A stretch of 64,000 bases of DNA, taken from NCBI RefSeq assembly GCF_000420345.1, contig NZ_ATUT01000001.1, positions 124,001 to 188,000 of the forward strand, given 5' to 3'. Position numbers and translations under genes: made by a program. Shown here piece by piece: positions 1 to 64,000 of this stretch; the stretch's first letter is position 1, and every line of letters begins with the position of its first letter. The stretch is from Faecalicoccus pleomorphus DSM 20574. Its GTDB lineage: Bacteria > Bacillota_I > Bacilli_A > Erysipelotrichales > Erysipelotrichaceae. Under the pieces are notes generated by a model. The model was not told where the DNA came from and ran no database searches. It saw only the letters and a program-made list of their open reading frames with translations.

Positions 1-594
1 CAACTGATATTTATTGATGATACGATCGATTAAATGTTTGATCTTTTCTGCTTCCTGAAAGGCTTTGATGTGTTGATCGGTTTGTGTTCGTGTCGGATTT
101 TTTGAAATATAGACAACCAGCTGTGTATCATCCTTCATGGTAATTCTAAGCCCTACATAAAAAGGTTGTTCCATAAAATTGGCCGCAATCATCCAATCGA
201 CACCGGTAACAACTTGATGTGTAAAAGGGGGTTCTTTTCCACGAAAACGTGCTTTCTCATTCAGAATTTCACATTTTTTAATATTTTTATAGGAATAAGT
301 CCCTTTAGAACCATCAAGTATGATAAATACTTTGTCTTTGGTATCAAAGATGATACTGTCAAATAGAATGCGAGTCGGTTTTTGTTTCAGGGAAAGATCC
401 TTGTGAATCAGATCTTCAAAGGGAACATTGAAAAAGGAAGCATACTTTTCTATCATTTCAAAATTAGGCTGTGATTTTCCATTTTCATGATTGGAAACGG
501 TTTGATGGGTTACAAATAATCGTTTAGCCAATTCTTCTTGAGAAATGTTCATTTTATTTCGCAAGAACTTTAAGTTCGACTGTATATATGTCAT
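1..594 (-). CDS. XRE-family HTH regulator, 3' end outside window
   Basis: The reading frame is open from an ATG at 594 down to base 1 (198 codons) and runs off the window, so the C-terminus is missing. Residues about 5-60 form a Cro/C1-type helix-turn-helix: the stretch NISQEELAKRLFVTHQTVSN followed by HENGKSQP is the typical helix 2-helix 3 signature. The remaining part (roughly 70-198) is basic and beta-rich, and I do not recognise its domain. The start is preceded on the minus strand by an AGAGGTGG ribosome site. Expected role: a DNA-binding transcription regulator that may sense a ligand through its C-terminal part. Its target cannot be told from the sequence. Confidence 0.85.
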   Translation of the reverse strand, partial: MTYIQSNLKFLRNKMNISQEELAKRLFVTHQTVSNHENGKSQPNFEMIEKYASFFNVPFEDLIHKDLSLKQKPTRILFDSIIFDTKDKVFIILDGSKGTYSYKNIKKCEILNEKARFRGKEPPFTHQVVTGVDWMIAANFMEQPFYVGLRITMKDDTQLVVYISKNPTRTQTDQHIKAFQEAEKIKHLIDRIINKYQL

Positions 595-713
595 GATTGC
601 CACCTCTTTTCTAATTTCATAGTAAAGCAGAGATGGGCTTTTGTCATGCAAAGAATGTTTGCAAAGGCAAATTTTTAATGAAACTTAATGAAAATGTATG
701 GAGAAGGTACTTT

Positions 714-1052
714 TTAGGATTTGTTGCGTATTTTATCCTGTAGAATATGACACAGGTGTAGAATTTGATCATACTCTTTTGTAAAGGGATAGACCAGTTC
801 GTGGGATGGATAAAAAACATATTCTGAATGATCTTTATCAATCAGCTTTAATCCAATTTGCAGCTTAGCAGCTTTGACAGGTAAGTATGATTGCAGTGAA
901 ACCATTTTCTTATCTTGGTTTTGATAGATATGGCATATGATCTCTGTATTGATAATCGTATCGAATGAAATACATTTTGATGGTGTTTGAATGTTTCTTT
1001 GATCAAAGTCGATCGCATCCATCATAACTTGTAGTGGTTGATTTTTTGACAT
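714..1052 (-). CDS. Hypothetical protein, 112 aa
   Basis: I do not recognise this protein. The start at 1052 was chosen because GAAAGAAGGA lies 5 bases upstream of the ATG; the longer frame reaching 1283 runs antisense into the kinase gene and has no ribosome site. The product begins MSKNQPLQVMMDAIDFDQRN, has no signal peptide or membrane segment and contains three scattered cysteines. It looks like a small cytoplasmic protein with alternating beta/alpha character. It lies downstream of the ROK kinase but behind that gene's terminator, so it is probably transcribed separately. No function is proposed. Confidence 0.6.
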   Translation of the reverse strand: MSKNQPLQVMMDAIDFDQRNIQTPSKCISFDTIINTEIICHIYQNQDKKMVSLQSYLPVKAAKLQIGLKLIDKDHSEYVFYPSHELVYPFTKEYDQILHLCHILQDKIRNKS

Positions 1053-1130
1053 GATATTCCTTCTTTCTTCAAAAAGTTTATCATTTACATAGCTTATATA
1101 CAATATAAAAACAGTAGGATATACATGTTT

Positions 1131-1157
1131 GAAAAAAGCGCTCTTTACGAACGCTTT
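1131..1157 (-). terminator. Intrinsic terminator of the ROK kinase gene
   Basis: Read on the minus strand, AAAGCG and CGCTTT form a stem around an 11-12 base loop and are followed by a run of T. The stem starts inside the kinase stop codon region. Confidence 0.6.
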
Positions 1158-2055
1158 AGTCTTCCATTTGTGATTTGGCAAGCATTGCCGCACCGACAAG
1201 ACCACTTTCTTCCATAGTGGCATTGGCCAGTGTTGTTTCACGCATACCTGGGAATAAATACTTGCGCATTCTTTCCTGTACATCTTCCAAAAAATCAGAA
1301 CCGGATTTCATAACACCACCTTGAATCAGGATACGTTCCGGATCGCATACAAAGCATACATTTGCCAGTAAAATGGCTAAATCTTCTTTGAATCGTTCTA
1401 CGACAGCTTTGGCATTTTCATCGCTCTTGGCTGCTTCAAAGACTTCTCCGGCATGTGCAAATTCTTTATGGCAGGCTTTATTTGCCTCGCGTACAATGGC
1501 CGGACCGGATACCCAGGACTCGGCAGCTCCTGGATTTAATCCATTGATTGGCTCTCTGGAAGGATCGATGATCGCGTTACCGATTTCACCACCGTGTCCA
1601 TGGAAGCCGGATAAGACTTTTCCATCCAGGATCATGGCTCCGGCAACACCGGTTGAAATGGTTAAATAATATAAATTTTTCTTTCCTTTTCCTTCGCCTA
1701 ATAAAGCTTCGGCAAGACCGGCCACCTTTACATCATTTGCCATAAAGGTAGGCTTGTTAAAATGATTTCGAATATGATCAGCAATTGGATAGCCAACCAG
1801 ATCCGGTAAATTATTGGAAATGATGATCTTTCCGTTAACAGTATCGGTTGGACCGGGAATTCCTAATCCGATACCAAGCGCATCTTTGTAGCCGTCCAAT
1901 GAAGCAATCAAGCTCTCCATTTTTTCCATGATGTGCTCTTTGCCTAACTGGGCTTCTGTCTTATCTTTTTTCACATCTAAGATCTGGCCATCTTCGGATA
2001 CCAAAGCGGCACGAATATTGGTTCCGCCCAGATCCACCGCAATAAAAGTTTTCAT
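1156..2055 (-). CDS. ROK-family sugar kinase (glucokinase-like)
   Basis: This 299-residue protein is an ATP-dependent hexose kinase of the ROK family. Residues 8-15 (DLGGTNIR) are the phosphate-binding loop, NDVKVAGLAEALLGEGKG near 105 holds the catalytic Asp, and HGGEIGN near 150 is the sugar-binding Glu-x-Gly segment. The zinc site normal for bacterial ROK glucokinases is absent: the usual His after Glu-x-Gly is Asn here, and the usual four-Cys loop is replaced by INGLNPGAAESW. The substrate is therefore uncertain. Glucose is the default, but an N-acetylhexosamine released by the GH112 phosphorylase about 11 kb away is possible. It is a single-gene unit with its own terminator. Confidence 0.88.
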   Translation of the reverse strand: MKTFIAVDLGGTNIRAALVSEDGQILDVKKDKTEAQLGKEHIMEKMESLIASLDGYKDALGIGLGIPGPTDTVNGKIIISNNLPDLVGYPIADHIRNHFNKPTFMANDVKVAGLAEALLGEGKGKKNLYYLTISTGVAGAMILDGKVLSGFHGHGGEIGNAIIDPSREPINGLNPGAAESWVSGPAIVREANKACHKEFAHAGEVFEAAKSDENAKAVVERFKEDLAILLANVCFVCDPERILIQGGVMKSGSDFLEDVQERMRKYLFPGMRETTLANATMEESGLVGAAMLAKSQMED

Positions 2056-2139
2056 AGGATTTTTACCTCACATTTCTTACTTTCATTATAAAACAAAATC
2101 AGTTTTAGAAAATATGGAAGAACAATCCTTCTAAAGAAA

Positions 2140-2168
2140 TTGACAAGATGTTCTAAAATTTTTAAAAG
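2140..2168 (+). promoter_or_regulatory. Candidate promoter for the TSUP gene
   Basis: TTGACA at 2140-2145 is followed after 17 bases by TAAAAG at 2163-2168. The -35 box is perfect and the -10 box matches 4 of 6 positions. The first gene downstream starts at 2237. Confidence 0.45.
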
Positions 2169-2184
2169 GGAATAGTGTAGAATA

Positions 2185-2207
2185 ATAGAAGATAGAAGAT
2201 AGAAGAT
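2185..2207 (+). repeat. Short tandem repeat of ATAGAAG in the TSUP leader
   Basis: Three perfect copies of the heptamer ATAGAAG plus a partial fourth lie between the candidate promoter and the ribosome site of the gene at 2237. Confidence 0.7.
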
Positions 2208-2236
2208 GTCAAAACTCTTAAAAAGGAGAGAGATTC

Positions 2237-3022
2237 ATGTATATATTATTTTTTCTGATTAGTTTTTTTGCCTCGATCATTGGTGCTATATGTGGTATTG
2301 GTGGTGGTATTATCATTAAACCGGTCATGGATGCCTTTGGAGTATTGGATGTATCGGTCATCAATTTTCTTTCCGGATGTACCGTTCTTTCGATGACAAC
2401 CTATTCGGTTTGTAAAAGCTTTGTGGCAAAGGATTCTTCTGTTAATATGAAGACCGGAACACCCTTGGCCATTGGTGCTGCGATTGGAGGATTGATTGGA
2501 AAAGAACTCTTTAGTATGGTAGCTTCCTTGTTCGCATCACCCAATACAGCCGGGGCTGTTCAGGCTTTTGTATTGCTTCTGATTACATTAGGCACATTGA
2601 TCTATACAATTCAAAAAGACAAGATCAAGACGTATAAAGTCACCAATCTTCTGGCATGTATTGGTATTGGTTTATTATTAGGTTGTTTTTCTTCCTTCCT
2701 TGGAATAGGTGGAGGACCGATCAATCTGGTTGTTCTATATTTCTTCTTTACGATGAAGACCAAGGAAGCTGCGCAAAATTCGTTATATATTATTTTGTTT
2801 TCGCAGGGTGCCAGCTTGATCAGCAATCTGATCAGTGGCGTCGCCTCCATCGATTTGACCTTGCTTGTGGGTATGATTCTCTGTGGTATTTTAGGGGGAA
2901 TCTTTGGACGAAAGATCAATAAGAAGATTGTGGATTCTACTGTTGATAAACTGTTCATTGGTTTGATGATCGTCATCATCTGCATCAATATCTATAATAT
3001 CTTTCATTACAGTGTAATGTAG
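2237..3022 (+). CDS. TSUP (TauE/SafE) family membrane permease
   Basis: This 261-residue integral membrane protein has about eight hydrophobic segments. The two halves each carry a related glycine-rich motif (IGAICGIGGGIIIKP near residue 16 and FLGIGGGPINL near 155), which is the internal duplication typical of the TSUP/TauE family. Members export or import sulfite, sulfonates or other small organic anions at the cytoplasmic membrane; the actual substrate cannot be read from sequence. AAAAAGGAGAGAG supports the ATG at 2237. It lies within 3 kb of a sulfatase gene, so export of sulfite or sulfate is conceivable, but no co-transcription is visible. Confidence 0.85.
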   Translation: MYILFFLISFFASIIGAICGIGGGIIIKPVMDAFGVLDVSVINFLSGCTVLSMTTYSVCKSFVAKDSSVNMKTGTPLAIGAAIGGLIGKELFSMVASLFASPNTAGAVQAFVLLLITLGTLIYTIQKDKIKTYKVTNLLACIGIGLLLGCFSSFLGIGGGPINLVVLYFFFTMKTKEAAQNSLYIILFSQGASLISNLISGVASIDLTLLVGMILCGILGGIFGRKINKKIVDSTVDKLFIGLMIVIICINIYNIFHYSVM

Positions 3023-3067
3023 AAAGATTTGGTATGACAACTTATTACACGATACTCAAAAAAACAG

Positions 3068-3721
3068 ATGGAATCTTATGCGGATCCTTTAAAGGCAAAA
3101 AAGATGGCTGCTTATATGAAGAATCAGTTTTTGTTTTATGGTATCCCTTCACCAAAACGAAAAGCATTGTATAAAGATTTTTTGAAAGAGGAAAAGACAA
3201 AGAAGATAGTAGATTGGGCATTGTTGAATCAGTGCTTTGAAGATGAACACCGAGAATTTCAATATTTTGTCTGTGATTATTTGGTAGCGTTAGCTTTTTA
3301 TATTCCTTTTGAAGAGCTAGATCGAATCAAAGCTTATATTAAAAAAGGGAACTGGTGGGATACAACAGATGCCTTAGATCAAGTCATTGGAAAAATCGGT
3401 CTTAGAGATACAAGAATCAAGCAAGAGATGATTTTATGGTCAAGATCCGATGAACCTTGGATAAAAAGAGCTGCGATCGATCATCAACTGTTATATAAAG
3501 AGAAAACCGATACTCAGCTTTTAGAGGCGATTCTTTTAAACTGTTTAGGATCGAATGAATTTTTTATCAATAAAGCGATAGGATGGGCACTGCGACAATA
3601 TTCCAAAACCAATCCTAGATGGGTAGAATCTTTTATCAAACAACATCATACAGCTTTAAGTTCATTAACCATCAAAGAGGCAAGTAAATATCTGACAAAG
3701 AAAAAGACGTGTGAACAATAA
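3068..3721 (+). CDS. AlkD-like DNA alkylation repair glycosylase
   Basis: The product (217 residues from 3068) matches the AlkD family of HEAT-repeat DNA glycosylases, which remove alkylated bases without base flipping. Family-typical stretches are ADPLKAKKMAAYMKNQF near the start, HREFQYFVCDYL near 60 and NWWDTTDALDQVIGKIG near 100. The ATG at 3068 has no ribosome site and the family usually has an extra 10-20 residues. A better start is the ATG at 3034, which reads MTTYYTILKK and enters this frame if the run of seven A at 3058-3064 were six. The gene is therefore either frameshifted in its 5' end, a sequencing error, or read through slippage. It ends in a bidirectional terminator. Confidence 0.85.
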   Translation: MESYADPLKAKKMAAYMKNQFLFYGIPSPKRKALYKDFLKEEKTKKIVDWALLNQCFEDEHREFQYFVCDYLVALAFYIPFEELDRIKAYIKKGNWWDTTDALDQVIGKIGLRDTRIKQEMILWSRSDEPWIKRAAIDHQLLYKEKTDTQLLEAILLNCLGSNEFFINKAIGWALRQYSKTNPRWVESFIKQHHTALSSLTIKEASKYLTKKKTCEQ

Positions 3722-3741
3722 ATTTCACACGCCATTTTTTT
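3708..3741. terminator. Bidirectional terminator between alkD-like gene and thiolase 1
   Basis: CGTGTGAA (3708-3715) pairs with TTCACACG (3724-3731). Seven T follow on the plus side and the mirrored T-rich run (from AAAAAG at 3701-3706) follows on the minus side, so the same hairpin serves both convergent genes. Confidence 0.8.
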
Positions 3742-3756
3742 ATAGTCCGTTTGAGA

Positions 3757-4941
3757 TTAGTCGCGTTCAACGATTGTGGCACATCCCATACCGCCACCGA
3801 TACATAATGTCGCAAGACCTTTTTTCGCATTCTGTTTCTGCATTTCGTATAACAGAGTTACTAAGATACGACATCCACTGGCACCTACAGGGTGACCTAA
3901 TGCGATAGCTCCACCGTTAACGTTAACTTTGCTCATGTCAAAGTTCAGGTCTTTGGCAACGGCTACAGACTGTGCCGCAAAGGCTTCGTTGGCTTCGATC
4001 AGATCCATATCATCAACGCTTAATCCGGTACGTTCCATTACTTTCTTTGTAGCAGCCACTGGACCGATACCCATGATCTTTGGATCTACACCGGCTAATG
4101 CACCATCTACCCATGTAGCCATTGGGGTAACACCTAATTCTTTTGCCTTTTCTTCGCTCATTACAACGATAGCCGCAGCACCATCATTGATTCCGGAAGC
4201 ATTTCCGGCTGTTACCAATCCACCGTCTTTTCCTGAGCAGCAACGTAATTTAGCCAAGGTTTCAACAGTAGTACCGGCACGAGGTCCTTCGTCTTTCTTG
4301 AATTCTACGATTTCTTTTTTCACTTTTACCGGAACCGGTACGATTTCATCATCAAATTTACCTTCAGCCTGTGCTTTTTCACATTTCTGCTGAGAATTAG
4401 CGGCAAATTCATCCAATTCCTCACGAGTTAATCCCCATTGATCACAAATGTTTTCGGCAGTGATCATCATATGATAATGATTAAATGCATCTGTCAAGGC
4501 ATCGTTTACCATAGTATCAACTAATACACCGTTGTTCATACGATATCCAAAACGTGCTTTATTCAGGGCGAATGGTGCCATGGACATGTTTTCCATTCCA
4601 CCGGCAACCACGATATCAGCCTGTCCGGCTTTGATCATAGCAGCTGCCTGGTTTACACTGTTCAATCCAGAACCACATACTACGTTTAATGTAACAGCTG
4701 GTACTTCAATAGGAAGTCCGGCTTTGATGGATGCCTGACGAGCAACGTTCTGTCCTAAACCAGCCTGGATAACGCATCCCATTAAAACTTCATCCACTTG
4801 TTCAGGTTTAACACCAGCACGATTTAAAGCTTCTTTGATAACGATAGCTCCTAAATCAGCAGCAGGTGTATTGCTCAGAGCGCCACCCATTTTACCGATT
4901 GCGGTACGACATGCACCGGCTAATACGATTTTCTTTGACAT
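3757..4941 (-). CDS. thlA: Acetyl-CoA C-acetyltransferase (thiolase 1)
   Basis: This 394-residue biosynthetic-type thiolase condenses two acetyl-CoA to acetoacetyl-CoA, the first step of butyrate synthesis. Cys89 in [10 protein letters not shown] is the acyl-carrying nucleophile. The C-terminal half has [21 protein letters not shown] (catalytic His) and CIGGGMG (second Cys). Length is normal for the family. It is a single-gene unit 14 kb from the butyrate operon, but its promoter carries the same operator-like layout as the butyrate promoters. A second thiolase lies at 17321-18526, so one copy could serve a different chain length or growth condition. The symbol is by family; specificity is inferred. 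Confidence 0.95.
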
Positions 4942-4986
4942 TTTAATTCCTCCATTGTTTCAGATATTTACTATCTTACCAAGGAA

Positions 4987-5015
4987 ACTGTATCACAGCT
5001 TTCTTTTAAAATCAA
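4987..5015 (-). promoter_or_regulatory. Promoter of thiolase 1
   Basis: On the minus strand TTGATT (5015-5010) is followed after exactly 17 bases by TACAGT (4992-4987). The transcript would start near 4980 and the ribosome site GGAGG lies just before the ATG at 4941. Confidence 0.65.
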
Positions 5016-5020
5016 TGAAC

Positions 5021-5038
5021 AAATTAATTTTTTCACAA
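5021..5038 (-). promoter_or_regulatory. Rex-like operator half site upstream of thiolase 1
   Basis: The minus strand reads TTGTGAAAAAATTAATTT. Against the Rex consensus TTGTTAANNNNTTAACAA, 10 of 14 fixed positions match; the distal half is good and the proximal half weak. It ends 5 bases before the -35 box, the same spacing as in the two butyrate promoters at 18.6 kb. Confidence 0.5.
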
Positions 5039-5211
5039 GTTAAAATCCATGCTTTTCTAACAAATATAGAAAGGCTATCCATCTTGAATAAAAAAGATTT
5101 TTATATGCGAAGAAAATCGAAAAATCGAATTTATAAGCATAGTTAAATTGGAAGTTCTAAGGTTATAGCCTGTTTATAATTGATCGGTTTCAAAAGGAGG
5201 TTTAAAGTCTA

Positions 5212-5242
5212 TAAAAAAAGACAAGCGCGATTGACTTGTCTT
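5212..5242 (-). terminator. Intrinsic terminator of the sulfatase gene
   Basis: On the minus strand AAGACAAG and CTTGTCTT form an 8-bp stem around a 9-base loop immediately after the stop codon at 5243-5245, followed by seven T. The rest of 4942-5242 holds the thiolase 1 promoter region and an isolated AAAAGGAGG at 5193-5201 that precedes no reading frame. Confidence 0.85.
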
Positions 5243-6694
5243 CTATTTACGATGAGGAATCATGTTGAGTGGTGTTTTCTTTATGAAAAGCTGTGTTCCA
5301 TCACTGTAGCCCTCCGGACGATCTTTTAATTCTTTGATCAGATGGTTTCTTAATGTTGTGATGATATCCTTGTAAGCAGGATCATTTATCGCATCGTGTG
5401 ATTCAAACGGATCGTTTTCTAAATCAAAGAATTGTTCGATACCAGTCTGTGAATACCATATATATTTATACTGTTTAGTGACAATATAATGATTCGATAG
5501 ATCAGAATGAAAACTATGCTCACCATGAAGATAGTCTCTAGGCGAAGCTTTTGTACCTTCCAATACGGGCTTGAGTGAAATTCCATCTACAGTATCTGGG
5601 ATCGATAGATGGCATAGATCTAATAAGGTCGGCATGACATCGCGCAGTTCTACGACATCCTTGATTCGTTGTGACTGTATAGAGGCGACATTCTTTCCTA
5701 CACGCATCAAAAATGGAATATGAACACTGCCCTGGTATGGAAAGACCTTTCGCCATAAACCATGATCAAATAACATTTCACCATGATCACTGACAAAGCA
5801 TACGATCGTATCTTCTAAGATGCCATCTTCCTGTAAAGCCAATAGGATCCTTCCAATCTGATGATCAACATGGGTGATGGAGCCATAGTAGCCAGCCATC
5901 GCATCATGTTGTAGATTAGGATCATCGGTTCCATAGATTGAGTCATATTGAAACTTATGTGTTTTAGTACGTTCTTTGTCATCCCAATCGCCTTGTGCCG
6001 GTTTTCTTAGATCTTTATCTTTATACATGTCAAAATAGGACTGTGGTGGATCTAAGGGTTGATGAGGGCGCACAAACGAAGACATCAAAAAGAAAGGCTT
6101 GGTTCGATCTCTTGTCTGAATAAAGCGAATACTTTGATCGGCAACCCAGTTTGTCGGATGCAGCCGTTCTTCATAGATCCATGGATGAGTCACCCAGGAA
6201 TTGCACTCCGGTCCACTGGATGTGACATCGCTGAAGCGATTTGTCTGGTTTTGCAGATCGAAAAGATAATCATCATGAACGCTTTGATGCATCCAGTAGG
6301 GTGCTTTATTATCTCTGTAACATGCCAAATAACCATCATGAAGCTTTAAGCTTTGAAAACCACAGGATAGGCGTGGGGGATGAACATGCATCTTTCCAAT
6401 GCACTGGGTCTGATAATTGGCGTTGGAAAATTCTTCAGCCATATAGTGCGTATAATCCCAATCGACATTATCCTGATAGCCGACACGTCCATGGCCTTCC
6501 TGACTTCGTCCGGTTAAAAGAGCTGCACGGGCGGGAATACAACTGGGTGTTGCACTGTATGCATTTTCAAAGACCACACCCTGATGTCCAATAGAATCTA
6601 GAAAAGGTGTCTTAACATTGGGGTGATCTTGTATGGAAAGGCAGTCACCGCGAAACTGATCACACATCAATAAGAGTATATTAGGTTGACGCAT
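5243..6694 (-). CDS. Cys-type sulfatase, probably cytoplasmic
   Basis: This 483-residue type I sulfatase hydrolyses sulfate esters. C52-I-P-A-R56 is the C-x-P-x-R signature, so Cys52 must be oxidised to formylglycine; the maturase at 15064 can do this. Metal ligands are visible in MCDQFRGDC near residue 11 and SDHGEMLFDHG near 300; GKMHVHP near 100 is the active-site Lys/His segment. AAAGGAG lies 7 bases upstream of the ATG at 6694. An in-frame extension to 6772 has no ribosome site. From 6694 the protein begins directly with the catalytic fold and has no signal peptide, so it should stay in the cytoplasm. It diverges from the sugar importer operon and probably shares its control region. Substrate inferred: sulfated mucin-type disaccharides. 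Confidence 0.92.
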   Translation of the reverse strand: MRQPNILLLMCDQFRGDCLSIQDHPNVKTPFLDSIGHQGVVFENAYSATPSCIPARAALLTGRSQEGHGRVGYQDNVDWDYTHYMAEEFSNANYQTQCIGKMHVHPPRLSCGFQSLKLHDGYLACYRDNKAPYWMHQSVHDDYLFDLQNQTNRFSDVTSSGPECNSWVTHPWIYEERLHPTNWVADQSIRFIQTRDRTKPFFLMSSFVRPHQPLDPPQSYFDMYKDKDLRKPAQGDWDDKERTKTHKFQYDSIYGTDDPNLQHDAMAGYYGSITHVDHQIGRILLALQEDGILEDTIVCFVSDHGEMLFDHGLWRKVFPYQGSVHIPFLMRVGKNVASIQSQRIKDVVELRDVMPTLLDLCHLSIPDTVDGISLKPVLEGTKASPRDYLHGEHSFHSDLSNHYIVTKQYKYIWYSQTGIEQFFDLENDPFESHDAINDPAYKDIITTLRNHLIKELKDRPEGYSDGTQLFIKKTPLNMIPHRK

Positions 6695-6811
6695 AAAAAA
6701 TCTCCTTTTTACTAAAAGAAGTGTAGCACAGAAAGATGTGAAAATTTCGAAATTTTGAGGTGTATTTATCAAAAAGCAATATTTCTAAAATTCAAAACAA
6801 GAATCGCATAG

Positions 6812-6825
6812 AAAAAGCGCTTACA
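6812..6825 (+). promoter_or_regulatory. Candidate cre (CcpA) site between sulfatase and importer operon
   Basis: AAAAAGCGCTTACA matches 12 of 14 positions of TGAAAGCGCTTACA, a common form of the catabolite responsive element. It lies 50 bases upstream of the lipoprotein start codon. No convincing -35/-10 pair was found nearby. Confidence 0.45.
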
Positions 6826-6874
6826 TTTTTGTACACTTTAAGTAGTTAAAAGCTATGTTCAAAGGAGGATTATA

Positions 6875-8224
6875 ATGAACAAATTAATGAGAGCCGGAGC
6901 TTTGGCTCTGGCAATGGCTACAATGGTTACTGGATGTAGCTCAGGAAGCACGGATTCGGGCGAAAAAGAAGTGCCAACAAATGATGACGGACAACGAATT
7001 TTGGCTTTCGATGCTTTTGAAGGTGGTAACGGTACAGAATTCTTGGAAGAAGCTGCCGCAGCATTTGAAGAAGCCAATCCGGAAGTTGACGTACAGATCC
7101 GATTCAGTAAAGAAATCGATCAGGAAATGCAGAAAGACAATGCATCTGGAAAATATGCTGACTTGGTTTACTACAACCTGGGACAGGCTTCCAATTATAC
7201 AGAATCAATGCTGAATAATGGTAACGTTTTGGATATCAGCGATGTTATGGAAGAGGTTGCTGATGAAATCGATACTTCTATCACAGAACCTACTTCTGAT
7301 TATTTCGGTGATGGAAAAGCATATCTGGCTCCAATCATGTACACACCTGCTGGATTATACTACAACAAAGCTGAATTATCAGAAGATCAGCTTCCTAAGA
7401 CTTGGGATGAAATGTGGGCTTTAGGTGATCAGGTACATAGTGAAAACCCTGACAAATACTTATTCACATACCCAATCAAAGGATACTTTGACAACACTGT
7501 GTTAGGTATGCTGTATCAGGCTGGTGGAGAAGAATACTTCCAGAATGCTTTGAAATATGGTGAAGGAACTTGGGATTCTGATGAAGGTAAGAAAGTTCTG
7601 GAAACTATAGCTACATTGGTAGGACCTAACTATTTAGAAAAAGATACAGTTGCCAATGCCAACGTTGACGGTGGTTTCACAAAGAACCAGCAGTCTATGA
7701 TCGATGGTAAAGCCTTATTTATGCCTAATGGTTCCTGGATCATCGGTGAAATGGCTGAAACTACACCGGAAGGCTTCTCTTGGGGTGTAATGCCGCTGCC
7801 TGCTTTTGAAGAAGGTGGAGAACGCGTTGTTACAACAATGACTGAACAAGTATGGATCCCTGCTGAAGCTGCTAACGTAGATGATGCAAAAGAATTCATC
7901 AAATTCTTGTATTCTGAAGATGCAGCTAAGATCTTTGCTTCTCACAACATTGTTTCACCAAGAAAAGATTCTGCTAGTTTGTTAGCTGACGAACAGTTAA
8001 AAGGTCTGTTTGATGTTTACAATCAGGAAGGCGTAAAAGCTGTTTCCGGTACATATGCTGCATACGATGCTACCGCTGTACCAGATGTTGATTTCAAGGG
8101 TACTATGTATGGACCAATCGAAGAAATCGCCAGCGGTAAAGAAGGTGTATCTGTTGATACATGGCAAGAATCACTGACTGAGCTTTGGACAACATTACGT
8201 GAACATCCATTAGCAAAAGAATAA
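6875..8224 (+). CDS. ABC sugar importer, solute-binding lipoprotein
   Basis: This 449-residue protein is a family 1 carbohydrate-binding component. Its signal peptide ends in the lipobox VTGC with Cys21 as the lipidated residue, so it is anchored outside the membrane. The mature part has the two-lobed layout of these proteins, including LYYNKAELSEDQLPKTWDEM near 165, NGSWIIGEMAETTPEGFSWG near 290 and the late EFIKFLYSEDAAKIF. An AAAGGAGG site supports the start. It heads an operon with two permeases, an ATPase, GalT and a GH112 phosphorylase, so the expected ligand is galacto-N-biose or lacto-N-biose. A stable hairpin follows the gene. Confidence 0.95.
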   Translation: MNKLMRAGALALAMATMVTGCSSGSTDSGEKEVPTNDDGQRILAFDAFEGGNGTEFLEEAAAAFEEANPEVDVQIRFSKEIDQEMQKDNASGKYADLVYYNLGQASNYTESMLNNGNVLDISDVMEEVADEIDTSITEPTSDYFGDGKAYLAPIMYTPAGLYYNKAELSEDQLPKTWDEMWALGDQVHSENPDKYLFTYPIKGYFDNTVLGMLYQAGGEEYFQNALKYGEGTWDSDEGKKVLETIATLVGPNYLEKDTVANANVDGGFTKNQQSMIDGKALFMPNGSWIIGEMAETTPEGFSWGVMPLPAFEEGGERVVTTMTEQVWIPAEAANVDDAKEFIKFLYSEDAAKIFASHNIVSPRKDSASLLADEQLKGLFDVYNQEGVKAVSGTYAAYDATAVPDVDFKGTMYGPIEEIASGKEGVSVDTWQESLTELWTTLREHPLAKE

Positions 8225-8245
8225 GAAACACAGTGATATTTATAA

Positions 8246-8269
8246 AAAGCGGTGATTCTTCACCGCTTT
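8246..8269 (+). other. Intra-operon hairpin after the binding-protein gene
   Basis: AAAGCGGTGA and TCACCGCTTT form a perfect 10-bp stem with a 4-base loop (TTCT). The following sequence CTTACTAC lacks a T run, so it is unlikely to terminate; it fits a 3' mRNA stabiliser that lets the binding protein be made in excess over the permeases. Confidence 0.75.
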
Positions 8270-8300
8270 CTTACTACTTAAAAGAGAGAGGTTGGACATT

Positions 8301-9182
8301 ATGACAAAAAAGAAATCACAGCGCCGTTTTGTCATCGCCTGTCTGGCACCTGCCCTGGTTCTGGTTACATTGTTTATCGTAGTACCGACAATACAGGTAT
8401 TCCGTTATTCACTGTATCAGAAAGCTGGATTTGTCGGCGGGGAGACGTTTATCGGCCTCAAGAATTTCCAAACTTTGTTTAACGATGATATCTTTCTGGA
8501 ATCCATTCAGAATCAGATACTCATCATTGTGATCGTAACGATGTTTACGATCGTTCTGGCGATCTTGTTTGCGACATTATTAACACGTGAAAACTTCAAA
8601 GGAAAGAATTTCTTCCGTGTTATATTCTATATTCCAAACATTTTGAATATCGTTATCATCGCCGGTATTTTCTCAGCCATTTATGCTCCAAGCAATGGTT
8701 TGTTGAACAGTTTCTTATCCACGATTGGACTGGACAGCTTATGTCATCAGTGGATGGGAGATCCGGAAATTATCATCTTTTCGATCATCGGAGCTCTGGT
8801 TTGGCAGGCCATCGGATACTACATGGTTATGTACATGGCCAGTATGACATCCATTCCAGAAAACTTGTATGAAGCAGCTTCTTTGGAAGGTGCCGGAAAA
8901 GTAAAACAGTTCTTTATGATCACACTGCCATTGATTTGGGATAACATTCGTCAGACTTTGACATTCTTCGTTATTTCAACGATCAACTTAAGCTTCCTGT
9001 TTGTGCAGGTTAATACCGATGGACAATTTGGTACGCAGGTTATGTTGAATTACATGTACTCAAAAGCCTTCTCCGGAAATCTGGGGTATGGTATGGCCAT
9101 TGGTGTAATTACCTTTATCCTGGCGTTTGCGATGGCAGGTGCATTGAATAAGGTCACAAAACGTGATCCATTACAGTATTAG
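8301..9182 (+). CDS. ABC sugar importer permease 1 (MalF/LacF type)
   Basis: This 293-residue membrane protein has six predicted transmembrane segments and the cytoplasmic EAA loop (YEAASLEGAGKVKQFFMITL near 195) that docks on the ATPase. The ATG at 8301 is chosen over the in-frame TTG at 8292 because GAGAGAGG ends at 8291, leaving 9 bases to the ATG but none to the TTG. It forms the membrane channel together with the next gene, in the order binding protein, permease 1, permease 2 that is standard for family 1 carbohydrate importers. Confidence 0.94.
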   Translation: MTKKKSQRRFVIACLAPALVLVTLFIVVPTIQVFRYSLYQKAGFVGGETFIGLKNFQTLFNDDIFLESIQNQILIIVIVTMFTIVLAILFATLLTRENFKGKNFFRVIFYIPNILNIVIIAGIFSAIYAPSNGLLNSFLSTIGLDSLCHQWMGDPEIIIFSIIGALVWQAIGYYMVMYMASMTSIPENLYEAASLEGAGKVKQFFMITLPLIWDNIRQTLTFFVISTINLSFLFVQVNTDGQFGTQVMLNYMYSKAFSGNLGYGMAIGVITFILAFAMAGALNKVTKRDPLQY

Positions 9183-9193
9183 GAGGTGCCTCG

Positions 9194-10069
9194 ATGAAAA
9201 AACTTAAGAATTTATCACCACATTCCTGGTACAAGATCTTTGTATATTTTGCCATGATCGTCTTTGCGGTAACGATCATTATTCCGATTCTTTGGGTATT
9301 TTTGGCAAGTTTGAAAACACAGTTAGAATTAAATGCCGATAACCCATGGGCCTTACCGGCTGTACTGCAGTGGTCAAACTACGTGACGGCATTTGAAAAA
9401 GCCAGAATGGGCGATTATCTGTTAAATACGGTCATCGTGGTAGCTATGGCATTGGTAATCTTACTGGTAGTCGCATTACCATGTTCTTATGTACTGGCTC
9501 GTTTCAACTTCAAGGGAAAGAAATTTATGAATCTCTTGTTTATGGCCGGATTGTTCATCAATATGAACTATATCGTATTGCCAATCTATATGATGTTGTT
9601 TAACTTTGATAACATGCTTGGATTGACTAACTTTTTGATCGACAACAAGTTAGTACTTGCGATTGTTTATGCATCGACCAGTCTTCCATTTACAGTTTAC
9701 TTGTTGACAGGTTACTTCCAGACGTTGCCAAAAGCTTATGAAGAGGCAGCATTGATTGATGGATGTGGCTATTTTAAGACCATGACAAAGATCATGATCC
9801 CAATGGCAAGACCTAGTATCATTACTGTTATTTTGTTCCAGTTTTTAGCTTACTGGAATGAATATATCGTTGCCTTTACATTGTTGCAGACAGATCATGC
9901 GACTTTATCTGTCGGATTACGTAATCTGATGCAGGCACAGCGTTCGGCAGCTCAATACGGTGTCATGTATGCCGGATTGGTGATTGCGATGGTTCCTACA
10001 TTGATTTTGTATATCATCGTTCAAAAGAAGTTGACACAAGGTATGAGCCTTGGTGGTTTAAAAGACTAA
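9194..10069 (+). CDS. ABC sugar importer permease 2 (MalG/LacG type)
   Basis: This 291-residue protein has six hydrophobic segments and an EAA loop (YEEAALIDGCGYFKTMTKIM near 190). It is the second half of the membrane channel. An AGGAGGTG ribosome site lies 11 bases after the stop of permease 1, which indicates co-translation. The substrate is inferred from the downstream phosphorylase. Confidence 0.94.
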   Translation: MKKLKNLSPHSWYKIFVYFAMIVFAVTIIIPILWVFLASLKTQLELNADNPWALPAVLQWSNYVTAFEKARMGDYLLNTVIVVAMALVILLVVALPCSYVLARFNFKGKKFMNLLFMAGLFINMNYIVLPIYMMLFNFDNMLGLTNFLIDNKLVLAIVYASTSLPFTVYLLTGYFQTLPKAYEEAALIDGCGYFKTMTKIMIPMARPSIITVILFQFLAYWNEYIVAFTLLQTDHATLSVGLRNLMQAQRSAAQYGVMYAGLVIAMVPTLILYIIVQKKLTQGMSLGGLKD

Positions 10070-10085
10070 TTGAAGGAGGATGCAT

Positions 10086-10259
10086 ATGCAAAACAGCAAT
10101 ATCATTAAAACGATTTTGTCTTTGATTGCCTTTATTGTTTGTGTTGCATTGGTAGTCATCGGACAAAAAACGGTAGGAATCCCAAATTTGATGATGGAGA
10201 TCGTTGGTGTCATTGGTATTATGATCCTGATCTATCTCTACAATCGAAAGTATCAGTAG
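10086..10259 (+). CDS. Small two-helix membrane protein in the sugar importer operon
   Basis: This 57-residue reading frame starts MQNSNIIKTILSLIAFIVCV and ends YLYNRKYQ. It has a strong AAGGAGG site before the ATG and lies 16 bases after permease 2 and 12 bases before the ATPase gene, so it is almost certainly translated. Residues about 7-27 and 33-52 are hydrophobic and separated by a short polar loop (GQKTVGIPNL), which suggests a hairpin of two transmembrane helices. I know no proven function. Its position suggests an accessory subunit or assembly factor of the importer. Confidence 0.85.
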   Translation: MQNSNIIKTILSLIAFIVCVALVVIGQKTVGIPNLMMEIVGVIGIMILIYLYNRKYQ

Positions 10260-10271
10260 GAGGAAAGTAAT

Positions 10272-11363
10272 ATGGCAGAATTGTCTTTAAGACATATAGA
10301 TAAAGTCTATGATAACAATGTACAAGCTGTCTTTGATTTTAATCTGGAGATCAAAGACAAAGAATTTATCGTATTTGTAGGACCATCCGGATGTGGTAAA
10401 TCAACGACACTTCGTATGATTGCCGGTTTGGAAGATATTACCGCCGGAGAGTTCTATATCGATGGAAAACTGATGAACGATGTTGAACCAAAAAACCGTG
10501 ACATCGCCATGGTATTCCAGTCCTATGCGCTATATCCGCATATGAGTGTATATGACAATATGGCATTTGGCTTGCAACTTAGAAAAACACCAAAAGATGA
10601 AATCGATAAACGTGTAAAAGAAGCGGCTCGTATCTTGGAGATTACTGATTATTTGGATCGTAAACCAAAGGCATTGTCCGGTGGGCAAAGACAGCGTGTT
10701 GCCTTGGGGCGTGCCATTGTGCGTAATGCCAAGGTATTCTTAATGGATGAGCCTTTAAGTAACCTGGATGCCAAGCTGCGTGTGCAGATGCGCAGCGAAA
10801 TCATTAAACTGCATGAGCGTATTGGTGCGACATCGATTTATGTTACCCATGACCAGACCGAAGCCATGACAATGGCCGATCGTATCGTTGTCATGAAAGC
10901 CGGTTATATCCAACAGATCGGTACACCAAAGGAAATCTACAACAATCCGGCCAATATGTTTGTGGCAGGCTTTTTAGGGGCACCGGCAACGAACTTCATT
11001 CATGGAACGTATGCCGATGGCATCTTTACCGCTGGAAATCACAAGATTCAAGTACCGGACATGTTCCAGGATGAGATGACAGCTTATAACGGAAAGAAAG
11101 TCATTATGGGTATTCGTCCGGAAGATATGCATGCCGAGGGTATCGTTGCCCAGACTTATCCAAGTGCTCGTTTTACCTTCCACATTGATGTAGCCGAATT
11201 ATTAGGTCATGAATACATCCTGCATGGAACTTATAACGGAGAAGCTATGAGTGCAAAGATTGCATCTCGTCTGGAAGCCAAAGGACATGAGGATCTGGAT
11301 CTGACCATGGATCTAAGCAAGATTCATTTCTTTGATCCAGAAACAGAAAATCGTATCGTATAA
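10272..11363 (+). CDS. msmK: ABC sugar importer ATPase (MsmK/UgpC type)
   Basis: This 363-residue protein powers sugar import. Residues 37-45 (GPSGCGKST) are Walker A, LSGGQRQRVALGRA is the ABC signature, VFLMDEPLSNLDAKL is Walker B with the D-loop, and YVTHDQTEA carries the switch His. The C-terminal third is the TOBE-type regulatory domain of the MalK/MsmK group (GIRPEDMH near 280). Such ATPases often serve several importers in Firmicutes, but this copy sits inside the operon, ahead of galT, and looks dedicated. AGGAGGAAAG precedes the ATG. The symbol is by family resemblance. Confidence 0.93.
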   Translation: MAELSLRHIDKVYDNNVQAVFDFNLEIKDKEFIVFVGPSGCGKSTTLRMIAGLEDITAGEFYIDGKLMNDVEPKNRDIAMVFQSYALYPHMSVYDNMAFGLQLRKTPKDEIDKRVKEAARILEITDYLDRKPKALSGGQRQRVALGRAIVRNAKVFLMDEPLSNLDAKLRVQMRSEIIKLHERIGATSIYVTHDQTEAMTMADRIVVMKAGYIQQIGTPKEIYNNPANMFVAGFLGAPATNFIHGTYADGIFTAGNHKIQVPDMFQDEMTAYNGKKVIMGIRPEDMHAEGIVAQTYPSARFTFHIDVAELLGHEYILHGTYNGEAMSAKIASRLEAKGHEDLDLTMDLSKIHFFDPETENRIV

Positions 11364-11374
11364 AAGGGATACGT

Positions 11375-12859
11375 ATGGAAGCAATCATTGAAACTTTGCT
11401 GGAATATGCGATCGAGCAGCATTTGATGGAACCAAGCGATCGAATCTATGCCCGCAATCGTATTCTGGCCTGTTTAAAGGAAGAAGATTATACACCTACC
11501 AATCAAAGGGTATCCTATCACTATGTCAGTGAATTGCTGCAAAAGCTTTGTGATATCGCCATCAAAAAAGGAATCCTGGAAGATACTTTGCGAAACCGCG
11601 ATGCATTTGATTCTCAGATCATGAATTGTTTCATGCCGCGACCTTCCGAAATGATTCAGACATTTGAAATGAAAAAAACTAATTCTCCTGTACTAGCAAC
11701 CGATTATTTCTATCATACCAGCATCGCCAGTAACTATATTCGCAAGGATCGAATTGATAAGAATGTTTCATATAAACTGAATACAGAGTATGGCATTATG
11801 GATATTACCATTAATTTATCCAAGCCAGAAAAAGATCCCAGAGATATTGCCAAAGCTTCTAAGAGCATATCCACAAGCTATCCAGCCTGTGTGCTTTGTA
11901 AGGAATGTGAAGGATATTATGGAAGCCCTCGATGCGATGGCCGCAGCAACCATCGCATTATCCCTTTGAAATTAAATGGAGAAGACTGGTTCTTCCAGTA
12001 TTCTCCCTATGTTTACTACAATGAACACTGTATTGTGTTAAAGGGTGAACATGTACCTATGAAAACATGTCGGGAAACTTTTATTCGACTGCTGGAATTT
12101 GTCGAACAGTTTCCACATTATTTCTTAGGTTCCAATGCCGATCTTCCAATCGTGGGAGGATCAATCCTGTCTCATGATCATTTTCAGGGTGGGAATTATG
12201 ACTTTGCCATGGCCAATGCGAGAGTTGTTCAAAGATTTCAGCTGACAGAGGATGTAAGAGCCGATCGTCTGTTCTGGCCATTAAGCGTATTGCGCTTATC
12301 ATCGGTGCAAAAGGAGACACTGATCGATGTAGCGGATACTATACTGCAAGTATGGCGGCAGTATGATGATCCAGCTGTTGAAGTTTATGCCAAAACAGAT
12401 GGACAGATGCACAATACAATCACCAGTATTGCGCGTTATCGAAACAATCGATATGAACTGGATCTTGTATTTAGAAATAATCGAACAAGCAAGGAACATC
12501 CTATGGGGATCTTTCATCCGCATGAAGAAGTACATCATATCAAAAAAGAAAACATTGGTCTGATCGAAGTGATGGGACTTGCGGTATTGCCGGCCCGCTT
12601 AAAAACGGAAATGCAGGCAATGAAGGATTATTTATTAGATGGTACCTGTTCAGATCTTTTAGATTCTCATTTAGAATGGCTGCAGAATCTTCAACAATCC
12701 ATCACCTGGACAAAAGAAAATGTGGAAGAACAGCTGCAAGAAGAAGTCGGCAAGATCTTTGTGGAAGGACTAAGACATTGCGGCATCTATTCTTTTGATG
12801 AAAAAGGAGATATTGCGTTTCAAAAATTGATTGACACAATAGAAGGGACATTAACATGA
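11375..12859 (+). CDS. galT: UDP-glucose--hexose-1-phosphate uridylyltransferase
   Basis: This 494-residue enzyme swaps galactose-1-phosphate with the glucose-1-phosphate of UDP-glucose. It belongs to the longer, Firmicute-type GalT2 group. Supporting sequence includes VLCKECEGYYGSPRCDG near 170, YSPYVYYNEHCIVLKGEHVPM near 210 and the active-site region GGSILSHDHFQGGNYDFAM near 265 with the conserved histidines. The gene ends in a 4-bp ATGA overlap with the phosphorylase gene, so the two proteins are translationally coupled. That matches their chemistry: the phosphorylase releases galactose-1-phosphate, which GalT consumes. No galE is present in this window. Confidence 0.94.
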   Translation: MEAIIETLLEYAIEQHLMEPSDRIYARNRILACLKEEDYTPTNQRVSYHYVSELLQKLCDIAIKKGILEDTLRNRDAFDSQIMNCFMPRPSEMIQTFEMKKTNSPVLATDYFYHTSIASNYIRKDRIDKNVSYKLNTEYGIMDITINLSKPEKDPRDIAKASKSISTSYPACVLCKECEGYYGSPRCDGRSNHRIIPLKLNGEDWFFQYSPYVYYNEHCIVLKGEHVPMKTCRETFIRLLEFVEQFPHYFLGSNADLPIVGGSILSHDHFQGGNYDFAMANARVVQRFQLTEDVRADRLFWPLSVLRLSSVQKETLIDVADTILQVWRQYDDPAVEVYAKTDGQMHNTITSIARYRNNRYELDLVFRNNRTSKEHPMGIFHPHEEVHHIKKENIGLIEVMGLAVLPARLKTEMQAMKDYLLDGTCSDLLDSHLEWLQNLQQSITWTKENVEEQLQEEVGKIFVEGLRHCGIYSFDEKGDIAFQKLIDTIEGTLT

Positions 12860-15000
12860 TTAAACAAGGAAGAGTGACAGTACCAACTGATATCGATGTC
12901 ATAGATGATACGATCGATATCATTCATCGCTGGAAAGCGGATGCGATTCGTGACTGCGATGGAACCGATATGCCAGAAGAACTTCGTTCAATGGATATTA
13001 AACAATATGCGACTTACTATACAACACGTAAAGATAACGCATGGGCCAAAGCAAATCCGGAAGAAATTCAACAAATGTATCTGATGTCTGATTTTGTAAC
13101 GGCCAAAGAGACTGAATGTAAGATTCAGATCATGAAGCATTTCTATAAGGATCAGCTTAAACCCAACACGATCGATGATATTCATCGCTGGTGGGAAGTC
13201 ATTGATCGTACAACGGATACCGTAGTGACAAACTGGGATTACGATGAAGAAAATCGCGAAGTGATCATTCATGATGCGATTCCTTATCATGCCTATACAG
13301 TAAGCTTTTTGGCATTTGTCATTTGGGATCCGGTTCACATGTACAATTCATTGACAAATGACTGGCAGGATGAAGAACATCAGATGACCTTTGATGTACG
13401 TCAGCCAAAGACACAAAAGTATGTACTGGAAAAATTTAGAAAATTTTGTCAGGAACGTGATGATGTAAACGTTGTTCGATTTACAACATTCTTTCATCAG
13501 TTCACATTACAGTTCGACGAACAGGCCAGAGAAAAATATGTTGACTGGTTTGGCTACAGTGCTTCGGTTTCTCCATACATCTTAAAACAGTTTGAAGAAG
13601 AAGTAGGTTATAAGTTCAGACCGGAATACATCATTAATAAAGGTTTCAACAACTCTACTTTCTGCGTACCGACAAAAGAATATCGCGATTTTATGGATTT
13701 CCAACAAAGAGAAGTCTGTAAGTTGGCTAAAAAGTTTGTCGATATTTGCCATGAATATGGTAAAGAAGCCATGATGTTCTTAGGCGATCACTGGATTGGT
13801 ACCGAACCGTTTGGCAAGTATTTTGAATCTATTGGTTTAGATGCTGTGGTTGGTTCGGTAGGTTCCGGAACAACACTTCGTCTAATTTCTGATATCAAAG
13901 GTGTGAAATATACCGAAGGAAGATTTTTACCTTACTTCTTCCCGGATACTTTCCATGAAGGTGGCGATCCTTTAAAAGAAGCCAAGATCAACTGGGTGAC
14001 TGCCCGTCGTGCAATTTTGAGAAGTCCGGTCGATCGGATCGGATATGGCGGTTATTTAAAACTGGCTTTAAAATTCCCAGAATTTATTGATTACATCGAA
14101 AAAGTCTGTGATGAATTCCGTGAGTTATATTCTCATGTCAACCAGCAGGAACCATATACCCTAATGAAGGTGGGTGTATTGAACAGCTGGGGTGAACTTC
14201 GTCGCTGGGGAACACATCTGGTACACCATGCGATCTGGTATAAACAGATTTATTCGTTTACCGGTGTTATGGAAGCTTTGAGCGGATACCCGTTCGATGT
14301 GCGTTTTATCAGTTTTGATGAAGTACGTAACGATCCATCCGTATTAAATGATATTGATGTCTTGTTGAATGTTGGTGCTGCTTATACAAGCTTTAGCGGC
14401 GGTGAAGAATTTGATGAAACCGTGATTGCCGTTCTGCGTAAGTATGTCGATAACGGTGGTGGTTTCATTGGTGTTGGAGAGCCAACAGCCTGTGCCAAGA
14501 ATGGTAAATTCTTCACTCTTTATGACGTATTAGGTGTGGATAAAGAGTTGGGATTTACGATGCATACCGATAAGTATAACTGGGATACGCATGAACACTT
14601 TATCACCGAACAGTTAGAACATGAGGACTGGGGAGAATGTGTCAATAACGTGTATGCTTTACCAGGTACAAGGATCCTGAAGGAAAAAGATCTTCATGTA
14701 AATTTAGCTGTGAATGAATATGGTAAAGGACGTTCCGTTTATATTAACGGTCTTCCATTCAGCTTTGAAAATACACGTCTATTATATCGTGCGATTTTCT
14801 TTGCGGCACACAAAGAAAATGACATGAAGAAATGGTACAGTGACAACTATAATTTAGATGTCAATGTTTATCCATCAACCAACAGTTTCTGCGTTGTCAA
14901 CAATACGTATGAACCGCAAAAATCGACAATTTATAAAGGTGATGGATCTAACTTTGAAGTGGAATTGGACGCTTGTGCGATTCAGTGGTTTGATATTTAG
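12856..15000 (+). CDS. lnpA: GH112 beta-1,3-galactosyl-N-acetylhexosamine phosphorylase
   Basis: This 714-residue protein has the full length and sequence character of glycoside hydrolase family 112, which splits galacto-N-biose or lacto-N-biose with phosphate into galactose-1-phosphate and GalNAc or GlcNAc. The segment MMFLGDHWIGTEPFG near residue 300 contains the Asp expected to be the general acid. The C-terminal part has the class I glutamine amidotransferase-like beta-alpha domain typical of the family (NVGAAYTSFSGGEEF, YVDNGGGFIGVGEP). There is no signal peptide, so it acts on imported disaccharide. Preference for the mucin core (GNB) or milk-type (LNB) sugar cannot be read from sequence. 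Confidence 0.95.
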   Translation: MIKQGRVTVPTDIDVIDDTIDIIHRWKADAIRDCDGTDMPEELRSMDIKQYATYYTTRKDNAWAKANPEEIQQMYLMSDFVTAKETECKIQIMKHFYKDQLKPNTIDDIHRWWEVIDRTTDTVVTNWDYDEENREVIIHDAIPYHAYTVSFLAFVIWDPVHMYNSLTNDWQDEEHQMTFDVRQPKTQKYVLEKFRKFCQERDDVNVVRFTTFFHQFTLQFDEQAREKYVDWFGYSASVSPYILKQFEEEVGYKFRPEYIINKGFNNSTFCVPTKEYRDFMDFQQREVCKLAKKFVDICHEYGKEAMMFLGDHWIGTEPFGKYFESIGLDAVVGSVGSGTTLRLISDIKGVKYTEGRFLPYFFPDTFHEGGDPLKEAKINWVTARRAILRSPVDRIGYGGYLKLALKFPEFIDYIEKVCDEFRELYSHVNQQEPYTLMKVGVLNSWGELRRWGTHLVHHAIWYKQIYSFTGVMEALSGYPFDVRFISFDEVRNDPSVLNDIDVLLNVGAAYTSFSGGEEFDETVIAVLRKYVDNGGGFIGVGEPTACAKNGKFFTLYDVLGVDKELGFTMHTDKYNWDTHEHFITEQLEHEDWGECVNNVYALPGTRILKEKDLHVNLAVNEYGKGRSVYINGLPFSFENTRLLYRAIFFAAHKENDMKKWYSDNYNLDVNVYPSTNSFCVVNNTYEPQKSTIYKGDGSNFEVELDACAIQWFDI

Positions 15001-15003
15001 AAT

Positions 15004-15036
15004 AAAGGGATTCTTCTTGTGAGGAATCCTTTTTTT
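15004..15036 (+). terminator. Intrinsic terminator of the importer-phosphorylase operon
   Basis: GGATTC (15008-15013) pairs with GAATCC (15024-15029), with the pairing extended by flanking A:T and G:T pairs, and is followed by seven T. Confidence 0.8.
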
Positions 15037-15063
15037 GAGTATTTCATATAGATTTGATACACT

Positions 15064-16149
15064 ATGAGTATGGCTTCTATCAGTTTTTTAATTAAACCGG
15101 CTTCTTCTTTATGCGATATGAATTGTCGTTATTGTTTTTATAAAGATGTGGTCAATCATCGAAAGAACCCTTCTTATTCCATCATGAAGGAAGATACGAT
15201 GCACGCTTTGATTGATCGTGCTCTGGCATCGTATGAAGACATCACGTTTGCGTTTCAGGGTGGTGAGCCAACATTGGCCGGACTTACTTTTTACCATGCT
15301 TTTATTGCGTATGTCAATCAACGTAAAACGCATCAAAACATACACTATGCGATACAGACAAATGGTCTTTCCATCAATGATGATTGGTGTAAATTTTTTA
15401 AAAAGAATCAATTTCTTGTCGGTGTATCCTTAGATGGTTATCAGGAAAATCATGACTTTTTGCGATCGGATAGTCAAGGAAATCCAACTTACAAAAAAGT
15501 CATGCATTCCATCGATCGATTAAAAAAACATGCTGTCGATACTAATATTTTGATTGTTTTAACTTCGTATCTGGCAAAGCATCCACAAAAGTTGTTTCAA
15601 TGGATCTTACAACATCAATTTTACTATGTGCAGTTAATTCCTTGCCTGGCACCGTTGGATGAATCAAGTCCATATGCTTTAACACCATCATTGTTTGCAT
15701 CTTTTTATAAGGCGTTTTTTAATTTGTGGTTTGAAGAAGTAGAAAAAGGAAATTATATCAGTATTACTTTATTTGATAATTTGATTCTTTTGTTTCAGCA
15801 TCGAAGGCCGCAATCATGCGGTATGTGTGGAAACTGCAGCTTTCAATCGGTTATCGAAGCCAATGGGAATGTGTACCCCTGCGATTTTTATGCCTTAGAT
15901 GAATATGTTTGTGGAAATATAAAGACGGATGATGTAACTGCTATGATGCAAAGTGATGGTGCCAAAGCTTTTTTAAGACGTTCAAAACGTATCAGCAAAG
16001 CGTGTAAGAACTGTCCCTTCGAATTTATCTGTCATCAAAATTGTAAACGGTTGAATATCGCCTATTTTGATGATCATTATTGTGGCTACAAAGATTTTTT
16101 AAAGTATGCAGCTTTTCGTTTAGAGTTTTTAGCCAAGAAGTTCTACTAA
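15064..16149 (+). CDS. Anaerobic sulfatase-maturating enzyme (radical SAM)
   Basis: This 361-residue radical SAM enzyme converts the active-site Cys of sulfatases to formylglycine. C17-DMN-C21-RY-C24 is the CX3CX2C iron-sulfur motif that binds S-adenosylmethionine. The C-terminal SPASM-type region has two clusters of cysteines (CGMCGNC near 255, NVYPCDF near 272 and CKNCPFEFICHQNC near 320) for auxiliary clusters. AFQGGEPTLAG near 60 is the family GGEP motif. The Cys-type sulfatase at 5243 is the obvious client. An in-frame stop 9 bases upstream leaves the ATG at 15064 as the practical start, yet no ribosome site precedes it, so the mRNA could be leaderless. Confidence 0.92.
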   Translation: MSMASISFLIKPASSLCDMNCRYCFYKDVVNHRKNPSYSIMKEDTMHALIDRALASYEDITFAFQGGEPTLAGLTFYHAFIAYVNQRKTHQNIHYAIQTNGLSINDDWCKFFKKNQFLVGVSLDGYQENHDFLRSDSQGNPTYKKVMHSIDRLKKHAVDTNILIVLTSYLAKHPQKLFQWILQHQFYYVQLIPCLAPLDESSPYALTPSLFASFYKAFFNLWFEEVEKGNYISITLFDNLILLFQHRRPQSCGMCGNCSFQSVIEANGNVYPCDFYALDEYVCGNIKTDDVTAMMQSDGAKAFLRRSKRISKACKNCPFEFICHQNCKRLNIAYFDDHYCGYKDFLKYAAFRLEFLAKKFY

Positions 16150-16247
16150 CGACAATCAAAGAATTTACCCATTTTGGATACGCTTTGTTTGATGGTAATA
16201 CAATATAAAAGATAGATATCTTTAAAGATAAAGAGAGGATTATACGT

Positions 16248-17282
16248 ATGGATAAAGAATACATATTGAGTTTTGCACAAAAATTGTTACAGGTGGATTC
16301 GCCAACCGGTTTTACAATGCACGCCATTGATTTTTTAGAAAAAGAAGCAAAGTCATTAGGCTATCAAACATTTCGTAACCAAAAAGGGAATCTGATGATT
16401 CAAGTTAAGGGAAAGGATACAAGCCGGACTTTGGGATTAAGTGCACATTGTGATACGTTGGGGTTGATGGTGCGTTCCATCAAAGAGAATGGATATTTGG
16501 CAATTACACCGATCGGTTCTCCGACTTTACCCACTTTAGATTCGGAATATTGCCGCATCTATACGCGTATGAATAAAGTCTATACAGGAACCATTTTATG
16601 CCAGGCAGCCAGTAAGCATGTGCATCCGGACGCCGGCAGTTTAGAAAGAAAAGCAGATACTTTAGAAGTACGTATTGATGAAATAGTAAAAAATAAAGAG
16701 GATGTTTTGAAACTTGGAATTTCAAATGGTGATTTTATTGCCATTGATCCAAAGACAACTGTTACAGAAAGTGGATTTATCAAGTCACGATTCTTAGACG
16801 ATAAGATCAGCTGTGCTTGCTTGTTTTCAGTTTTGAAGACATTAAAGTATGAAAATATCATGCCTTCTACAAATCTGATTTTTTTGTTTAGTACGTATGA
16901 AGAGGTAGGCCATGGCGCTTCTGCCTTACCGGATGAGATAGATTCAATGTTGGCAGTAGATATGGGATGTATCGGTTTAGACCTGTCTTGTACAGAATAT
17001 GATGTCAGCATTTGTGCTAAGGACAGCAGTGGCCCTTATGATTACCAAATGACAAGTGATCTGATTCGTCTGGCTAAAGAAAAACAGTTATGTTATGCTG
17101 TTGATATTTATCCGATGTATGGCAGTGATGTGTCTGCCGCCTTAAAGGGTGGAAATAATATCAAAGGGGCATTGATTGGCCCAGGAGTACAAGCTTCGCA
17201 TGGTATGGAAAGAACGCATTATAAGGCTTTGGAAAATACGGTTGAATTGATTATGAGCTATATCACAAAAGAAAACGAGTAG
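16248..17282 (+). CDS. M42-family metallo-aminopeptidase
   Basis: This 344-residue cytoplasmic enzyme matches the M42 (glutamyl/deblocking aminopeptidase, FrvX-like) family, which forms tetrahedral dodecamers and trims short peptides. Two-metal ligands are visible: His-x-Asp in SAHCDTLGLMV near 65, Asp in FLDDKISC near 180, the catalytic Glu pair in STYEEVGHG near 215 and AVDMGCIG near 240; the final His lies in GVQASHGMERTHYKALENT. Some members were once annotated as endoglucanases, a name to avoid. AGAGAGGATTATACGT precedes the ATG. It follows the maturase by 98 bases and is probably an independent unit. Confidence 0.9.
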   Translation: MDKEYILSFAQKLLQVDSPTGFTMHAIDFLEKEAKSLGYQTFRNQKGNLMIQVKGKDTSRTLGLSAHCDTLGLMVRSIKENGYLAITPIGSPTLPTLDSEYCRIYTRMNKVYTGTILCQAASKHVHPDAGSLERKADTLEVRIDEIVKNKEDVLKLGISNGDFIAIDPKTTVTESGFIKSRFLDDKISCACLFSVLKTLKYENIMPSTNLIFLFSTYEEVGHGASALPDEIDSMLAVDMGCIGLDLSCTEYDVSICAKDSSGPYDYQMTSDLIRLAKEKQLCYAVDIYPMYGSDVSAALKGGNNIKGALIGPGVQASHGMERTHYKALENTVELIMSYITKENE

Positions 17283-17306
17283 GGTATTTGCACTCTACTC
17301 GTTTTT
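17276..17306. terminator. Bidirectional terminator between M42 peptidase and thiolase 2
   Basis: CGAGTAG (17276-17282, including the stop codon) pairs with CTACTCG (17295-17301). T-rich runs follow on both strands, serving the two convergent genes. Confidence 0.8.
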
Positions 17307-17320
17307 AGAATCAGAATGAA

Positions 17321-18526
17321 TTAATCGCACATCTTCACGATAACGGCAGCACCTTGTCCACCACCGATACATAAAGAGGCAAGACCGGTCTTCAAACCAC
17401 GTTTTTTCATTTCATATAAAAGTGTAACTAAGATACGGTTACCACTGGCTCCTACTGGATGTCCTAAGGCAATGGCACCACCATTGACGTTGGTTTTCTT
17501 TAAGAATTCTTCACGATCCATACCCGTTGCCTCTTCCAATTCATGTATTACACCTAAAGACTGAGCGGCAAAGGCTTCATTTAACTCAACCAATTCCATG
17601 TCATTGATAGAAAGATCAGCATATTTTAAAGCGTTTAAAATAGCTGGGGTAGGACCTAATCCCATTACGCGTGGATCTACACCACCTTGACCAAATCCAA
17701 TGACTTCGGCAATTGGTTTTAAATTGTATTTTTTAACGGCATCTTCACTGGCTACGATCGTAAAGCTGGCTCCATCGTTGATACCGGAAGCATTACCGGC
17801 TGTAACTGTTCCATCTTTGGAGAAAGCTGGTTTTAATTTTGCCAGTTTTTCCATGCTTGTCTGACGTGGATGTTCATCGGTATCAAAAGTGACTTCACCT
17901 TTTCTTGTACGATAAGTAATTGGAACGATTTCATCTTTAAAGCGTCCGGACTCGATCGCTGCCAATGCTTTTTGTTGACTGGCCAGGGCAAATTCATCCT
18001 GCGCTTCACGAGAAATGTTATACTTTTTGGCAATGTTATCGGCTGTAACACCCATATGAATTCCATACATGGCATCGGTCAAACCATCGTGCAGCATAGA
18101 GTCGATCAATGTCATGTTTCCACTTTTTACACCTTTACGAATGGTATAAGGAGTAAGGAAAGGGGCGCGAGTCATGGATTCTACACCACCGGCTACATAA
18201 AGATCACCGAAGTTGGCCTGGATACGAAGGCAGGCTTCCATAACAGCTTTTAAGCCAGATCCACATAACATGTTGATAGTCTGGGCACATACTTCTACCG
18301 GTACTCCGGCATTAAAGGCCACATGACGGGCGATGTTTTGTCCTAAACCTGCGGCAATAACGTTACCGATTAAAACTTCATCTAAGTCTTTAGAATCGAT
18401 ACCGGCCTGGGCAATGGTTTCTTTGAGGACAGTAGCACCAAAATCAGCAACATCAACATCGGTCAAAGAACCCATGAAGGTTCCTACGGCGCTTCGTTTG
18501 GCAGCTACGATATAAGCTTTTCTCAT
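17321..18526 (-). CDS. Acetyl-CoA C-acetyltransferase (thiolase 2)
   Basis: This 401-residue thiolase is a paralogue of the one at 3757. Cys88 in NMLCGSGLKAV is the nucleophile, with [26 protein letters not shown] and CIGGGQGAA completing the active site. It diverges from the bcd-etfBA-hbd-crt operon and shares its 270-base control region, so it is the best candidate for supplying acetoacetyl-CoA to butyrate. Its promoter has a nearly ideal TTGACA-17-TATTCT arrangement with an operator-like palindrome 5 bases upstream. Confidence 0.95.
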   Translation of the reverse strand: MRKAYIVAAKRSAVGTFMGSLTDVDVADFGATVLKETIAQAGIDSKDLDEVLIGNVIAAGLGQNIARHVAFNAGVPVEVCAQTINMLCGSGLKAVMEACLRIQANFGDLYVAGGVESMTRAPFLTPYTIRKGVKSGNMTLIDSMLHDGLTDAMYGIHMGVTADNIAKKYNISREAQDEFALASQQKALAAIESGRFKDEIVPITYRTRKGEVTFDTDEHPRQTSMEKLAKLKPAFSKDGTVTAGNASGINDGASFTIVASEDAVKKYNLKPIAEVIGFGQGGVDPRVMGLGPTPAILNALKYADLSINDMELVELNEAFAAQSLGVIHELEEATGMDREEFLKKTNVNGGAIALGHPVGASGNRILVTLLYEMKKRGLKTGLASLCIGGGQGAAVIVKMCD

Positions 18527-18570
18527 TATTTTATCTTCCTTTCTGCTCGTATAAGAGACTTGTCACGCAT

Positions 18571-18599
18571 AGAATAATCCAATTCAGAGGGGATGTCAA
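18571..18599 (-). promoter_or_regulatory. Promoter of thiolase 2
   Basis: On the minus strand a perfect TTGACA (18599-18594) is followed after 17 bases by TATTCT (18576-18571). The gene starts at 18526. Confidence 0.8.
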
Positions 18600-18604
18600 C
18601 AAAC

Positions 18605-18622
18605 TTGTGAAAAAAATAATAA
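18605..18622. promoter_or_regulatory. Rex-like operator of thiolase 2
   Basis: TTGTGAAAAAAATAATAA matches 11 of 14 fixed positions of the Rex consensus TTGTTAANNNNTTAACAA. It ends 5 bases from the -35 box of the thiolase 2 promoter. Confidence 0.55.
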
Positions 18623-18658
18623 GTGAATTTTGCTCGTGAAAAAGCGGCTAAAAATAAC

Positions 18659-18676
18659 TTGTTAATTTTTGCACAA
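18659..18676. promoter_or_regulatory. Rex-like operator of the butyrate operon
   Basis: TTGTTAATTTTTGCACAA matches 12 of 14 fixed positions of the Rex consensus and is an imperfect inverted repeat. It ends 5 bases before the -35 box of the bcd promoter. Rex represses such genes when NADH is low; binding here is inferred. Confidence 0.65.
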
Positions 18677-18681
18677 ACTTA

Positions 18682-18710
18682 TTGACGGAAAGATTATAAC
18701 TTTGTACAAT
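18682..18710 (+). promoter_or_regulatory. Promoter of the butyrate operon
   Basis: TTGACG (18682-18687) is followed after 17 bases by TACAAT (18705-18710). Transcription would start near 18717, giving a leader of about 80 bases before bcd. Confidence 0.8.
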
Positions 18711-18798
18711 AAACATGTATGAGAAGTTTTGAAACTTTTTTCATGCTTACGATATCCAAAAGTCGAATGGTTCAAAGAAAGAAAGGAGAACTTCATCT

Positions 18799-19938
18799 AT
18801 GGATTTCAATTTAACAGAACAACAAAAAATGATGCAGAAGTTGTTCAGAGAAGTTGCGCAAAACGAAGTTAAAGAAAACGCAGCGGATGTTGACGAAAAC
18901 GAACGTTTCCCTAAGGAAAGCGTTGAAGTTATGCGTCAGGCAAAAATGTTGGGAATTCCGTATCCACGTGAATATGGTGGTGCCGGAGCTGACTATTTGT
19001 CATACATTTTAGCCGTTGAAGAGCTTTCTAAAACTTGTGCAACAACAGGTGTTGTATTAAGTGCCCACACATCTTTAGGTACATGGCCAATCGCTCAGTT
19101 TGGTACTGAAGCACAGAAACAGAAATATTTACCGGATCTGTGTACAGGTAAGAAATTAGCAGCCTTTGGTTTGACAGAACCAAATGCCGGTACCGATGCA
19201 GCTGGTCAGCAGACTACGGCTGTATTAAAGGGAGATCATTATGTATTGAACGGTACAAAGATCTTTATCACAAACGCCGGAGAAGCTGATGTTTATATCA
19301 TCTTTGCGATGACAGACAAATCAAAAGGAACACATGGTATTTCTGCTTTTATCGTTGAAAAAGGAATGCCAGGATTCACTTTCGGTCTTCATGAAAAAAA
19401 ATTGGGAATCCGCGGTTCTGCCACAAGCGAACTGATCTTCAATAATGTAGAGATTCCGGTAGAAAACTTATTAGGAAAAGAAGGACAGGGCTTCAAGATT
19501 GCGATGATGACACTGGATGGCGGACGTATCGGTATCGCAGCTCAGGCTTTAGGTATTGCCCAGGGAGCTATCGATGAAGTTGTTCCTTATGTAAAAGCTC
19601 GTAAACAGTTCGGTCGTCCGATCTCTAAATTCCAGAATACACAATTCCAGTTAGCCGATATGCAGTGCAAAACTGATGCAGCTCGTCTGTTGGTTTATCG
19701 TGCTGCCATGGCAAAAGAAAATGGTGAAAAATATACGGTATTAGCTGCCGAAGCAAAATTATTTGCCGCTGAAGTTGCGATGGAAGTTACAACCAAAGCA
19801 ATCCAGTTGATGGGTGGATATGGTTATACACGTGATTTACCAGTTGAAAGAATGTTCCGTGATGCAAAGATTACCGAAATCTACGAAGGTACTTCTGAAG
19901 TACAGCGTATGGTAATTTCTGGTGCGGTATTACGTTAG
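18799..19938 (+). CDS. bcd: Butyryl-CoA dehydrogenase (short-chain acyl-CoA dehydrogenase)
   Basis: This 379-residue flavoenzyme reduces crotonyl-CoA to butyryl-CoA. It has the three acyl-CoA dehydrogenase domains: an N-terminal helical domain, the beta domain with FGLTEPNAGTDA near 130 and FITNAGEAD near 160, and the C-terminal helical domain with LMGGYGYTRDLPVERMFRDAK. The catalytic base is the Glu in ITEIYEGTSEVQR near 365, at the position used by short-chain enzymes. It heads the operon and lies directly before etfB-etfA, so it probably forms a Bcd-Etf complex able to couple crotonyl-CoA reduction to ferredoxin reduction; bifurcation itself is inferred. Confidence 0.96.
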   Translation: MDFNLTEQQKMMQKLFREVAQNEVKENAADVDENERFPKESVEVMRQAKMLGIPYPREYGGAGADYLSYILAVEELSKTCATTGVVLSAHTSLGTWPIAQFGTEAQKQKYLPDLCTGKKLAAFGLTEPNAGTDAAGQQTTAVLKGDHYVLNGTKIFITNAGEADVYIIFAMTDKSKGTHGISAFIVEKGMPGFTFGLHEKKLGIRGSATSELIFNNVEIPVENLLGKEGQGFKIAMMTLDGGRIGIAAQALGIAQGAIDEVVPYVKARKQFGRPISKFQNTQFQLADMQCKTDAARLLVYRAAMAKENGEKYTVLAAEAKLFAAEVAMEVTTKAIQLMGGYGYTRDLPVERMFRDAKITEIYEGTSEVQRMVISGAVLR

Positions 19939-19955
19939 AAAGGAATTGTTGAAAT

Positions 19956-20747
19956 ATGAAAATTGTCGTTCTAGTAAAACAAGTACCAGATTCTACTGAA
20001 ATTACAGTAGATAAAAAGACTGGTACATTGGTTCGTGATGGCGTTCCAAGTATCATCAACCCAGATGATCTAGCTGGTTTGGAAGCTGCATTGGAATTAA
20101 AAGATGCCAATCCGGATGTAAAAGTAACTGTTGTATCTATGGGGCCTCCGCAAGCAAAAGGTATGCTGCAGGAAACAATCGCTCGTGGAGCGGATGATGC
20201 ATATTTGATCACTGACCGTCGTTTGGGTGGTGCCGATACTTGTGCTACAAGCCGCACTTTGGCTGCTGCCTTAAAGAAGATCGGATTTGATTTGATCATC
20301 GCCGGACGTCAGGCTATTGATGGTGATACAGCTCAGGTTGGTCCGCAGACTGCTGAACGTTTGGGATTGCCTCAGATCACATATGTTGATCAGATTATTG
20401 AACTGACACCGGAAAAAATCACGGTTAAAAAAGCCTTGGAAGAAGAAGAACAAATCTTAACTTCTAAGATGCCTTGTGTATTAACTACATTATCCGGAAT
20501 GAACAAACCTCGTTATATGAACTGCGTTGATATCGTAGATTCTTTTGACAAACCGGTAAACATCATGACATTTGATGATTTAGATCTGGATCTTTCCGTT
20601 GTTGGTTTAGCTGGTTCTCCAACTAAGGTTCATGCGACATTCACAAAAGAAGTCAGCGCTGAAACAAAAACATATGAACTGTCTGCACAGGAAACTGCAG
20701 AATTGATTGCTAAAACATTGAAAGAAAAGCAATTGATCACGAAGTAG
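19956..20747 (+). CDS. etfB: Electron transfer flavoprotein beta subunit
   Basis: This 263-residue subunit passes electrons from NADH to the acyl-CoA dehydrogenase together with EtfA. The start MKIVVLVKQVPDS, the segment ARGADDAYLITDR near 85 and DLIIAGRQAIDGDTAQVGPQ near 110 are typical of the EtfB nucleotide-binding fold. It starts 17 bases after bcd. In Firmicute butyrate pathways the paralogous ETF next to Bcd binds a second FAD and bifurcates electrons; this membership is inferred from context. Confidence 0.96.
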   Translation: MKIVVLVKQVPDSTEITVDKKTGTLVRDGVPSIINPDDLAGLEAALELKDANPDVKVTVVSMGPPQAKGMLQETIARGADDAYLITDRRLGGADTCATSRTLAAALKKIGFDLIIAGRQAIDGDTAQVGPQTAERLGLPQITYVDQIIELTPEKITVKKALEEEEQILTSKMPCVLTTLSGMNKPRYMNCVDIVDSFDKPVNIMTFDDLDLDLSVVGLAGSPTKVHATFTKEVSAETKTYELSAQETAELIAKTLKEKQLITK

Positions 20748-20762
20748 GAAGGGGAACACAAA

Positions 20763-21791
20763 ATGGCAAAATTTGAAGGATACAAAGACATTTATGTATT
20801 TGTTGAACAGAAAAATGGAACCGTTGCCGAAGTTGGTTACGAATTGATTTCCGAAGCTAGAAAATTAGTTGCCAGCATTCCGGAAATGGGATATCAGGTT
20901 GTCGGTGCTCTGTTAGGTTCAAATATTACAGATAAAGCACAGGATGTCATTGCACATGGTGCTGATAAAGTCATCGTTGTTGATGATGAATTATTAAAAG
21001 ATTATTCTACACAGTTCTATACAGATGCATTAACTCAGATCATCAAAGAATTCAAGCCAGATTCTTTCTTGACAGGAGCTACTGTATTAGGACGTGATTT
21101 GGCTCCACGTGTAGCTGCTCGTATCAATGCTGGTCTAACAGCTGATGCTACTAAGATCGAAATCGATACAGAAAAGGCAAAAGACGGAGAAGCTTTATTG
21201 TTGGTAACACGACCAACATTTGGTGGAAACTTGTTTGGTACTATCGTTTGTCCGGATACTCGTCCACAGATGGCTACGATTCGACCAAAAGTATTTGATA
21301 TGGCTCCAGTTGATGCAAGCCGTACAGGAGAAGTTGTATCATTTGCTCCAAAATGGGAAACAACTGAACCAGAAGTTACCATCGACAAAGTTGTAGAAAA
21401 AATCGTTGAAGGTGTAGATATCACAAAAGCAAACATTCTTGTTGGTGCCGGACGTGGTGCGGAAGGATGCTTGGATTTGGTAGAAGCCTGCGCGAAAGAA
21501 TTAGACGGTGTTGTTTGTGCAACTCGTGCCGTAGTAGAAGATGGATACATGGATAAAGCTTTACAGGTTGGTCAGACTGGTAAGACGGTTCGTCCAAGCT
21601 TATACATCGCTTGTGGAATTTCCGGAGCTGTTCAGCACGTAGCCGGAATGGAAAAATCCGATATGATCATCGCCATCAACCGTGATCCTCAGGCTGAAAT
21701 CTTTACGATTGCCAATATGGGATTTGTCGGTGATGTCAACGAAGTATTACCTTTGTTAGTAGAAGAAATCAAAAAAGCAAAAGCTGCTTAA
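20763..21791 (+). CDS. etfA: Electron transfer flavoprotein alpha subunit
   Basis: This 342-residue partner of EtfB has the C-terminal FAD-binding domain with LVGAGRGAEGCLDLVEACA near 225, VGQTGKTVRPSLYIACGISGAVQH near 265 and INRDPQAEIFTIANMGFVGD near 300. It lacks the extra N-terminal ferredoxin domain found in some longer EtfA proteins. It starts 15 bases after etfB. Confidence 0.96.
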   Translation: MAKFEGYKDIYVFVEQKNGTVAEVGYELISEARKLVASIPEMGYQVVGALLGSNITDKAQDVIAHGADKVIVVDDELLKDYSTQFYTDALTQIIKEFKPDSFLTGATVLGRDLAPRVAARINAGLTADATKIEIDTEKAKDGEALLLVTRPTFGGNLFGTIVCPDTRPQMATIRPKVFDMAPVDASRTGEVVSFAPKWETTEPEVTIDKVVEKIVEGVDITKANILVGAGRGAEGCLDLVEACAKELDGVVCATRAVVEDGYMDKALQVGQTGKTVRPSLYIACGISGAVQHVAGMEKSDMIIAINRDPQAEIFTIANMGFVGDVNEVLPLLVEEIKKAKAA

Positions 21792-21804
21792 GGAGGAATT
21801 CAAC

Positions 21805-22641
21805 ATGACATTAAAAGTAGGTGTAGTCGGCGCCGGTACAATGGGACAAGGTATCGCAAATGCGTTTGCGACAGCTGGAAACCAGGTAACTGTAGTCGAT
21901 GTGAAACTGGAATGGGCACAGAATGGTGTCAACAAGATTTTTGCTTCTAAAGACAAATTAGTCACAAAAGGAAAAATCTCTCAGGAAGCTGCCGATGCTG
22001 CCAAAGCAAACCTAAAAGCTGGTGAATATGCGGATCTGGCTGATTCAGATTTGATCGTTGAAGCTGTATTGGAAGTTATGGATGTGAAAAAAGAATTGTT
22101 CACAAAATTGGATGAAATCGTAAAAGATGACTGCATTTTCGGTTCTAACACGTCCAGCTTAAGCATTACAGAAATTGCCAATGGTATCAAACATCCGGTA
22201 ATTGGTATGCATTTCTTCAATCCGGCAGATCGTATGAAATTAGTCGAAGTTATCTCTGGTGCAAATACACCGGCTGAAGTAAAAGACAAAGTCATCGAAA
22301 TCTCTAAGGCAATCGGAAAAACACCGGTTGAAGTCAATGAAGGACCTGGATTTGTCGTAAACCGTATCTTAGTTCCAATGATCAACGAAGCAACTTTCAT
22401 TCTTCAGGAAGGAATTGCTTCTGCCAGCGACATTGATACAGCAATGCAGTTAGGCGCTAACCATCCAATGGGACCTTTGGCTTTAGGCGATCTGATCGGT
22501 TTGGATATCGTTGAAGCAATCATGGACGTTCTGTATCATGAAACAGGAGATTCTAAATACCGTGCCAGCACCTTGTTGAGAAAAATGGTACGTGCCGGTA
22601 AATTAGGACGTAAGACTGGAGAAGGTTTCTACAAGTATTAA
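21805..22641 (+). CDS. hbd: 3-hydroxybutyryl-CoA dehydrogenase
   Basis: This 278-residue enzyme reduces acetoacetyl-CoA to 3-hydroxybutyryl-CoA with NAD(P)H. VGVVGAGTMGQGIANAFA at residue 5 is the Rossmann dinucleotide motif. SNTSSLSITEIA, GMHFFNPADRMKLVEV (catalytic His) and EGPGFVVNRILVPMINEA follow in the family order, and the C-terminal dimerisation domain is complete. AAGGAGG precedes the ATG. A full intrinsic terminator follows the gene although the pathway continues downstream. Confidence 0.96.
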   Translation: MTLKVGVVGAGTMGQGIANAFATAGNQVTVVDVKLEWAQNGVNKIFASKDKLVTKGKISQEAADAAKANLKAGEYADLADSDLIVEAVLEVMDVKKELFTKLDEIVKDDCIFGSNTSSLSITEIANGIKHPVIGMHFFNPADRMKLVEVISGANTPAEVKDKVIEISKAIGKTPVEVNEGPGFVVNRILVPMINEATFILQEGIASASDIDTAMQLGANHPMGPLALGDLIGLDIVEAIMDVLYHETGDSKYRASTLLRKMVRAGKLGRKTGEGFYKY

Positions 22642-22658
22642 TATTTACTTGAACCGAT

Positions 22659-22690
22659 AAGGCGAACCGTTTCTGGTTTCGCCTTTTTTT
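22659..22690 (+). terminator. Intrinsic terminator inside the butyrate operon (after hbd)
   Basis: AAGGCGAACC pairs with GGTTTCGCCTT (one bulged base), followed by seven T. It should stop much of the transcription before crt. The 19 bases between it and the crt start hold a ribosome site but no room for a promoter. Confidence 0.8.
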
Positions 22691-22709
22691 CAAAAGAGAG
22701 GATACTATC

Positions 22710-23489
22710 ATGGAAAATGTAATTTTAGAAAAACAAGGACATGTATCGATCATTACGATCAATCGTGAAAAAGCATTAAACGCGTTGAGTACTGCCGTTT
22801 TAAAAGACTTGGAAGAAGCAGTCAATACAGTAGAAGCGGACAAAGATACGTATTGTGCCGTCATTACCGGTGCTGGATCTAAAAGCTTTGTAGCCGGTGC
22901 TGATATTGCGGAAATGAAAGATAAAACAGTAGAAGAAGCTGCTGAATATGGCGCTTACGGAAATAAGATCTTCCGCATGATTGAAACTATGCATTGCCCG
23001 GTTATTGCCGCTGTTAACGGATTTGCCTTAGGTGGTGGATGTGAATTAGCTATGAGCTGTGACATTCGTGTAGCCAGTGAAAATGCCGTATTTGGACAAC
23101 CGGAAGTTGGTTTGGGTATCACACCAGGTTTTGGTGGAACACAGCGCTTAGCTCGCTTAGTACCGGCTGGTATTGCCAAAGAAATGATCTTTACGGCTCG
23201 TAATATCAAAGCTGACAAAGCTTTAGCCATTGGTTTGGTCAACAATGTTGTTCCGGCTGAAGAATTGATGCCAACGGTATTAAAGATGGCCAAAGGTATT
23301 GCCAAAAATGCACCAATAGCCGTTGCTTATGCCAAAAAAGCAATCAACAATGGTCTGCAGACAGATATTGACAGTGCCATTGAAATTGAAGTCAAAGAAT
23401 TCTCCAGCTGCTTTGCCACAGAAGATCAAACCTATGGTATGGAATGCTTTGTGAATAAAGTAAAAGAAAAAGAATTTAAGAACAAATAG
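22710..23489 (+). CDS. crt: Enoyl-CoA hydratase (crotonase)
   Basis: This 259-residue enzyme dehydrates 3-hydroxybutyryl-CoA to crotonyl-CoA. SFVAGADIAEM near 60 and GFALGGGCELAMSCDIRVA near 105 form the oxyanion hole, and the two catalytic glutamates lie in GGGCELAMS and FGQPEVGLGI. It lies downstream of a terminator that separates it from hbd, with only a ribosome site (AGAGAGGA) visible, so it is expected to depend on read-through. Confidence 0.95.
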   Translation: MENVILEKQGHVSIITINREKALNALSTAVLKDLEEAVNTVEADKDTYCAVITGAGSKSFVAGADIAEMKDKTVEEAAEYGAYGNKIFRMIETMHCPVIAAVNGFALGGGCELAMSCDIRVASENAVFGQPEVGLGITPGFGGTQRLARLVPAGIAKEMIFTARNIKADKALAIGLVNNVVPAEELMPTVLKMAKGIAKNAPIAVAYAKKAINNGLQTDIDSAIEIEVKEFSSCFATEDQTYGMECFVNKVKEKEFKNK

Positions 23490-23504
23490 AAGGAGGTAGT
23501 TTCA

Positions 23505-25058
23505 ATGGCAAAAATTTTATCAGCCGAAGAAGCTGTTTCTTTGATCAAAGATGGTGATACTGTCGGTATCAGTGGATTTATCGGAATGGGACATCCGCAG
23601 GAATTAAGTATCGCCGTAGAAGAAAGCTTTTTGAAAACCGGACATCCACGTGATCTGACCGTTATGTTTTCTGCCGGAATGGGTGATGGTACTGACCGTT
23701 TAGGTGCCAACCATTTAGGACATGAAGGCTTATTAAAACGAATCGTGGCCGGACACTGGGGATTGATTCCGACGTTTCAAAAATTGGTTTTTGAAAATAA
23801 AGTAGAAGGCTATAACTTGCCTTTAGGAACCATTTCTTTGTTGTTCCGTGAAATTGCCGGTCATCGCCCGGGTGTTATTACTAAAATCGGTTTAAAAACA
23901 TTCATCGATCCTCGTTTGGAAGGAGCTAAGATGAATGAAAAAACACGTCAGGCAGAAGATTTGGTAGAACTGATTGAAATGGATGGGGAAGAATGGTTAC
24001 GTTATAAATCCTTCCCAGTCAATGTCGCATTGCTTCGTGGTACCTATGCCGATGAAGATGGTAACGTAGTCATGACGCAGGAAGCTGGTACGCTGGATTC
24101 CTTATCGATCGCACAGGCAGTTAAAAACTCTGGTGGAACTGTCATCGTACAGGTTAAAGATATCGTACAAAATGGTACATTACCGGCTCGTGAAGTAAAA
24201 ATTCCGGGTATTTATGTCGATGCGTTGGTTATCGGAAAACCGGAAAATCATTGGCAAACATTCTCACAGGAATATAATCCGTCTTACTCTGGGGAAGTTC
24301 GTGTACCGGTGGATTCTATTGAACCAATGCCATTAAATGCACGTAAGGTTGTTTGTCGAAGAGCTGCTATGGAATTGGATCCAAAAGCAATCATCAACTT
24401 AGGTATTGGTATGCCGGAAGGTATTGCCAATGTAGCCAATGAAGAAGGATTACCGGGTCTAAAATTGACGGTAGAAACCGGAGGAATCGGTGGAGTACCG
24501 ATGAGCGGTACAGCCTTTGGTGCCTGTACAAACCCGGATGCGATGATCGATCAGCCATATCAGTTTGACTTCTATGATGGCGGTGGATTGGATCAGGCTT
24601 TCTTGGGATTGGCAGAATGTGATCGTCACGGAAACATCAACGTTTCTCGTTTTGGACCGAAGATTGCCGGCTGTGGAGGATTCATCAACATCACACAGAC
24701 TGCTCCTGTTGTGGTTTACTGTGGAACCTTTACCGCAAAGGGCTTAAAGGAAACCATTGGTAATGGTAAGCTGGAAATCGTACAGGAAGGGCAGATCAAA
24801 AAGTTCAAAAATGAAGTGGAACAGATTACATTTGCCGCTGAATATGCTGCACAAACAGGACAGAAAGTCATGTATATTACTGAACGTGCTGTCTTTGAAC
24901 TGTTAGATGGTGTATTGACCTTAACAGAAATTGCACCGGGTATTGATTTGGAAAAAGATGTTCTGGCACAGATGGAATTTAAACCGGCTATTGCCGAAGA
25001 TTTAAAATTGATGGATGCCCGTTTATTCACGGATGAAAAAATGGGATTGTTAAAATAA
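23505..25058 (+). CDS. Family I CoA-transferase, fused subunits (propionate/acetate type)
   Basis: This 517-residue protein carries both CoA-transferase halves in one chain, as in propionate CoA-transferase (Pct) and YdiF. The N-terminal half (LIKDGDTVGISGFIGMGHPQ) and the C-terminal half (INLGIGMPEGIANVANEEG near 305) are the two repeats, and the Glu in VETGGIGGVPMSG near 330 is the expected thioester-forming residue. As last gene of the butyrate set it probably moves CoA from butyryl-CoA to acetate, releasing butyrate. No phosphotransbutyrylase-butyrate kinase pair or But-type transferase is visible in the window. Acyl specificity is inferred from context. Confidence 0.9.
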   Translation: MAKILSAEEAVSLIKDGDTVGISGFIGMGHPQELSIAVEESFLKTGHPRDLTVMFSAGMGDGTDRLGANHLGHEGLLKRIVAGHWGLIPTFQKLVFENKVEGYNLPLGTISLLFREIAGHRPGVITKIGLKTFIDPRLEGAKMNEKTRQAEDLVELIEMDGEEWLRYKSFPVNVALLRGTYADEDGNVVMTQEAGTLDSLSIAQAVKNSGGTVIVQVKDIVQNGTLPAREVKIPGIYVDALVIGKPENHWQTFSQEYNPSYSGEVRVPVDSIEPMPLNARKVVCRRAAMELDPKAIINLGIGMPEGIANVANEEGLPGLKLTVETGGIGGVPMSGTAFGACTNPDAMIDQPYQFDFYDGGGLDQAFLGLAECDRHGNINVSRFGPKIAGCGGFINITQTAPVVVYCGTFTAKGLKETIGNGKLEIVQEGQIKKFKNEVEQITFAAEYAAQTGQKVMYITERAVFELLDGVLTLTEIAPGIDLEKDVLAQMEFKPAIAEDLKLMDARLFTDEKMGLLK

Positions 25059-25061
25059 GCG

Positions 25062-25088
25062 GAGTACTTTTATAAGTACTCTCTTTTT
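25062..25088 (+). terminator. Intrinsic terminator after the CoA-transferase
   Basis: GAGTACTT (25062-25069) pairs with AAGTACTC (25074-25081) around a 4-base loop, followed by TCTTTTT. Confidence 0.75.
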
Positions 25089-25101
25089 GAAAGGAGAATC
25101 T

Positions 25102-26142
25102 ATGTTATTTTTTCGAAATGACTATGGACAAGGCTGTATTCCGGAAATTTTAGAACAGATGAATCAGACCAATATGCAAAGTCATGTAGGCTATGGAGAA
25201 GATGAAATCTGCATGCATGCTAAACAATTGATTCAATCTAAGATGGTGGATCATACAGTTGATGTTCATTTTATCTCCGGTGGTACGTTGACCAACCAAA
25301 CTGTGATCAAATCCATGCTTCGTCCCTTTGAAGCAGTAATTTCTTGCGATACCGGCCATATCGCAACACATGAAACAGGAGCTATCGAAGCCACCGGTCA
25401 TAAGGTTATCACCGTACAAAATGTGAATGGAAAACTGACACCGGCATTGATTCAAAAATCATTTGATGAGCACATGTTGACCTATGAACATCTGGTGTAT
25501 CCAAAGATGGTCTATATTTCCAATGCCACAGAATTTGGTACCGTCTATACAAGAGAAGAGCTTACAGCCTTACATGAAAAGTGCCAGGAACTTGGTTTAT
25601 ATCTATATATGGATGGGGCAAGACTGGGCGCTGCTTTGATGTCCGGTGTCGATTATTCATTAAATGATTTGGCTGCCTGGTGTGATGTATTTTATATTGG
25701 TGGCACAAAAAATGGCGCTCTAATGGGAGAAGCCGTTGTGATCATCAACGATAGCTTAAAGCCTTATTTTCGCTTTTGTATGAAACAAAACGGAGCCATG
25801 ATGGCGAAAGGTTGGTTATTAGGAATCCAGTTTGCGGGTTTGTTTGAAAACGATGCGTTTTATACAGTTGCCAAACATGCCAATGAAATGGCAGCACAGA
25901 TTCAGGATGCTTTGTTTGATCTGAAATATCCATTTTTAATGAAGAGCGACACCAATCAGATCTTCCCGGTTGTCAATGAGAATGAATATGTTTTTTTGAA
26001 AGAAAAAGTAGATTTTGAGCTTTGGGAAAATCGGAAAGAAGGAAAGGTCATTCGTTTTGTGACCAGCTGGAGCACTACACAAGAGCAGGTAGATGCCCTG
26101 ATTACCTTATTAAAACAGGCGAAAGAATTAAAAGAAGAATAG
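25102..26142 (+). CDS. ltaE: Low-specificity L-threonine aldolase
   Basis: This 346-residue PLP enzyme splits threonine and allo-threonine to glycine and acetaldehyde. HISGGTLTNQTVI-type residues near 60, DTGHIATHETGAIEATGHK near 90, YLYMDGARLGAAL near 175 and the PLP lysine in YIGGTKNGALMGE near 205 identify the family. The ATG at 25102 has AAAGGAG 7 bases upstream; an in-frame TTG at 25087 sits at the edge of that site and is rejected. It follows the butyrate operon behind a terminator, and acetaldehyde could feed acetyl-CoA, but a functional link is not shown. Confidence 0.92.
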   Translation: MLFFRNDYGQGCIPEILEQMNQTNMQSHVGYGEDEICMHAKQLIQSKMVDHTVDVHFISGGTLTNQTVIKSMLRPFEAVISCDTGHIATHETGAIEATGHKVITVQNVNGKLTPALIQKSFDEHMLTYEHLVYPKMVYISNATEFGTVYTREELTALHEKCQELGLYLYMDGARLGAALMSGVDYSLNDLAAWCDVFYIGGTKNGALMGEAVVIINDSLKPYFRFCMKQNGAMMAKGWLLGIQFAGLFENDAFYTVAKHANEMAAQIQDALFDLKYPFLMKSDTNQIFPVVNENEYVFLKEKVDFELWENRKEGKVIRFVTSWSTTQEQVDALITLLKQAKELKEE

Positions 26143-26146
26143 TTGT

Positions 26147-26182
26147 AAACAGGCGATAGTATCCAGCTGCCGCCTGTTTTTA
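26147..26182. terminator. Terminator between threonine aldolase and YitT gene
   Basis: AAACAGGCG (26147-26155) pairs perfectly with CGCCTGTTT (26171-26179) and is followed by T-rich sequence on the plus strand. The convergent gene ends at 26180, so it may serve both. Confidence 0.75.
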
Positions 26183-27031
26183 TTGATATTGCTTCTTAGA
26201 GGAAAAGCCTCGTCCCAGAACTTCACTGACACGACTGACGATCATAAACGCATCCGGATCGATCTGATGAGTCAGCTTTTCAATCTTTGAAAGTTCACGA
26301 TTGGAAACAACACTTAGAATTACAGATTGATCTTGATGAGAATAACCACCTTTTCCCTGCAACAATGTGATACCACGATCGACATCTTTTAAAATGGAAG
26401 ATGCGATTTGTTCATGATGCGGACTGATGATCTTCACTTCGGTCTTTGTCGTACCCATTAAAAGAACTTTATCTAAAACGATCGATGTCAACAAGATCAG
26501 TATGATACCATACAATAATCTTTCTAAAGGATTGTACAATGTCTGTGAAGATAGAATGATAAAATCAAAGACATATAAACTCATGGATACCGGAATCTTA
26601 AAAAAATGATGAAGCACCAAAGGGGGAATATCCATGCCACCGGTACTGGCTCCGCTTCGAATCACGATACCCAAGGCCAGTCCAATACCCAAACCTGCAA
26701 AGATCGTATTTAACAGTTCATTGTCAGTGATCACAAGATTTCCTAACAGCTGATTGAAAAATTCCAGTGCCATCGGATATACCAATGTAGATACGATCGT
26801 TGTCATCGCAAACTTTTTTCCTAATATCAAAAATCCTATCAACAACATTAAAAGATTAAATACCAGCACAAATAAGGAGACTGGTAACGACAAATAATGG
26901 TTTAAAAACAGGGCAATACCGGTCGTACCGGAACTCATTAAACTGGTGGGTAAGATAAACAGTTTTACAACCAGGGCATATAAGAAATTTCCGAAGATGA
27001 CCGGAATTACAGATCGTACAATCTTTATCAT
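26180..27031 (-). CDS. YitT-family membrane protein (DUF161-DUF2179)
   Basis: This 283-residue protein has five to six hydrophobic segments in its first 190 residues, with the family motif LPTSLMSSGTTGIALFLNHY near 25 and GIGLALGIVIRSGASTGGMDIPPL near 125. A soluble C-terminal domain (about 205-283) has the DUF2179 pattern ending in DPDAFMIVSRVSEVLGRGF. The start at 27031 is set by GGAGG 5 bases upstream; a longer frame reaching 27136 has no ribosome site. YitT proteins are common in Firmicutes and their transport role is not firmly known. Confidence 0.9.
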   Translation of the reverse strand: MIKIVRSVIPVIFGNFLYALVVKLFILPTSLMSSGTTGIALFLNHYLSLPVSLFVLVFNLLMLLIGFLILGKKFAMTTIVSTLVYPMALEFFNQLLGNLVITDNELLNTIFAGLGIGLALGIVIRSGASTGGMDIPPLVLHHFFKIPVSMSLYVFDFIILSSQTLYNPLERLLYGIILILLTSIVLDKVLLMGTTKTEVKIISPHHEQIASSILKDVDRGITLLQGKGGYSHQDQSVILSVVSNRELSKIEKLTHQIDPDAFMIVSRVSEVLGRGFSSKKQYQ

Positions 27032-27151
27032 AAAACCTCCTAAAAAAACACGCCAGTCAGAAAAATAAATTTTCCCTAACAAGCGTGGATCAAGGCATTT
27101 GCCTAATACAGAGATATTGTATCGAATGTTGATCAAAAAGAAAAGAGTAAA

Positions 27152-28249
27152 TTAATAGTTTAGCTTTCTTAGATTTTTTAAATATGTCCATCCCAGTACA
27201 CCATCTTTTTTGATTTGTGCTTTGTCCCGATATTCACGTACGATCTTTACAATATCTCCTTCTTTTAAAGGTATTTGATAATTGGTATAGTCTGAGGCAT
27301 ACCATTTGCCGTGGCGCTGTTCAATAAATTCATTATCAACCCAAAAAGCACGTTTTAAATGGAGACAATAAATATAGGACTGGTAACGCTCCTTCTTTAA
27401 AATTTCGATCTCACCGCGGTTCCAAGTCACAAACAAAGGAATTTGATTTTGATAATCTACACTTTGTATGCAGATGGCTGTGGGTAAGTCATCGTATCGT
27501 TTGACATCTACATGATGTTGTTCAAAGATCAGTGCATTTAACTGACCTCCTTTTTTGACGATGTTGCCGCCATCGATGCTGTAGATGTTCTTTTTTGGAT
27601 CGTAGAGTGGATCAAAACTGGCAATGTATTTCTGATATTCAGTAACCGGCATATGACCACAAATAACTTTCTTTTCAAAAGTCTGTTTCGTTTCAAAAAA
27701 CATAGGAGTGGTCATGGTGATCTTAAAGTCATCACCATATTGTTTTTCCGATGCGATACCGGCATGGGTAAAAATCATATCAGGTGTTTCAATCACATGA
27801 GGAAGATCATTAATAAAGGCCATTTCTTTGAGAAAGTGCTTTCGAAGCGTTGCGCAATAGACTTCCATATCCGTATTTTTATTCAAAGACATTCCGATTT
27901 CATTAGCCATTTCATGAAGAACTGAATTCTTTCTTGTCAATAAGATTTGTTTTAAAAAATCAAGACGATACGATAAAAAGGCATTTTTTACGGTGAAGTC
28001 ACAATTTCCCATTAAGGCATACGCATTTCCTTGTTCACAAAGTTGGATGATATAGCGCAATGTCGTAAGGTTTTCTTCTCCTTTTTCCAAAAGATCACCG
28101 GCTAAGATTAGACGATCGTTTGAATTATCGTAATGACAAAGTGACAATACATGTTTTAACGCTTTTAAATTGCCGTGGATATCACTGATCACGATTGTTT
28201 TTCCTTGTTGAAAAGCCGGTAAATTTAAAACTACAGGTTTACGATTCAT
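27152..28249 (-). CDS. PPP-type metallophosphoesterase with C-terminal SH3-like domain
   Basis: This 365-residue protein has calcineurin-like phosphatase motifs in order: SDIHGN near 22, GDLLEKG near 50 (in place of GDLVDRG), GNCD near 80 (in place of GNHD/E), FTHAG near 165 and CGHMP near 200. Residues about 310-360 (IPLKEGDIVKIVREY and GVLGWTYLKNL) resemble a bacterial SH3 domain. Substrates could be phosphoproteins or dinucleotides; none can be assigned. It starts 2 bases after the esterase stop and is the last gene of a four-gene operon with a Nudix hydrolase and an ATP-grasp enzyme. Confidence 0.85.
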   Translation of the reverse strand: MNRKPVVLNLPAFQQGKTIVISDIHGNLKALKHVLSLCHYDNSNDRLILAGDLLEKGEENLTTLRYIIQLCEQGNAYALMGNCDFTVKNAFLSYRLDFLKQILLTRKNSVLHEMANEIGMSLNKNTDMEVYCATLRKHFLKEMAFINDLPHVIETPDMIFTHAGIASEKQYGDDFKITMTTPMFFETKQTFEKKVICGHMPVTEYQKYIASFDPLYDPKKNIYSIDGGNIVKKGGQLNALIFEQHHVDVKRYDDLPTAICIQSVDYQNQIPLFVTWNRGEIEILKKERYQSYIYCLHLKRAFWVDNEFIEQRHGKWYASDYTNYQIPLKEGDIVKIVREYRDKAQIKKDGVLGWTYLKNLRKLNY

Positions 28250-28251
28250 AA

Positions 28252-29016
28252 CTACTCATAATAAAACAAAAAATCCAAGAATAAAGGCGCTTCTTCTTCC
28301 CAGGAACTTTCGGTGTGTTCCCCTTCCGGTTTGACATGAAAGAAGATTCTGGCACCATGCTCCTGTAATCGATTGGACAGTTCCGTACAAATTGTTGTTT
28401 CCTGTACAAAGGCATGTTTGCCATTTCCTTCCAGAGCACCCCAGGACATATAGAAAAAGGATGGTTGATCAAAAAATGTTTGATCGGCTTCCATCAGGAA
28501 ATAATCCGCCGTAGGGATCAAGTATGGTGAGATCACTAAAGAGCGAGAATAAATATCGCGATAGCGCATACCCGCAAACAAAGCCATTTCACCACCACAA
28601 CTGGAACCGGCGATCCATGTCGTTTCTCGCTGCGGTAAAGTCGGGAAGTGAGCATCAATATAAGGCTTGAGTTCATTGACGAAAAAATCCATTGTCTTTT
28701 CGCCTAAACCAGTCTGCTGCACCTGCAGCTCCGCATCGGCAAAAGGGTAGGGACTATATTCATTCAAGCGGTCATTACCATGGTGTGAACACTCCTGACC
28801 AACTACGATCATATCCTTTTTGCCTTCGATGATATGCCATGCCAAATTCCATGATTTTCCATAAGTCGCATCTTCATCATGAAAAAGATTATGTCCGTCA
28901 AACATGTATAAAACCGGATATCGTTTTTGAGAATATAAATAATCATCCGGTAAGTACATGTGGATCTTCCTTTGTTTCTGCAGGGCGGACATGTATAGGT
29001 CAAACTTTAAAATCAC
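28252..29016 (-). CDS. Alpha/beta-hydrolase esterase (putative esterase family)
   Basis: This 254-residue protein resembles the enterochelin-esterase-like family PF00756. RYPVLYMFDGHNLF near 38 is a typical early strand, and WIAGSSCGGEMALF near 128 holds the nucleophile Ser in a G-x-S-x-G elbow. The His in PEGEHTESSWEEEAPLFLDFL near the C-terminus is the likely third triad member. The GTG start at 29016 is chosen because it overlaps the TGA of the ATP-grasp gene (GTGA) and has AAGGA 9 bases upstream; longer frames overlap that gene by 80 bases. No signal peptide, so cytoplasmic. Substrate unknown. Confidence 0.82.
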   Translation of the reverse strand: MILKFDLYMSALQKQRKIHMYLPDDYLYSQKRYPVLYMFDGHNLFHDEDATYGKSWNLAWHIIEGKKDMIVVGQECSHHGNDRLNEYSPYPFADAELQVQQTGLGEKTMDFFVNELKPYIDAHFPTLPQRETTWIAGSSCGGEMALFAGMRYRDIYSRSLVISPYLIPTADYFLMEADQTFFDQPSFFYMSWGALEGNGKHAFVQETTICTELSNRLQEHGARIFFHVKPEGEHTESSWEEEAPLFLDFLFYYE

Positions 29017-30221
29017 TTGTTTCGATCCTTTCTTGTAGATTCCTGAAATGCGATCGCAAAGAAGGAATCCCTTTCTTCTACTGTACGGAAACGACACGCC
29101 AAAGTCACATCACCCATCGTAGCCGCATAGGCTTCCGGAAGATAGGTCGTGGCAATCCATTGATCTTTATACATCTTTTCAATCTCTTCCACACGATATT
29201 TATAGGCAATCGAATTTCGTCTTCCCGCAAAGCCGGCCGATTCACGGGCAATATGCATATAATCTCCCTGTTGCGTTAATAATACCTGTGCCCAGATATC
29301 ATAGACATCCAAAGAACCGGCATAGTTCATCAGATCTGGGGCAAAACCTCCCGGTGGACGGAAGTTGACTTCCAATCCAATGACCGCCCCTTTTTTACCC
29401 AAACCTTCTTTGTCTTTAGTCAAACGGAAGAACTCGCAGTGAAAGAACCGGTTTTTTAGGGCAAAGGCATGAATGGTACGTTGGGCAATGCTTCGATATT
29501 CATCACTGATTGTAAAGGCCGTATAAGCACCGATCGATTGCTGGTACTGTACACTGTCCATACAGTTGCCGACATATTCTAAAGAATTCAAATAACGAAT
29601 CGTTCCTTCCTGATCGCATACACCATCTAAAGTGAAGACATCGCCTTCAATGTATTCTTCCAAGATCATCTGGTGTTCCTTGGTCAAATCTAAATACTTG
29701 ATCAGATCTTCATCGTTTTTGATTGTATAAGTAAAGGAGGCACCTACACCATGATCGGGCTTTAAAACCAGAGGATAACCGATCTTTTTGGCAAACTGTA
29801 AGGCGTTTTCCTTAGAATCCACCAAATCGTATCGAGCGGTTGGGATGTTGGCCTTTTCATAGTATTTTTTCATGGCTGCCTTACTTTGGTATTCCTGAAT
29901 AGTCTTGTAGCTAAAGCCAGTCTTTACATTAAAATCATCGCGTAAACGAGCATCCAGATCGAGCCAAGCTTCATTGTTGGATTCGATCCAGTCGATCTTT
30001 CCATATTTGAACGTAAAATAACCAACTGCACGAAGCATCTCATCGTAATTGTTGAAATTGGAAACGACATAACATTCATCGATGTTTTCTTTTAATTCCG
30101 GTAATAAATTGTCATAGGCCGTATCGACGATGGCCAAAACTGTCGCTCCGTATTTTTTTAATCCCCGGCAAAACATCCAGTAGTTTTCAGGGTAGTTGGG
30201 TGAAATCATGATAAAATTCAT
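29013..30221 (-). CDS. ATP-grasp ligase of unknown substrate
   Basis: This 402-residue protein has the ATP-grasp layout: an N-terminal Rossmann-like domain (residues 1-100), the lysine-bearing ATP-binding segment KKIGYPLVLKPDHGVGASFTYTI near 150, the acidic hinge MILEEYIEGDVFTLDGVCD near 190 and the metal-binding GLEVNFRPPGGFAPDL near 290. The family joins a carboxylate to an amine or similar nucleophile with ATP. The substrate is unknown. It overlaps the Nudix gene by 4 bases (ATGA) and the esterase gene by 4 bases (GTGA), so all three are translationally coupled. Confidence 0.85.
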   Translation of the reverse strand: MNFIMISPNYPENYWMFCRGLKKYGATVLAIVDTAYDNLLPELKENIDECYVVSNFNNYDEMLRAVGYFTFKYGKIDWIESNNEAWLDLDARLRDDFNVKTGFSYKTIQEYQSKAAMKKYYEKANIPTARYDLVDSKENALQFAKKIGYPLVLKPDHGVGASFTYTIKNDEDLIKYLDLTKEHQMILEEYIEGDVFTLDGVCDQEGTIRYLNSLEYVGNCMDSVQYQQSIGAYTAFTISDEYRSIAQRTIHAFALKNRFFHCEFFRLTKDKEGLGKKGAVIGLEVNFRPPGGFAPDLMNYAGSLDVYDIWAQVLLTQQGDYMHIARESAGFAGRRNSIAYKYRVEEIEKMYKDQWIATTYLPEAYAATMGDVTLACRFRTVEERDSFFAIAFQESTRKDRNK

Positions 30222-30739
30222 TTGACATCTCTCCTTTCCAAAAGTGCATATTGCAGGGCAATGATTGTTTTTCCATCAATGATCTGATTGTTTTGAAGCA
30301 TTTGTTGTATTTCTTTGAGATCAATCCATACTTTGGTAATTTCTTCATCTTCATCCATAGCCAGCTTATGTTTTGTTACATAAGGTTCTATAGCTTCATA
30401 AAGCCAGATGACTTCATCACAAAATCCAGGGGTCGATACAAAGTGTATGATCGGTTTTAAACGCTTGCATTCATAGCCGGCTTCTTCGTTTAATTCGCGA
30501 AGACCGGCAGTCATGGGATCTTCTCCATATTCAAGCTTACCGGCAGGAATCTCCAGCGTTTCCTGATCAATCGCATGACGCATTTGTTTGACCAACAAAA
30601 CTTTATCATCGACGATCAAAAGCACACCGACACCACCGGGATGGCGAATGATATCGCGTCTGTATTCTTTATTATGGATCGTTACGTCTATTTGTTCTAA
30701 AGTAAAAATTTTCCCTTTAAAGATCTCTTTATTTTCCAT
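30218..30739 (-). CDS. nudF: Nudix hydrolase, ADP-ribose pyrophosphatase type
   Basis: This 173-residue enzyme carries a full Nudix box: GKLEYGEDPMTAGLRELNEE near 70, continuing AGYE. The upstream VLLVKQMRHAIDQETLEIPAG is typical of ADP-ribose pyrophosphatases, which cleave ADP-ribose to AMP and ribose-5-phosphate. It is the first gene of the operon with the ATP-grasp enzyme, esterase and phosphatase. The symbol reflects the family; substrate is inferred. Confidence 0.88.
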   Translation of the reverse strand: MENKEIFKGKIFTLEQIDVTIHNKEYRRDIIRHPGGVGVLLIVDDKVLLVKQMRHAIDQETLEIPAGKLEYGEDPMTAGLRELNEEAGYECKRLKPIIHFVSTPGFCDEVIWLYEAIEPYVTKHKLAMDEDEEITKVWIDLKEIQQMLQNNQIIDGKTIIALQYALLERRDVK

Positions 30740-30774
30740 ATATTTTCATCTTCTTTCATAGTTTTCATTATATC

Positions 30775-30807
30775 AAAAAAACCGGTCTTTCTCAAAGAAA
30801 CACCGGT
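30775..30807 (-). terminator. Intrinsic terminator of the amidase gene
   Basis: On the minus strand ACCGGTG...ACCGGT with an inner TTTCTT/GAGAAA pairing forms a long stem, followed by six or seven T. It separates the amidase from the Nudix operon on the same strand. Confidence 0.75.
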
Positions 30808-30813
30808 AAAAGT

Positions 30814-31533
30814 TCAGTCAATTTGTGCTAAGATAGCTTCGGCAATCGAGCGGGCAATTCGATCCTGATAATCTTCATTGGTTAAGTTGGTATAATCCTC
30901 GGTATTGCTTAAATAACCTAACTCGATCATGATCGTAGAAAGTGATTGATCCATAAGGATTGGAAAGTTTTCATAGTGATCACTGTCTAAACCATTAAAG
31001 CGAGAATAGTTGATAGACATCAGCTTTTCGTTGATCGCATTGCACAGATCAATCAATTCTTCCTTGGGATGGGTAAAAAGAGAGTATCCCTGAATGGTCG
31101 TATCGACATCATCGCTCATATGAATACTGATCAAATACTGCGCATTTTGATCTTTAGCCAGCTGGATGCGCTGCTTGCTGGAATCGACTTCATTGGCTGA
31201 AACAATTGTTGAATCATCGGTTCTTGTATAAACGACATTGTATTCTGCCTGTGCAAGATAATTACCTATTTTTTGTACAATTTGTAAATTAATGTCCTTT
31301 TCCGGTGTATGATCACCGCTTGTATAGCCGGTATCAATACCACCACCGCCGGCATCCAGACAGATCGTTGCTTTGGAGTGTGAAATACCCATGTCGATCG
31401 TATCATTTGTCTTTGCGTTAGTTGTTGTGTTGGTTGGTGTACGCACCTGAGGTTCATGGACAGTTGAAAGATTTGGCTGTACGATCAATGCCATGATCAG
31501 GGCTGCTATTAAAAACCACAAAGCTCTTTTCAT
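30814..31533 (-). CDS. N-acetylmuramoyl-L-alanine amidase (Amidase_3)
   Basis: This 239-residue exported protein cuts the amide bond between MurNAc and the peptide stem of peptidoglycan. An N-terminal hydrophobic segment (WFLIAALIMALIVQP, residues 5-19) acts as signal or anchor. The zinc amidase domain starts near 53 with TICLDAGGGGIDTGYTSGDHTPEKDI, where the usual His of the DPGHGG motif is Gly, and continues with YLISIHMSDDVD near 130 and the catalytic Glu in TIMIELGYLSNTED. The motif variant in the first zinc ligand is unusual and may reduce activity. GGGGGTG precedes the ATG at 31533; the extension to 31587 is rejected. Confidence 0.85.
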   Translation of the reverse strand: MKRALWFLIAALIMALIVQPNLSTVHEPQVRTPTNTTTNAKTNDTIDMGISHSKATICLDAGGGGIDTGYTSGDHTPEKDINLQIVQKIGNYLAQAEYNVVYTRTDDSTIVSANEVDSSKQRIQLAKDQNAQYLISIHMSDDVDTTIQGYSLFTHPKEELIDLCNAINEKLMSINYSRFNGLDSDHYENFPILMDQSLSTIMIELGYLSNTEDYTNLTNEDYQDRIARSIAEAILAQID

Positions 31534-31620
31534 GGGTTCACCCCCTAAAATCTTTATCATCATATCATAAAAGGGTGTCTTTGACATCCATTAGTCCTAC
31601 TTTCTTGTTGTCTGAAAATT

Positions 31621-31629
31621 TGTTATACT
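31621..31629 (+). promoter_or_regulatory. Extended -10 promoter of scpA operon
   Basis: TGT followed by TATACT (31624-31629) is an extended -10 element. No good -35 box lies at the right distance. The implied leader is about 12 bases. Confidence 0.45.
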
Positions 31630-31647
31630 GTGATATGGTGAGTGAAT

Positions 31648-32391
31648 GTGGAATTTAAAGTAACGATCGATCAGTTTGAAGGTCCATTGGATCTGATGCT
31701 GCATCTGATCAAAGAGAATAAATTAGATCTTTTTGACTTAGATATGCTTGTTTTGGCTAATCAATATATAGATTTTATTCATCAAATGAAAGATCTTCAT
31801 TTGGAAGTAGCCAGTGAATATTTAAGTGAGCTTGCTTCTTTGGTGGAATATAAAAGCCGTAAGCTTTTACCACGTGAAGAAGTGGTCGTAGAAGAAGAAT
31901 ATGAAGAAGAGACACAAAGACAAAGACTGGTCGAACGTTTATTGGAATATCAGCGCTATAAAGAAGTATCGGCTTCTTTAAAAGATTCTTTTGAACAAAG
32001 ACAGCTGCATTTTTCAAGACCGGCGGCTTCTTTGATTGAGTCATGGGCAAAACCAATCGAAATAGATGATCTTCCAACACAATCACCTTATGAGCTGGTC
32101 AAAGCTATGCAGCGTGTGATGCATCGCATGATCTTATTACAGCCTTATGAGACAAAAGTAACGATCAAGGAGTTATCAGTGGAAGAACGACTCGAACAAA
32201 TTCAACGCTTTTTAAATACGATCGATCACCCGATCACTTTTGAAAAGCTTTGTTCGGACTGTACCAATCTGCATATGATCGTTGTTACGTTTTTAGCTAT
32301 ATTAGATTTGATCCATCAGAAAATGTTGGATTTTACAATCAATGAAGAGGATCAGATTTATCTCAAGAAAGGAGAGCAGCTTCATGCATGA
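31648..32391 (+). CDS. scpA: Segregation and condensation protein A
   Basis: This 247-residue kleisin links the heads of the SMC dimer in the condensin-like complex that organises the chromosome. The N-terminal FEGPLDLMLHLI is the family signature and the C-terminus is a winged helix. Start: GTG at 31648 is preferred over GTG at 31642 because GGTGAG lies 5 bases upstream and because the family has eight residues before FEGPL. The 3' end overlaps scpB by 8 bases. Confidence 0.94.
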   Translation: MEFKVTIDQFEGPLDLMLHLIKENKLDLFDLDMLVLANQYIDFIHQMKDLHLEVASEYLSELASLVEYKSRKLLPREEVVVEEEYEEETQRQRLVERLLEYQRYKEVSASLKDSFEQRQLHFSRPAASLIESWAKPIEIDDLPTQSPYELVKAMQRVMHRMILLQPYETKVTIKELSVEERLEQIQRFLNTIDHPITFEKLCSDCTNLHMIVVTFLAILDLIHQKMLDFTINEEDQIYLKKGEQLHA

Positions 32392-32932
32392 TATAAAAGC
32401 ACTGGTGGAAGGCTTGATTTTTCTAAGTGGAGAGGAAGGACTTTCCATGATCCAGATACAAAATGCTCTACAAATTGAAGAAAGCCAGAAAGTACTGGAT
32501 GCGCTTCTTTCTTTAAAGGAGGAATATGCCTCGCCTGCAAAAGGAATTGAGTTAGTGGAATATGCCAGCCGATATAAATTTGTCACTAAAGACTTTGTGT
32601 ATCCGTTTGGACAAAAACTTTTTGAAAATATTCAACATCCGACACTTTCACAGGCTGCCATCGAAACCCTTGCGATTATTGCCTATAAACAGCCGGTTAC
32701 ACGTGTGGAAATTGAAGAGATTCGCGGGGTCAACTGTGAGATGATGTTAAAGAAGCTGCAGGCCAGAGGTTTGATCGAAGCAAAAGATCGATTGGATGTC
32801 GTAGGAAAGCCTTTACTGTATCAGGTGACCGATACTTTTTTAGATACATTTCAATTAGAGACGATCAAAGAACTTCCTGAGCTTCCAAAGCCACAGGAAG
32901 AACAAGAGTTGTTTCATGAGGAGGAACAATAA
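32384..32932 (+). CDS. scpB: Segregation and condensation protein B
   Basis: This 182-residue protein has two winged-helix domains and binds ScpA in the SMC complex. LVEGLIFLSGEEGLS at the start and TLSQAAIETLAIIAYKQPVTRVEIEEIRGV near 90 are characteristic. The ATG at 32384 has AAAGGAGAG upstream; the frame from 32342 is an extension inside scpA. It shares a TAATG junction with rluB. Confidence 0.95.
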   Translation: MHDIKALVEGLIFLSGEEGLSMIQIQNALQIEESQKVLDALLSLKEEYASPAKGIELVEYASRYKFVTKDFVYPFGQKLFENIQHPTLSQAAIETLAIIAYKQPVTRVEIEEIRGVNCEMMLKKLQARGLIEAKDRLDVVGKPLLYQVTDTFLDTFQLETIKELPELPKPQEEQELFHEEEQ

Positions 32933-33660
32933 TGGAACGATTACAAAAAGCCATTGCCCAGTCTGGTTTTTGTTCAAGACGAAAAGCCGAAGAGTATATC
33001 ATTCAGGGAAAAGTCAAGGTAAACGGAAAAGTTGTCGATATCTTAGGAAGCAAAGTGAAGCCTAACGATACGATCACAATCAACGGACAGGCATTAGTGC
33101 GTGAAGATAAAGTGTATTATGTAATGAATAAACCTAAAGGCTGTGTTTGTACAAGCAAGGATGAACATAATCGAAAAACCGTATTGGATTATATTCACAT
33201 TGATCAAAGAGTGTATCCGGTAGGAAGACTTGATTATGATACCAGTGGTGTCTTATTATTGACAAACGATGGCGATTTTACCAATAAGATGATCCATCCT
33301 CGTTATCATTTGCCCAAGACGTATATCGTAAATCTGCAGGGAATCTTAAGTGAAGACGATATTCGTAAGCTGCGTAAAGGGTTAAGTGATGGTAAGGAAA
33401 CTTTTCTTCCGGCAAAAGTCTATATGTTGGAAACCGATCCGACAAGAGATCGCTGTCGTTTTGAACTTACGATCACGGAAGGAAAAAATCATCAGGTCAA
33501 AAATATGATGGCGATGTTAGGCCATGAGGTGCGACGCTTACATCGAAAGCGTTTTGGTTTTATCGAAGCGGATACCCTAAAACCGGGCGAAATTCGGCAG
33601 TTAAAGCCATATGAAGTCAAAAAACTTTTGTATCTGGCCAATCAGGGAGAAACAAAATGA
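32932..33660 (+). CDS. rluB: Ribosomal large subunit pseudouridine synthase B
   Basis: This 242-residue enzyme makes a pseudouridine in 23S rRNA. An S4 RNA-binding domain occupies residues 1-60 (RLQKAIAQSGFCSRRKAEEYI) and the catalytic Asp lies in GRLDYDTSGVLLLTNDG near 100. GKNHQVKNMMAMLGHEVRRLHR near 185 completes the RsuA/RluB family pattern. The start overlaps the scpB stop. Confidence 0.93.
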   Translation: MERLQKAIAQSGFCSRRKAEEYIIQGKVKVNGKVVDILGSKVKPNDTITINGQALVREDKVYYVMNKPKGCVCTSKDEHNRKTVLDYIHIDQRVYPVGRLDYDTSGVLLLTNDGDFTNKMIHPRYHLPKTYIVNLQGILSEDDIRKLRKGLSDGKETFLPAKVYMLETDPTRDRCRFELTITEGKNHQVKNMMAMLGHEVRRLHRKRFGFIEADTLKPGEIRQLKPYEVKKLLYLANQGETK

Positions 33661-34385
33661 AACAAGTATTTGTAGAAGAGGCTTGTCAATTACACTCCAA
33701 GGTTCTTTTGGATACCAAACAGGCGCATCATTTATTTGATGTATTGCGTATCGAACAAAAAGAAACGGTGCGCGTAATCAGTAAACAAGGTGGTGCCTTT
33801 TTAGCTAAGCCGTTACAAAAGCCATATTTATATATCACGGATGAGATCGAAGTACCTGCTACCTTGCATCACATTACGCTTTGTTGCGCACTGATCAAGC
33901 AGGATCGCTTTGAAGTTATGTTGCAAAAGGCATGTGAGTTGGGTGTCAGCCGAATTGTACCTTTCGACAGTCGTTTTTCCATTGTCAGACTGGATGAAAA
34001 GAAAAAGGAAAAAAAGTATGAACGCTGGCAACAGATCATATTGGATGCCTGCAAACAATGCAATCGCAATGATTTAGTACAGCTAGAACCCATTCAAAGC
34101 ATTGAAACCCTGCATAACTATCAGGGAAAATGCAATCTGGTCTGTTATGAAAAACAAAACGAAGCATCGATGCATTTGGCATCGTATTTAAAAGATGATC
34201 CCAAATCGGTTTCCATCGTAATCGGTCCGGAAGGTGGATTCGATGTTAATGAGATCGATATCTTACAGGATGATCACTTTATTCCGGTTACCTTGGGAAA
34301 AAGAATCTTGCGTGCTGAAACGGCAGCGATTTATGCGTTATCCTGTATTGATTATCAACATGCTTTATCAAAGGAGGAAAAGTAG
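33657..34385 (+). CDS. rsmE: 16S rRNA (uracil-1498-N3)-methyltransferase
   Basis: This 242-residue SPOUT-fold methyltransferase modifies U1498 of 16S rRNA. ALIKQDRFEVMLQKACELGVSRIVPF near 80, IVIGPEGGFDVNEID near 185 and VTLGKRILRAETAAIYALS near 210 form the knotted S-adenosylmethionine site. It overlaps rluB by 4 bases (ATGA) and its stop overlaps the GTG start of mtaB. Confidence 0.94.
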   Translation: MKQVFVEEACQLHSKVLLDTKQAHHLFDVLRIEQKETVRVISKQGGAFLAKPLQKPYLYITDEIEVPATLHHITLCCALIKQDRFEVMLQKACELGVSRIVPFDSRFSIVRLDEKKKEKKYERWQQIILDACKQCNRNDLVQLEPIQSIETLHNYQGKCNLVCYEKQNEASMHLASYLKDDPKSVSIVIGPEGGFDVNEIDILQDDHFIPVTLGKRILRAETAAIYALSCIDYQHALSKEEK

Positions 34386-35683
34386 TGCGATTCAGTATTA
34401 CGACACTAGGCTGTAAGGTCAACAGCTATGAATCCAATTATTATAAAGAACAGCTGGAAAAACATGGTCATCAAATGGTGGAAACTAACAGCCCCTGCGA
34501 TGTTTGTATCATCAATACATGCACTGTAACAAATACAGCGGCTGCTAAATCTCGACAAAAGATTCATTCTTTAAAAAAGACACATCCTAATGCCTTGATC
34601 GTTGTGGTTGGTTGTTATGTACAACATGCCGATCAACAGGAAAGAGAAAAGCTGAATGTGGATTTGATCATTGGCGCCAATCATAAAAATGAACTGGTTA
34701 TGCGAATCGAAGAACTCTTAAAGGACCATGTCCGTAAGGACCTGGTGGAAGATATCCGAGACTTTACATCCTTTGAAGAAATGCCGATTCATGTCTATGA
34801 GTCCAAGCACCGCGCTTTCTTAAAGATTGAAGATGGCTGTAATCAATTCTGCAGCTATTGTGCAATTCCATATGCCAGAGGAAGACAACGCTCTTTATCT
34901 AAAGAAAAGGTTATAGAAATTGCACAGTCTTTATCTAATAAAGGACATTATGAAATCGTTTTGACAGGAATTCATACCGGTCGTTATCAAGATGGAGATA
35001 CAACGCTGGCCAAACTGTTAAAAGAATTGTTAGAAAAAACAGATGAACGGGTTCAGTATCGAATTTCAAGTATTGAAATTACCGAAGTGGATGATGAACT
35101 GATTGATTTGATGAAACAGACCACAAGAATCTGTCGTCATTTGCATATTCCGATTCAATCTGGCTGTAACGAAACTTTACAGCGTATGAATCGTCCTTAC
35201 ACGATCGAAGAATTTCAACAACGATTGGATCATATACGAAAAGAAATACCTGATATTTCCATCTCTACTGATGTGATTGTCGGCTTTGTACAGGAGAGTG
35301 AAGAAGAGTTTGAAACAACGTATAAAAATCTTGAAGATTGTGCTTTTTCTTTCTTACACGTTTTTCCATACTCTAAGCGCAACGGCACCGCTGCCAGCAG
35401 GATGAAAGGGGAAGTGCATGGCTCGATCGTCAAAGAAAGAGTCAATAAACTATTAGCACTTTCCAACAAACTTCGTCAAAATGATATGGAACGCTTTACC
35501 GATTTAGAAGTCTTGATTGAAAAACAAGACCAGGATGGTGTGTATCATGGCTATTGCCAACAATATCATCCCGTTAAGATTTATAGTGATGTTCCTCTTT
35601 CTACACGTATTCATGTAACGTGGAATGAAATCAAGGATCATACTTATATTGTGTTAAAGAAAGAAGGATCGTTATGCGACTAA
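34385..35683 (+). CDS. mtaB: tRNA t6A37 methylthiotransferase
   Basis: This 432-residue radical SAM enzyme adds a methylthio group to N6-threonylcarbamoyladenosine at position 37 of tRNA. The N-terminal UPF0004 domain supplies three cysteines (TLGCKVNSYES, IINTCTVTNTA, VVVGCYVQ). The radical SAM motif is EDGCNQFCSYCAIPYARG near 150, and a TRAM domain ends the protein. It uses a GTG start overlapping the rsmE stop, and its end overlaps murE by 10 bases. Confidence 0.93.
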   Translation: MRFSITTLGCKVNSYESNYYKEQLEKHGHQMVETNSPCDVCIINTCTVTNTAAAKSRQKIHSLKKTHPNALIVVVGCYVQHADQQEREKLNVDLIIGANHKNELVMRIEELLKDHVRKDLVEDIRDFTSFEEMPIHVYESKHRAFLKIEDGCNQFCSYCAIPYARGRQRSLSKEKVIEIAQSLSNKGHYEIVLTGIHTGRYQDGDTTLAKLLKELLEKTDERVQYRISSIEITEVDDELIDLMKQTTRICRHLHIPIQSGCNETLQRMNRPYTIEEFQQRLDHIRKEIPDISISTDVIVGFVQESEEEFETTYKNLEDCAFSFLHVFPYSKRNGTAASRMKGEVHGSIVKERVNKLLALSNKLRQNDMERFTDLEVLIEKQDQDGVYHGYCQQYHPVKIYSDVPLSTRIHVTWNEIKDHTYIVLKKEGSLCD

Positions 35684-37122
35684 GCAAGCTTTTTAAAAAT
35701 GCACCGACTGTTAATGTGACGGGTCTATGTTTTGATTCACGAAAAGTGCAAAAAGGAGATCTGTATTTTTGTCTTCCGGGAATGACCTACGATGGACATG
35801 ATTTTATTGCCCAGGCCGTAGAAAAAGGGGCGATTGGTATCGTTCATTCCAAAGAGATTGAAAATAAACTGGAAGGTGCTGTCTATATTCGTGTAGAAGA
35901 TGTCGTTTTAGCCATGAACCAGTGTGCCCGAATTTTCTATGCCAAGCCTTCTGATAAAATGACAATGTATGGAATCACCGGCACCAACGGAAAAAGTACA
36001 TGTGCCAATATCATCAAATATATTCGTGAGCTAAAAGAGCCTTGTGGCTATATCGGAACGATTGCGATTGAATATGGAAAGGTACGTTTAGCACCGGATC
36101 TGACAACACCGGATGCCCTGTTTCTTCAAAAGAAGCTCAGCGATATGGTAAGAGCCGGTATGAAATCTTGCGCTCTGGAAGTCAGCTCGCATGGTTTGGC
36201 ACAACATCGTGTCGATGCGATTCGTTTTGATGTGGCAATCTTTACTAACTTTACTTATGATCATTTAGATTTTCATGGAACTATGGACAGTTACTTTAAT
36301 GCCAAATCGATTTTGTTTAAAGATTTAGTTAAAGAAAATGGTGTGTCCGTATTAAATGTCGATGATGATAAGTTTGAAGATTTAAAGTCTTTATCCAAAG
36401 CCAGAGTTGTTACATATGGTATGGAAAAAGAATGTGATTATCGGGCAATCAATGTTCGTATTGATCCAGAATCCACGACTTTTGACCTTGTGTATCAGGA
36501 AAATATTTATCATGTAAAGAGCAGTCTTGTTGCGATGTACAATGTCTATAACTTATTAGCCTGTATTGCGGCTTTACATCAGACCGGCATGGATCTAGCC
36601 ATCGTCTTACAAGCCTGCGCCAACATTCCGCAAATTGAAGGCCGTATGGAACAGATTGATTGTGGCCAGCCATTCCATGTGATTGTTGACTTTGCCCATA
36701 CACCCGATGGTATGGAACAAATGTTACGATATGGAAGACACATCGCTCAGAATCATCGCGTCATCAGTGTTTTTGGTTCTGCCGGAAAACGTGATATTGC
36801 CAAACGTAAAGTCTTTGGAGAACTGGCGGATCAATATGCCGATTTGATCATACTGACAGAAGATGATCCAAGAGATGAAAATCCTAAAGACATCGCGTGT
36901 CAAATTAAAGAGGGAATTCAAAATACCCCAAGCGTATTTGTCGAAGATCGTTATGAGGCGATTCGTCAAGCCATTGATAACGCATCCGATGGGGATGTCA
37001 TCTTGATCTTAGGTAAAGGCGATGAACCTTTTATGTATCATACAGAAGGACGTGTTCCATGGACAGGCGACAATAACTGCGCCAGAGAATGTCTTGCGCA
37101 AGCAGGCTATACAAAAGAATAA
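35674..37122 (+). CDS. murE: UDP-MurNAc-tripeptide synthetase
   Basis: This 482-residue Mur ligase adds the third residue to the peptidoglycan stem. MTMYGITGTNGKSTCANII near 105 is the ATP loop, TTPDALFLQKKL the substrate loop and VDFAHTPDGMEQMLRY near 335 the start of the C-terminal domain. The specificity motif reads DDPRDENP. Diaminopimelate enzymes usually have DNPR, so the conserved Arg favours diaminopimelate, but a DDPR form is not conclusive and lysine remains possible. murE is not in a dcw cluster here but is translated with mtaB. Confidence 0.93.
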   Translation: MRLSKLFKNAPTVNVTGLCFDSRKVQKGDLYFCLPGMTYDGHDFIAQAVEKGAIGIVHSKEIENKLEGAVYIRVEDVVLAMNQCARIFYAKPSDKMTMYGITGTNGKSTCANIIKYIRELKEPCGYIGTIAIEYGKVRLAPDLTTPDALFLQKKLSDMVRAGMKSCALEVSSHGLAQHRVDAIRFDVAIFTNFTYDHLDFHGTMDSYFNAKSILFKDLVKENGVSVLNVDDDKFEDLKSLSKARVVTYGMEKECDYRAINVRIDPESTTFDLVYQENIYHVKSSLVAMYNVYNLLACIAALHQTGMDLAIVLQACANIPQIEGRMEQIDCGQPFHVIVDFAHTPDGMEQMLRYGRHIAQNHRVISVFGSAGKRDIAKRKVFGELADQYADLIILTEDDPRDENPKDIACQIKEGIQNTPSVFVEDRYEAIRQAIDNASDGDVILILGKGDEPFMYHTEGRVPWTGDNNCARECLAQAGYTKE

Positions 37123-37127
37123 ACAAC

Positions 37128-37155
37128 AAAGTCATTCCCACGAATGACTTTTTAT
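37128..37155 (+). terminator. Intrinsic terminator of the scpA-murE operon
   Basis: AAAGTCATT (37128-37136) pairs with AATGACTTT (37143-37151) around a 6-base loop, followed by T-rich sequence. Confidence 0.8.
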
Positions 37156-37270
37156 TATTGTTCCTATTAAATATATAGGCTTATGTGCGTATGTATGCTA
37201 CTATGTAAATAGGATTATTTAATATTTTATTGACCAGAACATAAAATTATTCATTGAAGGGAGAAAGAGT

Positions 37271-40200
37271 ATGAAACGTTTTAAGAAATTATCCACCACA
37301 TTTTTAACAACTGTACTACTGGCCTGTAATACGATCACCAGTCCGGGGTTTGAGGTATGGGCACAGGAAGAAAAGATTCCTATAGACAATCCATCGGATG
37401 TTGACAAATCCATCGAAGAACCGGTTGAAGAAACAATTGTTCCAGAAGAGCCAGCAGTAGAAGAACCGGTGATCAATGCGCCGAGTCAAAATCATGAAGT
37501 TTCAATACCACAAACCACCGCAGAAGAACCAGTTGAACAAGAACAATTTCCTTCTTTTGAAAAGTCCATCGATATGAAAGATGGACCAACGGTAAAAGTA
37601 AATGCACCAGAAGGTGCATTTCCACAGGGGATACAAGTGGATATCCAAAAAATAGATGTCGATACGATTTATGATCTTCTACATGCACAGGATGAAACCA
37701 TCAAAAAGGAAGAGGTAATCGCGCTTGATTTTGATTTCTATACAGAGAACTTGCATCATATAGAACCAAAACAAAAGATATCCATTACCCTGCAAAATCT
37801 GGATCTATCCAAAGATACAAAAGCCACTTTGTATCATTTACCAGATAAAAATGCCAAGCCTGAAAAAAAAGAACTTGCAACGTTCGATACCAATAAAAAA
37901 CTAATTACATTTGAAAGTTCTTCTTTCAGTATTTACGCTTTGATAGTATCTCCTACAGAAACAAGCGAGACTATCCAGCCGGAAACTGTAGTTACGCCGG
38001 AAGAACAGCCGGCAGAAGAAGTTGAAGAACCATCCAGTTCAACCGATTACTATGATTCTTCCATCAATTTAGCACCCGGTACCAGTGATGCTTATTATGG
38101 TGGTGAAATCATAACAGTCTATGACAACATTTCTATATCCGGAAACAATACCGTGGTACCCGAAGGCGCTTATACCATTGTCTCCTTACCAAAGGCATCG
38201 TTTCAAAAACCAAGAGAAAGTGAAGTTTCCACGTCCTTTGACAATTTTAAGAACTTAGAAATCAAAGAAACGGATACCGATTTTCAGATTGTCTTAACGT
38301 ATAAGACTTTATATGGCGGCTACAATGGGGGTACTCCCATTCGTGTAAATCTTTTACCGGGACAAGTTATCAATAATTCACAACATACAATCACCCAACA
38401 GTTCTTTAATAAAGATGGTAAAAAATTGACACAGGACAGTACCCAGATCATTAAGGCAAAGGCCACAATCGAAACTTTACAAAAGAAAGATTATGGAGCA
38501 ACACAATTGATTAAAGAAGTGGATTCTGATTTTGTGATTAAAGAAGGTACGTATGTGGATTTTATAGCTTATTACTACAGTGTTCATTCGAATAAAAATG
38601 ATCCACGAGATAGACGCCTATATGCGAAGATTCCCGAAGGAACCAAGGTGAAAGAAAATACGGGCTGGACGTATGAGCCAGAAACAAATCGATATTATAG
38701 AGATATTCCTAGAGATAAGTTTAATGATGGCTATGATTATACTCTAAGAAGATATAATACATATTATCGAACAATTACCTTGGATCTGGGAGGCATTGAT
38801 TTATCCAGTTATGATGCCTCCAACAAGTCAAAAGAATTTAGAGTCGATTTTAGTATACAGCCGGTTGTCGATGGTATCGTCCAAAATGATTTAGGACCAA
38901 ATACTGGTTACTACAGTAAACCTTATTATGTCTTAAAAGAAATACCCAAACCACAAGGTGCCTCGCCTAGCTGGGATATTGCGAAATATGAAAAAATCAT
39001 AGATAAAGATTATCAACCGATTGATGGGTCAACTTATCCAATAGATTTTACTTATAAGTATACGACTATTTCCTATAATAAGGATTATTTGTATACACAT
39101 CGTATGCGCTATACTTTAAAAAATATCTATGCCTGGTCTTTATCAAATGCCAATAGAGAAGATGAGAGTATTCGCGAATTGACCATCAGAGATTCCAGGG
39201 TGGATATTAGTCCTTATGTAGAACCGCATCAAATTCGTTTAATGGTGATAGGTTTAAATGAGGAGGATGCGAAATGGATGAAGGAACAATTAACTGGAAC
39301 AAAAGCGTATGGAATTACTTCATCCGGACAAAAGGTGCTGATCAGTGATCATGTACCGATCCATATAGATCGTTCCTATAATGATTCTTTTGATGGTGAA
39401 GACTGGCAGACACTTTCAAACACAGAAAATTATACAAAAGTAGAATTTGTTTATCCCAATGGCGGAGTGACTTTGAAAGGAAAAGATCAAATCGAATGCT
39501 GCAAGTATGCCATTTATTCGGATGTCATTGGCCGTGTAAAAGAATCTACCTACCAAACCTTAAAAGAAAAAATCGATGCACACCAAGAGGCATTGTTGGG
39601 AGACACCACTGAGTATGCGAATACCTCGATTACAACCAGATACTATAAGTTTGCCGGTGATACCGAGCTTACTTCCAAAGAGGATACTCGTCAATTTGCC
39701 TGGACCACTGATATTATTCGCATGCAAATAGAAAAAATTATCAGATATAATAGTCTATCTATCACAAATGGAAGCCAGTTTTTTACCAACGATACAATTT
39801 CTTTAAGTGAGATGTATAGGCATTCTAGAATCGGAAATTTTTCTGAAGCAACAGAGCCGAAAAATTTAAATGTTTATTATTTAGTCCCGGATGGACTAGA
39901 ACCCATAAAAAATACAAATACTTTTGAAAGTATCGAAGTCATTCGTGGATATAGAGATGGCATGAATTTAGTTATCGCCAAGCCAAAATCCATAACGATT
40001 CCTAAGCTAGATGGATCGTTGAGTCGAGATATATCTAATATCTTCGATTTGGACTTTACCGTCACGACTCGACTGGATATTGGAAAATATACCATATATT
40101 CTTGTATGTCTTACGATAATAATAAGATTGGTGTGGATCCAAACGGCAATCAATATGGGATTCTACAAGATTCGACACCAAGTGGGGTATGGAGTACGAT

Positions 40201-40963
40201 CTTAAAAGATGGTGCCAATCGACCAGATGATCCGACAAAGTTTACAAATTTTTATTCTTCTTCCTTTACCATTTATCCGCCGAAGGTTATATCGTCTATC
40301 AAGGAAGTGAAGTTGACTTCAGAGCCGGATTCCAAATATGCATCCTCTCTTGGCAGCAAGGCGACGATTGGGGATCAAATTGATTATCGATGGGTACTAA
40401 AGAATAACTCCAATGCACCGATCGATCAACTGGAAATTCTAGATATCTTACCGGATAAGGGGGATCATGCGATTGTTCATAACGATCTTGGTGAGTATCC
40501 GGCTCGTGGTTCTTCATTTACAACGCCGCTTCTTTCCATAGAGGACAATAGTAAATTTGATTATTACTATTCAACGGATCCGGTTAAACAAACGACACAG
40601 GAAAACTATAAGGTCAACTGGTCCAGCTCAGTCGATGATATGAGCAAGGTCACGATGATCAAGGCTGTCCTAAAGAAAGGACAAACGATACCGGTGGGAG
40701 AAAATGCGTATATCGTTACGCACAATCAAATTGTCAATGATCCTAAGATTCAGGACGGAGACAAGGCATATAACTCCTTTGCGTATACTTTGAATGAGGG
40801 AACATCTTTTATGGAAGCCTTGCGAACCGAAGTGCAGGTAACGTATCCAAAACGAGATGTATTGGTAGAAAAAGTGAACATGGAAGATGATTCGTATAAA
40901 TTATTTGGGGCACTTTTAATCTATACGAAGAAGGTACCGGAGAAAACGGAACGGATCGGTTGA
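37271..40963 (+). CDS. Giant surface protein, N-terminal part (frame broken near 40915)
   Basis: The 1230-residue product starts with a signal peptide (KKLSTTFLTTVLLACNTI, probable cleavage after VWA near residue 35), then a Pro/Glu-rich linker, a beta domain (VKVNAPEGAFPQGIQVDIQKI near 115), a second acidic linker and a long region of unrecognised beta-rich domains. Near 1190 a SpaA/Cna_B-like domain begins (VLVEKVNMEDDSYKLFGA) but stops abruptly after a few unrelated residues at 40963. Reading in the -1 frame from about 40913 restores the domain (FNLYEEGTGENG and so on) and joins the next frame. The intact protein would be about 1702 residues. It is predicted to be an extracellular adhesin or structural surface protein; ligand unknown. 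Confidence 0.85.
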   Translation: MKRFKKLSTTFLTTVLLACNTITSPGFEVWAQEEKIPIDNPSDVDKSIEEPVEETIVPEEPAVEEPVINAPSQNHEVSIPQTTAEEPVEQEQFPSFEKSIDMKDGPTVKVNAPEGAFPQGIQVDIQKIDVDTIYDLLHAQDETIKKEEVIALDFDFYTENLHHIEPKQKISITLQNLDLSKDTKATLYHLPDKNAKPEKKELATFDTNKKLITFESSSFSIYALIVSPTETSETIQPETVVTPEEQPAEEVEEPSSSTDYYDSSINLAPGTSDAYYGGEIITVYDNISISGNNTVVPEGAYTIVSLPKASFQKPRESEVSTSFDNFKNLEIKETDTDFQIVLTYKTLYGGYNGGTPIRVNLLPGQVINNSQHTITQQFFNKDGKKLTQDSTQIIKAKATIETLQKKDYGATQLIKEVDSDFVIKEGTYVDFIAYYYSVHSNKNDPRDRRLYAKIPEGTKVKENTGWTYEPETNRYYRDIPRDKFNDGYDYTLRRYNTYYRTITLDLGGIDLSSYDASNKSKEFRVDFSIQPVVDGIVQNDLGPNTGYYSKPYYVLKEIPKPQGASPSWDIAKYEKIIDKDYQPIDGSTYPIDFTYKYTTISYNKDYLYTHRMRYTLKNIYAWSLSNANREDESIRELTIRDSRVDISPYVEPHQIRLMVIGLNEEDAKWMKEQLTGTKAYGITSSGQKVLISDHVPIHIDRSYNDSFDGEDWQTLSNTENYTKVEFVYPNGGVTLKGKDQIECCKYAIYSDVIGRVKESTYQTLKEKIDAHQEALLGDTTEYANTSITTRYYKFAGDTELTSKEDTRQFAWTTDIIRMQIEKIIRYNSLSITNGSQFFTNDTISLSEMYRHSRIGNFSEATEPKNLNVYYLVPDGLEPIKNTNTFESIEVIRGYRDGMNLVIAKPKSITIPKLDGSLSRDISNIFDLDFTVTTRLDIGKYTIYSCMSYDNNKIGVDPNGNQYGILQDSTPSGVWSTILKDGANRPDDPTKFTNFYSSSFTIYPPKVISSIKEVKLTSEPDSKYASSLGSKATIGDQIDYRWVLKNNSNAPIDQLEILDILPDKGDHAIVHNDLGEYPARGSSFTTPLLSIEDNSKFDYYYSTDPVKQTTQENYKVNWSSSVDDMSKVTMIKAVLKKGQTIPVGENAYIVTHNQIVNDPKIQDGDKAYNSFAYTLNEGTSFMEALRTEVQVTYPKRDVLVEKVNMEDDSYKLFGALLIYTKKVPEKTERIG

Positions 40964-42378
40964 TCTTGTCGAATATCACAACAAACCATGATGGTATTGC
41001 CACACTTCCGAATTTATTTATTGGTAAGAAATATTATCTGCAAGAAGTTACAGCGCCGGAGGGGTATGTAAAATCGGATGCGAAGACATATTTTACTGTA
41101 GCAGAGCCAATCGATGCTTCCGATGTACAAAAAATCGTGATTCAAAATGATGTACCAAGAACATCCATGCGTCTTCAAAAAGAATGGATTGGACCGCAAA
41201 ACGTGCAGGAAGTGTCGGTTCATATTTTAGCCAATGAGAAGGATACAGGTCAAACAGTAGTCTTAAAGGCAGCCGATGGTTGGAAAACAAGTGTCAAAAA
41301 CTTACCAGTCAATGATAAAAACGGAAATCCTATCGCCTATTCCATTCAAGAGGAAGCAGGAAAGAATTATACATCATCTGTTCGTGGTGATATGGAAAAC
41401 GGTTTTGTCGTTACGAATACAAATACAGAGAAACGGGATATAGTTGTTTCTAAAGTTTGGATCGGGCCGAAACAGGACTCTGTACAAGTCACGCTTGTCA
41501 AAGATGGAACTTTAACGGATCAGACTTTGACCTTGCAGGAAGCGAATGAATGGAAGTCTTCTTTTGATTCTTTAATAAAATATGATGCGCTTGATGGCCA
41601 TGAAATTGTTTACAGCATTCAGGAACATGAATTGCCAAACTATGAGGTTTCGATTCAGGGGAATATGGAAAGTGGCTATGAACTCATAAATACCAACATG
41701 GAAACCCTATCGATTCTTGTTTCGAAAGTTTGGATTGGACCTGAACATGATACAATAGAAGTTACCTTGATCAAAGATGGAGAAAAAACGGATCAAACTT
41801 TGACATTGAATGCGGATAACGGATGGACTGATTCTTTTAGGAATCTGAACAAATATGATGTAGATGGTCATGAAATTGTTTATGGTATACAGGAACAAGA
41901 GTTGTCGGGTTATTCTTCCTCTGTACAAGGGGATATGACACATGGTTTTGTACTAACAAATACCAACATCAGTACTCGTACGATTACAGTAACCAAGAAA
42001 TGGGTAGGTCAAGAAGGAAAATCTGCGACCATCGTTTTATGCCAGGATGACAAGACTCTACAAACGGTGGTAATGACAAAAGAAAGCGGATGGACATATG
42101 CGTTTGAAGATTTACCGATGTATGATCCAATAGATGGTCATAAGATACAGTATGATGTCTTAGAACAAGAACAAGAGGGTTATACTTGCACAATGCAGGG
42201 AAACATGGATGAAGGTTTTGTGATTACCAATACACAGAATGCACCTTCTTATTCTAAGCAAAAGAAGTCTTCTACACCAACCAGTGAATCCTTTGATTCT
42301 ACTACGGTTATTGTCTTGGCTATCACAAGCATTGTGATGTTGATTGTGCTTTGGTTTATCAAACGAAAAAGGTTCTAA
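40960..42378 (+). CDS. Giant surface protein, C-terminal Cna_B part
   Basis: This 472-residue frame is the continuation of the protein above and has no ribosome site of its own. It completes the SpaA-like domain (YYLQEVTAPEGYVKS) and then carries four Cna_B repeats at residues about 67-156, 157-249, 250-339 and 340-428. Each repeat begins with a Lys-bearing strand (VSKVWIG), has a Glu in YxIQE or DVLEQE and ends in an Asn-bearing TNTN or TNTQ strand, the Lys-Glu-Asn set for an internal isopeptide bond. The C-terminus is one membrane helix (TTVIVLAITSIVMLIVLWFI) and KRKRF. No LPxTG-type sorting motif is visible before it. As it stands this part is unlikely to be made unless the frame is restored. 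Confidence 0.8.
   Translation: MILSNITTNHDGIATLPNLFIGKKYYLQEVTAPEGYVKSDAKTYFTVAEPIDASDVQKIVIQNDVPRTSMRLQKEWIGPQNVQEVSVHILANEKDTGQTVVLKAADGWKTSVKNLPVNDKNGNPIAYSIQEEAGKNYTSSVRGDMENGFVVTNTNTEKRDIVVSKVWIGPKQDSVQVTLVKDGTLTDQTLTLQEANEWKSSFDSLIKYDALDGHEIVYSIQEHELPNYEVSIQGNMESGYELINTNMETLSILVSKVWIGPEHDTIEVTLIKDGEKTDQTLTLNADNGWTDSFRNLNKYDVDGHEIVYGIQEQELSGYSSSVQGDMTHGFVLTNTNISTRTITVTKKWVGQEGKSATIVLCQDDKTLQTVVMTKESGWTYAFEDLPMYDPIDGHKIQYDVLEQEQEGYTCTMQGNMDEGFVITNTQNAPSYSKQKKSSTPTSESFDSTTVIVLAITSIVMLIVLWFIKRKRF
41158..42243 (+). repeat. Four tandem Cna_B repeats
   Basis: Four units of about 90 codons each encode related Cna_B domains; repeats 2 and 3 are most alike (both contain VSKVWIGP, DQTLTL and DGHEIVY). 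The DNA copies have diverged, so recent duplication is not indicated. Confidence 0.85.
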
Positions 42379-42379
42379 T

Positions 42380-42412
42380 AGAAAGATGGTAGGACAGCTC
42401 TGCCATCTTTCT
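42380..42412 (+). terminator. Terminator after the surface-protein gene
   Basis: AGAAAGATGG (42380-42389) pairs perfectly with CCATCTTTCT (42403-42412). The following TCTTTAA is only moderately T-rich. Confidence 0.65.
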
Positions 42413-42466
42413 TCTTTAACGTTGGTATTTCATACGTTTTATTCCCCTAAAGTTTTCGAAAAACAG

Positions 42467-42495
42467 TTGAAATGAAAAAGGGAGTTTGCTATAAT
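42467..42495 (+). promoter_or_regulatory. Promoter of rpsU
   Basis: TTGAAA (42467-42472), 17 bases, then a perfect TATAAT (42490-42495). It is one of the strongest promoter matches in the window. Confidence 0.8.
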
Positions 42496-42530
42496 TCTTT
42501 TGGTTGTTACTCAGGAAGGGAGGTTATCAA

Positions 42531-42710
42531 ATGCCAAAGGTAGTTCTTAAAGAGAACGAACAGCTTGATGATGCATTAAGAAGATTCAAGCGTCAGGTAT
42601 CTCGAAACGGCACCCTTGCTGAGGCCCGAAAAAGAGAATTTTACGTTAAACCAGGTGTGCGCAGAAAGTTAAAATCTGAAGCTGCCCGTAAAGCACGTAG
42701 AGGAAAATAA
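42531..42710 (+). CDS. rpsU: 30S ribosomal protein S21
   Basis: This 59-residue basic protein of the small ribosomal subunit starts [20 protein letters not shown] and ends in a Lys/Arg-rich tail, typical of S21. GGGAGG lies 7 bases before the ATG at 42531; the frame extended to 42504 is not used. It is a single-gene unit with a strong promoter and a near-perfect terminator. Confidence 0.97.
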
Positions 42711-42740
42711 GAATCTGCATAATGCAGATTCTTTTTATAT
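42709..42740 (+). terminator. Intrinsic terminator of rpsU
   Basis: AAGAATCTGCA (42709-42719) pairs perfectly with TGCAGATTCTT (42723-42733) around a 3-base loop, followed by TTTATAT. The stem begins within the stop codon. Confidence 0.85.
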
Positions 42741-42752
42741 TAGGAGAAGCAT

Positions 42753-43703
42753 ATGGCATTCAAAACGATTGATTTATCAGATTATGATGTAAACGCAATA
42801 CAGATCTTTGTGGGGAATCAAGATGCACATCTGCAGGTACTTCATAAAGCTTTTAAAACGGATTTTATACTCAGAGATCAACAATTAAAGTTTGATTCAG
42901 AACAATTTGATGAGATTCAACAAGTAGTTTCTACCTGTTTTGATTTAATCGAATCCAAGCATAAGTTAAATGAACAAGATGTAAACTATCTTTGTCGTTT
43001 GGCAAAGCATCATCAGTTAGATCGATTTGATCTGAGTCATTTGCAACCGGTCGCAAAGACAAAGTCCGGTAAGTTGATCTATCCAAAGACTTTAGGACAG
43101 GCAATCTTATGTGATGCGTTTTTCCATAACGATATTATTTTTGCTTCCGGTGTGGCCGGTACCGGTAAAACCTATCTTGCGGTCTGTTATGCAGTCATGC
43201 AGCTCAAGAAAGAAGAAGTGGAAAAGATTATTCTGACAAGACCTGCCGTAGAAGCCGGAGAATCACTTGGTTTCTTGCCGGGAGATATGAAGGATAAGGT
43301 CGATCCGTATCTTCGTCCTTTATACGATGCTTTATACGATATGTTAGGTGTGGAAACCGTAGAACGATTAATGGAAAAACAAGTCATCGAAGTGGCTCCA
43401 TTGGCCTTTATGCGTGGACGTACTTTAAACAAAGCTGTCGTAATTTTAGATGAAGCACAAAATACGACACAGGCGCAAATGAAAATGTTTTTGACGCGTA
43501 TGGGTCAAAACGCGCAAATGATCATCAACGGAGATATCACACAGATCGATTTGATTCGAAAAGAACAGTCAGGCCTTGTACAGGCTACACAAATCTTAAA
43601 GGGAATCGATCGTATTGCCTTTGTACAGATGAGTTCGGATGATGTAGTGCGACATCCGCTTGTACAAAAGATCATTGAACGATATGAGACAATTGAAAAT
43701 TAA
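42753..43703 (+). CDS. phoH: PhoH-family ATPase
   Basis: This 316-residue protein has a single P-loop ATPase domain: [19 protein letters not shown] near 130 is Walker A and [24 protein letters not shown] near 230 is Walker B with a helicase-like continuation. PhoH proteins are linked to RNA metabolism and the ribosome-associated YbeY/Era neighbourhood. The exact activity is unsettled. TAGGAGAAG precedes the ATG. Confidence 0.92.
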
Positions 43704-43721
43704 AAGTCTTTAGGCTATACT
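43693..43721 (+). promoter_or_regulatory. Promoter of yebC, overlapping the phoH stop codon
   Basis: TTGAAA (43693-43698), 17 bases, then TATACT (43716-43721). The -35 box lies inside the last phoH codons. Confidence 0.7.
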
Positions 43722-43749
43722 AGAAAGGTATTTGAGGTGAAAAGAAACT

Positions 43750-44475
43750 ATGGGAAGACATTTTGAAGTTCGTGCTGCTGCTATGCAGAAAACAGCGAAT
43801 CAGAAAGCTAAGATCTATTCAAGATATTCAAAAGAAATTTTGGTAGCTGCCAAAAACGGGGATCCAAACCCGGATATGAACCAGACTTTAAAGAAAGCCA
43901 TTGAACGTGCAAAAGCTAATAACGTTCCGGCAGATGTTATCAAACGTGCGATCGATAAGGCTAAATCCAGTGCCGATGAAAACTATTCGAGCGCCCGTTA
44001 TGAAGGCTTTGGTTCCGGTGGTGGAAGTACCATTATCATTGATTGTTTGACGGATAATCCTAATCGTACGATTGCAAACCTTCGTGCCTGCTTCAACAAA
44101 AGCCATGCGAAATTGGGCGTTGGTGGATCTGTAAGCTTTGGGTATGAACATTTAGGTGTTATCGTAATTCAGTACGATGATGAAGAAGCGATGATGGATT
44201 GTCTGATCAGTAAAGATATCGATCTAAAAGAAATCGAAATTGAAGATGGATATATGACAATTACAGTTGATCCGACACAGTTGGATGATGCCAAAGAAGC
44301 TGTGGAAGAATTGATTCCGGGTGTTAAGTTTGAAGTCCTGGAAAATAAGATGGTTCCAAACGAAACAGTTTCTTTAGAAGGAGAAGATTTGGATTTGTTC
44401 AAACGCCTTGTGACATTGTTGGATGATGTAGATGATGTACAGAACGTATATCATAATGTAGATAATTTAAACTAA
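43750..44475 (+). CDS. yebC: YebC/PmpR-family protein (TACO1-like)
   Basis: This 241-residue protein starts MGRHFEVRAAAMQKTANQKAKIYS and has KAKANNVPADVIKRAIDKAK-like helices and YEGFGSGGGSTIIIDCLTDNPNRT near 85, the family core. YebC proteins were described as transcription regulators and more recently as helpers of ribosomes at proline-rich stretches. The N-terminus is a variant of the usual GHSKWANI motif and resembles the YeeN-like branch. It is followed directly by the T-box leader. Confidence 0.93.
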   Translation: MGRHFEVRAAAMQKTANQKAKIYSRYSKEILVAAKNGDPNPDMNQTLKKAIERAKANNVPADVIKRAIDKAKSSADENYSSARYEGFGSGGGSTIIIDCLTDNPNRTIANLRACFNKSHAKLGVGGSVSFGYEHLGVIVIQYDDEEAMMDCLISKDIDLKEIEIEDGYMTITVDPTQLDDAKEAVEELIPGVKFEVLENKMVPNETVSLEGEDLDLFKRLVTLLDDVDDVQNVYHNVDNLN

Positions 44476-44484
44476 TTCGTTGAA

Positions 44485-44676
44485 GAAGAGAAATCTGTAA
44501 AACAGATGTAGAGAAGATCTGGCTGGTGAAAAGATCGGATGGGTTACAGATGGGACACTTTGGAGAAATCAGTGAAAAGCTGATCGTTGGTCGCGTTAAG
44601 ACATAAGTGCATACACTTTGTGTATGAAGTAAGGTGGTACCGCGTGAAAACGTCCTTATATATAAGGGCGTTTTTT
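44485..44676 (+). ncRNA. T-box riboswitch controlling hisS-aspS
   Basis: The leader has the parts of a T-box element. A stem I apical region carries GGCTGGTGAAAAG (44521-44533); the candidate specifier GGGACACTTT lies at 44552-44560; the T-box sequence AAGGTGGTACCGCG lies at 44631-44644; a terminator stem (CGTCCTTA 44651-44658 with TAAGGGCG 44663-44670) precedes six T. Uncharged tRNA pairing with the specifier and the antiterminator bulge permits read-through. Within GACAC the Asp codon GAC and the His codon CAC overlap. GAC is followed by A, and the antiterminator base after TGG is T, which could wobble with the Asp-tRNA discriminator G but not the His-tRNA C, so Asp is favoured. Confidence 0.92.
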
Positions 44677-44701
44677 ATTTTATAGAAAGAAAGGTGAAAC
44701 T

Positions 44702-46012
44702 ATGTCGTACCAGATACCAAGAGGATGTCAGGATATTCTTCCTGAACAAAGCTTTGCCTGGCAAAGCTTAGAGAGAACATTAAGAGAATTCTGTTATTTG
44801 TATAACTATGATGAGATTCGTACACCAATTTTTGAACACACGAATGTATTTAAAAGAGAAAATGATTCCAGTGATATGGTCAATAAGGAAATGTACACCT
44901 TCAAACTGGAGAACTCAAAAACTTCGTTAACGATTCGTCCGGAAGGAACTGCAGGTGTCGTTCGTTCCTTTGTCGAAAATAAGATGTATGCCAATCCGGA
45001 TCTTCCTGTTAAGTTATATTATATGGGCCCAATGGCAAGACATGAACGCCCGCAAAAGGGAAGACTTCGTATCTTTAATCAGTTTGGCGTAGAATGTCTG
45101 GGAAATAAAAGTCCTTATACGGATGTAGAAACCATTGCTTTGGCTTTTTCTATTTTAAAGGCTTTAGGCTTACAGGACTTAAAGGTTTGTTTGAATACTT
45201 TAGGCGATGATGATTCCAGAGCTAATTACCGACAGGCATTAAAAGATTATTTTGCACCGTATAAAGAGGAATTATGCTCGGATTGTAAACGTCGTTATGA
45301 ACAAAATCCTTTGCGTATTTTAGACTGTAAAGTGGATAAAGACAAAGAGTGCATGAAACATGTACCAAAAATGAAAGATTACTTAAACGAGGAAAGTAAG
45401 TCTTATTTTGATACAGTTTGTGCATTATTGGATGAACTGGAGATTCCCTATGAAATTGATGATCAGCTGGTGCGTGGTTTAGATTACTATACACACACTG
45501 TATTTGAGATCGTTTCTTTGAATAAAGAAATGGGCGCACAATCCACTGTTTTGGCAGGGGGCCGCTATGATGGTTTAATTCCATATTTTGGTGGACCGGA
45601 AGCCATGAGCGGTATCGGTTGGGCCTTAGGAATGGAGCGTTTACTGATTGCTTTGGAAGCAGAAGGGATCGAACTGGGACAAAAACCGGATCTGGATGTC
45701 TTTGTGATGTGTCTGGATGAAGAAGCCAGAACTTATGCCTTTAAAGCCCTAACAGAACTAAGAGCCTATGGATATCGCTGTGAAATGGATATGTTAGGAC
45801 GTGGTTTTAAAGGACAGTTTAAGGCAGCGGATCGAAGTCATGCACAATTTGCCTTGTTGTTGGGAAATAAGGAAGCACTGGATCAAACGATCACGATCAA
45901 AAACCTGAAAGAGAAAACACAGGAAACAATTGCGCGTGAAGCGTTGATTGGCTATGTGGATGCCCACATGGAAGAAGAACATGAACTTCATCATCAGGAG
46001 GAAGAGGAATGA
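44702..46012 (+). CDS. hisS: Histidyl-tRNA synthetase
   Basis: This 436-residue class II synthetase charges tRNA-His. Motif 1 follows IPRGCQDILPEQSFAW; motif 2 is near YYMGPMARHERPQKGRLRIFNQFGVE; the histidine-binding LVRGLDYYTHTVFEIV lies near 260 and motif 3 in GIGWALGMERLLIAL near 305. The C-terminal anticodon-binding domain is complete. It is under T-box control and overlaps aspS by 4 bases (ATGA). Confidence 0.97.
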   Translation: MSYQIPRGCQDILPEQSFAWQSLERTLREFCYLYNYDEIRTPIFEHTNVFKRENDSSDMVNKEMYTFKLENSKTSLTIRPEGTAGVVRSFVENKMYANPDLPVKLYYMGPMARHERPQKGRLRIFNQFGVECLGNKSPYTDVETIALAFSILKALGLQDLKVCLNTLGDDDSRANYRQALKDYFAPYKEELCSDCKRRYEQNPLRILDCKVDKDKECMKHVPKMKDYLNEESKSYFDTVCALLDELEIPYEIDDQLVRGLDYYTHTVFEIVSLNKEMGAQSTVLAGGRYDGLIPYFGGPEAMSGIGWALGMERLLIALEAEGIELGQKPDLDVFVMCLDEEARTYAFKALTELRAYGYRCEMDMLGRGFKGQFKAADRSHAQFALLLGNKEALDQTITIKNLKEKTQETIAREALIGYVDAHMEEEHELHHQEEEE

Positions 46013-47766
46013 AACGAACACATTCAAACGGAGAACTTCGACTAAGCCATGTCGGTCAGCACGTGGATTTAGTCGGATGGGTTTCTAAAAAAAGAAACTT
46101 CGGACAGTTAAACTTTATTGATTTGCGTGATCGCAGTGGAATTTGCCAGCTGCTTTTTGATGAAACATTTAGTGAGACTTTAAAAAATGTGCGTAACGAA
46201 TATGTATTATCGGTTTCCGGAACTGTCGTAGAACGTAAGGATAAAAATCCGGATTTGGCAACCGGCGATATTGAAGTACAGGTCGATCAAGTAACGGTTG
46301 TGAATGAGGCAAAAACGACACCTTTGATCATTGCCGATGAAACCGATGCTTTAGAAGATACACGCTTAGAGTATCGTTATTTGGATCTAAGACGTCCGAT
46401 TATGCAAAAGAAATTGATGATGCGTCATCAGATTACACGAAGTATGCGTGATTACTTAGACAACCATGCCTTTATTGAAATTGAAACACCAATGCTAGGA
46501 AAAAGTACACCAGAAGGAGCTCGTGACTATTTAGTGCCAAGCCGCGTACATCCGGGAAGTTTCTATGCATTACCACAATCACCACAGCTTTATAAACAGC
46601 TTTTAATGATCAGTGGCTTTGAGCGCTATTATCAGTTTGCCCGCTGTTTTCGTGATGAAGATTTAAGAGCCGATCGTCAAACCGACTTTACACAGGTTGA
46701 TATTGAAACCAGCTTCTTAACTGAAAACGAAATTTTGACCATGATGGAAGAAATGATGAAAAAGCTGATGAAGGAAGTAAAAGGGTTGGATATTGAAACG
46801 CCATTCCTACGTTTGACTTATAAAGAGGCAATGAATCGTTATGGTAGTGATAAACCAGACAATCGATTTGGATTGGAGCTGCAGGAAATCACATCTATTT
46901 TTGAACATACGGAATTCGGTGTCTTTAAATCGGTTGTCGAAGCAAAAGGAAGTATCAAAGCCATTGTTGTACCAGATTTTGCCCATATCACCAGAAAACA
47001 AATCGATGCCTTTACTAACCTTGCGAAAAAGAACGGAGCCAAAGGGCTTGTAGTCTTAAAGGCCGTGGATCAGGATTTGACCGGTTCGGCTCGTAAATTC
47101 TTATCAGATGACGAAGTAAAAGCATTATACGAAACTTTAAATCTGAAGGATCAGGATTGTGTATTTATCGTTAGTGATACATGGTCTAGGACTTGCACTG
47201 TTCTTGGTGCTCTGCGTAATGAAATCGGCCAGCAGCTGGGCTTAAAGAAAAAGAATGAATTCTCATTCTTGTGGGTTACGGAATTTCCAATGTTTGAGTA
47301 TTCGGAAGAGTTAGGACGTTATCAGGCACTCCATCATCCATTTACACAGCCAATGGAAGAAGATATTCCTTTACTGGATACGGATATTGAGACGGTTCGT
47401 GCCAATGCCTACGATATCATCTTAAACGGCTATGAATTAGGTGGAGGAAGTCTTCGTATCTATGACAACAAGCTGCAGGAGAAAATCTTTGAATTGTTAG
47501 GTTTTACTGAAGAACAAATCAAAGATAAATTCGGGTTCTTTATCGATGCCTTCCAATATGGTACACCACCACATGGAGGATTGGCCTTTGGTTTGGATCG
47601 TATTGCGATGATTTTAACAGAAAGTGACTCCATTCGTGATGTTATCGCATTCCCGAAAAATGCCAATGCGAAATGTCCGATGTCCAAAGCACCGACACCG
47701 GTTGATCCGGCACAGTTAAAAGAGTTGCACATTCAGATTACAGAAAAAGAAAAAACAGAAGATTAA
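46009..47766 (+). CDS. aspS: Aspartyl-tRNA synthetase
   Basis: This 585-residue bacterial-type enzyme has an N-terminal OB-fold for the anticodon (residues 1-105), the class II core with RYLDLRRPIMQKK near 125, FARCFRDEDLRADRQTDFTQVD near 210 and GLAFGLDRIAMIL near 525, and the bacterial GAD insertion domain. It is translated together with hisS. Whether it is discriminating or also charges tRNA-Asn is not settled by sequence alone. Confidence 0.97.
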   Translation: MKRTHSNGELRLSHVGQHVDLVGWVSKKRNFGQLNFIDLRDRSGICQLLFDETFSETLKNVRNEYVLSVSGTVVERKDKNPDLATGDIEVQVDQVTVVNEAKTTPLIIADETDALEDTRLEYRYLDLRRPIMQKKLMMRHQITRSMRDYLDNHAFIEIETPMLGKSTPEGARDYLVPSRVHPGSFYALPQSPQLYKQLLMISGFERYYQFARCFRDEDLRADRQTDFTQVDIETSFLTENEILTMMEEMMKKLMKEVKGLDIETPFLRLTYKEAMNRYGSDKPDNRFGLELQEITSIFEHTEFGVFKSVVEAKGSIKAIVVPDFAHITRKQIDAFTNLAKKNGAKGLVVLKAVDQDLTGSARKFLSDDEVKALYETLNLKDQDCVFIVSDTWSRTCTVLGALRNEIGQQLGLKKKNEFSFLWVTEFPMFEYSEELGRYQALHHPFTQPMEEDIPLLDTDIETVRANAYDIILNGYELGGGSLRIYDNKLQEKIFELLGFTEEQIKDKFGFFIDAFQYGTPPHGGLAFGLDRIAMILTESDSIRDVIAFPKNANAKCPMSKAPTPVDPAQLKELHIQITEKEKTED

Positions 47767-47776
47767 TGCATCATAT

Positions 47777-47818
47777 AAGACACAAGCAATTACATTACGT
47801 AATGCTTGTGTCTTTCTT
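47777..47818 (+). terminator. Intrinsic terminator of hisS-aspS
   Basis: AAGACACAAGCA (47777-47788) pairs perfectly with TGCTTGTGTCTT (47803-47814), followed by TCTTTATTC. Confidence 0.8.
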
Positions 47819-48344
47819 TATTCTTTCTTTTCGCGTAAAGCCAACGCAATATCACATAATGAAGCCATGCTGAGATCGTTCTTTTATTTCTTTTGTGTCC
47901 ATTCCATGGCAAGGATCAAAAAAGTTCCGGCATAGATGCTTTGAAAGTATTTTCGAAGAGTACATCAGGGAATCCGTCAAAGTTCATTTATTGATTTAGA
48001 GCAAGGATTATCTGTTCTTTCATCTTCGCATAAAACTGTTGAAGACCGTGTGGTCCTCATAGTGTGTTGAGAGCATCTTTATATTGAACAAAATAGGAAA
48101 ACCAGCTGTGAATCTACGCGGCATGTTCTGTTTTTGAATCCGTAGCCTGATGAAATTTGTTGATCAGATAACATTCCAAACGCTTAATCATATCATTGAT
48201 GTCTGTAAAATACTGATAGAAGGTACTACGGCTGATATAGTCAGTTTGACAATGTTCTTTGACACGATTCTGGTCAATATCTATTGTTTTGGCTATATAA
48301 ATCAAAATATGGACAATTTATATGATCGTTTCTTTGTTTTTCAT
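47818..48344 (-). pseudogene. Decayed TetR-family regulator
   Basis: The gene kept its ribosome site (AAAGGAG, 5 bases before the ATG at 48344) but is broken throughout. After MKNKETII there is a stop, and the frame shifts to reach IDIDQNRVKEHCQTDYISRS followed by TFYQYFTDINDMIKRLE, a clear TetR helix-turn-helix. Further stops and shifts follow. Near the end GTFLILAMEWTQKK is followed by a stop, and then by KNDLSMASLCDIALALREKKE with a proper stop at 47818. The full length would be about 175-190 residues, normal for TetR. It diverges from the flavodoxin pseudogene and probably once controlled it. Confidence 0.8.
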
Positions 48345-48444
48345 GGTAACTCCTTTAAAAATGAACATTTAAAAAAAGTGATCTTTGTTTCAGTAAAACA
48401 ACTTGATACAGTAATCGTAATGATTTTTTTATGGAGTATGCAAT

Positions 48445-49140
48445 ATGTCAAAAAAGATTGTGGCTTTTTCTGTAGGAAAGGTCAATAGAGATACAGAAAC
48501 GTATATAAAAATCGCTTTAGCAAAAGCACAGAAAATGGCTTGTGGGGTCGAGCTGATTCGGTTAAACCGTTGTGATCTACGACTTTGTAAAGCATGTGGC
48601 CATATCCCTTATATGAAAAAAAGGTTGTAAGGGTGTATTTTGAAAGATGATGGTGCCTGACTTGCCGAAAAGTTTTTTTGAGTGCGATGGATTCCTTTTA
48701 GGATCACCAGATTGGGTTTTAGGGTCTGCCGGTGTCATATCGGATTTTAGAGATCGTATTTTTTGGCCCAAGGACGAATGTAGCGGCTCATGCGTTGTAT
48801 GGAGAGCCATAGTGCATCCGGAAGTTGATTTAAAAAAAGTTATCTTTATGAAACGCCTCAAGAAGTAGCCTACCCAGATTATCATCACACTCTAAGGATT
48901 GCCAAATCGGGTCGTGATTATGTCGAATGTGCAATCTGTGGACGGAAGGATTATATCTGTATGGAAGAAAGTAAAATTCGTTATACTTGGCCGGAGGATA
49001 ACAGTGATCGTTTAACGGTTTTAGGAACGTTCAAACAAATGCGCAAAATCGCTTGCCACTCTCAGGAAATCTTTGGTTCTTTAAAGAATTCCATAAAGGA
49101 AGAATATATAGCTTATAAAGCAAAAAAAACGATTTTGTGG
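48445..49140 (+). pseudogene. Decayed flavodoxin-fold NAD(P)H oxidoreductase
   Basis: The start is intact (MSKKIVAFSVGKVNRDTETY). A frameshift follows PYMKKRL near 48627; GCILKDDGA is followed by an in-frame TGA near 48650; a further shift lies in the T run at 48673-48679; then CDGFLLGSP and SDFRDRIF continue the family, GPRTNVAAHALYGEP is followed by a TAG, and a large internal deletion joins to YETPQEVAYPDYHHTLRIAK. The Cys pair ECAICGRKDYIC suggests the C-terminal zinc-ribbon seen in some members of this family. At least five lesions mean the gene is dead. The 3' limit is approximate. Confidence 0.75.
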
Positions 49141-49496
49141 TTCGTCTACCAAAAAATAAATTTTAACGGTGAAAAGGAGATAAACATAGCCGTTCTAAAA
49201 TGTCAAGACTTGCTTTATTTGTCAAAGTCGGCTATGATGAAACTGCCCAAGGACAACGCATTTTTCCTACACTTTGAGATAAGGGAGACCGGACGTTGTT
49301 ATTTTGTGTTGAAGACCCGCTACGAGTGGGGATCCTAAGACTTAACACAGGTCACCCACCTGTACACACAGGGAAAGATCTCAGCTCCTTGGGACTTTTT
49401 TTATAAAATAAGGGATAGATTATATACAAGGAACTATACGACATAAATAATGTCAAATTATGATTTATACTGAAATCATAGAAAGAAGGTATATTC
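49141..49496 (+). other. Degenerate intergenic DNA
   Basis: No gene was recognised here. A 125-residue frame spanning 48961-49338 is partly the tail of the oxidoreductase pseudogene and partly sequence I cannot place. A short CCTGT-ACAC-ACAGG hairpin at about 49361-49374 and seven T at 49396-49402 look like the remains of a terminator. The last 50 bases lead to the small gene at 49497. Confidence 0.5.
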
Positions 49497-49646
49497 ATGA
49501 GTGAAATTTTTACCTGTATGATGATCGATCCCTATTTTTGTATTTTAGCCGTTTTACAGTTTCTATCCTGGATTGGCTTTGGAGTAACTACGATATGTGG
49601 TATACATAAAGTATTGTTTGACAGAAAAGATGAATGTTATGAATAG
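49497..49646 (+). CDS. Small membrane protein, 49 aa
   Basis: This frame starts MSEIFTCMMIDPYFCILAVL and ends FDRKDECYE. GAAAGAAGG lies 6-8 bases before the ATG at 49497. Residues about 11-35 are hydrophobic and form one likely transmembrane helix; four cysteines are present. Its last 8 bases overlap the start of the HD-domain gene, which lacks a good ribosome site, so this frame may couple translation to it. I recognise no family. It could also be chance sequence at the edge of the decayed region. Confidence 0.5.
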   Translation: MSEIFTCMMIDPYFCILAVLQFLSWIGFGVTTICGIHKVLFDRKDECYE

Positions 49647-50220
49647 AAAAGAAGAATTTATCGAAACGTATAAAACACATATTCAACGCGATGGCGCGCA
49701 AGAATTCTTAGATTATTTATGCAGTGCCAAATCTGATTTTTTCACAGCACCTGCCAGTACTCGCTTTCATGGCAATTATCCCGGAGGTTTGGTAGAACAT
49801 AGTCTGAACGTGTTCAGCTGTTTAAAGGATTATCTGAGCCGAAACCGGGTCAAGGATGTATATGGCATGGAATACAGTGATGAATCCATTGCGATTGTCA
49901 GCTTACTTCATGATGTCTGTAAGATCAACGTCTATAAAGAAAGCGTTCGGAATAAAAAAGTCAATGGAGAATGGGTGCAGGTGCCTTTCTATGAATTCGA
50001 GGATAAAATGCCTTATGGGCATGGAGAGAAAAGTGTATATATGATCACTCCGTTTATGAAGCTGTCCCGGGAAGAAGCGTTTGCGATTCGATATCATATG
50101 GGCTTCTCCAATGATGATCCAGCTAAAAATGTCGGCTATACCTTCGAACATTTTCCCTTGGCGTTTGCGTTAAGTACAGCGGATATGGAAGCTACTTATT
50201 TTTGTGATGAACAACGATAA
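49639..50220 (+). CDS. HD-domain hydrolase
   Basis: This 193-residue protein has an HD metal-dependent phosphohydrolase pattern: FHGNYPGGLVEHSLNVF near 45 with the first His, IVSLLHDVCKINVY near 88 with the His-Asp pair, and FAIRYHMGFSNDD near 155 with further ligands. The start at 49639 (MNRKEEF) is preferred to 49597 because the upstream residues overlap the small membrane gene and have no ribosome site. The substrate is unknown; HD proteins hydrolyse nucleotides, cyclic nucleotides or phosphomonoesters. Confidence 0.85.
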   Translation: MNRKEEFIETYKTHIQRDGAQEFLDYLCSAKSDFFTAPASTRFHGNYPGGLVEHSLNVFSCLKDYLSRNRVKDVYGMEYSDESIAIVSLLHDVCKINVYKESVRNKKVNGEWVQVPFYEFEDKMPYGHGEKSVYMITPFMKLSREEAFAIRYHMGFSNDDPAKNVGYTFEHFPLAFALSTADMEATYFCDEQR

Positions 50221-50247
50221 AACTCCGATAAACTCGGAGTTTTTTTA
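50219..50247. terminator. Intrinsic terminator between HD gene and ttcA
   Basis: AAAACTCCGA (50219-50228) pairs perfectly with TCGGAGTTTT (50234-50243) around TAAAC, followed by further T. The stem overlaps the HD stop codon; it may also act on the convergent ttcA transcript. Confidence 0.8.
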
Positions 50248-50274
50248 AGATATCTCTTTAAAAATATTTTAATA

Positions 50275-51030
50275 TCATATAGTCATATCTTTAAATTCAG
50301 AGTTCTCTTTTTTCCATAAGGACAGTTGTTCCTGATTGGCTAGAGCGTTTAGAAAGTTATCCTGCGCCTGCGGAAATTGACGATAAAACTGATGCAGGAT
50401 GTCTTTCATTTGCTGGCGTTGGGTAACACCATCATTAGGACAAACTCTTCGAACAGCGGGTATCTGATTATTCTTACAAATATCAATGATTTCCTGTTCT
50501 TTTAAATAGATCATCGGTCGAATCATATACATATTCATTCTTGACATATACTGTTTTGGTTGAAAAGTGGCAATCTTTGAGCCATGAACCATATTCAACA
50601 ACAAGGTTTCGATTGCATCATCGCCATGATGTCCCAAGGCAATCTTGTTGCAGCCAAACTCTTTGGCTTTATCAAACAATACTCCCTTTTTTAAAGTGGA
50701 ACAAAGGGAACATTGAATCTTTCCTTTGTTGTTGGGGTGTAATTTAAGAATATCAAAAATTTTTGTCTTTTCGATATGAAGATCAAGATTATATTGCTTG
50801 GCAAAATCCTTCATCTTTTCATGCTCAAAGTCTTCAAAACCTACATCAACATGAATTCCGCAAAGTGAAAAGGGATGAGGGGCAAATTTTTGATACATCG
50901 ATAAGGCGACAAACAACAACATGCTGTCTTTTCCACCGCTGAGGGCCACACAAATCTTATCGTTGTCTTCTATCAAACCAAAGTCTTGATCCGCTTTGCG
51001 GATCGCACGTAACACAGACTGAATTTTCAT
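50275..51030 (-). CDS. ttcA: TtcA-like tRNA thiolation protein
   Basis: This 251-residue PP-loop ATPase has KICVALSGGKDSMLLFVAL near 26 for ATP adenylation, and the Cys pair in IQCSLCSTLKKGVLF near 110 expected to hold an iron-sulfur cluster or carry sulfur. GHHGDDAIETLLLNMVHG near 135 completes the TtcA pattern. TtcA makes 2-thiocytidine at tRNA position 32. Some Firmicute homologues act on other positions, so the target base is inferred. Confidence 0.88.
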   Translation of the reverse strand: MKIQSVLRAIRKADQDFGLIEDNDKICVALSGGKDSMLLFVALSMYQKFAPHPFSLCGIHVDVGFEDFEHEKMKDFAKQYNLDLHIEKTKIFDILKLHPNNKGKIQCSLCSTLKKGVLFDKAKEFGCNKIALGHHGDDAIETLLLNMVHGSKIATFQPKQYMSRMNMYMIRPMIYLKEQEIIDICKNNQIPAVRRVCPNDGVTQRQQMKDILHQFYRQFPQAQDNFLNALANQEQLSLWKKENSEFKDMTI

Positions 51031-51064
51031 AAAGTTTTCCTTTCTTTCTTTGGCATTATATCAT

Positions 51065-51093
51065 TTGCATAACAATTTAAAAATAAGTACAAT
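51065..51093 (+). promoter_or_regulatory. Promoter of truB-ribF
   Basis: TTGCAT (51065-51070), 17 bases, then TACAAT (51088-51093). The start codon at 51110 is only about 10 bases from the expected transcription start, so the leader would be little more than the AAGGTGA ribosome site. Confidence 0.6.
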
Positions 51094-51109
51094 GGACTAA
51101 GGTGATGAA

Positions 51110-51940
51110 ATGGATGGAATTTTGATCGTAAATAAACCGGCAGGCATGACCAGCCATGATGTGGTCAATCGTTTACGTAAAATTTTACAAACCAAAAAAA
51201 TTGGACATACAGGAACCTTAGATCCACAGGCTACCGGTGTTTTAGTGGTACTGGTAGGAAAAGCTTGTAAGATATTACAATTTTTAAACGATACTGATAA
51301 AACGTATCGAGCCGGTATTCAACTGGGATATGCAACGGATACCATGGATGTCTTTGGAAATATCACACAGGAAAAAGAAGTGAACTTAGACTTTGATTTT
51401 GAAGAAGTATTGAAAACCTTTCAAGGCAAGATTTCTCAGCTTGTACCGATGACATCCGCAAAGAAGATCCACGGCAAAAAGCTGATGGAATATCAAAGAC
51501 AAAATATTGAGATCGATCCAATCTATCAGGATGTTGAAATTTATTCGATTCGTGCTTTAAATGTGCAAGACCTTACCTTTGAAGTACATTGTTCCAGTGG
51601 TACTTATGTTCGAAGCATTTGTTATGAATTTGCGAAAAAGACAAATAATGAAGGGTGTATGAAAAGCCTGGATCGCATACGTGTGGGGCGCTTTTCCATT
51701 GAGCAGGCACAAAGCTTGGAAGAAATCGAAGTCTTGCCCCGTTTTTATCCGATCGAGGATTTAATTTCCCACATTCCACGCATTGATATGGACGATGTAC
51801 AAGATGTGCTGCATGGTAAAAAGCTGTACATTTCCAATCAAACATCGGATTTGATCTGTATCTATCATCAACAAAAACCGCTTGCCATCTATGAAAGAGT
51901 CGATGGCGATTTATATGCATCTAAAAGGGGGTTATGGTAA
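51110..51940 (+). CDS. truB: tRNA pseudouridine-55 synthase
   Basis: This 276-residue enzyme makes pseudouridine 55 in the T-loop of tRNA. MDGILIVNKPAGMTSHDVVNRLR opens the protein and KIGHTGTLDPQATGVL near 30 holds the catalytic Asp. YVRSICYEFAKK near 165 is the family RS(I/L) motif. The stop codon overlaps the start of ribF. Confidence 0.96.
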   Translation: MDGILIVNKPAGMTSHDVVNRLRKILQTKKIGHTGTLDPQATGVLVVLVGKACKILQFLNDTDKTYRAGIQLGYATDTMDVFGNITQEKEVNLDFDFEEVLKTFQGKISQLVPMTSAKKIHGKKLMEYQRQNIEIDPIYQDVEIYSIRALNVQDLTFEVHCSSGTYVRSICYEFAKKTNNEGCMKSLDRIRVGRFSIEQAQSLEEIEVLPRFYPIEDLISHIPRIDMDDVQDVLHGKKLYISNQTSDLICIYHQQKPLAIYERVDGDLYASKRGLW

Positions 51941-52893
51941 TGCAGGTATATACGATTGATCATAATGCATTACCACGCTTGGAAGATAGCGTTGCCTGCA
52001 TCGGTTTTTTCGATGGCTTTCATAAAGGCCATCAAGCTTTGGTAAAGACTTGTAAACAAGAGGCAAAAAAGCGGGGACTGTTAAGTGCCATCATTACCTT
52101 TGATCCCGATCCCTGGGTGTTATTTTATCCTACGCGAGTCATTGAACATATCACGCCTTTAGAGGATAAAATCGAACTGGCCGGCCATATGGGTATTGAT
52201 GCTTTTTATATTCTGAAGTTTACCAGAGACTTTGCTTCGCTAGATACATCGCAGTTTCATGCGCTTCTTTCCAATCTGCATGTTAAATCACTGGTCTGTG
52301 GTTTTGATTTTCGATATGCAATCAAGAATGAAGGAAATACTGATACGCTTCTAAAACAAGATCTTTTTTCCGTTCATGTGGTCGATGCGATCTTAGATCC
52401 GATTGAAAAGATTTCCAGCACACGAATTGAAACAGCCTTAAAAGAGGGACGAGTATTTGATGCGGCCCAAATGCTGGGCTATGGGTATTCAATCGAGGGA
52501 ATAGTTGAACATGGATATCATCGTGGTACTTCTTTACTACAGATTCCGACAGCCAATCTAAAGTTGTCCAGAGAATTTATCGTACCTTATGGCGGTGTCT
52601 ATGCAGGTCTGAGCCACTATAAAGGCGCGTTTTATCCAACTATGATCAATATTGGCACCAATCCAACATTTAAAAATAAAAATATGAGTATAGAGGCTCA
52701 TCTGATTTCCTTTTATGGTGATTTATATGGACAAACATTGCGTTTATTCTTTATCGATCGCATTCGTCCGGAACAGCGCTTTGATGGAATCGATGCACTA
52801 AAAAGCCAGCTTCACCATGATATAGATGAAACATTGTCTTTGTTACAGAAACAGAAAGAGGTTGTCGAAAATACTTATCGGCTTTGGGGATAA
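51940..52893 (+). CDS. ribF: Bifunctional riboflavin kinase / FAD synthetase
   Basis: This 317-residue enzyme turns riboflavin to FMN and FAD. The N-terminal nucleotidyltransferase domain has CIGFFDGFHKGHQALV near 25 and KISSTRIETALKEG near 155; the C-terminal kinase domain has GTSLLQIPTANL near 200 and the NIGTNPTF motif near 240. The ATG at 51940 is chosen because GGGGG lies 8 bases upstream; the ATG at 51934 is too close to it. Confidence 0.94.
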   Translation: MQVYTIDHNALPRLEDSVACIGFFDGFHKGHQALVKTCKQEAKKRGLLSAIITFDPDPWVLFYPTRVIEHITPLEDKIELAGHMGIDAFYILKFTRDFASLDTSQFHALLSNLHVKSLVCGFDFRYAIKNEGNTDTLLKQDLFSVHVVDAILDPIEKISSTRIETALKEGRVFDAAQMLGYGYSIEGIVEHGYHRGTSLLQIPTANLKLSREFIVPYGGVYAGLSHYKGAFYPTMINIGTNPTFKNKNMSIEAHLISFYGDLYGQTLRLFFIDRIRPEQRFDGIDALKSQLHHDIDETLSLLQKQKEVVENTYRLWG

Positions 52894-52918
52894 AGGACTT
52901 TCAGTAATGCTTGAATTT

Positions 52919-52927
52919 TGGTATAAT
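52919..52927 (+). promoter_or_regulatory. Extended -10 promoter of the Asp23 gene
   Basis: TGG followed by TATAAT (52922-52927) forms an extended -10 element. No clear -35 box accompanies it. Confidence 0.5.
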
Positions 52928-52953
52928 TGTTGATAGAAATGAGGGTGATTGAT

Positions 52954-53286
52954 ATGGCACAAGAATATATCACATTAGAAAACAGCAGTAATCTGGGAAC
53001 TGTACGTTTAAATAAAAGTGTTTTTACTTCCATTGCGTTAAACGTAATCGAAGAGGATGAAAACGTAAAGTTGGCAGAAACGACACGCTTGCGTAATTCC
53101 AATACATTATCTTCGGAAATTCATGATAATCAATTAACAATGAACATTCCTGTTCAAATTAACTACAAGGCAAACGTTTCTGATGTTTGCGCCAATCTTC
53201 AACACAAGATCTTTGAAAGTATTTCTTATATGACAGGTTTACAGCCTTCCTCCATTGAGGTACAGGTTGTCGGATTTATCTTTTAA
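52954..53286 (+). CDS. Asp23/Gls24-family protein
   Basis: This 110-residue protein fits the Asp23 (alkaline shock/Gls24) family: the core VFTSIALNVIEEDENVKLAE near 25, MNIPVQINYKANVSDVCANLQHKI near 65 and the terminal SSIEVQVVGFIF are characteristic. Members associate with the membrane or envelope under stress; the molecular role is not settled. The ATG at 52954 follows GAGGGTGA. It is a single-gene unit between promoter and terminator. Confidence 0.85.
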   Translation: MAQEYITLENSSNLGTVRLNKSVFTSIALNVIEEDENVKLAETTRLRNSNTLSSEIHDNQLTMNIPVQINYKANVSDVCANLQHKIFESISYMTGLQPSSIEVQVVGFIF

Positions 53287-53310
53287 GGAATCTTCGGATT
53301 CCTTTTTTTT
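53285..53310 (+). terminator. Intrinsic terminator of the Asp23 gene
   Basis: AAGGAATC and GATTCCTT form an 8-bp stem closed by the stable tetraloop TTCG, followed by six more T. Confidence 0.85.
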
Positions 53311-53327
53311 AAAAAGAAAGGAGAACT

Positions 53328-54230
53328 ATGGCAGTATCATTTGATGAATATCTTGTAGTAGGCATATCCAGCCGTGCTTTGTTCAATCTGGAAAAAGAGA
53401 ACGAGGTTTTTGAAACACAGGGACTGGATGCATATCGAGAATATCAATTATCCCATGAGGATGAGATCTTAGAGCCGGGAACGGGCTTTACATTAGTTAA
53501 TAATTTACTATCGATCAATGAAAAAACCGGTAAAAAGCTGGTGGAAGTCATCGTCATGTCCAGAAACTCGGCTGAGACATCGTTACGAATCATTAATTCT
53601 TTAGATCATTATGGTTTAGATATCAATCGAATGGCAATGAGCGGTGGAGAGAATATTTCGCGTTACTTAAAGGCCTTTGGCGTGGATTTGTTTTTATCCT
53701 CCAATGAGTTTGATGTCAGTGATGCGATCAATAATGGCTTTGCGGCCGGTCTTGTTTATAACACGGATCAAATTTATCGTACTGATAATGATCAGATTCG
53801 TATTGCCTTTGATGCCGATGCGGTTTTGTTTTCGGCGGAAAGTGAAAAAATCTTTCAGGAAAAAGGCTTAGATGCCTTTGTGAAAAACGAAGTAGAAAAT
53901 CAGGATCGGGCTTTAAAGAAAGGGCCTTTGGCAAAATTCTTATTATGTCTTGCCAATCTGCAACAAAACACAAGAGAATATCAACTGATTCGTACTGCTA
54001 TTGTGACCTCCAGAGATAAAAACAGTGGAAGACGAGTGTTAAAAACATTGCGAAAATGGAATATTGATGTAGATGAAGTCTTCTTTTTACAAGGTGCCAA
54101 TAAAGCGGCCATCTTAAAAAGCTTTGGCGCCAATATCTTTTTTGATGATCAAGATGTACATGGGCTTCCGGCCAGTGAAGTTGTACCGAGCGCCAGAGTG
54201 CTCTATAAGAAAGGACAGGAACCGAAATGA
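53328..54230 (+). CDS. Cytosolic 5'-nucleotidase family protein
   Basis: This 300-residue protein fits the cytosolic IA-like 5'-nucleotidase family: LVVGISSRALFNLEKENEVF at the start, EVIVMSRNSAETSLRIINSLDHYGLDI near 75, RIAFDADAVLFSAESE near 155 (Asp motif) and AIVTSRDKNSGRRVLKTLR near 230. It probably dephosphorylates nucleoside monophosphates. It is the first gene of the operon running into nusB (4-bp ATGA overlap). Confidence 0.85.
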   Translation: MAVSFDEYLVVGISSRALFNLEKENEVFETQGLDAYREYQLSHEDEILEPGTGFTLVNNLLSINEKTGKKLVEVIVMSRNSAETSLRIINSLDHYGLDINRMAMSGGENISRYLKAFGVDLFLSSNEFDVSDAINNGFAAGLVYNTDQIYRTDNDQIRIAFDADAVLFSAESEKIFQEKGLDAFVKNEVENQDRALKKGPLAKFLLCLANLQQNTREYQLIRTAIVTSRDKNSGRRVLKTLRKWNIDVDEVFFLQGANKAAILKSFGANIFFDDQDVHGLPASEVVPSARVLYKKGQEPK

Positions 54231-54604
54231 ATCGACATGAACAACGAGTAATTGCTTTAGAAACTATTTATCAAAACCTTCTTTTAAAAAAGGATATCCG
54301 GAAAGCTTTGTTTGAGTGTACGCACGGACAAAATGAGATCGATCCTTTTTTATACACTTTGACCATTGATTTGATGGATAAAAAAACTGCCTATCGCAAG
54401 GATATCGAATCTCGCCTGCGGGATGACTGGACCTTTGATCGGTTGAGTCTTCTGGAACAAACGATCTTGTTGATGGCCTATCAGGAATTCTATGTGATCC
54501 AGACACCCAAAGCTGTTGTCATCGATGAAGCTATCAACCTGGCTAAAGCGTATTGTGATGATTCCAGTTATAAGCTGATCAATGGAATCTTGGATCAGCT
54601 ATGA
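54227..54604 (+). CDS. nusB: Transcription antitermination factor NusB
   Basis: This 125-residue all-helical protein binds boxA RNA with S10 in rRNA antitermination. RHEQRVIALETIYQNLL at the start and LLEQTILLMAYQEFYVIQTPKAVVIDEAI near 75 are the family signatures. It overlaps xseA by 4 bases. Confidence 0.93.
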   Translation: MNRHEQRVIALETIYQNLLLKKDIRKALFECTHGQNEIDPFLYTLTIDLMDKKTAYRKDIESRLRDDWTFDRLSLLEQTILLMAYQEFYVIQTPKAVVIDEAINLAKAYCDDSSYKLINGILDQL

Positions 54605-55953
54605 AAGAAGAACGCGTTGTCCTTGTTTCCTCCGTATTGCAGCGAATCAAAGTCATCTTAACGCAAACCTTTGATTTCTCAACCGTATGGATTCAGGGAG
54701 AAATCAGCAATCTGACAAAGCATCGTTCCGGCCATTATTATTTTTCTTTAAAGGATTCCCGTGGGGAAATGAGCTGTGTCATGTTTTCTTCCTATGTCAA
54801 ACATCTGGATTTTTCATTGGAAGAGGGTATGAATGTGCAGGTACAGGGAAGTGTCAATGTCTATGAAGTGCGAGGCTCCTTACAACTTTATGTCAAGCGT
54901 ATTCGTCAAGATGGAATGGGTGCTTTGTTTTTAGAATACCAGAAACGCTATAAACGATTGTTGGAAGAAGGATACTTTGATCAAAGTCATAAAAAAGATA
55001 AACCGGAATGGTTTGAACACGTAGCCATTATTACGGCTAAAGAAGGAGCCGCCTTGCAGGATGCACTTAAGACGATCCAAAGACGATGGCCGATGTTGAA
55101 GGTAACTTTATATCCGGCTTATGTACAGGGGAATTTGGCCCCGGCTTCCTTGATCAAACAAATACAAAAGGCGGATCAAAAAGGTTATGATGCCTTACTC
55201 ATCATTCGTGGTGGAGGAAGCTTTGAAGATTTATTTTGTTTTAACGATGAAGAACTTGTCAAGACTCTCTATCAGTGTAAAACCTATACGGTCAGTGGAG
55301 TAGGACACGAAGTGGATACGACTTTATGTGATTTGGTTTGTGATCATCGTGCAGTAACACCCACAGCAGCTGCACAATGGGTAACACCCGATCAACATGA
55401 AATTATTGAACAGTTAACTTTGAAAACCAAACAGCTGGAGCTATCCATGAAACATATCTTTGAACGCTATCGGCAACAATATCAGCTGCTTCAACAAAAT
55501 CCGTATTTAAAAGAACCACTTTCCTGGGCTTATGAAAAACAACTGAAACTGGATTCTATGCATCAGGCTTTGGAACAAACGGCCTTGCAGTGGATTTCCA
55601 GAAAGGAAACCATTCGTCAACGAAAACAGGAAATGTCCTATCAGCTTCAAAAGAAGATGGAATTTGCCTTAACTTCGATGCAGTATAAAGAACAACAGTT
55701 AGAAGAGCGCATGCATCAATTTAAGCGTTCCCGAAAGCAGCAATTGGAAAAGAATGCGGCATTATTGGACGCGTTTAGTCCTTTAAAGACATTATCCCGC
55801 GGCTATTCCATTGCGACAAAGGACAATAACATTATCAAAAGTATTCAACAGGTGCAAAAACAAGATGCGTTGCAGCTGCAGGTAGAGGATGGCTGTATTC
55901 ATGTCAGAGTTACAAATAAGGAGGAAAAGGAGCTATGGCACAAAAAAAGTTAA
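54601..55953 (+). CDS. xseA: Exodeoxyribonuclease VII large subunit
   Basis: This 450-residue nuclease subunit degrades single-stranded DNA from both ends. An OB-fold (VWIQGEISNLTKHRSGHYYFSLKD) occupies the first 100 residues, the catalytic domain has ALLIIRGGGSFEDLFCFNDEEL near 200 and VSGVGHEVDTTLCDLVCDHRAVTPTAAAQ near 230, and a long coiled coil follows. It overlaps xseB by 19 bases. Confidence 0.96.
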   Translation: MKEERVVLVSSVLQRIKVILTQTFDFSTVWIQGEISNLTKHRSGHYYFSLKDSRGEMSCVMFSSYVKHLDFSLEEGMNVQVQGSVNVYEVRGSLQLYVKRIRQDGMGALFLEYQKRYKRLLEEGYFDQSHKKDKPEWFEHVAIITAKEGAALQDALKTIQRRWPMLKVTLYPAYVQGNLAPASLIKQIQKADQKGYDALLIIRGGGSFEDLFCFNDEELVKTLYQCKTYTVSGVGHEVDTTLCDLVCDHRAVTPTAAAQWVTPDQHEIIEQLTLKTKQLELSMKHIFERYRQQYQLLQQNPYLKEPLSWAYEKQLKLDSMHQALEQTALQWISRKETIRQRKQEMSYQLQKKMEFALTSMQYKEQQLEERMHQFKRSRKQQLEKNAALLDAFSPLKTLSRGYSIATKDNNIIKSIQQVQKQDALQLQVEDGCIHVRVTNKEEKELWHKKS

Positions 55954-56150
55954 AGTTTCAGGAAGCCATGAAACGATTGGATGAAATCGTAAATGCGTTA
56001 AATCAAAACGATCTGGATTTAGAAGAGGCCATGTCACTCTTTGAAGAAGGATTAAAACTTTCCAAACAATGTTCAGATCAGCTAAAGACCTTTGAAGATC
56101 GAATGGATCAGCTGTTACACCAACAAGAGGAGACAAATGATGAACAATAA
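55935..56150 (+). CDS. xseB: Exodeoxyribonuclease VII small subunit
   Basis: This 71-residue protein is a helical hairpin that binds the coiled coil of XseA. KFQEAMKRLDEIVNALNQNDLDLEEAM and LFEEGLKLSKQC are diagnostic. GGAGGAAAAGG precedes it and it overlaps ispA at the 3' end. Confidence 0.95.
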   Translation: MAQKKLKFQEAMKRLDEIVNALNQNDLDLEEAMSLFEEGLKLSKQCSDQLKTFEDRMDQLLHQQEETNDEQ

Positions 56151-56985
56151 AGACTTTGAAGACTATTTGCGCCAACAAGCTACAGTTGGTCTTCCTTCAC
56201 GTACCAAAGAAGCAATGACATATTCATTGATGAATGGGGGAAAACGCATTCGTCCGCTGATCTTATTTAGTCTTTTAAAAGACTATGGATTTAAAGAACA
56301 GCTGGGCTATCCCTGTGGCTGTGCCATTGAGATGATTCACACCTACTCTTTGATTCATGATGATCTGCCCTGTATGGATGATGATGATCTGCGACGGGGA
56401 AAACCAAGCTGCCATAAAGCCTATGATGAGGCAACTGCGGTTTTAGCCGGCGATGCACTTTTAACTAGAGCGTTTCAAGTCGTATTGGAATCCCAATGCT
56501 CATCAGAAAAGAAATGTGCTCTGGTTTCTAACCTCACTGAATATTCCGGAATCGATGGAATGATCTACGGACAAGATTTGGATATGAAAGCAGAAACGCT
56601 AACCGATGCACATTTTGAAGATCTTCAGGAAATTGAAGTGTATAAAACTGCCAAGCTATTGACATTGCCTATGGTATGTGCAGCTATTTTAGCAGATAAA
56701 GAACAGGATATACCAGTTTTAAAAGAAATTGGAGTGCATCTAGGTATCCAATTTCAGGTACAGGATGATATTTTAGATGTAACAAGTTCTGCCACTGCTT
56801 TAGGGAAATCGACCAGTGATACGCAAAATAATAAATTGACGGCGGTATCGCTATTAGGATTAGAAGAATCACAAAACTTAGTGGCAAAGCTGGATCAACA
56901 AATCCAAAGTTTGTTAAATGATTTATCGACATCCACATCATCCTTTCAGAAAATCTTAGATTTTTTAATTCATCGAACCTGTTAA
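56140..56985 (+). CDS. ispA: Farnesyl diphosphate synthase (polyprenyl synthetase)
   Basis: This 281-residue trans-prenyltransferase condenses isopentenyl and dimethylallyl diphosphates to farnesyl diphosphate. HDDLPCMDDDDLRRGKP near 80 is the first Asp-rich motif and FQVQDDILDVTSSATALGK near 205 the second. Two adjacent ATGs exist (56137, 56140); the second is 7 bases from GAGGAG and is preferred. It precedes dxs, giving two isoprenoid genes in a row. Confidence 0.94.
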   Translation: MNNKDFEDYLRQQATVGLPSRTKEAMTYSLMNGGKRIRPLILFSLLKDYGFKEQLGYPCGCAIEMIHTYSLIHDDLPCMDDDDLRRGKPSCHKAYDEATAVLAGDALLTRAFQVVLESQCSSEKKCALVSNLTEYSGIDGMIYGQDLDMKAETLTDAHFEDLQEIEVYKTAKLLTLPMVCAAILADKEQDIPVLKEIGVHLGIQFQVQDDILDVTSSATALGKSTSDTQNNKLTAVSLLGLEESQNLVAKLDQQIQSLLNDLSTSTSSFQKILDFLIHRTC

Positions 56986-57005
56986 AAGAAAAGAGGTAAA
57001 AAGCT

Positions 57006-58859
57006 ATGCGTCTATACGATATTGAATCACCGGATCAGATTCGATCTTTGACAATACCACAATTAAATGCTTTGGCTGAGGACATTCGTCATTTTTTGAT
57101 TCATTCGATTTCGAAGACCGGCGGCCATTTATCCAGCAATTTAGGTATCGTAGAGACAACGATTGCCATGCATTATGTATTTCACGGCCCACAGGATAAA
57201 ATGATCTTTGACGTGGGGCATCAGGCTTATGTACATAAGATTTTGACCGGACGATCGACTTTGTTTCCTACACTTCGTCAATTAGACGGGCTTTCGGGGT
57301 TTCAAAAGCGCAAGGAAAGTGTTTATGACTGTTGGGAAGCCGGTCATTCCTCGACATCTTTAAGTGCGGCTCTAGGCTATGCAGCGGCAAGAGATATCTT
57401 ACATCAGGATTATAATGTCGTAGCATTAATTGGTGATGGAGCGATTACCAGTGGTATGAGCATGGAGGCTTTAAATGATATCGGCGCACAAAAGCGAAAG
57501 ATGATCATTATTTTTAATGACAATAATATGTCTATTTCCAAAAACCATGGTGGCATGGAAAAACGGATCACTTCAATTCGTAGCTCACGTGTTTATCGAA
57601 ATGTTAAACAGGATGTAAAGGGAAGTCTGGATCATAATAAATTCGGGACGGAAACCTTAAAGTTTATGACTGCTTTTCGAGACCGCTTAAAAAAAGGGTT
57701 GATCGATGCTCCTTTATTTGAAGAATTTAACTTAGACTATATGGGACCGGTCAATGGGCATAATATTGCCGAATTGATCAAAGTTTTTGAAACTGCCAAA
57801 GAACATGATGGACCGATCGTTGTGCATGTTCGAACAAAAAAAGGAAAAGGATACAGCTTTGCCGAGCAAGATACGGTGGGAAAATGGCACGGTGTATCGC
57901 CATTTAATATCGCGACCGGGCAGTCCTTGATGAAGCTGCCGCCAAATGAAAAAAGCTGGTCACAGATCATCAGCGATGCCTTGATACAGCTTGCCAAAAA
58001 GGATCCAAAGATCGTTGCGATCACACCGGCTATGGCACAGGGAAGCAAGTTGATGAAGTTTGCGAAGATGTTTCCTGATCGATTCTTTGACTGTGGTATT
58101 GCCGAACAACATGCGATCACGATGGCTTGCGGTATGTCCTTAGGCGGACTGCATCCTTTTGTCAGCGTGTATTCCTCTTTTCTTCAGCGAGCTTATGATC
58201 AGATGAACCATGATCTGGCGCGTATGAATCTTCCGGTTGTTGTAGGTATTGATCGTGCCGGTCTTGTCGGTGATGATGGGGAGACCCATCAGGGTGTTTT
58301 TGATATTGCGATGTTACGAAGCATTCCTAATCTGATTCTTTCGCAGCCAAAAGATGCCAAAGAAGCGTATGATCTTATATATACTGCTTTTACATCCGGT
58401 AAACCTTTCTGTATTCGTTATCCACGTGGACAGGCTATGGTTCCGGAAACTATCACTTTTGACTCGATTCCGATTGGATCATGGACCAAGAAACAGTTTG
58501 GTTTACATCCAAAGGGAATCATCATTGCCTATGGGCCGGATGTAGAGCGCATAGAACATACGGTGCAGGAAAATGAATATGAGATGATTGTTGTCAATGC
58601 ACGCTTCTTTAAACCCATCGACGAACATCTTTTAACTTCTTTATTGAATTTGAATTTGCCAATCTATGTTTTTGAAACGGATGTAACGATAGGTGGTTTA
58701 TCCAGTGCCATTCTGGAGTTCCAAAATCAATATAAAAATAAAATCCATATTTTGGGAATTTCAGATCACTTTGTCGAACATGGATCAATTCGTGCATTAC
58801 GCAAAAAAGAGCATATCGATCTGGAGTCGTTGTTTAAGGAAATTGATGCTCATGAATAA
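57006..58859 (+). CDS. dxs: 1-deoxy-D-xylulose-5-phosphate synthase
   Basis: This 617-residue thiamine diphosphate enzyme joins pyruvate and glyceraldehyde-3-phosphate, the first step of the methylerythritol phosphate pathway. FDVGHQAYVHKILTGR near 65, the ThDP/metal motif GDGAITSGMSMEALNDIG near 145 with ending in FNDNNMSIS, and the transketolase-like central domain (DCGIAEQHAITMACGMSLGG near 360) are all present. It shows that this organism uses the MEP route. Confidence 0.96.
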   Translation: MRLYDIESPDQIRSLTIPQLNALAEDIRHFLIHSISKTGGHLSSNLGIVETTIAMHYVFHGPQDKMIFDVGHQAYVHKILTGRSTLFPTLRQLDGLSGFQKRKESVYDCWEAGHSSTSLSAALGYAAARDILHQDYNVVALIGDGAITSGMSMEALNDIGAQKRKMIIIFNDNNMSISKNHGGMEKRITSIRSSRVYRNVKQDVKGSLDHNKFGTETLKFMTAFRDRLKKGLIDAPLFEEFNLDYMGPVNGHNIAELIKVFETAKEHDGPIVVHVRTKKGKGYSFAEQDTVGKWHGVSPFNIATGQSLMKLPPNEKSWSQIISDALIQLAKKDPKIVAITPAMAQGSKLMKFAKMFPDRFFDCGIAEQHAITMACGMSLGGLHPFVSVYSSFLQRAYDQMNHDLARMNLPVVVGIDRAGLVGDDGETHQGVFDIAMLRSIPNLILSQPKDAKEAYDLIYTAFTSGKPFCIRYPRGQAMVPETITFDSIPIGSWTKKQFGLHPKGIIIAYGPDVERIEHTVQENEYEMIVVNARFFKPIDEHLLTSLLNLNLPIYVFETDVTIGGLSSAILEFQNQYKNKIHILGISDHFVEHGSIRALRKKEHIDLESLFKEIDAHE

Positions 58860-59574
58860 GGTGCGTTTGGATGTAGCCTGTGTTGCGTTAGGAAAAACAC
58901 GCACAAAAGCACAAGATTTGATTAAGGATGGCAAGGTCAAGGTCAATGGAAAAGTGATTTCAAAGCCTAGTACTCTGGTCTTAGAATCCGATTCGGTTGA
59001 AATCGATGATGCGGATACCTATGTTTCCAGAGGGGCTTATAAACTAAAGGGTTGTTTAGATTCTCTTGCCATCGATCTTAGAGATCAGATTTGTTTGGAT
59101 ATTGGTGCCAGTACCGGCGGCTTTACCCAGGTTTGTCTGGATAAAGGTGCTAAAAAAGTCTATGCCCTGGATGTTGGTCATTTACAACTGGATCCTTTAT
59201 TAGATCAGGATGCCCGTGTGATCAAAATGGAGGGGCGTAATGCTCGTTATATTGAAACTTCCTGGTTTGAAGATTCGATTGATTTTCTATGTATGGATGT
59301 CAGTTTTATCTCTTGTAAGACCATATTAGAACCGGTATTTTCTAAACTAAAGCCTGAACATTGTGCTATATTGATCAAACCACAGTTTGAATGTGGCCCG
59401 CAATACTTAAATACAAAAGGTGTTTTAAAAAGTGAAAAGATAAGAAATAAGATCGTTGAAGACATAAAACATTTTGTCTTACAAACATATCAAGATGTTG
59501 TCGTAGAAAAAAGTCAGATTCAGGGACGTCACGGCAACCAGGAATATATGCTTTATGCGAGAGGAAGAAGGTGA
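58852..59574 (+). CDS. tlyA: TlyA-family rRNA 2'-O-methyltransferase
   Basis: This 240-residue protein has an N-terminal S4 domain (VRLDVACVALGKTRTKAQDLI) and an FtsJ-type methyltransferase domain with CLDIGASTGGFTQVCLDKGA near 85 and LIKPQFECGP near 185. Family members methylate ribose in 16S and 23S rRNA and some are called hemolysins. The ATG at 58852 overlaps the end of dxs by 8 bases; an ATG at 58846 in the same frame is also possible. Confidence 0.92.
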   Translation: MNKVRLDVACVALGKTRTKAQDLIKDGKVKVNGKVISKPSTLVLESDSVEIDDADTYVSRGAYKLKGCLDSLAIDLRDQICLDIGASTGGFTQVCLDKGAKKVYALDVGHLQLDPLLDQDARVIKMEGRNARYIETSWFEDSIDFLCMDVSFISCKTILEPVFSKLKPEHCAILIKPQFECGPQYLNTKGVLKSEKIRNKIVEDIKHFVLQTYQDVVVEKSQIQGRHGNQEYMLYARGRR

Positions 59575-59578
59575 CAAA

Positions 59579-61228
59579 ATGATTGAACAGCTTATGGTAA
59601 AGGATTACATACTATTTGAATCGGCGTTGATTGATTATAATACAGGCATGAGCGTTATAACCGGGGAAACTGGTGCCGGAAAGAGCCTTTTAATCGATGC
59701 GATCGGTTATCTGATGGGAAATCGTATTCAGGGGAATATCATCCGTAAGGGAAAAGAAAAATGTATCCTACAGATGGTTTTAAGCAAGCCTTCCCCGGCT
59801 GTTTGCCAACAGTTGGAAGACAATGGTTTTGAAGTCGATGATGTTTTGATTATCCAAAGAACTATCAACCAACAACAAAAGAGCACGATTCGTATTAACC
59901 AGCAGATCACGACCAATCATTTTGTCCGCCAGATTGTTTCTCAGATTGTTGATATTCATTCGCAGCAAGATACCTTTTATTTAATGGATTCTTCTGTTCA
60001 ACTGGATTTGTTGGATCAATATGCACAAACACTTAATTTAAGAAAAAAGACAAAAGAAGCTTATCATCTTTATGTTCAGGCTTTACAGACATATTCTGAC
60101 ACCAAAGAAAAACAGTTGAGTGCAGATCAATTAGACCTTTATACAGCACAACTTAATGAAATTGAAGAATTATGGATGCCGCAGGAAGAATATGACCAGC
60201 TGCAAAATAAGATTCAAGAACAATCGCGCGCTCAAAAAACAATAGAAGATTTATCCGAGTGCATTTATCTATTGGATCATGAGAATGGTTTAAGTGATCA
60301 ACTTTACACGTTCTATAAAAAGCTGCAGTCAATCCAGACATTTGCAGATTCTGAAAGCTATGTTCATGATGTGTACTATCAAGTTATGGAAATATCGGAA
60401 CAGTTAAAAAAGGAGAAAGATCGTATCTTGCAGGATGCGGAAAATTTGGATCAGTTACAAGATCAGCAGTATCGTTTAAAAAAGGCTATTCGAAAATATG
60501 GCGGTTCTTTAGAAGCCATGACGCAAAGAAAACAGGAAATCATGGATCAGATCGATCTGATTTTGCATCGCGAGGATCTCTTAGAAAAGTTGAAAAAAGA
60601 TTTGGATGCGAAAAAGGAAGCTTACGATACGCTTGCATTGGAACTATCACAAAAGCGACAACGTGTCTTTAAGAAACTAAGTACATCCTTAGAAACACAT
60701 TTCAAAGATTTGATGCTGGAACATGCTCGCTTTCAGGTGGCTTGTAATCCCAAATCAGCCGGTGCTACGGGAATCGATGATATTGAATTTCAGGTATCTA
60801 TGAATCCCGGACAACCTTTCACTTCTTTAAAACAGTCGGCATCCGGTGGAGAGCTTTCTCGTTTGATGTTAGCGTTAAAGGTGGTCTTTCATTCCAAAGA
60901 AGATACGCAGACACTGATTTTTGATGAAATCGATACCGGTGTCAGCGGGAAGGTTGCCTTTAAGATGGGAGAAAAGATGTATGTCTTATCGAAACAATAT
61001 CAGGTTCTTTGTATCACACATTTAGCCAGTGTTGCGGCCTGGGCCGATACGCATTATCGTGTGGTAAAAGAAGTGGTTGGACAAGAAAGTCAGACAAAAG
61101 TGGAGTCATTAAATGCCCAACAAACAATCGACGAACTGGCGATGATGACAAGCGGACAGATCAGTTCTCGTTCTCAAAATGCGGCTTTGGAGTTAAAAGA
61201 GCGTATTCAGGAGATACTGCATGGCTAG
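59579..61228 (+). CDS. recN: DNA repair protein RecN
   Basis: This 549-residue SMC-like ATPase helps repair double-strand breaks. GMSVITGETGAGKSLLIDAIGYLMGNR near 25 is Walker A, IVDIHSQQDTFYLMD near 120 the family Q-loop, a long coiled coil spans about 150-370, SASGGELSRLMLALK near 425 is the signature and LIFDEIDTGVSGKVA near 455 Walker B. AAGGTG precedes the ATG at 59579. It overlaps dinB by 8 bases. Confidence 0.96.
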   Translation: MIEQLMVKDYILFESALIDYNTGMSVITGETGAGKSLLIDAIGYLMGNRIQGNIIRKGKEKCILQMVLSKPSPAVCQQLEDNGFEVDDVLIIQRTINQQQKSTIRINQQITTNHFVRQIVSQIVDIHSQQDTFYLMDSSVQLDLLDQYAQTLNLRKKTKEAYHLYVQALQTYSDTKEKQLSADQLDLYTAQLNEIEELWMPQEEYDQLQNKIQEQSRAQKTIEDLSECIYLLDHENGLSDQLYTFYKKLQSIQTFADSESYVHDVYYQVMEISEQLKKEKDRILQDAENLDQLQDQQYRLKKAIRKYGGSLEAMTQRKQEIMDQIDLILHREDLLEKLKKDLDAKKEAYDTLALELSQKRQRVFKKLSTSLETHFKDLMLEHARFQVACNPKSAGATGIDDIEFQVSMNPGQPFTSLKQSASGGELSRLMLALKVVFHSKEDTQTLIFDEIDTGVSGKVAFKMGEKMYVLSKQYQVLCITHLASVAAWADTHYRVVKEVVGQESQTKVESLNAQQTIDELAMMTSGQISSRSQNAALELKERIQEILHG

Positions 61229-62393
61229 AGTGTTGTTTCATGTGGATTTGAATGCGTTTTTTGCCTCCTGCGAAGAGTTGAAAAATCCTTCTTTAAAAGG
61301 CAAGCCTATGGCGGTTGGTTCACTTTCCAAGCGAGGAGTATTATCTACGGCCAATTATGCAGCCAGAAAAGAAGGTGTGCATGCAGCTATGCCGGTCTAT
61401 GAGGCTTTACGAAAGTGTCCTTCTTTAATCATCGTTCAGGGAGATTATCAATACTATCGATCGGTCAGTGCTCAGTTTTTTGAATTTTTGCGCCAATACA
61501 CGACACTTTTAGAACCCTGTAGTATCGATGAATGTTTTATGGATGTGACTGAAGTTATTGCACATTATAAACGCCCTTTGGATTTAGCCTTTGAAATTCA
61601 GGATGAATTGATCGAACGCCTGGGATTGAGCGTGTCCATCGGTGTCGCACCGACTCGCTTTCTGGCAAAAATGGCCAGTGATATGAAAAAGCCAAGAGGT
61701 ATTACGGTTTTAAGAAAGGCCGAAATCGAACAAAAACTTTATCCTTTGCCCATCGAAGCTATTGTCGGATTAGGTAAGAAGACCGTTCCTTTGTTGAAGG
61801 AAAAGGGAATTACAACGATTGGTGAACTGGCTGATAAGAAAAACGAGAGTCTGGTTCTTCAAATTCTGGGAAGAAACGGTTATGCGCTTTTACAAAAGGT
61901 GCATGGACAAAGCAGCGATCAATTACAAGTTTCCAGTACACGTAAAAGCATTTCTCTTTCCAGAACCTATGAACAAGATTTTTATACGATGGATGAAGTT
62001 TTGGTTCAGGCTCGTTATTTGACCCAGCATTTATGCGATAAAATGATACGAGAGCATCAGATGGGACAGCTTGTATCGGTATCCTTGCGTGATACGGAAT
62101 TCCACAACATCGTTCGCTCCCAAAATTTAGGACAATATACCAATCAGTTTCCACTGATCTATCAGGCAGTATCCAATTTGATCGAAGAAAATTTTGAACC
62201 GATTGGATATCGTCATATCGGAATTCATGTCGGTTCAATCAAAGACCAGGAGAAAATTCTTCATCAACCTTCTATTTTTGAAGTTCCGCAACATGATACA
62301 GACTGGATCTTAAACAAGCTGAATCGAAAAATGGATCAACAAGTATTTATGAAAGCGAGTGACCTTTTAAAAAATGGAAATCAACAAAAGTGA
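61221..62393 (+). CDS. dinB: DNA polymerase IV (Y family)
   Basis: This 390-residue translesion polymerase has the Y-family catalytic carboxylates in FHVDLNAFFASCEE near 7 and CSIDECFMDV near 100. The little-finger domain starts near 235 (KSISLSRTYEQDF). Its coupling to recN places two DNA damage genes together; no SOS box was recognised upstream, since it lies inside the operon. It overlaps the next gene by 20 bases. Confidence 0.95.
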   Translation: MARVLFHVDLNAFFASCEELKNPSLKGKPMAVGSLSKRGVLSTANYAARKEGVHAAMPVYEALRKCPSLIIVQGDYQYYRSVSAQFFEFLRQYTTLLEPCSIDECFMDVTEVIAHYKRPLDLAFEIQDELIERLGLSVSIGVAPTRFLAKMASDMKKPRGITVLRKAEIEQKLYPLPIEAIVGLGKKTVPLLKEKGITTIGELADKKNESLVLQILGRNGYALLQKVHGQSSDQLQVSSTRKSISLSRTYEQDFYTMDEVLVQARYLTQHLCDKMIREHQMGQLVSVSLRDTEFHNIVRSQNLGQYTNQFPLIYQAVSNLIEENFEPIGYRHIGIHVGSIKDQEKILHQPSIFEVPQHDTDWILNKLNRKMDQQVFMKASDLLKNGNQQK

Positions 62394-63039
62394 CTTACGA
62401 CTGGACTATTTCTTAGACAAAGAGCGTCCTTTATATCAACATCCAAAGCATTTTCGCTTTAATACCGATACCAAATTATTGGCTAATTTCTGTACGATTC
62501 GAAAAGGAGAACGAATTTTAGATATCGGCTGTAATAATGGTGCTTTATTATATGCGTGTGATCAATATGATGTAAAAGAGCTTGTTGGTGTTGAGGTTTT
62601 TGATGAAGCGTGTCTGGTTGCACGATATAATGTTGAACATTTTTTTAAGCATCCAACCAAGATCGTATGTTGTAGAGTGCAGGAATATCAGGATGAACCC
62701 TTTGATGTAATCGTATCCAATCCACCATATTTTAAGGTCGATGCGACACATCCTGATATTTCCATGGATCCCAGACAAAATGGACGTGTCGAAGTACATT
62801 TGACATTAGAAGAGTTGATTAGAAATGCTTCTCGTCTTTTAAAAAGTAACGGGCGTTTTTATTTTGTCCATCGTCCAAATCGCTTCAATGATATCTGCAA
62901 GGTTTTATATAAGTATCATTTTCAAATACAAAGCATGCAGGTGGCATACGATCAAAATGTGGCGAAGTCTTTATTGATTGAAGCACGAAAAGAATCGGGA
63001 TGCGACTGCAAGATACTTCAACCTTATTTTATAAAGTGA
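62374..63039 (+). CDS. trmN6: tRNA1(Val) adenine-N6 methyltransferase-like protein
   Basis: This 221-residue Rossmann methyltransferase has ERILDIGCNNGALLYAC near 45 (SAM loop) and the amino-methylating motif NPPYF in VIVSNPPYFKVDATHP near 112. It resembles the YfiC/TrmN6 family that makes N6-methyladenosine at position 37 of tRNA-Val. The target is inferred. Confidence 0.87.
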   Translation: MEINKSDLRLDYFLDKERPLYQHPKHFRFNTDTKLLANFCTIRKGERILDIGCNNGALLYACDQYDVKELVGVEVFDEACLVARYNVEHFFKHPTKIVCCRVQEYQDEPFDVIVSNPPYFKVDATHPDISMDPRQNGRVEVHLTLEELIRNASRLLKSNGRFYFVHRPNRFNDICKVLYKYHFQIQSMQVAYDQNVAKSLLIEARKESGCDCKILQPYFIK

Positions 63040-63051
63040 TAAGATAGTACT

Positions 63052-63957
63052 ATGAATATCAAGGAAGCATATGATGACTATATCATGCAACTAAAAGTGA
63101 TTGAAAATAAGTTTTTGAATACGATAGAGAGCTATCAGAGAAATTTAAATGTCTATTTAAAGTATTTAAAAGATCATGGGATTACAGATATGGAACAAAT
63201 TCATGTACAAATCGTAGAAAACTTTTTGATGATGTATATGGACACACATTCTGCGGCCAGTGGGAATCAGATGCTGTCGTGTATCAAGGGCTTTCATGCT
63301 TATACTGTATTGAATCATCCAACGATCAAGGATCCGGCTGTTTCGATCCGTGGCTTTCAACAAAGTAAGCATTTACCGGTTTACTGTACCAAACAAGATT
63401 TAGAAACGCTTTTTGCCTCTTTTGATCAAAGCGATAAAGGCATTTATGAAAAAACAATCTTGGAGGTACTCTATGGCTGTGGACTTCGTGTCAGTGAACT
63501 TTGTACCCTTACGACCAATCAGATTCATTATGATCAAAAGATCCTGCGAATTCACGGAAAAGGGGATAAAGAAAGAATTGTTCCGATGGCCGATGTTTGT
63601 ATCAATCAGATGAAACTTTATCAAGATCTTGTACGAAGACAATGGCTAACGAATCGAACCGCACTTTTTTTTATCAACGCTAAAGGAAAAGCTTGTAGCC
63701 GACAGTATGTTCATACGTTGATCAAACGAAAAGTTCGAGAATGTGGTTTAGATCCACGTATCTCGGCTCATAGTCTTCGTCACAGCTTTGCGACTCACCT
63801 TTTAGAAGGAGAGAGTGACCTGCGCATTGTACAGGAACTTTTAGGACACAGTGATATTCAAACCACACAAATCTATACGCACATTCAAAATCAAAGATTG
63901 ACAAAAGCGTATGATACGTATTTTAATGGGGTAAGCAAAACAAAGGAGGATAATTGA
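63052..63957 (+). CDS. xerD: Tyrosine recombinase XerC/XerD
   Basis: This 301-residue site-specific recombinase resolves chromosome dimers. The N-terminal SAM-like core-binding domain covers residues 1-95. Catalytic residues are visible: Arg in YGCGLRVSELC near 145, Lys in IHGKGDKERIVP near 170, His-x-x-Arg in SAHSLRHSFATHLLEG near 245, His in LLGHSDIQTTQIYTH with the nucleophile Tyr near 278. XerC and XerD cannot be told apart securely; the symbol is the more common choice for a single enzyme next to housekeeping genes. Confidence 0.9.
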   Translation: MNIKEAYDDYIMQLKVIENKFLNTIESYQRNLNVYLKYLKDHGITDMEQIHVQIVENFLMMYMDTHSAASGNQMLSCIKGFHAYTVLNHPTIKDPAVSIRGFQQSKHLPVYCTKQDLETLFASFDQSDKGIYEKTILEVLYGCGLRVSELCTLTTNQIHYDQKILRIHGKGDKERIVPMADVCINQMKLYQDLVRRQWLTNRTALFFINAKGKACSRQYVHTLIKRKVRECGLDPRISAHSLRHSFATHLLEGESDLRIVQELLGHSDIQTTQIYTHIQNQRLTKAYDTYFNGVSKTKEDN

Positions 63958-63958
63958 T

Positions 63959-64000
63959 ATGTCTTGTGAAGGATGTCCAAGTAAAGGAAATTGTGGAAAA
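63959..64000 (+). CDS. Start of a Cys-rich protein, probably Mrp/NBP35 ATPase, truncated by window
   Basis: Only 14 codons are inside the window (MSCEGCPSKGNCGK). AAAGGAGG lies 9 bases upstream, so it is a real start. A short Cys-rich N-terminus of this type occurs in Mrp/NBP35 iron-sulfur carrier P-loop ATPases; this is a guess from the few residues available. Confidence 0.6.
   Translation, partial: MSCEGCPSKGNCGK

Follow-up and report, generated by a model that had tools for sequence, protein, structure and literature searches.

The window, a stretch of 64,000 nucleotides from Faecalicoccus pleomorphus DSM 20574, carries on its forward strand the histidine-tRNA ligase gene hisS (44702 to 46012; TIGR00442, 472.5 bits compared to a cutoff of 286.75) and the aspartate-tRNA ligase gene aspS (46009 to 47766; NF001750, 844 bits compared to a cutoff of 443; also TIGR00459). 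Upstream of hisS, on the same strand, lies a T-box leader (44471 to 44660) that matches the whole of the Rfam covariance model RF00230 at 102.6 bits, above the gathering score of 93 (E = 1.6e-21). It is one of 21 T-box matches in the genome at an E value of ≤0.001, 16 of which are above the gathering score. Toward its 3′ end are the antiterminator bulge UGGU for the NCCA end of a tRNA (44635 to 44638, seen in the sequence and in the Rfam alignment) and, 3′ of the antiterminator as is expected for the class, an intrinsic-terminator-like hairpin with a U run (44646 to 44675). The T-box match starts inside the last codons of an upstream YebC/PmpR-family gene (43750 to 44475), which it overlaps at 44471 to 44475, and a promoter scan, in itself uninformative, detected no sigma-70-like promoter within 44300 to 44720. 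Therefore, hisS and aspS may use an upstream promoter.

Positions 44552 to 44561 of the leader read GGGACACTTT. Here an Asp codon, GAC (44554 to 44556), and a His codon, CAC (44556 to 44558), overlap with C44556 common to both, and each of the two codons in GACAC has its own gene downstream. The earlier note on this DNA had described a T-box specifier with overlapping GAC and CAC codons before hisS-aspS, and the letters, RF00230, TIGR00442, and NF001750 all bear this description out. The purine that it had placed after GAC is A44557, a spacer position occupied by G in 6 of the 76 leaders compared below. Such an overlap might indicate a two-codon T-box, in which uncharged tRNA-Asp would read GAC and uncharged tRNA-His would read CAC, and a shortage of either would turn on both synthetase genes. 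The presence of both cognate genes downstream speaks for such dual sensing.

The register of the specifier was counted backwards from the GGAG-like box at the end of Stem I. In the window leader this box is GGAG at 44562 to 44565 (sequence and Rfam alignment), which we take to be the 3′ side of the GA/kink-turn motif. Of the 14 other T-boxes in the genome that could be assigned to a gene, 13 place their cognate codon 8 to 6 bases 5′ of the box, with GGAG, TGAG, TGAA, and GGAA accepted as boxes and the fitting one chosen among the 1 to 4 candidates of each leader. The codons found at this place are AGC for serS, CAC for hisZ, GTA for valS, ATG for metG, ATC for ileS, TAC for tyrS, AAA for lysS, GCT for alaS, ACT for thrS, TTC for pheS, CTC for leuS, CGT for argG, and CTC for leuA. 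Six of the 20 other T-boxes (L003, L012, L013, L015, L018, and L021) were not used because their gene was either not firmly tied to one amino acid or not scanned. The exception to the register is the asnS T-box (L019; G000:C25:17735-17937), with ACA at 8 to 6 and AAC at 9 to 7. Another AAC is found 6 to 4 bases before the asnS box, where it would take in the closing C. In the hisS-aspS leader, the usual place 8 to 6 bases 5′ of the box holds GAC, the codon of the second gene downstream, and not CAC, whose reading would take a two-base shift using A44557 and C44558.

The last base of the overlapping CAC is placed by structural models in the closing helix of the specifier loop. The 5′ strand of this helix is GAAGAG (44485 to 44490), seen in the minimum-energy fold, the Rfam alignment, and a helix search, and its 3′ strand is CUUU (44558 to 44561), as found by the helix search across the 76 leaders. 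Above the loop, AUCUGU (44493 to 44498) pairs with ACAGAU (44546 to 44551) in both the Rfam alignment and the minimum-energy fold. The CAC triplet is thus made up of the last specifier base, the spacer A, and the closing-helix C44558, and is probably incidental. According to the Rfam alignment, the specifier loop is closed by pairing of the 5′ strand with the four bases that precede the GGAG box. C44558 likewise has a G partner in the minimum-energy fold of 44471 to 44680 (z-score of −2.75; 2 of 200 shuffled sequences did as well). Which G is the partner depends on the model (minimum-energy fold, G44485; Rfam alignment, G44488; helix search, G44490), and the register of the helix is therefore ambiguous. 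A complementary 5′ strand adjoining the further helix is present in 65 of the 76 leaders; when the 3′ strand was swapped among leaders for 200 rounds as a control, this number averaged 32 and never exceeded 41. No matching 5′ strand was found by the helix search in the other 11. The closing helix also covaries, with CUUU/AAAG, CUUG/CAAG, CUCC/GGAG, and CCCG/CGGG interchanging among leaders. That its first pair is C-G in 65 of 65 follows by construction, since the search requires a pair there. Folding Stem I with a T-box covariance model had been put forward in the earlier note as a check on the specifier, and in the RF00230 match C44558 falls in the loop-closing stem with GAC at the usual specifier place.

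The leaders used for comparison came from the best 80 of 186 HisS relatives, labeled nearly all as Erysipelotrichaceae or Erysipelotrichales. An AspS match accompanies HisS in 79 of the 80 loci, and the remaining locus stops 2 bases past the HisS match. Together with the window, the 75 relatives that have an upstream T-box gave 76 leaders, found by a pattern of GAC, then A/G, then C/T/G, with the five left-out loci inspected by eye. Four of these five (L037 to L040, from Ileibacterium, Allobaculum, and kin) showed no recognizable T-box 5′ of hisS, whether by pattern or by eye, although an AspS match is present, and the fifth (L068) offers only 95 bases before hisS. In two leaders (L090 and L101), a GACAC within the searched range was taken as the specifier. 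The closest HisS to that of the window among the 76 tree rows, from an uncultured Faecalicoccus, is 83% identical.

GAC is kept in all 76 leaders. The pentamers are GACAC in 67, GACGC in 6, GACAG in 2, and GACAT in 1. The His codon is thus retained in 68 leaders, which favors dual sensing, and lost in 8 (the GACGC and GACAG leaders) with GAC kept, which argues against it. In these eight, the AspS match begins 27 to 114 bases past the HisS match. The losses correspond to five changes on the HisS tree (FastTree), at least four of them forced by well-supported branches. A similar picture came from a wider sample of the class, in which 30 further leaders, partly from the same species and all with GAC by construction because the script pattern required it, read GACAC in 26, GACAT in 1, GACAA in 2, and GACCC in 1, with the His codon in 27. 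These 30 were read (L146 by eye) from 50 loci (L132 to L161 and L222 to L241) after exclusion of L132, which is the window, L137, the same leader as L241, and 18 without a T-box recognizable by pattern. A phylum-wide HisS search matched 119 of 120 genomes, and all genomes listed belong to the same class; the comparison therefore covers hisS-aspS leaders of this class.

Is CAC special to histidine? Control T-boxes suggest that its frequency is not. First, the tyrS T-boxes of the order read TACAC in 24 of 26 cases, giving the same CAC, and TACAG in the other 2 (the 30 best of 57 matches, less 4 without TAC and a box). Seven of these tyrS leaders read TACACTTTGGAG compared to GACACTTTGGAG in the window leader. 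Since CAC is as frequent in tyrS T-boxes as in the hisS-aspS leaders (24 of 26 compared to 67 of 76), its frequency by itself is no indication of histidine. As judged from this one control gene, A-C can persist after a specifier without a histidine reason. Second, the hisZ T-boxes (the 30 best of 62 matches, less 9 without a T-box match) have CAC at the usual specifier place in 21 of 21, and the window's own genome has such a hisZ T-box, a His sensor in the regular register. Third, only 1 of these 21 hisZ leaders has A-C after the specifier, as do 5 of 19 other T-boxes from the window's genome (the leuA, tyrS, lysS, alaS, and TrpX leaders, with the usual register applied, asnS excluded, and the TrpX leader read by eye). 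A-C is thus one of several common endings after the specifier. Its rarity in hisZ and in the other T-boxes of the genome favors dual sensing, so we raised the weight given to that reading slightly and lowered that of an Asp sensor from 0.88 to 0.86.

The antiterminator bulge provides another line of evidence. The fourth bulge base in the 76 hisS-aspS leaders is T in 64 (UGGT) and C in 12 (UGGC) and never A or G, and all 30 further leaders of the class likewise have UGGT or UGGC. In the 21 hisZ T-boxes it is A in 19, T in 1, and G in 1, a difference that argues against a His-tRNA ligand for the hisS-aspS leaders. The earlier note had assigned G73 to tRNA-Asp and C73 to tRNA-His, and this was found to be so in the genome (GUC and GUG anticodons, respectively; the scan covered the loci of the 30 best among 43 tRNA matches). 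G73 of tRNA-Asp can be matched by either bulge base, T through a wobble and C through a Watson-Crick pair. Among the other leaders of the genome for G73 tRNAs, those of TrpX and asnS and two that have an Arg codon carry T, and that of serS carries C. The note had further argued from the discriminator base that the bulge favors Asp. This stands insofar as UGGU at 44635 to 44638 fits G73 by wobble and does not fit C73, but it does not amount to a strict pairing rule, as UGGA in 19 of 21 hisZ T-boxes makes clear. The bulge base separates hisS-aspS from hisZ T-boxes, even though A is also unable to pair with C73.

Taken together, the leader is best explained as a T-box riboswitch that acts on transcription in response to uncharged tRNA-Asp(GUC), a reading to which we assign a probability of about 0.86. 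Comparison of leaders supplied the element itself, its register, its conservation, the losses of the His codon, and the UGGN pattern. From these we infer tRNA binding, read-through, and a lack of response to histidine. The tRNA-Asp anticodon would pair with GAC at 44554 to 44556, and the GCCA end of the uncharged tRNA would pair with UGGU in the bulge, with a G73-U wobble. This second pairing would stabilize the antiterminator and let transcription proceed past the terminator into hisS and aspS. Because an Asp-sensing leader would lie upstream of both genes, aspartate shortage most likely raises hisS along with aspS. The view that Asp is the main signal, already held in the earlier note, thus gains support from the register of GAC, its presence in all 76 leaders, and UGGU or UGGC in every one of them. 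The companion proposal of CAC as a second specifier was not supported, given that GAC occupies the usual place, C44558 lies in the predicted stem, 8 of 76 leaders have lost the His codon, and tyrS leaders have the same CAC. Dual sensing of tRNA-Asp and tRNA-His by this leader is unlikely, and the overlapping CAC is probably not a second sensor.

The specifier loop of the window leader differs from the RF00230 consensus in being shorter and in missing the AGUA and GAA strings of loop E. Judged by string counts, which are not structures, both strings are present in 0 of the 76 hisS-aspS leaders compared to 25 of 26 tyrS and 18 of 21 hisZ leaders of the same order; GAA alone occurs in 4 and AGTA alone in 13 of the 76. 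This absence was noted within 44485 to 44557 of the window and in the hisS-aspS leaders of L022 to L101. In at least 52 of 65 leaders, the specifier loop has 1 to 4 bases on its 5′ side and 0 to 2 before GAC (helix search, 15 commonest sizes). Loop E is not obligatory for a T-box, being present in most but not all of them (PMC4695836). Elsewhere in the class, both strings are found in 7 of 8 hisS-aspS leaders of one family (f9), reading GAA-GAC-A, and in 0 of 19 of three others (f1, f2, and f13). The f9 leaders, in which GAC directly follows GAA, also confirm the GAC register. The Stem II strings GAA...AGTA are found in 0 of 20 leaders of the window and L022 to L044 and in 37 of 76 overall. 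As they are also missing from 24 of 26 tyrS leaders, no inference was drawn from their absence.

Without the AGUA/GAA loop E, codon presentation in these leaders may differ from that in the solved structures, and it would be useful to compare their structure with those of solved T-boxes. No report of loop E loss in hisS-aspS leaders was found in the titles and abstract openings of the literature matches listed, a result that falls short of proving that no such report exists. A further possibility is that the compact loop presents the codon otherwise and that a two-base slip might allow tRNA-His to read CAC in the leaders that retain it. The leader would then be a graded two-tRNA sensor, lost several times by relatives. 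We regard this as improbable, more so than plain two-codon sensing. The weakest alternative, a His T-box with CAC as its specifier and GAC as the incidental codon, has in its favor that hisS is the first gene and that most leaders retain the His codon but is very unlikely given that GAC is never lost, sits in the usual register, and comes right after GAA in 7 of 8 f9 leaders, that 8 of 76 leaders lack the His codon, and that the UGGN bulge is unlike that of hisZ T-boxes.

Reading GACAC mainly as Asp is already in print, and the hisS-aspS leader is, in these terms, an ordinary Asp T-box. Gutierrez-Preciado et al. (2009), as reported in a passage of PMC5313534, suggested mainly an aspartyl-tRNA ligand for a hisS-aspS T-box with GACAC. 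The present leader shares with those T-boxes the gene order, the GACAC sequence, and tRNA-Asp as the main ligand. That passage names bacilli and lactobacilli among others, whereas the leaders described here come from Erysipelotrichaceae and kin and have a loop without AGUA/GAA. In contrast to the Asp reading, a passage in PMC7927825 counts the hisS-aspS T-box among the histidine T-boxes. A precedent for dual sensing is the two-codon T-box of Clostridium acetobutylicum, for which Saad et al. (2013), as cited in a review (PMC4052509), reported binding of both tRNA-Asn and tRNA-Glu. It likewise has a specifier loop in which two codon positions overlap. However, both tRNAs reportedly bind there, whereas for the hisS-aspS leader some relatives have lost the second codon, which is placed partly in a helix. 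Because a specifier ending in C followed by A and the closing C always yields CAC, overlapping codons alone are weak evidence for dual sensing, and specifiers should be assigned from them with caution. The natural GACGC, GACAG, and GACAA leaders offer ready-made controls for dual sensing.

Elsewhere in the window, two open reading frames (37271 to 40963 and 40960 to 42378) overlap by 4 bases, the second starting at TTG. Judged by their translations alone, they resemble a single repeat-rich surface adhesin that carries an apparent frameshift.
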